Shown here: positions 1-35,599 of the stretch, in pieces
How positions within the stretch are numbered: position 1 is the stretch's first letter
How the letters are laid out: each line of letters begins with the position of its first letter
Source of the DNA: Alphaproteobacteria bacterium CG11_big_fil_rev_8_21_14_0_20_39_49
GTDB taxonomy: Bacteria > Pseudomonadota > Alphaproteobacteria > Rickettsiales > UBA6187
DNA: 35,599 nucleotides
Assembly: GCA_002787635.1 (NCBI GenBank)
Contig: PCXK01000007.1
Location: 166,551-202,149, forward strand
Reading direction: 5' to 3'
Position numbers and translations under genes: made by a program
Notes under the pieces: model-generated
What the model was told of the DNA's origin: nothing
Databases searched by the model: none
The model's input: the letters and a program-made list of their open reading frames with translations, nothing else

Positions 1-36
1 CAGAGGTCTTAGATTGCTTTGAAAAGCATACAAATT

Positions 37-57
37 CTATGTTTATTGAACACTCCC
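37..57 (+). mobile_element. terminal sequence of a mobile element (end only)
   Basis: These 21 bases are identical to 27624-27644, the right terminal inverted repeat of a non-coding element at 27185-27644; the core is ATGTTTATTGAACACTCCC. In the second locus the inside of the element lies to the left of this sequence, so here the element would extend left out of the window. Bases 1-36 do not match the interior at 27185-27644, so a different element sharing the same ends is likely. No transposase is visible. Confidence 0.55.
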
Positions 58-78
58 AAAAAATAGTAATTTTTTATG

Positions 79-107
79 TTGATACGCAACTACTAATCAC
101 ATAATAT
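79..107 (+). promoter_or_regulatory. sigma70-like promoter of the chemotaxis operon
   Basis: A -35 box TTGATA (79-84), a 17-base spacer and a -10 box TAATAT (102-107) lie about 50 bases before the first STAS gene. It is the best promoter match ahead of the operon and would drive at least 158-8883. The mobile-element end at 37-57 is only about 20 bases upstream of the -35 box. No sigma54-type -24/-12 motif was found here. Confidence 0.5.
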
Positions 108-157
108 TGCGGTATATTTAATTTTAAGTTGTTGTTTTGTGATATCAGGTAGAGCGT

Positions 158-460
158 ATGAGTGCAACAAAAAAAGATAGTAAAAATTCAAAATTATTAT
201 CACTTCCGTCGGTTCTTGATATCAGGTCGGCATCGTCATTTTATGATGAAATAAAGCCCTTATCCGAAGCCGGTACAAACTTGAAGGTGAATGCAAAAGA
301 TGTGGAGAAAATCACCACTCCGGCAATTCAGATATTGTTGGCATCGGCTTCGACCGTTTGTAAAAAAAAGGGGAGTTTTAAAATAGAAAATCCTTCTTCA
401 GAAATGACGAACGCTTTTTTAGTGATGGGTTTAGAGTCGCAATTTAATAAATGGAAGTAA
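158..460 (+). CDS. STAS-domain protein, first gene of the chemotaxis operon
   Basis: A 100-residue single-domain protein of the STAS (anti-sigma-factor antagonist / MlaB-like) fold, recognised by its length, the central hydrophobic strand-helix region ITTPAIQILLASAS and the position directly before cheY. STAS proteins commonly head alphaproteobacterial chemotaxis operons, where their exact role is poorly defined. The usual DSxxLG phosphorylation loop is replaced by a TTPAIQ sequence, so classic Ser phosphorylation is doubtful. The gene ends 3 bases before cheY, which indicates translational coupling. A second STAS gene closes the operon at 8582. Confidence 0.75.
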   Translation: MSATKKDSKNSKLLSLPSVLDIRSASSFYDEIKPLSEAGTNLKVNAKDVEKITTPAIQILLASASTVCKKKGSFKIENPSSEMTNAFLVMGLESQFNKWK

Positions 461-463
461 CAA

Positions 464-832
464 ATGCCAAAAATAGCTTTAACTGTAGATGATTCAAGAA
501 CAATAAGGGAAATGGTTTCATTTACCCTGAAAAAAGAGGGGTTTGATGTAATTGAGGCGGAAGACGGGAAACATGCTATAAGTGTTCTCGGTAACCAAGA
601 GGTTAGCCTTATAATAACCGACCTGAACATGCCGAATATGGACGGTCTGGAATTGATAAGGAACCTTCGTTCTAATCCGACCTATAAATTTACTCCGATA
701 TTGATGCTTACCACGGAAGGTGACGCAAATAAGAAGCAGCAAGGTAAAGATGCCGGTGCGACAGGCTGGATAGTTAAGCCTTTCAACCCTGAAAAGCTTA
801 TTCAGGTAGTAAATAAAGTAGCCGCAGCGTAA
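464..832 (+). CDS. cheY: chemotaxis response regulator CheY
   Basis: A 122-residue stand-alone receiver domain. The acidic pocket D9/D10, the phospho-acceptor D53 in ITDLNMP, the MLTTEGD segment carrying the switch Thr, and the invariant Lys in VKPFNP are all present. It should accept phosphate from CheA and, as CheY-P, bind the flagellar switch (FliG and FliN are encoded at 17664-19990). It has no output domain. It sits 3 bases after the STAS gene and 22 bases before cheA. Confidence 0.93.
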   Translation: MPKIALTVDDSRTIREMVSFTLKKEGFDVIEAEDGKHAISVLGNQEVSLIITDLNMPNMDGLELIRNLRSNPTYKFTPILMLTTEGDANKKQQGKDAGATGWIVKPFNPEKLIQVVNKVAAA

Positions 833-854
833 TTTTAATTGAAACGGTTGAACG

Positions 855-2858
855 ATGGACGACTTGCAGCGATTTAAAGAAACATACATAACGGAATGTT
901 TTGAGCTTCTTGAGGATATGGAAGAAAAGCTTCTGGGGCTTGACCAGAATAATCCTGATAAGGAAGAGTTAAACGCAATATTTCGCTGCGCCCATTCTAT
1001 AAAAGGTGGTTCAGGTGCTTTTGGGCTGAACCGTATCACATCTTTTACGCATATATTAGAAGAGCTTCTTGATGCTATGAGGGAAGGGGATCTTGCACCT
1101 ACAAGAGAGGTGACGGACGCTCTTCTTTCTTCGGTAGATATTGTAAGACAGATGATTGTTGCGGCACAATCTGGGGCTGAGGCGGCAGCAGGTATTGAAA
1201 ATGAAGTTGCCGAACATTTAAGGAGTGTGCTTGGCAGCGAGTCTAATGTTTGCGAGCAAAAAAGCAAGACTGACGAAAGCGAAAATGACGAGATTAGTAT
1301 ATTCAGTATTCAGTTTAAGCCTAAAGAAGATATGCTAATATCGGGCAATGAGCCGTTACTGATAATTAATGAATTGAAATCTTTGGGCGAGTTGCAGTGT
1401 GAGATAAACACGGATAATTTACCTGATATTGAAAAACTTAATCCTGAAAAATGCTATGTGTCATGGAGCTTTAGCCTAGAGACCGAAAAAACGCTTGAAG
1501 ATATCAGGGAAGTTTTTGAGTTTGTTGAAGATGAGTGTGAGCTTATAATCGAAAAAATAGCAGGTTTTGCTAAAGAAATACCCAAAGCTATTGAAAATAC
1601 GTCTAATAAACCGCAATTGGTGAAGGAAAATAATACCGATGATGCTGCAAAAACCGCTCCGGTAGTTACTTCCATAAGGGTTGATATCGATAAGGTTGAC
1701 CGCTTGGTTAATATGGTGGGGGAGCTTGTTATAACGCAGGCAATGATAGCGGCACAATCTTCCGATATATCGTTTGAGGAACACCCTAAGCTTGTGCAGG
1801 GGATAACGACTTTATCACAGCATACAAGGGAATTACAAGAGGCGGTTATGGCTGTGCGTATGCAGCCTGTAAAATCCGTTTTTTCAAGAATGCCCAGAAT
1901 AGTAAGAGACCTTTCAACGCAACTGAAAAAAGATATAAGACTTGAGATGATAGGAGAGGCAACCGAGCTTGACCGTACCGTTATAGAGCAGCTTTCAGAT
2001 CCGCTTACGCATATGATTAGAAATTCAGTGGATCACGGTATTGATATTCCTGCAAATCGTGTTGCTGCCGGTAAGCCTGCCCAAGGGGTTATAAAGCTTT
2101 CCGCCGAACATGCGGGGGGAAAAATATTATTGAAAATATCTGATGACGGACGTGGGATTAATAGGGAAAAGGTTTTACAAAAAGCTAAAGATAAAGGTCT
2201 GGTATCTAGCGATGCAGAACTTTCCGACCATGAAATAGACAATCTGATATTCATGCCGGGATTTTCTACTGCCGAAGTGGTATCTGATATTTCAGGGCGT
2301 GGTGTGGGTATGGACGTGGTAAAGCGAAATATAGAGAGTTTAGGCGGTACTATAAATATAATAAATAAGCCCGGCGAAGGGTCTGCGTTTTTGGTAAGTC
2401 TGCCGTTAACACTTGCGATACTTGACGGAATGATAGTAAGGGTGGGTAAGGAAAAATATATTATACCTATCGGTAGTATAATTGAAACGATGCGTCCTAA
2501 AAATGACGAGGTCAGGAAAATAGCAGATGCTAACGACCTGATTAATGTTAGGGGTGATTTTATATCGATACTTTATCTGCATAAGGTTTTCCGTATTGCC
2601 GGTGCTGAAAAAAATCCGAGTAAAGCACTTGTGGTACTGGTTGAAAACGGAATGGATAAGTTCGGACTTGTGGTAGATGAGCTAATCGGACAGCAGCAGG
2701 TTGTTATAAAAAGTCTGGAAGAAAATTCAGATGCGGTTCCGGGGATATCGGCGGCAACAATACTTGGTGACGGTAAGGTTGCACTAATATTGGATATATC
2801 GAAATTGCAGGAACTTACTCCTGTTGTTGAAGAAGTTGAACGGGAAAATGTAGCTTAA
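855..2858 (+). CDS. cheA: chemotaxis histidine kinase CheA
   Basis: A 667-residue soluble histidine kinase with the CheA domain order. An N-terminal HPt domain carries H47 in AHSIKGGSGAFG. A variable linker/P2 region follows to about residue 260, then the dimerisation domain starting near SIRVDIDKVDRLVNMVGELV. The HATPase domain has an N-box near residues 384-396 (HMIRNSVDHGID) and G boxes DDGRGI and GRGVGMDVV. The C-terminal CheW-like P5 domain spans roughly the last 140 residues. It phosphorylates CheY and CheB under control of receptor-CheW complexes. Length and motifs are normal. Confidence 0.95.
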   Translation: MDDLQRFKETYITECFELLEDMEEKLLGLDQNNPDKEELNAIFRCAHSIKGGSGAFGLNRITSFTHILEELLDAMREGDLAPTREVTDALLSSVDIVRQMIVAAQSGAEAAAGIENEVAEHLRSVLGSESNVCEQKSKTDESENDEISIFSIQFKPKEDMLISGNEPLLIINELKSLGELQCEINTDNLPDIEKLNPEKCYVSWSFSLETEKTLEDIREVFEFVEDECELIIEKIAGFAKEIPKAIENTSNKPQLVKENNTDDAAKTAPVVTSIRVDIDKVDRLVNMVGELVITQAMIAAQSSDISFEEHPKLVQGITTLSQHTRELQEAVMAVRMQPVKSVFSRMPRIVRDLSTQLKKDIRLEMIGEATELDRTVIEQLSDPLTHMIRNSVDHGIDIPANRVAAGKPAQGVIKLSAEHAGGKILLKISDDGRGINREKVLQKAKDKGLVSSDAELSDHEIDNLIFMPGFSTAEVVSDISGRGVGMDVVKRNIESLGGTINIINKPGEGSAFLVSLPLTLAILDGMIVRVGKEKYIIPIGSIIETMRPKNDEVRKIADANDLINVRGDFISILYLHKVFRIAGAEKNPSKALVVLVENGMDKFGLVVDELIGQQQVVIKSLEENSDAVPGISAATILGDGKVALILDISKLQELTPVVEEVERENVA

Positions 2859-2873
2859 AACAGGCGGTAATAT

Positions 2874-3446
2874 ATGGTAAGAGAACAAATAGATGAAATT
2901 GAAGGGAATCAAAACGAGGCGAAAAACCAAGAGCTTTCCCAAAATGATGTCCTTGATATTATACGGGAACATCAGGATATAGCCCGATTTTTGACATTTA
3001 AAGTTGATAATGAACTATACGGCGTTGATCTATTAAGTATAAGAGAAATAAAGGGCTGGACGGAAACTACCGGATTGCCCAATAGTCCCGTATTTATGAA
3101 GGGGGTTATAAATCTGCGTGGTGCGGTTATTCCTATATTTGACCTGAAAGGAAGGTTCGACATGGGCGAAACTAACGCAACGGAAAAACATGTAGTGATA
3201 ATAATTGCCGTAGGTCAAAGGTTGGTAGGTATATTGGTAGATGCGGTATCCGATATTATAGAGGTTTCCCAAAATGATATTAAGCAGGCACCGCAGATGG
3301 AAATGAAGGTTGATGATAAGTTCGTAAAGGGTCTTATTTCACTTGATGATAAAATGGTTGTGGTGCTGGATATAGACAACCTGTTTGACAGTAAAGATAT
3401 TAAAAATGACGGAAATCGTAAGCCGGATATGAAAGCGGAATCTTAA
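2874..3446 (+). CDS. cheW: chemotaxis coupling protein CheW
   Basis: A 190-residue CheW-domain protein that bridges receptors and CheA. About 40 acidic, Gln-rich residues precede the core, which begins at FLTFKVDNELYGVDLLSIREI. It contains the signatures LPNSPVFMKGVINLRGAVIPIFDLKGRF and the closing VVVLDIDNLF. The N-terminal extension makes it slightly longer than the usual 150-165 residues. It lies 15 bases after cheA and is co-transcribed. Confidence 0.93.
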   Translation: MVREQIDEIEGNQNEAKNQELSQNDVLDIIREHQDIARFLTFKVDNELYGVDLLSIREIKGWTETTGLPNSPVFMKGVINLRGAVIPIFDLKGRFDMGETNATEKHVVIIIAVGQRLVGILVDAVSDIIEVSQNDIKQAPQMEMKVDDKFVKGLISLDDKMVVVLDIDNLFDSKDIKNDGNRKPDMKAES

Positions 3447-3464
3447 TGTTAGAAGGTTTTTGTT

Positions 3465-4295
3465 GTGGCAATGAGTAGAGAATTTCAGTTCACAGATGCG
3501 GATTTTAAATTTGTCGTTTCAAAGGTCTATGAAAAATCTGGTATAAAGTTAGCCGATCATAAGCGTGATATGGTCTATGGAAGGTTAGCAAGAAGACTAA
3601 GGGAGCTGAATTTAAAATCATTTGAGCAATATTGTAAGTTTATCGATAGCCGTGAAGGTGAAATGGAAATCGGTAATTTTGTAAATGCCGTAACTACTAA
3701 TCTTACAAGTTTTTTTCGTGAGCATCACCATTTTGACCATTTGAAAGAATCATTAAATCAAAGAAGTTTGCAGCCCAAGGCTGATAAAAGAATTAGGATA
3801 TGGTCGGCGGCAAGCTCTTCAGGGCAGGAGCCGTACAGTATAGCAATGACAGTATGTGAGGGGGTAAAGCATTATAAGGCGTGGGACATAAAGATACTGG
3901 CAACTGATATTGATACCAACATGCTGGAGACGGCTAAGAACGGTGTATATGATGATAGCCTGCTCCAAAAAATCCCCGTCGGATATAGAAGTAAGTATGT
4001 GGTTAAATCTAGCAGAAAAGATAATAAAGGCGTAATGGCTGAAAATTTGAAGGAGCTTATTACTTTTAAACAGCTAAACCTTATGCATCAATTTCCTATG
4101 AAAGGACCGATGGATTATGTTTTTTGCAGGAACGTAGTCATATATTTTGATAAACCCACCCAAATAGAATTGTTTAAAAAAATATCATCTTTAATGCCGT
4201 CGGGAGCGATTTTGTATATAGGTCATTCGGAAAATCTATTTAAAGTTAGCGACGATTTTGAACTTATAGGCAGAACAATATACAGGAAAATATAA
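3465..4295 (+). CDS. cheR: chemoreceptor glutamate methyltransferase CheR
   Basis: A 276-residue S-adenosylmethionine-dependent methyltransferase that methylates receptor glutamates. The helical N-terminal domain contains TNLTSFFREHHHF, and the Rossmann core has the SAM loop WSAASSSGQEPYSIAM and the late motif DYVFCRNVVIYFD. The SAM loop has Gln where many family members have Glu (GEEPYS). The GTG at 3465 is preferred because the Shine-Dalgarno AGAAGG is well spaced from it; an ATG two codons later (3471) is an alternative. Confidence 0.93.
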   Translation: MAMSREFQFTDADFKFVVSKVYEKSGIKLADHKRDMVYGRLARRLRELNLKSFEQYCKFIDSREGEMEIGNFVNAVTTNLTSFFREHHHFDHLKESLNQRSLQPKADKRIRIWSAASSSGQEPYSIAMTVCEGVKHYKAWDIKILATDIDTNMLETAKNGVYDDSLLQKIPVGYRSKYVVKSSRKDNKGVMAENLKELITFKQLNLMHQFPMKGPMDYVFCRNVVIYFDKPTQIELFKKISSLMPSGAILYIGHSENLFKVSDDFELIGRTIYRKI

Positions 4296-4297
4296 TA

Positions 4298-4924
4298 GTG
4301 GATATTAATAAAAAAGCTTTCGGTTCTGTTTACGAGGATAAAGATATTGAAGCAGAGATTGCAAGAGAGGTAGTCAAGGTTTTTTCAGGCGATTGTTATG
4401 TAACTGACAAAAATAATCAGGTTATGGTAACGGTTCTTGGGTCTTGTATATCGGCTTGTATAAGGGATCCGTTTGTAAAAGCCGGAGGAATGAATCACTT
4501 TTTACTGCCTGACGGTAAGAATGCGGCAGATGCTCCTCTTAGATATGGTGCTTATTCTATGGAAAAACTAATTAACGATATATTAAAGCTCGGTGGAAAA
4601 AAAGAACGGTTGGAGGTCAAAATATTCGGTGGAGGTAACGTAATAGAAAGCTCTGCAATGATAGGTGATAAGAACGTAAAATTTATAAAAGAATATCTGC
4701 TAAATGAAGGAATAAAGATAAACGGGCAGGATTTAGGCGGAAATTCTCCAAGAAGGATTCATTATTTTCCTGATACGGGTAGAGTCATGATGAAAAAGAT
4801 ACGTGGAGATAGGGAGGTTGCACAAGTCAAGCAAGAAGAGAAGCAGTATATTGAGAAAATCAAGGATACGGTTTCACATGAGAATGACCGTGATAAAAGC
4901 GGAAGTGGTGTTGAATTATTTTAG
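4298..4924 (+). CDS. cheD: chemoreceptor glutamine deamidase CheD
   Basis: A 208-residue CheD-family protein. The catalytic Cys is C50 in LGSCISACIRDP, and the catalytic His is H67 in GGMNHFLLPDG, 17 residues later as in characterised CheD. It should deamidate receptor glutamines and in some bacteria partners CheC, but no cheC is visible. It has a GTG start 2 bases after the cheR stop and a 40-residue N-terminal extension. The C-terminus ends in VELF after a charged linker, closely resembling the end of the receptor encoded at 5987 (IELF). Confidence 0.92.
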   Translation: MDINKKAFGSVYEDKDIEAEIAREVVKVFSGDCYVTDKNNQVMVTVLGSCISACIRDPFVKAGGMNHFLLPDGKNAADAPLRYGAYSMEKLINDILKLGGKKERLEVKIFGGGNVIESSAMIGDKNVKFIKEYLLNEGIKINGQDLGGNSPRRIHYFPDTGRVMMKKIRGDREVAQVKQEEKQYIEKIKDTVSHENDRDKSGSGVELF

Positions 4925-4935
4925 AGGTTTTTAAT

Positions 4936-5973
4936 ATGCCTATCAAGGTTCTTATAGTTGACGATTCCAGACTTATAAGAAGCATTTTTGAGGAAATGTT
5001 ATCTTCAGACTCTGAGATAAACGTCGTAGGAACGGCAGTAGACGCATATGACGCAAGGCAAAAGATAAAATCCCTAAACCCTGATGTGGTAACCCTAGAT
5101 GTTGAAATGCCGAAAATGGACGGCATTGCTTTTTTGGAAAAAATAATGACCTTACGCCCCATGCCTGTGATTATGGCATCTACCCTTACCCAAAGGGGGG
5201 CGGATACTACGATAAAAGCCCTTGAGATAGGGGCGGTTGATTATGTAGCAAAGCCTACCGATAATAATAGCAGGGATAACTTAATATTTTTGAAGGAAGA
5301 GTTAATTAATAAAGTTAAAATAGCTGCAAGAGCTAATGTAAGGACGTTCAATAAAAAAACGGATGATAATGTAAAAGTTCTTGAATTATCAGCAAATAAA
5401 GAGTTATCTAAAAAAATTATAGCAATAGGATCATCGACGGGAGGAGTTGAAGCTTTAAGGGAAATTTTGGTAAAATTGCCTTCAAACATGCCTCCTATTG
5501 TTGTGGTGCAGCATATGCCTGAAAAATTTACTAAACAGTTTGCTTTAAGATTAAACGGTTTATGTAAATTGAAAGTGCAGGAAGCTGTAGACGGACAAAC
5601 GGTGTCTTCGGGAAATGTTTACATTGCCCACGGAGGGTGTCATTTGAAAATTAAGAAAAAAGGTATTGATATCTTGTGTGATTTGGGAGGTCATGATAAA
5701 GTTTCGGGACATTGTCCGTCAGTGGACGTATTGTTTGATTCTGTCGTTGCTGCCATCGGTAATAAAACATTAGGCGTTATATTGACCGGTATGGGAAAAG
5801 ACGGTGCAAACGGAATGTTAAAAATAAAAAATGCAGGCGGCTATACTATAGGACAAGATGAGAGTAGTTGTGTTGTATATGGAATGCCCAAAGAGGCAAG
5901 GCAAATCGGAGCTATTAATAAAGAAGTTTCGATTACAAAAATGTCCGAGGAAATAATAAAGCAATGTATGTAA
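4936..5973 (+). CDS. cheB: chemotaxis methylesterase/response regulator CheB
   Basis: A 345-residue two-domain protein. The N-terminal receiver has acidic residues D9/D10 and phospho-acceptor D55 in [11 protein letters not shown]. The C-terminal methylesterase domain has the nucleophile S167 in [11 protein letters not shown], the His in [10 protein letters not shown] and the late [10 protein letters not shown] motif. Phosphorylated by CheA, it removes receptor methyl groups and opposes CheR. A Shine-Dalgarno AGAGG precedes the ATG. It is 11 bases after cheD and 13 bases before the receptor gene. Confidence 0.95.
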
Positions 5974-5986
5974 GCGGAGATTTATC

Positions 5987-8563
5987 ATGAGGCAGCTAAA
6001 CAATAAAATAGAAAAAGATAATGATCCTGTAGAAGAGGGGAGGATTCGCCTAAAAGACCTGCTTAATGCCGGTATAAAAAATTCTGATATTCCCGATATA
6101 AATAATAATGCGACAAATTTATCGGTAAGTGAAATAGGTTCTGAACAAAAAGAGAATGCAGGGGAGTCAAGCTATCGGGCGGACTCTAAAGTCGTGCAAA
6201 ATAATTCTGCCCACAATATGATGGATTCACTTATACAGGCAAAAAAAGTTGAGGCTAATGCTGAAAGCCCTGTATATAATAAGGTCAATTCATCAGAAGG
6301 AGAGTCTAAAGTTCTGCTTTCTTCATTGATTAAGATGCCGCATCAAGAGTCCGAAGAAATTAAAAATATATCAGAACCGCAAGTTCTAGAAACAATGCAA
6401 TCTCAAGAGCCTGAAACGGTTTTGCAAAATAATAGTGAGCCTGTCACAGAACCCCAAACGCAGACCCAACAGCTTGTACAAGAAGCTGAAACTCAGTTAG
6501 TGCAGGAAAATACGGCTGAACAGCCTGTACCAGAAGCATTGCAGCCTGATGGGGAAGAAGATGTAACTTATACCGCTAACGCTGCTTCGGTTCAGGATAG
6601 TGTTAATCAGGTTTATAAACCTGTCGAGCCTGTAGTTGAGCCTCAGCCTGCCTCGGTGCAGCAGGAAATTCCAGTTGAAGAGCAAAAAGAGGAACAGCTT
6701 GCAGTTAACGAAGTTGTAGAAACTCCCACAGTTGCCTCTGCTGAAAGCGGTGTTGATAATTACGTTACCGAAGAACAAGCGATTCCTGCCCAAGAGATGG
6801 TTGAAAACTTAAATATTGCCGAGCCTGTTGTTGAACAGCAGCCTACCTCAATGCCGCAGGAAATTCCAGTTGAAGAGCAAAAAGAGGAACAGCTTGCAAG
6901 TAATGAAGTTGTAGAAACTCCCATAACTGCCCATGTTGAAAGCGTTGTTGATAATAATATTACCGCAGCACAGGCGATTCCTGTCCAAGAGGCATTTACC
7001 GCTCAGGAAGGCGTAAGTGTGGAAATTAATCCTCCCCAACCCGAAGTTATTCAGGAGCGACAGGAAGCAGCTACTATACGGAACAATCAGGCAGTTGATG
7101 TGCAAGACAATGTTGATATCCCTCAGCCTACGCAAGAGCCTGTAGCTAATATCAGTCAGAATATTGAAAGTAATAGAATAGAAGATCTAATAAAATCTGA
7201 ATGTGATGAGCCTGAAGTTTATGTTAGTAAGGCTGATGATTCAAATGATGCTGATATTCAAACCGATGACAATCAGAATGTAGAGCCGGAGCCTGAACCC
7301 AAGCCGGAAAGCAAGTTAAGCAGGATATTTAAAATAGCAGGGTCTATAGGTGTATCAAAAGAAAATGGTTCTATAACCGTTAAAAAAGTGGAAAAACAGA
7401 TGAGTGTCGAAGAGCCTAAAGTTGAACCGGTTCCCGCTAATGATAGCGATGCTCAAAAGCAGAATAAGGTCGTCAATATTGAGGATTTTTCAAGCAATAT
7501 GGGATATAAAAGACCTCAGGATGTATTGAAGGATTGGTTAAAAGAGGCTCGGTTGCAAACCGGTATTATAGATGTAGTTAACCAAGAGCTTAGAAAAACA
7601 GCGACTTCAATTGAGCAGGGGACTCAAGGCTTAAATGTGAAGTTTAAGACCCTTGCCGAATCTTCAATGGGACAGGGTGATAGAATAGAGCAAGTGGTAA
7701 CAATGCTAAACTCGTTGGATTTAAATGGTGAAGAATTCTCACTTGCAGATGCTATCGGGCTTATTAATAACGCAATTGATGACGCTACGGACAAGATTCT
7801 TTATGTATCAAAAAAAGCTATGTCTATGGTCTATGCTTTGGAAGCGGCACAAAGTAATTTATCTGCAATTGAATCCTTTATAGGAAGGGTACAAAAAATT
7901 ACCAAGCAAACTAACTTATTGTCTTTAAATGCTACTATTGAGGCAAAAAGAGCAGGTGATGCGGGGAAAGGGTTTGAAGTAGTTGCTGATGAGGTCAGGT
8001 TATTATCGAAAGAAATATCGGGTTTATCCGAAGAGATGAATTCCAAGATAGGGGAGGTGGTTAAAAGCGTAAAAGAGAGTTTCGGAACTTTAAATGAAGT
8101 TGCAACGGTTGATATGTCGGACAACATACTTGTAAAAGAAAAAATTGACCTGATAATGAGGAGTATATTAAAGCAAAGCGAGGATCTGGAGAGGATATTG
8201 CTTAGCAATGTCGAGTTTACCAAGCAGACATCGGATAATATATCGGGTATGACTATGGATATGCAGTTTTCAGACAGGGCATCGCAATATATAAATAATA
8301 TAACATCTGTGTTGGAGTGTATCAGAAACGATAATGTTGATAGTCAAAAAGAAGGCGAAAGGAGTTTGTGTATCAGTATGAGCAATTCGGATATAGATAA
8401 AAACAGAGCTGCCGAGATAATATCGGGGCTGACTCTTAGCCGGCTAAAGAATGATTTTATAGAATTCCTGATTAATGAAAAATATATTTGCTCCGCTTCT
8501 GAGGTGGGGCAACAGGCAGCAAATAGTTCATCAGAAAGCGATGACGATATTGAGTTATTTTAG
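5987..8563 (+). CDS. soluble methyl-accepting chemotaxis protein with long disordered N-terminus
   Basis: An 858-residue chemoreceptor with no hydrophobic segment long enough to span a membrane, hence cytoplasmic. Residues 1 to about 440 are Gln/Glu/Pro/Val-rich and probably disordered, with a 65-residue tandem duplication. A coiled-coil signalling region starts near residue 500; its hairpin tip (about 638-675) contains [20 protein letters not shown] and [10 protein letters not shown]. Downstream, residues 755-767 read [13 protein letters not shown], placing D763 and Q767 in a DxxxQ arrangement like CheZ. The protein ends in an acidic peptide and IELF. No PAS, globin or other sensor domain was recognised, so the stimulus is unknown. 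A C-terminal NWETF-type CheR-docking peptide is absent. Confidence 0.85.
6626..6996 (+). repeat. 195-bp in-frame tandem duplication inside the receptor gene
   Basis: Unit 1 (6626-6820) and the slightly shorter unit 2 (6821 to about 6996) repeat with a 195-base period, exactly 65 codons, so the reading frame is kept. A 42-base stretch is identical between 6662-6703 and 6857-6898; it encodes [12 protein letters not shown] with flanking residues. The rest of the units has diverged mostly by substitutions. The duplication lies entirely in the Pro/Gln/Glu-rich N-terminal region. Confidence 0.9.
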
Positions 8564-8581
8564 TTATAAGAGAGGCGGTTT

Positions 8582-8883
8582 ATGGAGTACTTAAAAACAA
8601 TTAATGGCGATGTTTGTGATATAAAGATGCAAGGCAAGTTTACATTTGCAGACCATAAAAACTTTAAAGATGTTATAGGTGTTTTTAATGATAATAAATT
8701 GAGCCGGATAGAAATAAATTTAGATCAGGTTGAATTTGTTGATTCGGCAGCTTTAGGGTTGTTGTTGCTTGTACGTGATGAAGCTAAAAAACAAATAAGA
8801 CAATAGTACTGAAATCACCTCAGGGGCAAGTAAAGAAGATGTTTGAAATATCAAGATTTTACGAATTATTTGATGTTAAGTAA
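8582..8883 (+). pseudogene. STAS-domain protein closing the chemotaxis operon, frameshifted
   Basis: The open frame gives 74 residues to TAG at 8804-8806 and contains a classic STAS loop VDSAALGLLLL with the phosphorylatable S55. The missing C-terminal part is intact in the -1 frame: from about 8791 it reads through TIVLKSPQGQVKKMFEISRF to a TAA at 8881-8883, giving about 100 residues, the normal STAS length. The break falls at or just after a run of six A (8786-8791). A one-base deletion, a sequencing error in the homopolymer, or slippage on the A run would each explain it. It lies 18 bases after the receptor gene with a good ribosome site (AGAGGCGG). Confidence 0.8.
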
Positions 8884-8885
8884 TC

Positions 8886-9338
8886 TTAGGATGTCGGCTT
8901 TGTATCAGTATCAGAAGTGTCGGCTTCATTCTCTTTATCCATGCAACCTTTAACAACGATATCATATACGGGGTGTTCAAGTGCTGATAGAGCGGGGCTT
9001 GATGAAAACATCCAGCCGGAGAATATTTCTTTTTTATCTTCTCCAGGAATTTGTTCCCAGATTCTAAGCAAAGCCTTGTTTTCAGGCTCTTCTTCAGGTG
9101 GGGCTTTCCAGCATTTTATAAGCTGCACCTCAAGATTGCCGAAATTCATTTTATTATCTTTTTGAACTTCAAATGAAGAAACCCGTGCGGTTATTTTATT
9201 TATTCCCTGTAGGGATACGGAATTTGTAAAATCTTTTTCGTGATAAGTTATTTTATTTTCAGAGGTGTTACTATAGGCATTAGCACTTATAGCAGATAAA
9301 AAAGCCGAATATAAAATAATGGAGATTTTTTTATTCAT
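8886..9338 (-). CDS. DUF2155 family exported protein
   Basis: A 150-residue protein with an N-terminal signal peptide (cleavage probably after about residue 21, ISANA). It has the DUF2155 core: FGNLEVQLIKCWKAPPEEEP, ENKALLRIWE, FSGWMFSSSPALSALEHPVYD, and a Cys near the end (VVKGC). The two Cys (CWK and KGC) may form a periplasmic disulfide. The family is largely alphaproteobacterial and of unknown function. Its start overlaps mlaD by 8 bases, so the two are translationally coupled. It converges with the chemotaxis operon, ending 2 bases from the restored STAS stop. Confidence 0.85.
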   Translation of the reverse strand: MNKKISIILYSAFLSAISANAYSNTSENKITYHEKDFTNSVSLQGINKITARVSSFEVQKDNKMNFGNLEVQLIKCWKAPPEEEPENKALLRIWEQIPGEDKKEIFSGWMFSSSPALSALEHPVYDIVVKGCMDKENEADTSDTDTKPTS

Positions 9339-9834
9339 CTAATAAACCGCCGTTCAAATCATCTTCTTTTGTTGAGGAGCCTTCTTTATCGTCTAAGCTT
9401 CCGAAAGCAAATTTTCCTATAAGTTCTTCAAGGCTTATCGAGTCCTGAGTATATCGTATCTCGCCACCCGAACTTATATATTCTTCTTCGCCACCCGGTT
9501 CAATGGAAATATATTTACCGCCTAAAAGACCGTCACCTATTACTGATGCCGAGCTGTCACGAGGTATTTTTATATCTTGGTTAATGCCCATTTCTACAAC
9601 GGCTTTAAAGTTATTCTGGTCAAGATACTGGTTTGAAATACTTCCTACCCTGATACCGCCGACCCTGACATCACTTCCGATTGACAGGCTTCCTATCTCA
9701 CGGAACTTTGCCGTTACGGTATAACGACCCGAATCAGAAGATATATTCCCGCTCTTATATGATATGAAAATAAAAGAAGCAGCTATAAACAGTACTACGG
9801 CACCCATCAGTGTTTCAATTACATTTCTGCCCAT
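9331..9834 (-). CDS. mlaD: MCE-domain phospholipid transport protein MlaD
   Basis: A 167-residue protein with one N-terminal membrane anchor (about residues 8-26, LMGAVVLFIAASFIFISYK) and a single MCE domain of about 80 residues containing GSDVRVGGIRVGSI and GLLGGKYISIEPGG. MlaD forms a periplasmic hexameric ring on the MlaFEDB ABC transporter that moves phospholipids between the two membranes. The other mla genes are not in the window. It sits 20 bases after the NDUFA12 gene, a neighbour often seen in alphaproteobacteria. Confidence 0.88.
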   Translation of the reverse strand: MGRNVIETLMGAVVLFIAASFIFISYKSGNISSDSGRYTVTAKFREIGSLSIGSDVRVGGIRVGSISNQYLDQNNFKAVVEMGINQDIKIPRDSSASVIGDGLLGGKYISIEPGGEEEYISSGGEIRYTQDSISLEELIGKFAFGSLDDKEGSSTKEDDLNGGLLDE

Positions 9835-9854
9835 ATTATATACCTATTATTATT

Positions 9855-10199
9855 TTATTCAGGTTTCCAAGCTTCATAATCGCTTGCTACTTTATTGCGT
9901 ACTCCGCCTTTAGACTCGTGTCCGGCAGGAAAATATGCATTTTTTGTACCGGTAAGATTAGGTGTATAAGGTTTTTGCCACTTATATTGCTCATCGGGTA
10001 TATTGTCGGTAGTATAATGCAGCCAGCCATGCCACGACGGAGGAACTTTTGACGGTTCTGCCATTCCTTTATATAAAACCCACCTTTTTTTCTTACCGTT
10101 GTAACCGGTTTTCCTGTCTTCAAAGTAGTTATTGCCGAACTCATCGGTTCCTATCAATTTACCCCGAAGTTTAGTGTGTATTTTAGTTGCTATTGTCAT
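9855..10199 (-). CDS. NDUFA12-family complex I accessory subunit
   Basis: A 114-residue homologue of the 17.2 kDa subunit (NDUFA12/B17.2) of NADH:ubiquinone oxidoreductase, recognised by GKLIGTDEFGNNYFEDR, RRWVLYKG-like KRWVLYKG, VPPSWHGWLHY and the terminal YEAWKPE. In bacteria this subunit is essentially restricted to Alphaproteobacteria, which makes it the strongest taxonomic marker here. It contributes to assembly or stability of the peripheral arm. It lies 69 bases downstream of serA on the same strand, separated by a hairpin. Confidence 0.93.
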   Translation of the reverse strand: MTIATKIHTKLRGKLIGTDEFGNNYFEDRKTGYNGKKKRWVLYKGMAEPSKVPPSWHGWLHYTTDNIPDEQYKWQKPYTPNLTGTKNAYFPAGHESKGGVRNKVASDYEAWKPE

Positions 10200-10215
10200 A
10201 ATTTAATATTTTATA

Positions 10216-10262
10216 TGCAAAGTTTCAGGTTATATTTATAGCTTATAACCTGAAACTTGCAA
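10216..10262 (-). terminator. hairpin between serA and the NDUFA12 gene
   Basis: Perfect 15-base arms AAGTTTCAGGTTATA (10220-10234) and TATAACCTGAAACTT (10244-10258) enclose a 9-base loop. A partial match of the flanking TGCA extends the stem. Read on the minus strand it follows the serA stop, but no clear T-run follows, so it may only attenuate transcription or stabilise mRNA ends. It could also be a degenerate intergenic palindromic repeat, since its CCTGAAACTT arm resembles the repeat at 13204. Confidence 0.55.
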
Positions 10263-10268
10263 CGTATT

Positions 10269-11846
10269 TTAGAAACTTAGTAGTTTTGCGTTAATCACGC
10301 TGTTTAATTTGCTTATCTTTTCAAGAAGATCGCTTTTTGGTTCCTCATCAATTTCAACCAAAGCTATAGCACTTTTCTCATTAGCACCACGACCCAGATG
10401 GAAGTTGGCAATATTGATATTAGAGTCACCCAGAAGTTTACCCAAGTCGCCGATAAGACCCGGTTTGTCTTCGTTATTTATGTATAACATTTTTGAGCCT
10501 AAGCTTGCCTCAAGCTTAACCTGACCTACTTCAACTATGCGTGGTTTAGTACCGCCAAATAGCGTTCCGGCAACATACTGGTTTCCTTTCTCGGTTGTAA
10601 CCGTCACCTTTATGAGGTTTTGGTAGTCGCCTTCACGTTCGTGCTTTACTTCGCTGACATTAATTCCTCTGTCCTTTGCTACAATCGGGGCGTTTACCAT
10701 GTTAACCGATTCTGAAACAGGCTTTAAAAGACCCGTAAGTATAACCGAAGTAATAGGCTTCACATTCATTTTTGCGACAGCTCCTTCAAACTCTATCTCT
10801 ACCTTTTTGATACCGCTTTGCAGTAATTGTCCGGAGAAGTTTCCTAGTTGTTCGCCAAGCTGAAGATATGGTTTTAATTTAGCCGCATCTTCCGATGACA
10901 CCGAAGGAATGTTAATAGCATTAGTAACAGTGCCGTTATTTAAGTAGTCCGAAAGCTGCTCTGCAACTTGTATAGCTACGTTTTCCTGAGCTTCCGATGT
11001 AGAAGCACCAAGGTGAGGGGTGCAGATAATCTGCTCCATACCGAAAAGGACATTTTCTTTTGCCGGTTCCTCTTCAAAAACGTCCAGTGCGGCTCCGGCA
11101 ACATGTCCGGACTCAATAGCGTCTTTTAAGTCTTTTTCTACTATCAGACCACCACGGGCACAGTTGATTATATAAACGCCTTTTTTTGTTTTAGCCAGAT
11201 TCTCTTTTCCTAAAATTCCTCTTGTCGAGTCGTTAAGAGGTGTGTGTAAGGATATGAAATCACTGCGTTTTAGAAGTTCGTTAAGTTCAACTTTTTCAAT
11301 GTTCAACTCTTTGGCACGTTCAGGGGAAAGATAAGGGTCAAAACCGATAACTTTCATTTTTAGCCCTTGCGCCCTGTCAGCTACTATCGAGCCGATGTTG
11401 CCGCAGCCGATAAGCCCCAGAGTTTTTGAGGCAACCTCAACACCCATAAAACGTGACTTTTCCCATTTGCCTGCCTGAGTAGATTCGTTGGCAAGAGGAA
11501 TCTGACGGGCAAGCGACATCATCATAGCAATTGCATGTTCGGCAGTAGTGATAGAATTACCAAAAGGAGTATTCATTACTACAACTCCGTTTGCAGTCGC
11601 AGCTTTTTGGTCAACATTGTCAACACCGATTCCGGCACGTCCGATAACTTTAAGGTTTTTAGCTGCCTTAATTACTTTTTCTGTAGCAGTTGTTGAGGAA
11701 CGTATTGCAAGCCCGTCATAATCACCGATTATTTTGCATAGTTCATCTTCGGATAAGCCTGTTTTTACATCAACTTCAATCTTATTATTCTTGAAAATCT
11801 CTGCCGCTTTCGGACTCATTTTATCTGATATTAATACTTTTGGCAT
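10269..11846 (-). CDS. serA: D-3-phosphoglycerate dehydrogenase SerA
   Basis: A 525-residue enzyme oxidising 3-phosphoglycerate to 3-phosphohydroxypyruvate, the first step of serine synthesis. The NAD-binding Rossmann motif is GLIGCGNIGSIVADRAQG and the catalytic-His segment is CTPHLGAST. After the catalytic core come an intervening ASB-type domain and a C-terminal ACT domain (starting near MLYINNEDKPGLIGDLG), so this is the long form. An AGGAG ribosome site precedes the ATG. It is followed by the NDUFA12 gene and preceded, on the same strand, by serC. Confidence 0.96.
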   Translation of the reverse strand: MPKVLISDKMSPKAAEIFKNNKIEVDVKTGLSEDELCKIIGDYDGLAIRSSTTATEKVIKAAKNLKVIGRAGIGVDNVDQKAATANGVVVMNTPFGNSITTAEHAIAMMMSLARQIPLANESTQAGKWEKSRFMGVEVASKTLGLIGCGNIGSIVADRAQGLKMKVIGFDPYLSPERAKELNIEKVELNELLKRSDFISLHTPLNDSTRGILGKENLAKTKKGVYIINCARGGLIVEKDLKDAIESGHVAGAALDVFEEEPAKENVLFGMEQIICTPHLGASTSEAQENVAIQVAEQLSDYLNNGTVTNAINIPSVSSEDAAKLKPYLQLGEQLGNFSGQLLQSGIKKVEIEFEGAVAKMNVKPITSVILTGLLKPVSESVNMVNAPIVAKDRGINVSEVKHEREGDYQNLIKVTVTTEKGNQYVAGTLFGGTKPRIVEVGQVKLEASLGSKMLYINNEDKPGLIGDLGKLLGDSNINIANFHLGRGANEKSAIALVEIDEEPKSDLLEKISKLNSVINAKLLSF

Positions 11847-11870
11847 TTTAAACTCCTGTGGTTAGTTTGC

Positions 11871-11901
11871 AGAGTCTAGAGTCTAGAATATAGAGTCTAG
11901 T
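11871..11901. repeat. short AGTCTAG tandem repeats between serC and serA
   Basis: Within the 115-base gap, AGAGTCTAG is followed directly by AGTCTAG and, after AATAT, by AGAGTCTAG again. AGTCTAG and its complement CTAGACT give partial dyad symmetry. It could come from replication slippage; no promoter or operator function can be assigned. Confidence 0.5.
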
Positions 11902-11961
11902 TAACTTTTTCTGCGGTTTTTTGTTTTAGTTTTTTTGTTAAAGAATTTTAATCACTATTAA

Positions 11962-13125
11962 TCAAGCAGCCTTCGCCTTTCCTTTAACTTCAGCGTACGC
12001 CCAGTCAAGCCATGGCAGCAAATCTTCCATATCGGCTTTTTCAACCGTAGCTCCGCCCCATATGCGGATTCCGGCAGGTGCGTCACGGTAAGAACCTATA
12101 TCATACGCAATGCCTTCTTTTTCTAAGGTGGAAACTATCTGTTTTGCACGTGATTCCTGTTCTTCGGCAGGCAGTGATGTGTATTCAGGGTCAACTATCT
12201 TTAAACATATTGATGTGTTTGAAGTTATCTCTTCACTTCGGGCTAAGAAATCAACCCATGCAGTTTTGGCAACCCAGTCTTTTACAACTTTCAGATTTTC
12301 GTCGGAACGTTCAATCAGCTTAGGTAGTCCGCCTATTGATTCTGCCCATTTCAAACCGTCAATCGCATCTTCCACAGCAAGCATTGAAGGTGTGTTGATA
12401 GTCTCACCTTTGAAAATGCCGTCAATTAACTTACCGCCTTTTGTAAGAAGGAAGATTTTCGGCATAGGCCATGCAGGTGTGTAGCTTTCAAGTCTTTTTA
12501 CAGCTTGTGGGGAAAGAACTATCATTCCGTGTGCAGCCTCACCGCCCATAACTTTTTGCCATGACCATGTGGTAACGTCAAGTTTGCTAAAATCAACATC
12601 CATTGCGAAAACCGCACTGGTTGCATCGCATAGAGTTAATCCTTCCCTGCCGTCATCTATCCAGTCGGTTCCCGGTACTTTAACACCTGACGTAGTGCCG
12701 TTATATGTAAAAACTACATCACGAGAAAAATCGGCTTTTGATAAATCGGGAAGTTGTCCGTAATCGGCTTCGTATTTATTTACGTCCTGTAATTTTAATT
12801 GTTTTACAACATCGGATACCCAGCCTGAGCCGAAGCTTTCCCAAGCAAAAAGGTCAACTCCACGTTCACCGAGCAACGACCACATAGCCATTTCAAAAGC
12901 ACCTGTGTCTGATGCCGGTACTATTCCTATTTTGTAATCTTCCGGTATTGATAATACAGACCTTGTGCGGTCAATTACTTCAGCTAATTTTGCCTTACCG
13001 ATTTTTGCCCTGTGAGAGCGACCCAGTGCCGCATTTTTTAAAGCGTCTAAATTCCAGCTCGGTCTTTTGGCACAAGGCCCTGACGAGAAACAAGGGTTTC
13101 CCGGTTTTAAAGTTGGTTGTGTCAT
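11962..13125 (-). CDS. serC: phosphoserine aminotransferase SerC
   Basis: A 387-residue class V PLP-dependent aminotransferase making 3-phosphoserine from the SerA product. The PLP Lys is K191 in [17 protein letters not shown]. The N-terminal [13 protein letters not shown] motif and the length match the alphaproteobacterial/archaeal-type SerC rather than the shorter enterobacterial form. A Shine-Dalgarno AGGAAA lies before the ATG. serC then serA in one direction forms a serine biosynthesis unit; serB is not seen. Confidence 0.94.
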
Positions 13126-13440
13126 AGAGTATTTTCCTGTCCTAAATTCTATGGTTAATAAATTTTAGAATATCTCGTTAATTGGTTTTTGTATTAAAAA
13201 CAGTTGTCATGCTGAATTTATTTCAGCATCTGTTCTTTTTGCTAGGAGAACCTGAAACAAGTTCAGGTTGACAAAAAATTATAAAAAACCAACTTAATGG
13301 GACATTCCGATAAATTTTTTCAAACAACGGTTCGTAATTATGAACAATCTGACTAGTCTTTTAATGGTTTTTATGTTTATTTGCAAGGTAAATATATTAT
13401 GTGTCGTATTGTTTATGATTAAATTTGATAACAAAATAAA
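13126..13440. other. 315-bp intergenic region between divergent serC and the DNA glycosylase gene
   Basis: No credible gene is present. It contains one palindromic repeat (13204-13274) and otherwise AT-rich sequence that should hold the divergent promoters. No convincing -35/-10 pair could be assigned. Confidence 0.6.
13204..13274. repeat. two-hairpin palindromic intergenic repeat (CTGAA type)
   Basis: The ends TTGTCA and TGACAA are complementary. Inside are two hairpins: ATGCTGAA/TTCAGCAT (13209-13229) and AACCTGAA/TTCAGGTT (13249-13269). A truncated relative of the first hairpin lies at 27236-27266. This architecture is typical of dispersed palindromic repeats in AT-rich alphaproteobacterial genomes. 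Confidence 0.75.
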
Positions 13441-13971
13441 ATGATAAAATTAGAACGGGATTTTTATAACAGACCTACCTTAGATGTTGCGAAGGATTTA
13501 ATAGGCAAGGTTGTCTTGTTCGATTCTTTTCAGGGTATTATTACCGAAACTGAAGCTTATGTGGGAAGAGATGACCCTGCATGCCACGCAGCAAGAGGAA
13601 TGACCGAGCGTAATAAGGTTATGTTCGGTAAGGCGGGAGTATCGTACGTTTATTTTATCTACGGTATGTATCATTGTTTGAATTTTGTAACCGAAGAAGA
13701 AGGCTTCCCTGCGGCAGTGCTGATAAGAGGAGTTTATATCCCGCAGCTTGACTATAAAAAAACAAACGGTCCCGGTAAGTTATGTAAGGTTATGAATATA
13801 ACACGTGAACATAGCAGTGTTGATATAACGGATAATAATAACTTTTATGTGGCAGATAAAGGTTATGACCTGAAATTTGATACGACTTCCAGAATCGGAA
13901 TAAGTAAGGGCAAGGATTTGCCGTGGCGTTTTGTAGTGGGCAAAAATGAACTCAAAAAAATTGTCGGTTGA
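13441..13971 (+). CDS. DNA-3-methyladenine glycosylase (AAG/MPG family)
   Basis: A 176-residue base-excision-repair enzyme of the AAG/MPG fold that releases alkylated purines. It begins with LERDFYNRPTLDVAKDLIGK and has the catalytic TETEAYVG, with E38 (general base) and Y40 (intercalating Tyr) matching human E125 and Y127. It also has CHAARGMTERNKVMFGKAG, YVYFIYGMYHCLNFV and AVLIRG. Length is at the short end of the bacterial range. No strong Shine-Dalgarno is visible. Confidence 0.93.
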   Translation: MIKLERDFYNRPTLDVAKDLIGKVVLFDSFQGIITETEAYVGRDDPACHAARGMTERNKVMFGKAGVSYVYFIYGMYHCLNFVTEEEGFPAAVLIRGVYIPQLDYKKTNGPGKLCKVMNITREHSSVDITDNNNFYVADKGYDLKFDTTSRIGISKGKDLPWRFVVGKNELKKIVG

Positions 13972-14067
13972 AATTCGAGAATATAAGTATTAGCCTGTTG
14001 TCCGATAAAAAAATCGAAAAGATAATTTTATTATACGAATTTTGTATATAATAATGGAGAAAGATTA

Positions 14068-15645
14068 ATGTATAGAATCTTATCGTTAGTGTTGTTATCA
14101 CTTATAATTTTTATGGGGACTGCTTTTGATGTCGGTGCGGAGGAAGTGACGCAGGAAAATGCAACGCAAATTGTAGAGCAGCCTGTCGAAGCCGAAGCGA
14201 TAAAAGAAAAAAGACCTGAAGAGTCCGTAGCTTTAATAAGAATTTCAAAGAGTGCATTAGAGACCGTTGTCGGAGGTATGGCGACGGTCTTGTTCTATGA
14301 AATTGCAGGATTTCCTATTCTTGTATTATGGCTGGTTGCCGGCGGTTTGTTCTTTACGTTGAGGTTAGGCTTTATCAACATAACGATGTTCCGGCATGCC
14401 ATAGATGTTGTGCGGGGGAAATATTCATCGAATGATGACCCCGGTGAAGTTACGCATTTGCAGGCATTGACGGCTGCCGTATCGGCAACGGTCGGGCTGG
14501 GTAATATTGCAGGTGTTGCCGTTGCGGTAACAGTGGGGGGGCCCGGTGCCGTAATATGGATGATGATAGCAGGGTTTTTCGGTATGTCCGCTAAGTTTGC
14601 GGAAGTTACCCTCGGTTTAAAATACAGAAAGATTGATGAAAACGGTAATGTTTCAGGTGGAGCGTTCCACTATCTGACTGAAGGGCTGGCAGAAAAGAAT
14701 TTACCGATGCTAGGAAAAATATTAGCTGTTATCTTCGCTATTTTTTGTATAGGCGGTTCGCTGGGGGGAGGCAATATGTTCCAGTCTAACCAGACCGTTT
14801 CAATTATGACCGACTCTTTTGATACGTTCGGCAACCTTGATTGGGCAATATCGTTGGTGCTGGCTATTAGCGTCGGTTTCGTACTTATCGGCGGTATTAA
14901 AAGAATTGCACAGGTGGCGGAAAAAATAGTACCGACTATGGCTATCATATATATGACGGCATCTATAATAGTTATAATAGTAAATTCCGATAAAATCGGT
15001 AGTGCGGTTTCCTTTATGTTGCAAGATGCGTTAAGCGGAATTGCAGTTGGCGGCGGAATATTGGGGGTTATTGTTAACGGGTTCAAGCGTGCCGCATTTT
15101 CAAATGAGGCAGGGCTTGGTTCCGCACCGATAGCACACTCGGCAGCTAAAACAAAAGAGCCTGTAAGGGCTGGTGTTGTTGCTTTGTTAGAGCCGTTTAT
15201 CGACACTATGGTTGTATGTTTTGTTACAGGCTTGGTAATAACAATAACAGGTGTATATAAAGATGGTGATGCAGGTAACGGAGTTCTTCTCACTAGTGCT
15301 GCGTTTTCAACCGTAATAGATTGGTTTCCCAAAGTGCTTGCAATAGCCGTTACTTTATTTGCGTTCTCTACAATGATAACTTGGAGCTATTACGGTGAGA
15401 GGGCTTGGGGGTATTTGTTCGGTTATAAATACCTGTCCGTATATCACATAATATTCTGTTTCGTTGTGTTTTTGGGCGGTGTTTTGGATAATATTTCACT
15501 GGTAGTAGATTTTTCCGACCTGCTGCTTTTATCAATGGCGATACCTAATATTATCGGGCTTTATATATTAAGCGGAACGGTGAAAAAGGAACTTGCCGAT
15601 TATACTAAAAAGCTAAAAGACGGTAAGTTTAAGATTTATAAATAA
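14068..15645 (+). CDS. sodium:alanine/glycine symporter (AGCS family)
   Basis: A 525-residue polytopic inner-membrane transporter. Family signatures include FTLRLGFINITMFRHA, ATVGLGNIAGVAVAVTVGGP, GAVIWMMIAGFFGMSAKFAE and the conserved FSNEAGLGSAPIAHSAAKT. An N-terminal stretch of about 65 residues precedes the first core helix and begins with a signal-peptide-like segment (LSLVLLSLIIFMG). It should take up alanine or glycine using Na+. It stands alone, 96 bases after the glycosylase gene. Confidence 0.93.
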   Translation: MYRILSLVLLSLIIFMGTAFDVGAEEVTQENATQIVEQPVEAEAIKEKRPEESVALIRISKSALETVVGGMATVLFYEIAGFPILVLWLVAGGLFFTLRLGFINITMFRHAIDVVRGKYSSNDDPGEVTHLQALTAAVSATVGLGNIAGVAVAVTVGGPGAVIWMMIAGFFGMSAKFAEVTLGLKYRKIDENGNVSGGAFHYLTEGLAEKNLPMLGKILAVIFAIFCIGGSLGGGNMFQSNQTVSIMTDSFDTFGNLDWAISLVLAISVGFVLIGGIKRIAQVAEKIVPTMAIIYMTASIIVIIVNSDKIGSAVSFMLQDALSGIAVGGGILGVIVNGFKRAAFSNEAGLGSAPIAHSAAKTKEPVRAGVVALLEPFIDTMVVCFVTGLVITITGVYKDGDAGNGVLLTSAAFSTVIDWFPKVLAIAVTLFAFSTMITWSYYGERAWGYLFGYKYLSVYHIIFCFVVFLGGVLDNISLVVDFSDLLLLSMAIPNIIGLYILSGTVKKELADYTKKLKDGKFKIYK

Positions 15646-15676
15646 TTATGATAGTTATATATTTTGCAAAGAATGG

Positions 15677-15705
15677 TGTCATTAGACGGCTTGATCGGCG
15701 AATGA
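15677..15705. repeat. degenerate palindromic repeat (GTCATT...GAATGA)
   Basis: The ends GTCATT and GAATGA are nearly complementary around a centre GGCTTGATCGGC. A related sequence in the opposite orientation lies at 23646-23673 (ATTCGACTG...CGAATGAC). Both are too diverged to define boundaries well. Confidence 0.4.
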
Positions 15706-15899
15706 AAATATAAAGGAAATATATAACACCATAAATTACTTATAGTGTTTGCAGAGGTTAAGTTAATTAAATACACGCAGATTTAAACTAATAATTACAA
15801 GCTGTTGTTCCGGAAGAGAAAAATTTTATCAGTTTTTTATCCACATGTTTTTGGTGGAAGTTCTTTACAAATTACCATATATTGTTACCATACGATAAT

Positions 15900-15922
15900 A
15901 AATTGGCAAGATATGCCAATTT
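15900..15922. promoter_or_regulatory. dyad-symmetric putative operator upstream of fliF
   Basis: Nine-base arms AAATTGGCA and TGCCAATTT are separated by AGATA, about 90 bases before the fliF start. Size and spacing suit a dimeric regulator. It is not a proper sigma54 promoter, because the GG-to-GC spacing is off by two bases. FlbD, encoded in this operon, is a candidate binder only by context. Confidence 0.4.
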
Positions 15923-16012
15923 CCGGTTGTTTTGTAGCAGGTCTCAGGTAGGGGGCATGATAACCGGATTGTTTGCCCTATTTCTAGTTTAAGTTTTTAG
16001 GTAATTGATCGT

Positions 16013-17647
16013 ATGAGCGATACGGCACAGCTGTTTAAAGATATGGGACCTTCCAAATTAGGTATGATGGGCGTTGTGGCGGTCATTATACTCGGTTCGT
16101 TCATATATATGTCGTTTAGGCTTTCTACTCCGGCGGTTGTCCAGTTATTTAGCGGTCTTGATTCGGGAGATAGCAGTAAGATTGCTGCGAGGCTGGAAGG
16201 CATGGGGGTCTATTATGAGGTTTTGTCGGGCGGCTCACAGATTATGGTTCCCCGTGATAAGGTTTTAAGTATCCGTATGAATCTTGCCGAGCAAGGGCTT
16301 CCTTCGGGGCGTGCCAATGTAGGTTACGAGCTTTTTGATAAAAAAGAGGGAATCGGAGTCTCAAATTTCGTAAATAACGTAAATCTCATAAGGGCTTTAG
16401 AAGGGGAGTTGGGAAGAACCATAACTGCCTTCAATCAGGTGCAAAGTGCAAGGGTGCATCTGGTAATACCCAAGCAGGATTTATTTGCGAAAAAAAAATC
16501 CGAACCTACCGCCTCAATAATTTTAAGCCTGAGAGGCAATGAGGGGCTGGGGTCATCTGAAATAGCCGCAATAAGCCATCTGGTTGCTACGGCTGTTCCT
16601 AATCTGGATGTGAACAAGATAACCATAGTGGATACCAAGGGACGCCCTTTCAAAAAAGGTGCAAGCGGTGCTAATGATGCGGGAATGACGGCTTCAACGA
16701 ATGAAGAGTTCAGGATTCAGTATGAGAACCGCCTGAAAAATGTAATAGAAGATTTGTTATCACGTTCCGTAGGTGTGGGGAAGGTTGAGGCGGAAGTATC
16801 TGCCGAAGTTGATTTTGACAGGGAAATTATAGATTCGGAAATTTATGATCCGGATGGTCAGGTAGCAAGATCCGTTCAGACGATAGAGGAGACTGAATCT
16901 TCATCTGACGGGGTTAACGGTCAGGTAACGGCAGGTAATAATATCCCCGGGCAAACTGCCGATACGGGGGCGGCAGCTTCCGAAAGTAATTTAGCAAGAA
17001 TTAATGAGATAACTAATTATGAAGTTTCAAAGACCATCAGAAAACAGATAAAGGAAACAGGTGAGGTAAAAAGGCTTTCTATTGCCGTTTTAGTAGACGG
17101 TACTTATGAATATGACGAGGAAACCGAAGAATATATATATAGTGAAAGACCTGCAGAAGAGCTGGACAAACTTGCAAAGCTTGTAAAATCAGCCGTAGGA
17201 TATGACGAGATCAGAGGTGATAAGGTTGAAGTTATCAATATGAAGTTCTCTACGGAGATTGCAAGCAAAATCACAGAAGACCCTTTTGCGTGGCTAAAGC
17301 ATGATATAGGAAACATCATACAAACAATAGTTATAGGGCTGGTTCTTACCCTTGTGATATTACTGGTTGTTAAACCGATGGTAAGGCGTGCGTTTGAAAT
17401 TACAAAATCCGATACGGTAGAAGAAGAGCTTGAGGCTGCCTTAGCCGGTCAGGATTTGGAGGAACTGGCACAAATAACCGGTCAGCATGAAAAGGTGAGC
17501 GAAAGGGAATCGTTAATAGATCTCGATAGCATTGAATCCAAGATGAACAAGACATCATTAGCGGCAATAAATGATCTGGTCGAGCGTCACCCGGAGGAAA
17601 CCGTAACCATACTAAGAAATTGGATGGAAGCTGATAATAAAAACTAG
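16013..17647 (+). CDS. fliF: flagellar MS-ring protein FliF
   Basis: A 544-residue inner-membrane protein forming the flagellar basal MS ring. Membrane helices lie near residues 19-40 (MMGVVAVIILGSFIYMSF) and near 435-460 (IIQTIVIGLVLTLVILLVV). The ring-building region begins VQLFSGLDSGDSSKIAARL and includes ALEGELGRTI and ARVHLVIPKQDLF. The C-terminal tail (INDLVERHPEETVTILRNWM) is the FliG-binding segment. Length is normal. It is first in the flagellar operon, 16 bases before fliG. Confidence 0.95.
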   Translation: MSDTAQLFKDMGPSKLGMMGVVAVIILGSFIYMSFRLSTPAVVQLFSGLDSGDSSKIAARLEGMGVYYEVLSGGSQIMVPRDKVLSIRMNLAEQGLPSGRANVGYELFDKKEGIGVSNFVNNVNLIRALEGELGRTITAFNQVQSARVHLVIPKQDLFAKKKSEPTASIILSLRGNEGLGSSEIAAISHLVATAVPNLDVNKITIVDTKGRPFKKGASGANDAGMTASTNEEFRIQYENRLKNVIEDLLSRSVGVGKVEAEVSAEVDFDREIIDSEIYDPDGQVARSVQTIEETESSSDGVNGQVTAGNNIPGQTADTGAAASESNLARINEITNYEVSKTIRKQIKETGEVKRLSIAVLVDGTYEYDEETEEYIYSERPAEELDKLAKLVKSAVGYDEIRGDKVEVINMKFSTEIASKITEDPFAWLKHDIGNIIQTIVIGLVLTLVILLVVKPMVRRAFEITKSDTVEEELEAALAGQDLEELAQITGQHEKVSERESLIDLDSIESKMNKTSLAAINDLVERHPEETVTILRNWMEADNKN

Positions 17648-17663
17648 TTTATAGAGAAAAATT

Positions 17664-18683
17664 ATGGCTAATATTGATAACTACGCAAAGTTAAGCGGTC
17701 TTGAAAAGGCTTCGATTGTCCTTATGTCGGTTAACGAGAGTAATGCGACCAAGATATTTAGCATAATGCATGATGATGAGATAAAGGAAATATCTCATTG
17801 TATGTCAGGCTTGGGTACGGTAAGTGCTGAAGTTGTTGAGCAGTTGTTCTTTGATTTTTCTAACTCCGTTTCTGAAACGCTGTCATTTGTCGGTAACCTT
17901 GATAATACGGAAAAACTCCTTGCGAAGGCTCTTGGAAAAGAGAGAGTTGACGGAATTATGGAAGATATCAGAGGTCCTGCCGGACGTAATACATGGGATA
18001 AGTTGGGAAATGTTAGTGAGGAGATACTTGCATCATACCTTAAAACCGAGTATCCGCAAACGGTTGCCCTTATAGTATCAAAGTTAAAACCTGCACATTC
18101 TGCAAGGGTTCTTGCTATGCTTCCTGAGGATTTTACTTTTGAGGTAATGCTTCGAATGCTTGAGATGGATAACGTTAAAAAAGAAGTCCTTGATAATGTT
18201 GAAAAAGCATTAAGAGCCGAGTTCATCAGTACCGTTTCCAAGACTCAGAAACTTGATAATGATGAGATGATGGCTGAGATATTCAACAATTTTGACAGGA
18301 CAAGCGAAGCTAAATTTATGGGAATGTTGGAAGATAACAGCCCTGAGGCGGCGGAGAAAATCAAGAACCTTATGTTTACCTTTGAAGATCTTATTAAAAC
18401 AGATGCACAGGGAATACAAGCATTATTGCGGGTTGCCGATAAAACCAAGCTTACCGTTGCCCTTAAAGGTGCGAGTGAAGAAGTGCGGGATTTATTTGTG
18501 AAAAATATGTCGGCTCGTGCGTCTAAGATTATGCTGGACGAGATGGAATCTATGGGACCTGTAAGGCTGCGTGATGTTGATGAGGCCCAAAGCGAGATAA
18601 TTATTCAGGCGAAGGATTTAATCAATAGCGGTGAAATGAATCTGGCTCAGGGTGATGGTGACGAAGATGAGCTTGTATATTAA
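17664..18683 (+). CDS. fliG: flagellar motor switch protein FliG
   Basis: A 339-residue C-ring protein joining FliF to the switch and interacting with the stator. The N-terminal domain starts near LSGLEKASIVLMSV. The middle domain has EYPQ at 129-132, in place of the usual EHPQ, followed by TVALIVSKL. The second conserved motif MFTFEDL begins at M237. A charged C-terminal domain should contact MotA. The stop codon falls within the outer arm of the palindromic element that separates fliG from fliH. Confidence 0.95.
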   Translation: MANIDNYAKLSGLEKASIVLMSVNESNATKIFSIMHDDEIKEISHCMSGLGTVSAEVVEQLFFDFSNSVSETLSFVGNLDNTEKLLAKALGKERVDGIMEDIRGPAGRNTWDKLGNVSEEILASYLKTEYPQTVALIVSKLKPAHSARVLAMLPEDFTFEVMLRMLEMDNVKKEVLDNVEKALRAEFISTVSKTQKLDNDEMMAEIFNNFDRTSEAKFMGMLEDNSPEAAEKIKNLMFTFEDLIKTDAQGIQALLRVADKTKLTVALKGASEEVRDLFVKNMSARASKIMLDEMESMGPVRLRDVDEAQSEIIIQAKDLINSGEMNLAQGDGDEDELVY

Positions 18684-18835
18684 ATTAGCTTTATAATTAC
18701 GTCATTCCAAACTTGATTTGGAATCCAAGAAAGAAAAAGAAGTATGCATAAAATGCATGCATTATTATATTGCTTGGATACTATGGTCAAGCCATAGTAT
18801 GACGTTACCAATATATGTAATTATAAAGTTAATTT
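18682..18835 (+). repeat. palindromic intergenic repeat, copy A, between fliG and fliH
   Basis: The core 18699-18805 runs from ACGTCATTCC to GTATGACGT. It contains a hairpin ATTCCAAA-CTTGA-TTTGGAAT and a second hairpin ACTATGG-TCAAG-CCATAGT, with ATGCATAAAATGCAT between them. Outside the core, arms 18682-18700 and 18817-18835 (AAATTAGCTTTATAATTAC and its near complement, 18 of 19 matching) enclose the whole. Copies in the opposite orientation lie at 22186-22290 and 27356-27460. Confidence 0.85.
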
Positions 18836-18866
18836 ACTAATTTTTGTTATTTGTTGTTAAGGAAAA

Positions 18867-19607
18867 ATGGAAGAGTTTAAGTTAAATACATTTAAAAAAG
18901 ATGTGAAAAATAATATTTCAAATGCCGACAAGAATTTTCAGTCCGGTTTTGATAAGGTTTTCGGTTCTTTTTCCAATGCTACTCCTGCGGTTGCAAATAA
19001 GCAGAAGCAACCTGATAATCAAAGTTCTGAAGCTAATAATACCGTTCACAATATCCCTAGGGAAGTTATAAAGGACGAGCCTAAAATTACCGAAGCCGAT
19101 GTGACCGCAAGTCATAAAAAGGGCTATGAAGAGGGATATGCAAAAGGATACAAAGATGCTAAAACGGCTGCTGATGATATAAATAATCAAATAAATGAAA
19201 CGGTTAAGAATATTGACCTGAAGCTTAAGGATATATTGGAAGTAAGAAAATTCGAAGACTTGAAGAAGTCGGAAGATGTTATTGATCTTGCACTTAAAGT
19301 TGCCCGTAAGGTTTCCGACAATTCCATATCGGATAATGCTTGCAGGTTGGTAGAAAACGTAATCGTAAAAAGCTTTGAAATCCTGTTTGATGAACCAAGA
19401 CTGTTAATATGTGTCAATAGTAAGATACTGGCGGATATGAAGAAAAAAATAGACAACCTTGTTAAGTCCGAAGGGTTTAGTGCTAACGTTGAAGTTGTGG
19501 CAAGTGATAATATAGGTGTGGGTGATTGCAAGATACAATGGCAAGGCGGCGGTTTGATAACCGACCGTGAAGCGGTGTGGAAAGACATTGAGGCAATGTT
19601 GCAATAG
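18867..19607 (+). CDS. fliH: flagellar export-apparatus stator protein FliH
   Basis: A 246-residue cytoplasmic FliH/FlbE-type protein that regulates the FliI export ATPase. A low-complexity N-terminal part is followed by the typical GxxxG helix (G86, G90, G94 in GYEEGYAKGYKDA), a coiled-coil region and a conserved C-terminal domain ending in KIQWQGGGLITDREAVWKDI. fliI is not in the window. A 183-base gap filled by a palindromic repeat separates it from fliG. Confidence 0.85.
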   Translation: MEEFKLNTFKKDVKNNISNADKNFQSGFDKVFGSFSNATPAVANKQKQPDNQSSEANNTVHNIPREVIKDEPKITEADVTASHKKGYEEGYAKGYKDAKTAADDINNQINETVKNIDLKLKDILEVRKFEDLKKSEDVIDLALKVARKVSDNSISDNACRLVENVIVKSFEILFDEPRLLICVNSKILADMKKKIDNLVKSEGFSANVEVVASDNIGVGDCKIQWQGGGLITDREAVWKDIEAMLQ

Positions 19608-19678
19608 TATTTTACAATAAGTTATAAAAATACTATTGTTTATATACTTTTAGTTAATATTTTTTTAAAGAGAGTGTT

Positions 19679-19990
19679 ATGTCAGATGATGAAATAAAGG
19701 ATAATAGCGAAGGTGATGGTGTTTTAGTTGCCGATGTATCAGACGATGTTGATCTGGATTCGATATCGGATATACCTGTTGAAATAACAGCGGTTCTGGG
19801 TAGTTGCACTATGGCTGTAAGCCAGTTGTTAAAGCTGGGTAGGGGTGCTGTTGTAACGCTCAATAGAAAAGTTGGTGAGCCTATTGAAATATTTGTGAAT
19901 AACCGCCTTGTTGCAAAAGGTGAGGTGGTTATCGTTGAAAATAAGATAGGTGTTACTATGACGGAAATCATAAGGTCTGAAAAAGATTAG
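19679..19990 (+). CDS. fliN: flagellar motor switch protein FliN
   Basis: A 103-residue protein with an acidic N-terminal segment and a C-terminal SpoA (surface presentation of antigens) domain: VEITAVLGSCTMAVSQLLKLGRG, GEPIEIFVNNRLVAKGEV and IGVTMTEI. It forms the lower C-ring and binds FliH and CheY-P. A strong ribosome site AAAGAGAG precedes the ATG. fliM is not adjacent. Confidence 0.92.
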   Translation: MSDDEIKDNSEGDGVLVADVSDDVDLDSISDIPVEITAVLGSCTMAVSQLLKLGRGAVVTLNRKVGEPIEIFVNNRLVAKGEVVIVENKIGVTMTEIIRSEKD

Positions 19991-20008
19991 ATAATCGGGT
20001 TATTACAA

Positions 20009-20833
20009 ATGCAACGATCCATAAAACATAAGCTTGTTGATGCCTCAACGATTGTCGGGATATTGGTCGCCTTCTCGCTGGTAAGCACTGCCATATATAT
20101 CGGCGGTAATCCTGAGGGGTTTTTCGATATAAGATCGGTGCTTATCGTTATTTTAGGAACGTTCTTTGTGACTATGGCGTGTTTTTCGTTTCCTGAAATA
20201 ATACAGGCACAGCTTGCTATGATACGTACAATATTTTATCCGAGTGAGGACGTGTCAAAAGCCGCTATGAATGCTGTTGAAATAGCCGAGATATCACGTG
20301 TTAAAGGTTCACTTGAACTGGACAGCTACTCACATCTTACAAGACATAATCCGTTCTTGAAAGACGGTGTTAATATGATAGTGGATCATATTAATATTTC
20401 GGAGATTGAAGGGGTTATGAACAATGAGGTTGAAGCACTTGCATACAGGCACGCAAAAAGTGTTGCGGTATTAAGGAAGGCTGCGGAGGTATCGCCTGCT
20501 ATGGGGTTGATAGGTACTTTGATAGGATTGGTGCAGATGTTGGGCAATCTTGAAGATACGTCAACTATCGGTCCTTCAATGGCGGTTGCCCTTTTAACAA
20601 CCTTCTATGGTGCGATAATATCATACATGTTTTTCTCGCCCATAGCTTCCAAGCTGGAGAGGAATACAAAAGATGAACTGCTGATAGCTAAAATATATAT
20701 CCATGCTGTAAAATCTATCGCAAACAGGGAGAGTCCCAGAAAACTTGAACTATTATTAAATAGTATTATACCTCCTACCAAGCGTATTAATTATTTTTCT
20801 GCACGCCGGAATATGTCGAGTAAGACGGGATAA
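20009..20833 (+). CDS. motA: flagellar stator protein of the MotA/PomA family
   Basis: A 274-residue inner-membrane protein with four predicted helices: near residues 13-33 (ASTIVGILVAFSLVSTAIYIG), 42-62, a pair in the C-terminal half containing SPAMGLIGTLIGLVQML, and the LLTTFYGAIISYMFFSPIA segment. These are the MotA/PomA signatures of the ion-driven stator. The long cytoplasmic loop should contact FliG. No motB follows, so its partner must be encoded elsewhere. PomA-like features do not settle whether H+ or Na+ is used. Confidence 0.88.
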   Translation: MQRSIKHKLVDASTIVGILVAFSLVSTAIYIGGNPEGFFDIRSVLIVILGTFFVTMACFSFPEIIQAQLAMIRTIFYPSEDVSKAAMNAVEIAEISRVKGSLELDSYSHLTRHNPFLKDGVNMIVDHINISEIEGVMNNEVEALAYRHAKSVAVLRKAAEVSPAMGLIGTLIGLVQMLGNLEDTSTIGPSMAVALLTTFYGAIISYMFFSPIASKLERNTKDELLIAKIYIHAVKSIANRESPRKLELLLNSIIPPTKRINYFSARRNMSSKTG

Positions 20834-20861
20834 AAAAAATTTAAAAAAATGAAAGTAAGTT

Positions 20862-22151
20862 ATGAGGTTATTAATATTAAGCAACCCTAACACTCAGGTT
20901 TCGGTTGCATCAAAAATAGCAAAGGATAAAGGAGCAAGCGTTTCGCAGGTAAGTGATGTTGAAACGGCTCTGGATTTTGTCAGGAACGGCAAAGGAGCCG
21001 ATCTGGTGATGGTTGATGTAAGTCTGGATATTGCAGGGTTTATAGCAGCTCTTGCAGCAGAAAGAATTACAATTCCCGTTATAGCGTGTGGAATCACCAA
21101 TGATAGCAAGGCTGCCGTGGCGGCAATTAAGGCGGGTGCTAAGGAATATATCCCGCTGCCTCCCGACGAGGAGTTGATATCATCGGTACTTGAGGCAATT
21201 TCAAGCGATAAGAGCAGCTTTATCGGAGAGTCACAGGCTATTAAGCAAGTGATAAATATGTGTGATAAAGTTGCGGCTTCCGATGCAAGTGTTTTGATAA
21301 CCGGGGAATCGGGTACGGGTAAAGAAGTTGTTGCTAAATATATCCATAATAAAAGCAAGAGAAGCGGCAAAAGAATGGTGTCGGTGAATTGTGCGGCAAT
21401 TCCTGAAAATTTATTGGAATCAGAGCTATTCGGTCATGAAAAAGGAGCTTTTACAGGTGCTTTGGCAAGAAGGATAGGGAAGTTTGAGGAAGCTAATGAT
21501 TCATCACTCCTGCTTGATGAGATAAGCGAAATGGATTTGCGTCTTCAGGCAAAATTATTGCGTGCGTTGCAAGAGCGTGAGATTGACAGGGTAGGGGGCA
21601 ATCAGCCTGTTAAGGTAAATATAAGGGTCATTGCGACCAGTAACAGGGATTTGACCGAGGAAATAAAGAAAGGTAATTTCAGGGAAGACCTGTTTTTCAG
21701 GTTAAATGTTATTCATCTGCAACTGCCGCCACTTCGCAGCAGGGGTGTTGATATAGGTATATTTGCCGATTATTTTGTAAAAAAATATTGCGAGGAGAAC
21801 GGCTTTCCCAAAAAAACAATATCGGATTCGGCAATGAAAAAACTTAATTCATATGCATGGCCGGGCAATGTACGTGAAATGGAAAATGCTATGCATCGGG
21901 CGGTGCTTATTTCTTCGCCTCAAGTAATTGAGGAAAGCGACATTATGCTGAGTAACGGTTCGGGCAATGATAATAATGCAGCCTCCGGCTCGGTAAATAA
22001 TCTGGTAGGCAAAACAATAGGAGCGGTTGAAAAAGACCTGATACTCAACACGCTTGACCATTGTTTGGGCAACCGCACACAAGCTGCAAGTATTCTTGGT
22101 ATTTCCATCAGGACATTAAGGAATAAGCTGAATGAATATGAGGCGGCTTAG
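20862..22151 (+). CDS. flbD: sigma54-dependent flagellar transcriptional activator FlbD
   Basis: A 429-residue NtrC-type regulator. The N-terminal receiver-like domain is degenerate: the acidic pair is replaced by SNPN, though D52 in MVDVSLD remains, as in Caulobacter FlbD. The AAA+ domain has Walker A GESGTGKE (148-155), the sigma54-contacting GAFTGA loop (195-200) and Walker B LLLDEISEMD. A Fis-type helix-turn-helix closes the protein (NRTQAASILGISIRTLRNKL). It should activate late flagellar promoters with RNA polymerase-sigma54. Confidence 0.93.
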   Translation: MRLLILSNPNTQVSVASKIAKDKGASVSQVSDVETALDFVRNGKGADLVMVDVSLDIAGFIAALAAERITIPVIACGITNDSKAAVAAIKAGAKEYIPLPPDEELISSVLEAISSDKSSFIGESQAIKQVINMCDKVAASDASVLITGESGTGKEVVAKYIHNKSKRSGKRMVSVNCAAIPENLLESELFGHEKGAFTGALARRIGKFEEANDSSLLLDEISEMDLRLQAKLLRALQEREIDRVGGNQPVKVNIRVIATSNRDLTEEIKKGNFREDLFFRLNVIHLQLPPLRSRGVDIGIFADYFVKKYCEENGFPKKTISDSAMKKLNSYAWPGNVREMENAMHRAVLISSPQVIEESDIMLSNGSGNDNNAASGSVNNLVGKTIGAVEKDLILNTLDHCLGNRTQAASILGISIRTLRNKLNEYEAA

Positions 22152-22185
22152 TATTATATTTCTTTTATAAGAGAACCTCAAACAA

Positions 22186-22290
22186 ACGTCATCCTATGGC
22201 TTGACCATAGGATCCAAGCAATCTAATAATGCATGCACTTTGTGCATACTTCTTTTTCGTTCTTGGATTCCAAATCAAGTTTGGAATGAC
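22186..22290 (-). repeat. palindromic intergenic repeat, copy B
   Basis: A 105-base copy, inverted relative to 18699-18805. It starts ACGTCATCCTATGG and ends TTTGGAATGAC. One hairpin stem is changed on both sides (CCTATGG/CCATAGG instead of ACTATGG/CCATAGT), a compensatory change that keeps the stem paired. It sits between the convergent flbD and DUF1905 genes. Confidence 0.85.
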
Positions 22291-22342
22291 GCAAGTTCAT
22301 GTAATTAAAAAAAACAGTCAGTTAAATAATGTCTTAAGCTTT

Positions 22343-22648
22343 TTAAATCACCTTCATGTTTATATTTATCTCGTCATCAACCTTTAAATCTTCTTTTTTC
22401 CTAATCTCGGCTTTTACAGGCAGTAAGTAAGTGCCGGATTTTTTATCGGGGAAAATGGAAGTTTTCCATGTGGTGTTGCCGATAGTTACTTTTACAGGGA
22501 TAGAACCCCAGCCTGCCGTTAATCCGTCACTTAGGAATTTTATTTCAGCAGATTGCTCCTCAGGCACTGTAAAAAAATGCCACGAAGATTTTACACCCTT
22601 ATAAAGCCATAATCTTGATTTGAAATTATATGTTTGTCCCGATAGCAT
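22343..22648 (-). CDS. DUF1905 domain protein
   Basis: A 101-residue single-domain protein. It matches the DUF1905 pattern by FKSRLWLYKGVKSSWHFFTVPEE, GWGSIPVKVTIGNTTWKTSIFPD and SGTYLLPVKAEIRKKEDLKVDDE. The family is a small beta-barrel-like domain, sometimes fused to YdeI-type domains, with no established biochemical role. It is a lone gene between flbD and the divergent DUF481 gene. Confidence 0.82.
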   Translation of the reverse strand: MLSGQTYNFKSRLWLYKGVKSSWHFFTVPEEQSAEIKFLSDGLTAGWGSIPVKVTIGNTTWKTSIFPDKKSGTYLLPVKAEIRKKEDLKVDDEININMKVI

Positions 22649-22723
22649 TTTCTCTTGTAGAAATAAGTTTTTTTAGTTAGTAATATGCAAAATTCTTAAA
22701 ATAGTCATTAGGTTTTTTATATT

Positions 22724-23632
22724 ATGAAACGGTTATTACTTGCGGTCTTTATTTTAGTTTGCTCTCCAAGCGGTTCATTTGCAAATATATTTGACGGCTT
22801 GCCGTCTGAAATTAAAAACGCCCTCAAAGATGCACATGCTACAAAAAACAATTATGTTATTGAGGCGGTTATTAAATATACGAAAGACCGCTATCCTACT
22901 TATGAAGACAGGATACAAAGCTATATGACCTCATTAAAAAATGATGAGATTAAAGAACAAGCGAAGGTTGCTAACACCGATGATAAAAAAGAGAAGAAAA
23001 TTTCAGGTAATGTTGATGCAGGGTTGCAGATTGCTAACGGTAATACCAAAAAACAGGATTTGAACGGTTCGGCTAAAATAAATTATAAAGGTGAAGGTTG
23101 GTCGAACGCTTTGAGCGTTTTAGCAAGAGGCAGCGAAGAGGGGGGAGTTAGAACCAACGAGGAATATATTGTAAATAACCAGACAAAATACGATATTACC
23201 GAGCGTTCCTATTCATTTTTGGAACTTGAATATGTAAATGATAGGTTCAGCGGTTATGATTATCGTATGTCCGAACTGATAGGTATGGGATATAAGTTCT
23301 ACGATAGCGAGAATTTCAAGCTTTCCGGTGAATCAAGTATGGGTGCAAGGCAAGGTGAACTGTCCGACGGCTCAAAAGAAAAGTCGATGCTGGGAAAATT
23401 AAGTGCCAAAGCCGAGTGGAAAATAAACGATGATATTACATTAAATCAGGAGATAAATTCGTCATTTAGCTCCGAGTCGGTGATAACCGTATGGGATACT
23501 AACATTAAGAAAAGCCTGACTGATAATTTATACTTAAAGTTTAATTATAACCTACAGCATACAGATGATGTTCCGGTCGGAGTGCAGCACACTGATAGCT
23601 TTACTTCGGTTGGTGTGGGGTATGAGTTTTAG
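22724..23632 (+). CDS. DUF481 family outer-membrane protein
   Basis: A 302-residue exported protein. A signal peptide of about 21 residues (ending SGSFA) precedes a helical, charged region. From about residue 90 come alternating beta-strands such as ISGNVDAGLQIANGNTKKQD and SYSFLELEYVNDRFSGYDYR. The last residues VGVGYEF end in Phe, typical of barrel proteins inserted by the BAM machinery. DUF481 proteins (YdiY-like) are predicted beta-barrels of unknown transport role. Confidence 0.82.
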   Translation: MKRLLLAVFILVCSPSGSFANIFDGLPSEIKNALKDAHATKNNYVIEAVIKYTKDRYPTYEDRIQSYMTSLKNDEIKEQAKVANTDDKKEKKISGNVDAGLQIANGNTKKQDLNGSAKINYKGEGWSNALSVLARGSEEGGVRTNEEYIVNNQTKYDITERSYSFLELEYVNDRFSGYDYRMSELIGMGYKFYDSENFKLSGESSMGARQGELSDGSKEKSMLGKLSAKAEWKINDDITLNQEINSSFSSESVITVWDTNIKKSLTDNLYLKFNYNLQHTDDVPVGVQHTDSFTSVGVGYEF

Positions 23633-23645
23633 TTAACTTTTTTAT

Positions 23646-23673
23646 GTATTCGACTGTTTGACCGACGAATGAC
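23646..23673. repeat. degenerate palindromic repeat, relative of 15677-15705
   Basis: ATTCG and CGAAT flank ACTGTTTGACCGA, and the outer GAATGAC end matches other repeats of the window. It is inverted relative to the relative upstream of fliF. Confidence 0.4.
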
Positions 23674-23763
23674 AATAGTAAATGAAACATAAGATATTAT
23701 CGATTTGTTAAATATATGGTATTTTCTAGTGAAAAGAAAACTATGAAACTTTTATTATGTTAC

Positions 23764-23841
23764 TTGTCACCCCGTCGTATGACGGGGTCTGGAAGTGCTT
23801 GCAACACCGCACCGGACCCCGTTATAAAAACGGGGTGACAA
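23764..23841. repeat. GC-rich multi-hairpin palindromic repeat
   Basis: Twelve-base ends TTGTCACCCCGT (23764-23775) and ACGGGGTGACAA (23830-23841) are exact complements. Inside are the hairpins CCCGTC-GTAT-GACGGG and CCCCGTT-ATAA-AACGGGG, plus a GGTCTGG/CCGGACC pairing, so a branched fold is possible. It is much richer in G+C than its surroundings. It lies between the DUF481 and CbiX-like genes. Confidence 0.75.
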
Positions 23842-23899
23842 ATCATAGTTCTGTTCCAATTAGAAAATACTATAATTACCTAATTTTTAGTGGGTTCCG

Positions 23900-24259
23900 A
23901 TGAAATACCTTTTATTAGTAGCACATGGCAGCAGACGGGAAGAGTCCAACGATGAAGTTAGGCAGCTTGCCAAAAAGTTAAATGATATGCAGCATGGGTT
24001 TGATGAAGTGGGTGCGGCATTTTTGGAACTTGCCGAGCCTCTTATTCCCGAAGGTATAATTAATGCCGTTGATAAAGGGGCCACGGAAGTTGTTGTTATG
24101 CCATATTTTTTATCGGCAGGAAGGCATGTTGTTTCCGATGTTCCCTCAGATGTAGAGTCAGTGAAGGCAAAGTACCCACACATCAAAATTACATTAGCAC
24201 CATATATTGGCTCGTCACCAAAATTACTTGACGTTATTCTTGAAATGGCGGAGGGTTAA
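23900..24259 (+). CDS. CbiX/SirB-like sirohydrochlorin chelatase family protein
   Basis: A 119-residue single-domain class II chelatase-fold protein with H9 in LLVAHGSRREESN, H76 in FLSAGRHVVSDVP, and AAFLELAEPLIPEGI. The two His match metal-binding positions of small CbiX (CbiXS), which inserts Co2+ or Fe2+ into sirohydrochlorin as a homodimer. No cobalamin or siroheme genes are nearby, so the substrate is uncertain. The gene overlaps the convergent apt gene by 4 bases. Confidence 0.85.
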   Translation: MKYLLLVAHGSRREESNDEVRQLAKKLNDMQHGFDEVGAAFLELAEPLIPEGIINAVDKGATEVVVMPYFLSAGRHVVSDVPSDVESVKAKYPHIKITLAPYIGSSPKLLDVILEMAEG

Positions 24260-24759
24260 TACTCAATTACACTTCTGACTTTTGTATTATTCCATCGGAA
24301 GTCATTAAGTTCGGTAAGGTTTATAAGAACTGCAATACCTGCCACTTTGTGGTTTGTTTGCTCACATAGTTTTGCGGCAGCCGTTAATGTTCCACCTGTT
24401 GCAAGAACGTCGTCAACAATTAATATATTGCCTCCGCCTTTTTGCATCTCAAGGGCATCATCACCATATTCTAAACCGTAACTGATTTTAGAATGAACAT
24501 TAGGTAGTTTGCCTGATTTGCGAATTTTTACCATTCCTTTGTTATTTTTATAGGCAAGACCTGATGCAAAAATAAAGCCTCTGGATTCTATTCCTGCAAT
24601 TACATCAATGTCATTCCATTCTTCGGCGGTGAACAGGTCGCTTAATTCATCAACTGTTCGGGTATATTTATCTCTGAGCAAGGGTGAGATATCACGAAAT
24701 ATTATACCTTGTTTAGGAAAGTTAGGCACTGAGTTAATATATTGCTTTAAGTTGTTCAT
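24256..24759 (-). CDS. apt: adenine phosphoribosyltransferase
   Basis: A 167-residue purine-salvage enzyme converting adenine and PRPP to AMP. It shows the typical start VPNFPKQGIIFRDISPLL, the GIESRGFIFASGLAY segment and the PRPP-binding motif ILIVDDVLATGGT (residues 112-124). Length is normal. It follows cysS by 10 bases on the same strand, so the two are likely co-transcribed. Confidence 0.95.
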   Translation of the reverse strand: MNNLKQYINSVPNFPKQGIIFRDISPLLRDKYTRTVDELSDLFTAEEWNDIDVIAGIESRGFIFASGLAYKNNKGMVKIRKSGKLPNVHSKISYGLEYGDDALEMQKGGGNILIVDDVLATGGTLTAAAKLCEQTNHKVAGIAVLINLTELNDFRWNNTKVRSVIEY

Positions 24760-24769
24760 TTTTTATACT

Positions 24770-26221
24770 TTATATAATTGTTTTTTTGTTCCACTCCGTA
24801 GTGCCATCTGGATTGTCTTTCAGTACAATGCCTTTGCTAGAAAGTTCATCACGAATACGATCGGATTCTGCCCAGTCCTTTTGTTCTCTAGCTACTTTCC
24901 TTTTCTCTATCAAGTCGTTTATTTCAGAGTCGGAAATTTCATATAGTGCCCGCTTTTCATCATGAATATGATTACTTCCATATGGAGACGTGTAATCAAT
25001 TTCAGTACCTCCAATAAAGCCGATATATTCAAGAGTTTTGTGAGATGAATTATTTAATTTATTGGCGTACTTTTCATCAGGTAGTATATCAATAAATTTA
25101 GCACATGCTTTAAGTTTTGACGCTTCCCCTTCGTTTGAATATTTATGCATTATTGCTAATGCTTTAGGTGTATTTAAATCTTCTTTTAGTGCTTCAATAA
25201 ATTCATTAGGGACTTTGAAGTCTTCTCCGTTATGTTTTTTTAGGACGCTGAAAAATCTATTCAATGATGTATATGCGTCATATAAAGCTTTCTTATTCCA
25301 ATCCAGCGGCTTTCTATAATGTGTAGCTAGCAGGGCGTAACGAATTGCTATACCATCTACGCCTTTTTCTAATAAATCATTTACAGTTATAAAATTGCCT
25401 AGGCTCTTGCTCATTTTTTCGCCTTCAACGCTCAAAAAGCCGTTATGAACCCAATATTTTGCAAATTCACTATTCGGATACGCACAACAGCTTTGGGCTA
25501 TCTCATTTTCATGATGGGGAAATTGCAGGTCTGCACCGCCACCGTGAATATCAAATGTTTCACCTAGGTATTTTGTACTCATTACCGAGCATTCAATATG
25601 CCAACCGGGGCGACCACGCCCCCACGGGCTATCCCAGCCCGGTTCATCGGTTTTAGACGGTTTCCATAACACAAAATCGGCAGGGTCTTTCTTATACGGG
25701 GCTATCTCTACCCTTGCACCGGCTACCATTTCCTCACGGCTACGGCGCGATAAGTGACCGTAATGCGGATCGCTTTGTACGCTGAACAATACATGTCCGT
25801 CAGCTTCATATGCATTACCGTTATTGATAAGAATCTTACACATATCTATCATCTGAGGTATATGTTCGGTAGCTCGTGGTTCAATATTCGGTGCAATACA
25901 ATTAAGTGCCGCCATGTCATCATGGAACATTTTCGTTGTCTGTACGGTAAGTTCCGAAATATCAATGCCACGCTCCTTAGATGCCGCATTTATCTTGTCG
26001 TCAACATCAGTTATATTACGGGCATAGGTAACATGCTCTTTGCCGTATTCGTTCATAAGAACCCTGTATAAAGCGTCAAAAACCACTACAGCCCTTGCAT
26101 TGCCTATATGCGCCCTGTCATAAACCGTAGGACCGCAGACATACATGCGTACGTTTGTTTTATCTATCGGTTTGAAGTCGGTTTTCTTCTTGGTGAGGGT
26201 GTTGTGTAGTTTTATGGTCAT
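24770..26221 (-). CDS. cysS: cysteinyl-tRNA synthetase
   Basis: A 483-residue class I aminoacyl-tRNA synthetase. The HIGH-type motif is HIGN (38-41), preceded by C29 in MYVCGPTVYDRA. Further zinc-site segments are GWHIECSVMS and FPHHENEIAQS, and the KMSKS loop is at 269-273. The C-terminal anticodon-binding part ends with a typical small domain (ELSSKGIVLKDNPDGTTEW). It is complete and of normal length. Confidence 0.97.
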   Translation of the reverse strand: MTIKLHNTLTKKKTDFKPIDKTNVRMYVCGPTVYDRAHIGNARAVVVFDALYRVLMNEYGKEHVTYARNITDVDDKINAASKERGIDISELTVQTTKMFHDDMAALNCIAPNIEPRATEHIPQMIDMCKILINNGNAYEADGHVLFSVQSDPHYGHLSRRSREEMVAGARVEIAPYKKDPADFVLWKPSKTDEPGWDSPWGRGRPGWHIECSVMSTKYLGETFDIHGGGADLQFPHHENEIAQSCCAYPNSEFAKYWVHNGFLSVEGEKMSKSLGNFITVNDLLEKGVDGIAIRYALLATHYRKPLDWNKKALYDAYTSLNRFFSVLKKHNGEDFKVPNEFIEALKEDLNTPKALAIMHKYSNEGEASKLKACAKFIDILPDEKYANKLNNSSHKTLEYIGFIGGTEIDYTSPYGSNHIHDEKRALYEISDSEINDLIEKRKVAREQKDWAESDRIRDELSSKGIVLKDNPDGTTEWNKKTII

Positions 26222-26288
26222 TTTAAAATTCTAATTTTGTTTTTTTTCTAATATACATACTAGTCATATTTTGTCACCTCAATATAAG

Positions 26289-26318
26289 TTGACTTTTTTT
26301 AATTAAACGATGTATAAT
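26289..26318 (+). promoter_or_regulatory. near-consensus sigma70 promoter of the orphan lipoprotein gene
   Basis: A -35 box TTGACT (26289-26294), an 18-base spacer and a perfect -10 box TATAAT (26313-26318) with an upstream TG. A GGAG ribosome site follows at 26330, just before the ATG at 26338. This is among the strongest promoters in the window and suggests solid expression. Confidence 0.65.
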
Positions 26319-26337
26319 TAATTATTAATGGAGCTTT

Positions 26338-27123
26338 ATGATAAAAAATAATATGTATAAAAAAGTTGTAATTTTATCTGTTGTACTATTTTCGTGTTCA
26401 GGTTTTTTTAATATATTTAATTCCGGCTGGAAAAGCTATATTCCACAGGAGTTAAAACCAACAAAAGTAATTTATGAAGTTGATGGAACGCATGCTTTTG
26501 GTCCGGGTGGAATAAATGAGGCATTTATTGTTTATAGTTTATCAAATGATTTGGCTGATAAAATAAAAAGTGAAGGATTACCATATCTTGAGAATATGCC
26601 TTCTACCGTAATGTATGAAAAGTTGCACGCCTCATATGAAAATTTATTGGCTAACGGAAATCTTGCACCCGAAAAGGAGAGAAAAGAACGCTTTGCTTTT
26701 TTGAAGGCTACCGGAGGGCAATATAAAGATTGGCAAGCCACTCCTGTTCCGGATGATGAAGAAAGATGGAATAGAAACAGGAATAAGTATTATAAGCAAT
26801 GGGTAAGGGAAGGTGTTCCGGTTGAGGAGAGGTGGGAAAGATACAGAGGAAAGTACAGAGGGCATGACACATTGTGTAAAGATATATCGCTATGTAGCTT
26901 TTATGGTGACTTAACGCAAATACCAACAAGTTTCAAAAGTAGTAATGTGTTAAAAAACAAAACCCTTGAGGAACTTAATTTTACTGATGAAATAAAATCA
27001 GAATATATTGAGTTATTGGAAAATATTATAAAGTCTCCAAATAACTATTATAGCTATGGTGAATTTGGTGTTTTTGTAGTCTCGCCCCAAAATAAAAAGG
27101 CATTCCTTCTTTATAGGGATTAG
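26338..27123 (+). CDS. unrecognised lipoprotein, single-gene unit
   Basis: A 261-residue protein with a short N-terminal hydrophobic stretch ending in a lipobox-like LFSC (C20), which suggests a lipid-anchored envelope protein. The mature part is mostly hydrophilic. It contains a 22-residue-period repeat of EERW (141-144 and 163-166) followed by Arg/Tyr/Lys-rich sequence (RNRNKYYKQW, RYRGKYRGH), and two Cys in TLCKDISLCSFYGD. No family was recognised. It has its own promoter, is divergent from cysS and is followed by a repeat cluster. Phe at the -2 lipobox position is a little unusual. Confidence 0.6.
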   Translation: MIKNNMYKKVVILSVVLFSCSGFFNIFNSGWKSYIPQELKPTKVIYEVDGTHAFGPGGINEAFIVYSLSNDLADKIKSEGLPYLENMPSTVMYEKLHASYENLLANGNLAPEKERKERFAFLKATGGQYKDWQATPVPDDEERWNRNRNKYYKQWVREGVPVEERWERYRGKYRGHDTLCKDISLCSFYGDLTQIPTSFKSSNVLKNKTLEELNFTDEIKSEYIELLENIIKSPNNYYSYGEFGVFVVSPQNKKAFLLYRD

Positions 27124-27140
27124 AAACTAAATATTATTTA

Positions 27141-27184
27141 TCCAAGAATATAAATAATGCACGCACTTTGTACGTACTTTTTTT
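27141..27184 (-). repeat. palindromic repeat copy D, left remnant
   Basis: The sequence TCCAAGAATATAAATAATGCACGCACTTTGTACG... follows the central part of copies B and C with several substitutions, ending in a run of T. It is broken at 27184/27185 by the inverted repeat. The continuation (TTTTTTTATTTCTCTTGGAT) appears at 27646-27665, on the far side of the element. Confidence 0.6.
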
Positions 27185-27264
27185 GGTAGTGTTCAATAAA
27201 CATGGCTTTTGTAAAAATTGTACTGAAATCTTTAATTTTTGTCATGCTGAACTGGTTTCAGCAT

Positions 27265-27313
27265 CTATAGCACTTTAAGCTAATATATTTACATTGAGTG
27301 CATCATACTCATC
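27265..27313. repeat. partial copy of the 76-bp element
   Basis: The first 32 bases (27265-27296) are identical to 27500-27531, and the similarity continues to about 27313 (AGTGC...CTCAT). The right terminal repeat is missing. It directly follows the truncated CTGAA-type hairpin at 27236-27266. Confidence 0.65.
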
Positions 27314-27328
27314 AAATTCAGGTATAGT

Positions 27329-27482
27329 AAATTAACTTTATAGTTATATATAAAAACGTCATACTATGGCTTGACCATAGTATCCAGGCAATATAATAAT
27401 GCATGCACTTTGTGCATACTTCTTTTTCTTTCTTGGATTCCAAATCAAGTTTGGAATGACATAATCGTATAATTAATTTAGC
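27329..27482 (-). repeat. palindromic intergenic repeat, copy C
   Basis: The core 27356-27460 is nearly identical to copy B and is the inverse of copy A. The outer sequence TAGTAAATTAACTTTATA (27327-27344) is the complement of sequence just outside copy A at 18823-18840, so the repeat unit extends beyond the core. The right outer arm is degenerate. Confidence 0.8.
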
Positions 27483-27500
27483 ATATATGTTACAAAAGAC

Positions 27501-27576
27501 TATAGCACTTTAAGCTAATATATTTACATTGTAGTGCGTCAGACTCATAGTAACTATATCATCTTAAAGTGCTATA
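27501..27576. repeat. 76-bp element with 14-bp terminal inverted repeats
   Basis: Perfect inverted repeats TATAGCACTTTAAG (27501-27514) and CTTAAAGTGCTATA (27563-27576) bound a short AT-rich centre. A partial copy lies at 27265-27313. The size and ends resemble very short MITEs. Confidence 0.65.
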
Positions 27577-27703
27577 CTTTGTTACGTTAGAGATGCACCA
27601 AATAAATTCGCCCATGACAAAAGCTATGTTTATTGAACACTCCCCTTTTTTTATTTCTCTTGGATACTTTTTTGAAATATAATGCGTGTTTAGATGATTT
27701 TTA

Positions 27704-29923
27704 TTAGTTCTTTAGTGTTACATACCTGTCAATAACCTTCTTGATTCCCATGCCCTCAAATGCTATTTCAAGCTGGTCGCCATTGACGTTTAAAACGATA
27801 CCGTTGCCGAATTTAGGGTGAGATACTTTTTTCCCGACGCTAAAACCTTCGGGGCTGGTCCTGGCTGTGCCTGTGCTTGATTTTTTTGTAGGTGCGTAAG
27901 GTGAAGGTTTCGGAGAGTAAGACGCTCCGTCTTCAAAATTAGACGAAGGGGCAGGGAAGTTAAAGCCGTTATTAAGGTTTATCTTCTCAATATTTTCCTG
28001 TGGCAATTCTTCAATAAAACGTGAAGGTATGCTGCTTTGATATTGTCCGTAAATTCTTCTATTTGCAGCCGATAATATATATAGGTTCTTTCTGGCTCTT
28101 GTAATTCCTACATAAGCAAGCCGGCGTTCTTCTTCTAAGCCGCTTTTTGCTTTATCGTCAATAGCACGTTGATGCGGGAAGGTTCCTTCTTCCCAACCGG
28201 GTAGGAATACAGTATCAAATTCTAACCCTTTAGCCGCATGAAGGGTCATTATGCTTACCATATTATCATGGTTCAGATTATCTATATCCGATACAAGGCT
28301 TACATGTTCAAGAAATTCTTCTATAGATTCAAATTCTTCCAAAGCACGTAAAAGCTCTTTTATATTATCAAGTCGCCCCTGTGCCTCAAGGCTTGCGTCT
28401 TGCTTCCACATTGATATATATCCTGACTCTTTAGCGATAACTTCAGCAAATTCTGCAACGGTCATTTCTTTTGCTAAATTTCCCCATCTGACAAAGTCGT
28501 TTGTCAAGTCAGATAGCGTTTTAGAAATTTTCGGTTTAAAGCTATCCTCAGACAACATAAGTTTGATAGATTCAAACATTGAAATTCCATAAAGACGAGA
28601 GGTTTCATAAATTGACTGCAATGTACCGGAGCCGATTCCACGTTTGGGAATGTTAATAATTCGTTCTAAAGCAAGGCTGTCATCGGGCTGGGCTGTAACT
28701 CTTATATAAGATATCAAGTCCTTTATTTCCATGCGTTCGTAGAAACGCAAGCCGCCTATAACTTTATAGGGTATGCCCCTGTTAATGAAGCATTCTTCAA
28801 AGGCTCTGGTCTGAAAACCCGCCCTTACCAAAATAGCCATTTGGTTTAAACCGTGGCGTTTTATCTGCTGCAATGCCTCTATTTCCTCAGCAACCTGCTT
28901 TGCCTCCTCCTTATCGTCCCATGTCAGAAGCAGCTTTATAGGCTCGCCCTCATTATCCTGCGTCCATAGGGTTTTGCCGAGCCTGTCAGAATTTTTGGAT
29001 ATAAGGTGAGATGCGGCGGATAATATATTAGATGTGGAGCGGTAATTCCTCTCCAGCCTTACTACTTTTGCACCTGCAAAATCCCTTTCAAAGCGTAATA
29101 TATTTCCCACTTCAGCACCACGCCAGCCATATATGGACTGGTCGTCATCTCCTACACAGCAGATATTTTTATTCTTCTGTGCCAGAAGCCTTAGCCATAA
29201 ATACTGCCCTATATTCGTGTCCTGATACTCGTCTACCAGTATATACTTAAACTTTCTTTGATAGTCGGCAAGAATATCGGGATTTTCATTGAAAATAGTA
29301 ATGTTATGCAGGAGTAAATCGCCAAAATCGGCTGCATTCAACCCTCTAAGGCGGGATTGATAATCTTTGTAAATTTCCAGTGATTTTCCGCCCGCAAAAT
29401 CGATTATGTCATTTGCCGTTACTTTATCCGGTGTCAGTCCGCGGTCTTTCCAGCTATTTATTATATGCATCTGCTGTTTTGGATCCCAGCGTTTTTCATC
29501 TATTTTATGGTCGGCGAAAATTTGTTTAATCAAGCGTAACTGGTCACTTGTATCTATAATAGTAAAGTTGGATTTTAGCCCTACAGCCTCGGCATGGCGG
29601 CGTAGAATCTTTGCACCGATTGAGTGAAATGTTCCAAGCCATAACCCTTCCGACCGCTCTCCTACTAATGATAAAATTCTGTTGGACATTTCTTTTGCAG
29701 CTTTATTTGTAAAAGTAACAGCAAGAATCTGACTAGGGAAAACTCCGTTCATTAAAATATTTGCGATACGGTATGTGAGGACTTTTGTCTTTCCCGTGCC
29801 TGCACCTGCCAACACCAGTAAAGGGCCGTCTATTTGTGTAACAGCCTCAAATTGCTCTTCGTTCAGGTCTTTAGATAATGTATCGGACGTATCTTGTTTA
29901 TTCATAATTTTCAAGTTCTGCAC
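27704..29923 (-). CDS. UvrD/PcrA-type ATP-dependent DNA helicase
   Basis: A 739-residue superfamily 1A helicase. Walker A is GAGTGKT (40-46), motif II VDEYQDTN, motif III GDDDQSIYGWRGA and motif VI YVGITRARKNLYIL. The C-terminal tail VGKKVSHPKFGNGIVLNV...GIKKVIDRYV is the Tudor-like RNA polymerase-interacting module typical of PcrA/UvrD. It unwinds DNA in nucleotide-excision and mismatch repair and clears stalled complexes. The listed start is GTG; an ATG six codons later (29905) is an equally possible start. Confidence 0.94.
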   Translation of the reverse strand: MQNLKIMNKQDTSDTLSKDLNEEQFEAVTQIDGPLLVLAGAGTGKTKVLTYRIANILMNGVFPSQILAVTFTNKAAKEMSNRILSLVGERSEGLWLGTFHSIGAKILRRHAEAVGLKSNFTIIDTSDQLRLIKQIFADHKIDEKRWDPKQQMHIINSWKDRGLTPDKVTANDIIDFAGGKSLEIYKDYQSRLRGLNAADFGDLLLHNITIFNENPDILADYQRKFKYILVDEYQDTNIGQYLWLRLLAQKNKNICCVGDDDQSIYGWRGAEVGNILRFERDFAGAKVVRLERNYRSTSNILSAASHLISKNSDRLGKTLWTQDNEGEPIKLLLTWDDKEEAKQVAEEIEALQQIKRHGLNQMAILVRAGFQTRAFEECFINRGIPYKVIGGLRFYERMEIKDLISYIRVTAQPDDSLALERIINIPKRGIGSGTLQSIYETSRLYGISMFESIKLMLSEDSFKPKISKTLSDLTNDFVRWGNLAKEMTVAEFAEVIAKESGYISMWKQDASLEAQGRLDNIKELLRALEEFESIEEFLEHVSLVSDIDNLNHDNMVSIMTLHAAKGLEFDTVFLPGWEEGTFPHQRAIDDKAKSGLEEERRLAYVGITRARKNLYILSAANRRIYGQYQSSIPSRFIEELPQENIEKINLNNGFNFPAPSSNFEDGASYSPKPSPYAPTKKSSTGTARTSPEGFSVGKKVSHPKFGNGIVLNVNGDQLEIAFEGMGIKKVIDRYVTLKN

Positions 29924-30033
29924 GTTAATTTTCTCAATAAAATTTGTGATTGTTCATATTGTATTAATCATCTTTATATATTACTATAGTTAATTAGGTA
30001 AATTTTTTGTAAGTTTAAAGGTTTGGAGTTACC

Positions 30034-32793
30034 GTGCAACGTCTAATGATGTACATATTTCTTGTTGCAATGATTATCACATCGCTGCTTGTAGCAGCTC
30101 CGTTGTTTATAGATAATGATAAATATCAGGAAAAATTATTAGTATATATAGAAAAGTCACTGGGGGTAAGGCCTAAAATAAAAGGTTCTTTCGAAGTAAC
30201 TTTTTTTCCCGTTCCAACTGTTACTGCCAAACAGTTATATATTGAAAATGCCAAAGAGGCATCAAATAATTATATAATACAAATAGAGTCTATAGTCAGT
30301 AAGATATATTTTACCGATATTCTTGCCGGAAATTTTAAGGTACGTGATATTCAATTCATACGACCTGTGTTTGAATTTGAAAACTTGGGTGTTGAACAAA
30401 ATAATGAAACAGGTGCAACACTAAATAAAAATAACTGGTCGTTTTTGATAGACGGCTTTAAGAATCGTACGGTATCCGATTCCGAAAAGTTTCCGGACAG
30501 GGTTTCTATTACAAATGCCACATTCTCGTATAGTAAAGATTTAAATAAGAAATCTATAGATTATTTTAACGTAGAAATTACGGCGGACTCGTTTAAAGGA
30601 CCTTTTAGTCTAAAAGGAGGTTTTTTAAGTAGTGACAATACGGTTACGTTTGAAGGGGGGGTGGATTCTTTTACGGAAGGGGCCAAAGTAGGTCTTCTTA
30701 TAAAAACAGATGCCGCACAAGTTAACTTAGACGGGGTGTTCAAAGACGGTGATGTTCCGAGGATGGAAGGCGGTATTAACCTTTCATCAAATAACATCGG
30801 TCATATTATGGGGGTGTTCTTTCAAAATAAATCATATTTTACAAAAATAACCTCAAAAGAGGAATTAAAAGTATCGGGTAGGTTTGTTTTTTCAAAAGAT
30901 ACCTTTGAAATACAAGATGTTTTGATAGATTCGGATAGCTTCAAGGGAACCATGAATATGGGTGTGGATTTTAATATAGGGGATAAATCAAAGAGCGTCA
31001 ACTGGAGAGTTCTGGCGGATATAGATAAAATCGATATAGATAACCTATTTAAACAGAAAAAATCCGAACAGGCTCAAGATGATTTGTCAATAGACTATTA
31101 TGCGTACTCGGTAAACACCGCCAGTCTTGCCGATTTTAAGTTTGATATCCCGCAAAGTCTTACTTTATCAATGGATGTTACCGTTGATGATATAATATAT
31201 AACCAGAAAATAAGTAACGTAAGAGCGATTATGGATATAGTTAACGGTCATGCGGAGGTTAACAGTCTTTCTGCAGATCTGCCCGGTAATTCCAGAGCCG
31301 TATTGAGGGGGAAGATAAAACATAACGGCACAAGACCGTTATTTGAAGGTGAGTTAGAATTCGGAGGAAGCAACTTTAGAGATTTTATGAACTGGATAGA
31401 TGATTATTACAGTTTTGTTCCTGAAGACCTTATGAAAGAATTTTTATTTACGGCTAAGCTTAGGGTTACTCCGCAGCATATAGATGTTACGGATTTGTCA
31501 TTTTCTTTCGATCAGTCTTTGTTCAGTGGCGGGATCTCTTTAAGACCTTTAAAAACCATACCTATAATAAGTGCGTCAATTAATATTGATAGGATGGATC
31601 TGGATAAATATCATATTGATAAAAAGATATTTGAAGAAATCGGCAGGTTCGTAGATGGTGCTGATGAGGTTCTTTTGGAAAGAACATGGCTTGCTAAATT
31701 ACAAAACAGATTAAATATTACTATTGATGCTAAAGATATTGTTTTTAACGACCACTATATAACCAACTTTTCAACTGCCGGCATAATAACCAGAAATAAT
31801 TTTAATTTACAGCGGTTCTTTATTGATTCGGAGGTGGCAAAGCTTAAGTTAAATATGTATGCCGATATAGAATCAAGAGATGCTCCGGAAATAAAATTTA
31901 ATTTTCTGGCAAAAGATCTGGATACAAAATTGTTTATCCCGAAAGAAAGTTACAATAGTGAGAAAAAATATACATGGTCAAATAAACCTATTAACTTCTT
32001 GGGGCTTGCCAATCTTTATGGTGAATATAAAATAGCTATAAATAATCTCAAGCATAAGAATCTGGAGATGTCAAATGTCAATATTGAGGCAAAAAGTATC
32101 AATAAAATGCGACCGGAAGTCTTGACATTTGATAAGTTCCAGTTTGATATTTACCAAGGGAGAGGAACGATTCAAGGTCAAATGGGGGTGAGTATTAAAG
32201 CTCCTACGGTTGCAGTTAACGTTTTCTTGGAAGGAGTTGAGCTTAATCCTTTGTTAAAGGTTTTTAAAGAGGATATTGAAACTACCGGACAGTTATTTTT
32301 TAGGGCTTCATTTTCCTCGAAAGGTTATAGTTTTGCCGAATGGATCAAGGAGTTGAGCGTTAGGGACGGAACCGATGCCAAACTTAGTTTGCAACAAGTT
32401 AAGTTCAAAGGATTTGATTTGGACGCTATAATTAACGGAGCTAAGAGATTATTCTCGTTCATAGATATGCAAAAAGTTATTGAAAAAGCATTAGTGTCAG
32501 GTGAAACAACATTCGATTGGATGGAAGGGGATCTGGTGTTTAAAAACGGAATATTGGGAGTGAAAGATTTTAAGTATAGCAGTGATAATGCAAAGGGCGA
32601 AATAGATGCTAATATAAGTCTTTTTAGCTTTGATACCAAGGCAAGGACAAATATATATTTCCAGCCCGATAGGAAAAAAGTTGTTGTTTTGCCTATCGAG
32701 ATGAAAGGCAATATTTTGGAGCTTTATAAGGATAAGCAAATCGATACAAGGGATCTTGAAATATATATAACCGATAAAGCTACTACCAGATAA
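30034..32793 (+). CDS. AsmA-family envelope protein
   Basis: A 919-residue protein with one N-terminal membrane helix (about residues 5-25) followed by a long, beta-rich periplasmic part. The AsmA N-terminal pattern is seen in IDNDKYQEKLLVYIEKSLGVRPKIKGSFEVTF (about 26-57). The C-terminal AsmA region includes TGQLFFRASFSSKGYSFAEW and DLVFKNGILGVKDF. AsmA-like proteins are related to bridge-like lipid transfer proteins and are linked to phospholipid delivery to the outer membrane. A GGAG site supports the GTG start at 30034. gpsA follows after 29 bases. Confidence 0.85.
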   Translation: MQRLMMYIFLVAMIITSLLVAAPLFIDNDKYQEKLLVYIEKSLGVRPKIKGSFEVTFFPVPTVTAKQLYIENAKEASNNYIIQIESIVSKIYFTDILAGNFKVRDIQFIRPVFEFENLGVEQNNETGATLNKNNWSFLIDGFKNRTVSDSEKFPDRVSITNATFSYSKDLNKKSIDYFNVEITADSFKGPFSLKGGFLSSDNTVTFEGGVDSFTEGAKVGLLIKTDAAQVNLDGVFKDGDVPRMEGGINLSSNNIGHIMGVFFQNKSYFTKITSKEELKVSGRFVFSKDTFEIQDVLIDSDSFKGTMNMGVDFNIGDKSKSVNWRVLADIDKIDIDNLFKQKKSEQAQDDLSIDYYAYSVNTASLADFKFDIPQSLTLSMDVTVDDIIYNQKISNVRAIMDIVNGHAEVNSLSADLPGNSRAVLRGKIKHNGTRPLFEGELEFGGSNFRDFMNWIDDYYSFVPEDLMKEFLFTAKLRVTPQHIDVTDLSFSFDQSLFSGGISLRPLKTIPIISASINIDRMDLDKYHIDKKIFEEIGRFVDGADEVLLERTWLAKLQNRLNITIDAKDIVFNDHYITNFSTAGIITRNNFNLQRFFIDSEVAKLKLNMYADIESRDAPEIKFNFLAKDLDTKLFIPKESYNSEKKYTWSNKPINFLGLANLYGEYKIAINNLKHKNLEMSNVNIEAKSINKMRPEVLTFDKFQFDIYQGRGTIQGQMGVSIKAPTVAVNVFLEGVELNPLLKVFKEDIETTGQLFFRASFSSKGYSFAEWIKELSVRDGTDAKLSLQQVKFKGFDLDAIINGAKRLFSFIDMQKVIEKALVSGETTFDWMEGDLVFKNGILGVKDFKYSSDNAKGEIDANISLFSFDTKARTNIYFQPDRKKVVVLPIEMKGNILELYKDKQIDTRDLEIYITDKATTR

Positions 32794-32822
32794 CATCCGA
32801 ATCAAATAAAATTCATTAAAAT

Positions 32823-33824
32823 ATGACCGGAATCAATATAACAAAAATAGGTGTTCTGGGAGCCGGAAGTTGGGGTACGGCTCTGGCAGTTTCTATGCTG
32901 CGTACAAAAAAAGAAGTCCTGATATGGTCACGCTCCGAGGCTGTTGCAAGTTCAATAAACACCGAGCATTTTAATAGCTACCTTCCCGATGTGGTTATCC
33001 CTGACGGTATCTTTTCTACAAATAATATTAATGACGTTATTAAGTGCGATGTGTTGTTAATAGTTATACCTGCCCAGACAATAAGAGAAAATTGTGAAGT
33101 TTTGAAAAATGCAGGGATAGGCAGAAATGTGCCTTTAGTTATATGTTGTAAAGGCATAGAGATAGGTACGGAAAAGTTAATGTCGGAAGTGGTAAAGGAG
33201 GTGTTGCCGGAAAATCCTATAGCGATTTTATCCGGCCCTAATTTTGCTAATGAAGTGGCAAAAGGCTTGCCGACATGTACGACTATAGCATGTGAAGAGC
33301 AAGAGTTGGGCATGAGCCTCGTAGAAGCTTTGGGCTGCCATGTTTTCAGGACTTATTACACAAATGACATTATCGGTGCACAGATAGGCGGAGCGGTAAA
33401 AAATGTTCTGGCAATTGCGTGCGGCATAGCTACAGGTAAAGGTTTGGGTGAAAACGCACGTGCTGCCATAGTGACAAGAGGAATGGCGGAGATAACCCGC
33501 CTTTGTGTTGCTAAAGGCGGCAAGGCAGAGACTTTAATGGGATTAAGCGGTATCGGCGATATAATGCTTACCTGCGGAAGCCGTACATCAAGGAATATGT
33601 CGTTCGGTTATGAGTTGGGCAAAGGAGTTTCTGTTAAAGAGCTGACAGATGGGAAGACTAAATTGGCAGAAGGTGTTGCAACCGCAAAATCTGTTTCAGA
33701 ACTTGCCAAGTCTTTGGGTGTAGATATGCCTATTTGTTATGCCGTAAATGATATTATTTTTAACGGTGCGGATATTGATAAGGTTGTTATGAGTCTTTTA
33801 AGCCGCCCTTTAACCGCAGAATAA
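32823..33824 (+). CDS. gpsA: glycerol-3-phosphate dehydrogenase [NAD(P)+]
   Basis: A 333-residue enzyme reducing dihydroxyacetone phosphate to sn-glycerol 3-phosphate for phospholipid synthesis. The N-terminal nucleotide-binding motif is GVLGAGSWGTALAV. The catalytic part includes LSGPNFANEVAKGLPT, the Lys in QIGGAVKNVLAIACG, and the GLSGIGDIMLTCGSRTSRN motif. It lies 29 bases after the AsmA gene, so two envelope-lipid genes are probably co-transcribed. Confidence 0.96.
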   Translation: MTGINITKIGVLGAGSWGTALAVSMLRTKKEVLIWSRSEAVASSINTEHFNSYLPDVVIPDGIFSTNNINDVIKCDVLLIVIPAQTIRENCEVLKNAGIGRNVPLVICCKGIEIGTEKLMSEVVKEVLPENPIAILSGPNFANEVAKGLPTCTTIACEEQELGMSLVEALGCHVFRTYYTNDIIGAQIGGAVKNVLAIACGIATGKGLGENARAAIVTRGMAEITRLCVAKGGKAETLMGLSGIGDIMLTCGSRTSRNMSFGYELGKGVSVKELTDGKTKLAEGVATAKSVSELAKSLGVDMPICYAVNDIIFNGADIDKVVMSLLSRPLTAE

Positions 33825-33867
33825 CTGTCAGGAAGAATATAAATCGCTTCAGATGTACCGTAATCAT

Positions 33868-33902
33868 TTGTTAGTGTAAATTTATAGTGTTATAATATAA
33901 CA
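33868..33902 (+). promoter_or_regulatory. promoter and Zur-box-like operator of the zur gene
   Basis: A -35 box TTGTTA (33868-33873), a 17-base spacer and a perfect -10 TATAAT (33891-33896). The -10 is embedded in the 15-base palindrome TGTTATAATATAACA (33888-33902), which matches the central part of the Zur box known from gammaproteobacteria (GTTATAnTATAAC). Repressor bound here would block its own promoter. Confidence 0.7.
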
Positions 33903-33932
33903 AAGATAATTTAATTTATTATAAAGCCTACT

Positions 33933-34400
33933 ATGTACACATGTGATAACCATTTGCTATGTTCAAAAGATGCAATAAATAAAGCTGAAATGATATGTAA
34001 AGATAAAGGTTTAAGATTTACATCATTAAGAAAAGAAGTGCTGGAAATTATTTGGTCGAGTCATATACCTGCTAAAGCGTATGATATATTGAGCAAATTA
34101 AAAAACTATAATGAACCTGCAAAACCACCGACAGTTTATAGGACGCTTGATTTTTTAATAGAAAACGGTCTCATTCATAAACTTAACACTATCAATGCAT
34201 ATATCGGTTGTTCACACCCTTTAAAGCATAATGAGTGTTACTTCCTTATATGTCAGAATTGTGAGGAAGTTATTGAATGTTGTAACGGCAATCTGTCTGA
34301 GGCAATATCTAAAACAGCCCATAAAAATAAATTTAATGCTAAAAACATAACCATAGAAGTTACCGGAAAGTGTGAAGAATGCATTAAAAAAACTCAATAA
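33933..34400 (+). CDS. zur: Zur-like zinc-responsive repressor (Fur family)
   Basis: A 155-residue Fur-family regulator. The N-terminal winged helix contains FTSLRKEVLEIIW and the recognition helix PPTVYRTLDFLIENGLIHKL. The dimerisation domain has two CxxC pairs (C107/C110 and C147/C150), the structural zinc site, and C93, H95 and H99 as likely sensory ligands. IGCSHPLKHNECYFLICQNC is closer to Zur than to Fur or Mur. Extra C4, H7 and C10 lie at the N-terminus. Palindromes of Zur type lie before this gene and before the next gene, supporting zinc regulation and autoregulation. Confidence 0.85.
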   Translation: MYTCDNHLLCSKDAINKAEMICKDKGLRFTSLRKEVLEIIWSSHIPAKAYDILSKLKNYNEPAKPPTVYRTLDFLIENGLIHKLNTINAYIGCSHPLKHNECYFLICQNCEEVIECCNGNLSEAISKTAHKNKFNAKNITIEVTGKCEECIKKTQ

Positions 34401-34429
34401 AAAACATTACATATATGATGCAAAATAAT

Positions 34430-34462
34430 TTGACTTAAAAAAATGTTACGTTATAACGTAAC
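34430..34462 (+). promoter_or_regulatory. promoter with overlapping Zur-type operators
   Basis: A -35 box TTGACT (34430-34435), a 16-base spacer and a -10 TATAAC (34452-34457). The -10 lies inside the perfect 18-base palindrome GTTACGTTATAACGTAAC (34445-34462). The palindrome can be read as two Zur-like 13-mers offset by five bases (34445-34457 and 34450-34462), each resembling GTTATAATATAAC. The start codon is 27 bases downstream. Zinc-loaded Zur would silence the gene. Confidence 0.65.
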
Positions 34463-34488
34463 GATTAATTTTTTAACTTGGGATTGTT

Positions 34489-35599
34489 ATGGCATTCACA
34501 CATTTTAGTTCGGCATTTTGTATGCCTGTTAATAATGAGCAAAAAAGTAAAGAATCGAATCAAACATCATATAAAGTAAATTTTCACAGTCACGGTGACC
34601 ATTCGCATTTGAAAATAACCAAGAATGGTCAAAGTTCTTCTAAAAAGCATAATATTTCAGATTGCATAAGCGGTAAATGTGGCGATTCTCATAATAACAA
34701 AGACTCTGTAAATGCTATCGGCAAAGATGATGAGGGATGTCCGTGTTGTGCTGCGGCTATTGATTTAGATGAGGTTGCAGCCGCTACTAATGAAATAAAA
34801 AGCGGACTGGGTACGCATAGCTCTACGGGTCATGTGCCTGATTTTTCATCAGGAACGCACTGGGGTATATTTTTAGGTATATCGGGTCCTCTTGCTCTAT
34901 CGGGGTTAACAGCCGCATATAGGAATATTGAAGGTACTATTGATACGAAAAAGAAGCTAAATGTTGTTAGAAAAGGTTTAGAAAAAGACATTAAATCGTA
35001 TAAAAAGCAGTTAAAATCGGCAAAGGGAGGTAGTATTGAAAAGTTAGAAGGTGTAGTTGACAGGCTTGAAGCTTTTCGTAATAATCTGCAATATTCTCAA
35101 TTTGATACTGATTTTAATTTAGCAGTACCCGGTGTTATAAACGGTGCGGCATCTGCATTAGTAATGAGTACCGCTGTTTATAGTTCTCCGTTTGCACTCC
35201 CTGCTATAGCCCTTTATGCGGGGTGTCAGACTCTTAGGAACGGTTACGATACGTTTAAGCACTTTAACAGAATGTTGCCTGATGACTTGAAGGCAAATAT
35301 AGAATTAAGTCAAAAAGAGGGTAATCAAAAAATAAATCAGATTACCAAATCAAAAAGAAGTTTTTATTCAACTAATACTATCGGTTTTGCAGCTTTTACA
35401 GCCGGTGCAACATTAACTGCGGTAGCTGCTATCGGGGCTACGGCAGGCATTGCTTTGCCGGTTGGTGTTGCATTGCTTGGGGCAGGTGCTGTTGCAACGG
35501 GAGTAACAAATAATATATGGACGAACAAATTTAAGCCGAGAAACGGTGATTTAGGAGTTGATAGGAAAGAGCTTGATTTAGAAAGAGCCTCAAGGGAAA
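34489..35599 (+). CDS. putative Zur-regulated His/Cys-rich membrane protein (partial, runs off window)
   Basis: An uninterrupted reading frame from the ATG at 34489 to the window end, 370 residues visible without a stop. The N-terminus has clustered metal-ligand motifs: HSHGDHSH (33-40, HxHxxHxH), C59 and C64, H68, and GCPCC (83-87). The last resembles the CxCC motif of COG0523 metal GTPases, but no P-loop is seen. Hydrophobic segments lie at about 125-143, 211-246 and 298-340, the last Gly/Ala-rich. A charged, probably coiled-coil part (about 145-205) lies between the first two. No signal peptide is evident. No family was recognised. Upstream operators suggest induction by zinc shortage, so zinc acquisition, storage or a zinc-linked envelope role are candidates. 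Confidence 0.75.
   Translation, partial: MAFTHFSSAFCMPVNNEQKSKESNQTSYKVNFHSHGDHSHLKITKNGQSSSKKHNISDCISGKCGDSHNNKDSVNAIGKDDEGCPCCAAAIDLDEVAAATNEIKSGLGTHSSTGHVPDFSSGTHWGIFLGISGPLALSGLTAAYRNIEGTIDTKKKLNVVRKGLEKDIKSYKKQLKSAKGGSIEKLEGVVDRLEAFRNNLQYSQFDTDFNLAVPGVINGAASALVMSTAVYSSPFALPAIALYAGCQTLRNGYDTFKHFNRMLPDDLKANIELSQKEGNQKINQITKSKRSFYSTNTIGFAAFTAGATLTAVAAIGATAGIALPVGVALLGAGAVATGVTNNIWTNKFKPRNGDLGVDRKELDLERASRE

Follow-up and report, generated by a model that had tools for sequence, protein, structure and literature searches.

COG0523/CobW metallochaperones carry a GCxCC motif, frequently contain His stretches, and are often Zur-regulated (PMC2770081). The motif used for Zur in Caulobacter is GTTA-N5-TAAC (PMC4176598), and the alphaproteobacterial Zur boxes GATATGTTATAACATATC and GTAATGTAATAACATTAC are listed in PMC2706843. 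Zinc supply in the Rickettsiales seems little studied, and we found no literature joining "Zur regulon" with "Rickettsiales"; a new Zur-controlled family would provide this order with a definite zinc factor that can be tested and would hint at what an unannotated gene family does. Here, we describe a candidate at the end of a 35,599-nucleotide stretch (the window) of contig PCXK01000007.1 from a Rickettsiales genome.

The predicted product of this gene shares partial features with several described systems. As in COG0523/CobW proteins, a Gly precedes its CxCC (GCPCC, residues 83–87), but the window protein has membrane segments and lacks a GTPase domain or a Pfam cobW match; the likeness to COG0523 suggested by an earlier sequence-only reading holds for the CxCC letters and for nothing beyond them. 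A doubled operator is common to the window gene and a ZnuD-like gene of another genome (G299), but unlike ZnuD and the Zur-controlled TonB receptors, the window protein has no plug or beta-barrel and contains hydrophobic helices instead. Unlike ZnuABC, ZIP, and CDF transporters, it matched no family profile. It may work like ZrgA and the AdcA/ZnuA-type His-rich zinc proteins, with which the family shares His-rich loops and a zinc context, but the match to ZrgA itself was at chance level (E=0.2) and lay over the His-rich loop of the relative L010. Finally, an orphan family of the same order (family B; L074, L075, L077, L079, and L081) likewise combines an N-terminal His/Cys motif and hydrophobic segments with no Pfam family, and it sits in a zinc-type operon or under a Zur box, comparable to the Zur box context of the window gene. 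Homology between family B and the window protein was suspected by eye but rejected, since neither BLASTP nor two hhalign runs (probability 0.2%) detected it.

Results

The window contains the first 370 residues of an orphan membrane-type His/Cys protein (34489..35599, plus strand), as defined by its ORF, its translation, and its relatives. Position 35599 is followed immediately by a run of 13 N in the assembly (C7:202150-202162). When the contig was followed further, as had been proposed, an open frame was seen to resume beyond the gap (G000:C7:202163-203326), adding 387 residues before the stop. Both halves form one protein encoded by one gene in the relatives, being read through in L010 (609 aa, from Rickettsiales MAG TE-Jun18-211) and others. 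Because ∼27 L010 residues fall between the two halves of the window gene, the run of 13 N probably understates the gap; we left the gap bases as N and filled in no missing base. The gene thus continues past the window end and encodes a protein of about 780 residues. A prepilin-like gene after the window gene starts with a KTKDQRP repeat beside an N run, and prepilin-like genes with FTLIELS, ITILEVL, and FSLIEMS starts are scattered in the same genome (L001 4379-5188; L035 3624-4337; L038 2351-3139).

Kyte-Doolittle analysis placed hydrophobic segments at residues 125–143 (34861..34917, plus strand), 224–242 (35158..35214, plus strand), and 312–330 (35422..35478, plus strand), consistent with the minimum of three read previously from the sequence. 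L010 has four such segments, two of them adjacent and located at the place of the third window segment. Between the hydrophobic segments lies a charged stretch (residues ∼152–203; 34942..35097, plus strand) that appears helix-like in sequence and is helical in low-confidence models. AlphaFold models of L010, whole or N-terminal half, reached pLDDT values of 37 and 39, and both were unusable. At the N terminus of the window protein, neither a signal peptide nor a leading hydrophobic segment can be seen.

All His/Cys residues named in the sequence-only reading (HxHxxHxH at 33–40, C59xxxxC64, H68, and CPCC at 84–87) are present in the translation, i.e., H33, H35, H38, and H40; C59 and C64; H68; and C84, C86, and C87. 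Their conservation divides them into two groups. HxHGxHSH, corresponding to HSHGDHSH at residues 33–40 (codons 34585..34608, plus strand), and DEGCPCC at residues 81–87 (codons 34729..34749, plus strand) are identical in the window protein and in both relatives that retain an N terminus (G123 and G128), while C59, C64, and H68 occur in the window protein only. The expectation that orthologues would share the motifs was borne out for the first group and not for the second. L010 is identical at 178 of 370 window residues (48%) and retains every one of the seven His/Cys residues in these motifs. When the protein's own composition was shuffled 200,000 times, HxHxxHxH appeared in 0.01% of the shuffles and CxCC in 0.16%, and no shuffle contained both. 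His-rich loops of variable length are present in the C-terminal half of L010 and in that of L006; the C-terminal half of the window protein has no such loop. Judging from the residues and their conservation, the N-terminal His/Cys site probably binds zinc.

Profile searches of Pfam, NCBIfam, and PHROGs returned no family above chance for the window protein, in agreement with the initial view that it is none of ZnuABC, ZIP, CDF, or a TonB receptor. At E<=1, Pfam gave no match to either the window half or the C-terminal half, and L010 and L006 had no cobW match. Clear relatives were found in only three other genomes among the 344 of the order that were searched, G123 (which encodes L010), G128, and G294, the G294 copy being a short C-terminal fragment at the end of a contig. 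A sample of 385 genomes of the class yielded no relatives, the window's own genome alone being matched, and searches of plasmids, phages, and viral contigs yielded zero. With members in 4 of the 344 order genomes searched and none elsewhere in the class sample, the family is rare and patchy. The G128 copy (L011 6941-7201 and 5280-6791), with a frame break plus an in-frame stop, could be either a pseudogene or the result of misassembly. Three further matches were set aside. A profile match in G131 (E=1.7e-4) falls on a hydrophobic hairpin within a frame of 2394 residues; a PADLOC LeoBC match (18.9 bits; none for L010) likewise spans the hydrophobic hairpin; and matches in the PDB to a cobaltochelatase, 36 columns long, were taken as matches to a His-rich loop. 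By these searches, the window gene represents a new family.

The patchy, lineage-specific occurrence (4/344 genomes) within an order that is the Rickettsiales, together with the lack of a visible signal peptide and the large charged domains surrounding the hydrophobic segments, would also fit a secreted or host-membrane effector, which would be made during zinc starvation, exported with no Sec signal peptide, and inserted into a host membrane by its hydrophobic hairpins to draw host zinc toward the bacterium. We consider this unlikely: no known effector family was matched in Pfam or NCBIfam searches, and the analogous orphan family B is located in ordinary uptake operons.

The sequence-only reading had proposed a search for homologues next to zur elsewhere, and this arrangement was not found. 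The readable neighbors of the G123 and G128 copies are housekeeping genes (HldE, carB or dnaE) with no zinc genes beside them, neither copy has a convincing Zur box, and a zur orthologue is absent from G123, G128, and G294, an absence that is not certain because these genomes are 78–91% complete. The zinc link of the family consequently comes from one genome and from the motifs. Retention of the motifs in relatives lacking zur would fit a role beyond zinc, and the His-rich loops vary in length, so that the product of a Zur-controlled gene could instead store or buffer zinc, taking no part in uptake, or could handle another metal. Storage proteins are usually produced at zinc excess, whereas Zur repression would lead to production at scarcity; we regard this alternative, too, as doubtful.

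The gene 5' of the window gene (33933..34400, plus strand) encodes a zur-like Fur-family protein of 155 aa with two CxxC pairs (CQNC and CEEC), assigned from Pfam, NCBIfam, and its orthologues, which adjoin znu genes in G045, G014, G287, and G051. It matched the Pfam Fur family with E=1.7e-13, and its best NCBIfam match was Zur (NF008646; E=2e-31 versus ∼1e-9 for Fur), with a score of 109 bits that is under the curated cut-off of 167 bits. This fits the zur gene posited beside the orphan gene. Of the two Fur-family genes in the genome, the other is the stronger Pfam FUR match and lies on another contig. A sigma-70-like zur promoter (TTGTTA-17-TATAAT; 33868..33896, plus strand) was recognized as a consensus match only. 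The putative Zur box 5' of zur, TGTTATAATATAACA (33888..33902, plus strand), has a perfect gamma-type core, TGTTATANTATAACA, contains GTTA-N5-TAAC, and is the sole exact match in the 2.3-Mb genome.

ZnuA copies are located elsewhere in the genome, and the divergent znuA/znuC spacer (L036 2714-2756) has no Zur-like site, so the Zur regulon of this genome may be small. A ZnuD search returned nothing beyond a weak match to a TonB receptor (E=2e-10, 39 bits). TGTTATAATATAACG (L043 1501-1515) lies just 5' of where a 209-aa membrane-like ORF starts and is a possible further Zur target. A Zur-like site at 9713 was discounted as it lies inside an ORF.

Upstream of the window gene is a predicted doubled Zur operator, GTTACGTTATAACGTAAC (34445..34462, plus strand), which is a perfect 18-bp palindrome made of two GTTA-N5-TAAC sites (34445-34457 and 34450-34462) that are 5 bp apart and overlap by 8 bp. 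By eye, we identified a probable promoter (TTGACT-16-TATAAC; 34430..34457, plus strand) whose −10 element lies inside the operator and which falls below the rule of our scanner that a −10 must end in T; on sequence grounds, the predicted Zur box therefore overlaps the promoter. A genome-wide search for generic palindromes gave 60 sites versus 46 in the control, and because these counts are so near, only the best sites are meaningful.

In related genomes with zur orthologues, Zur-type sites adjoin zur, znuABC, COG0523, and MacB/FtsX-like permease genes. In G299, a doubled form, GTTATGTTATAACATAAC, lies 5' of a ZnuD-like receptor gene beside zur, and the receptor scores as ZnuD with E=5e-115. 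In G003, the gene that follows zur encodes a product with four His/Cys repeats, and the two genes have a related even-centred site, GTAACGTTATAACATTAC, between them. The window operator is identical to the G299 site at 16 of 18 positions and to the G003 site at 15 of 18. The window palindrome is 45 bp 3' of zur, is flagged as terminator-like on both strands, and would form an RNA hairpin of −7.5 kcal/mol (z=−2.5), so it might be merely the zur transcription terminator, leaving the window gene without zinc control. The stem, however, has only three G-C pairs, and the letters match the Zur consensus and the G299 and G003 sites, which a terminator does not need; we find this reading improbable. 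The Zur control first proposed from the operator is supported because the site matches the published motifs as well as sites that adjoin zur in other genomes of the order, among them that of the G299 ZnuD-like gene; on in silico grounds, Zur likely controls the window gene.

Discussion

From the anatomy of the locus, when zinc is plentiful, Zn-Zur would occupy the doubled operator overlapping the −10 element and block transcription; as zinc falls, Zur would leave the operator, and the ∼780-residue protein would be made. Its soluble N terminus would offer zinc a conserved four-histidine site and a CxCC triad, three to four hydrophobic helices would anchor it in a membrane, and its C terminus would form a large charged domain, to which two of the relatives add a His-rich loop. 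The most likely site of action would be the bacterium's own membrane, where the protein would partner an uptake system by binding zinc or would act as a buffer that passes zinc on. Zinc uptake, storage, or secretion had been suggested as possible functions, and we infer such roles only; that the protein is an uptake partner or zinc buffer strikes us as an evenly balanced proposition. The best explanation overall, held with about equal confidence and doubt, is that the window gene encodes a membrane protein of a new family that is repressed by Zur, binds zinc, and aids zinc acquisition or handling.

Family B has a comparable setting. Its members (L074 1498-3201; L092 2137-4206; L093 3752-5881; L094 5018-7054; L095 5580-7790) are 567 to 736 aa long, carry a His/Cys motif at the N terminus (in the closest members, CGHxHG...HFH), and matched no Pfam family above chance. 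In five genomes (G307, G302, G304, G314, and G301), family B lies directly 3' of a TonB receptor, as established by Pfam for G302, G304, and G314 and read from sequence for G307 and G301. Next after it comes ExbB/ExbD (G302) or a ZnuA-like protein (G307). A Zur box lies ∼145 to 150 bp 5' of family B in G306 and G291, and that in G306 could equally serve the divergent zur. By analogy, this zinc context lends plausibility to, and does not prove, a zinc role for the window protein. It is conceivable, if rather speculative, that Rickettsiales have repeatedly put His/Cys membrane or coiled-coil proteins that are unrelated and lineage-specific under the control of Zur or in zinc TonB operons, as a convergent zinc-capture class that would include the window gene and possibly act on host zinc.

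Orphan His/Cys proteins of several unrelated kinds were also seen near zur in the order (G003, G319, G325, and G306, the last from family B). The G003 protein (L056 6437-7790), encoded 3' of zur with a Zur-type site just before it, combines a Q-rich coil with four GHKHGPGCGC(H)EHSHD repeats and runs off its contig. The G319 and G325 proteins (L058 5861-6910; L059 10230-11282) are a homologous-looking pair near zur with dense HDHGHD and CSNPFHxHE motifs and no Pfam match; a Zur box precedes the G325 gene. The C-terminal region of family B has weak matches (E 4e-7 to 8e-3) to ORFs of ∼1,380 aa in family f20 genomes (L083-L086).
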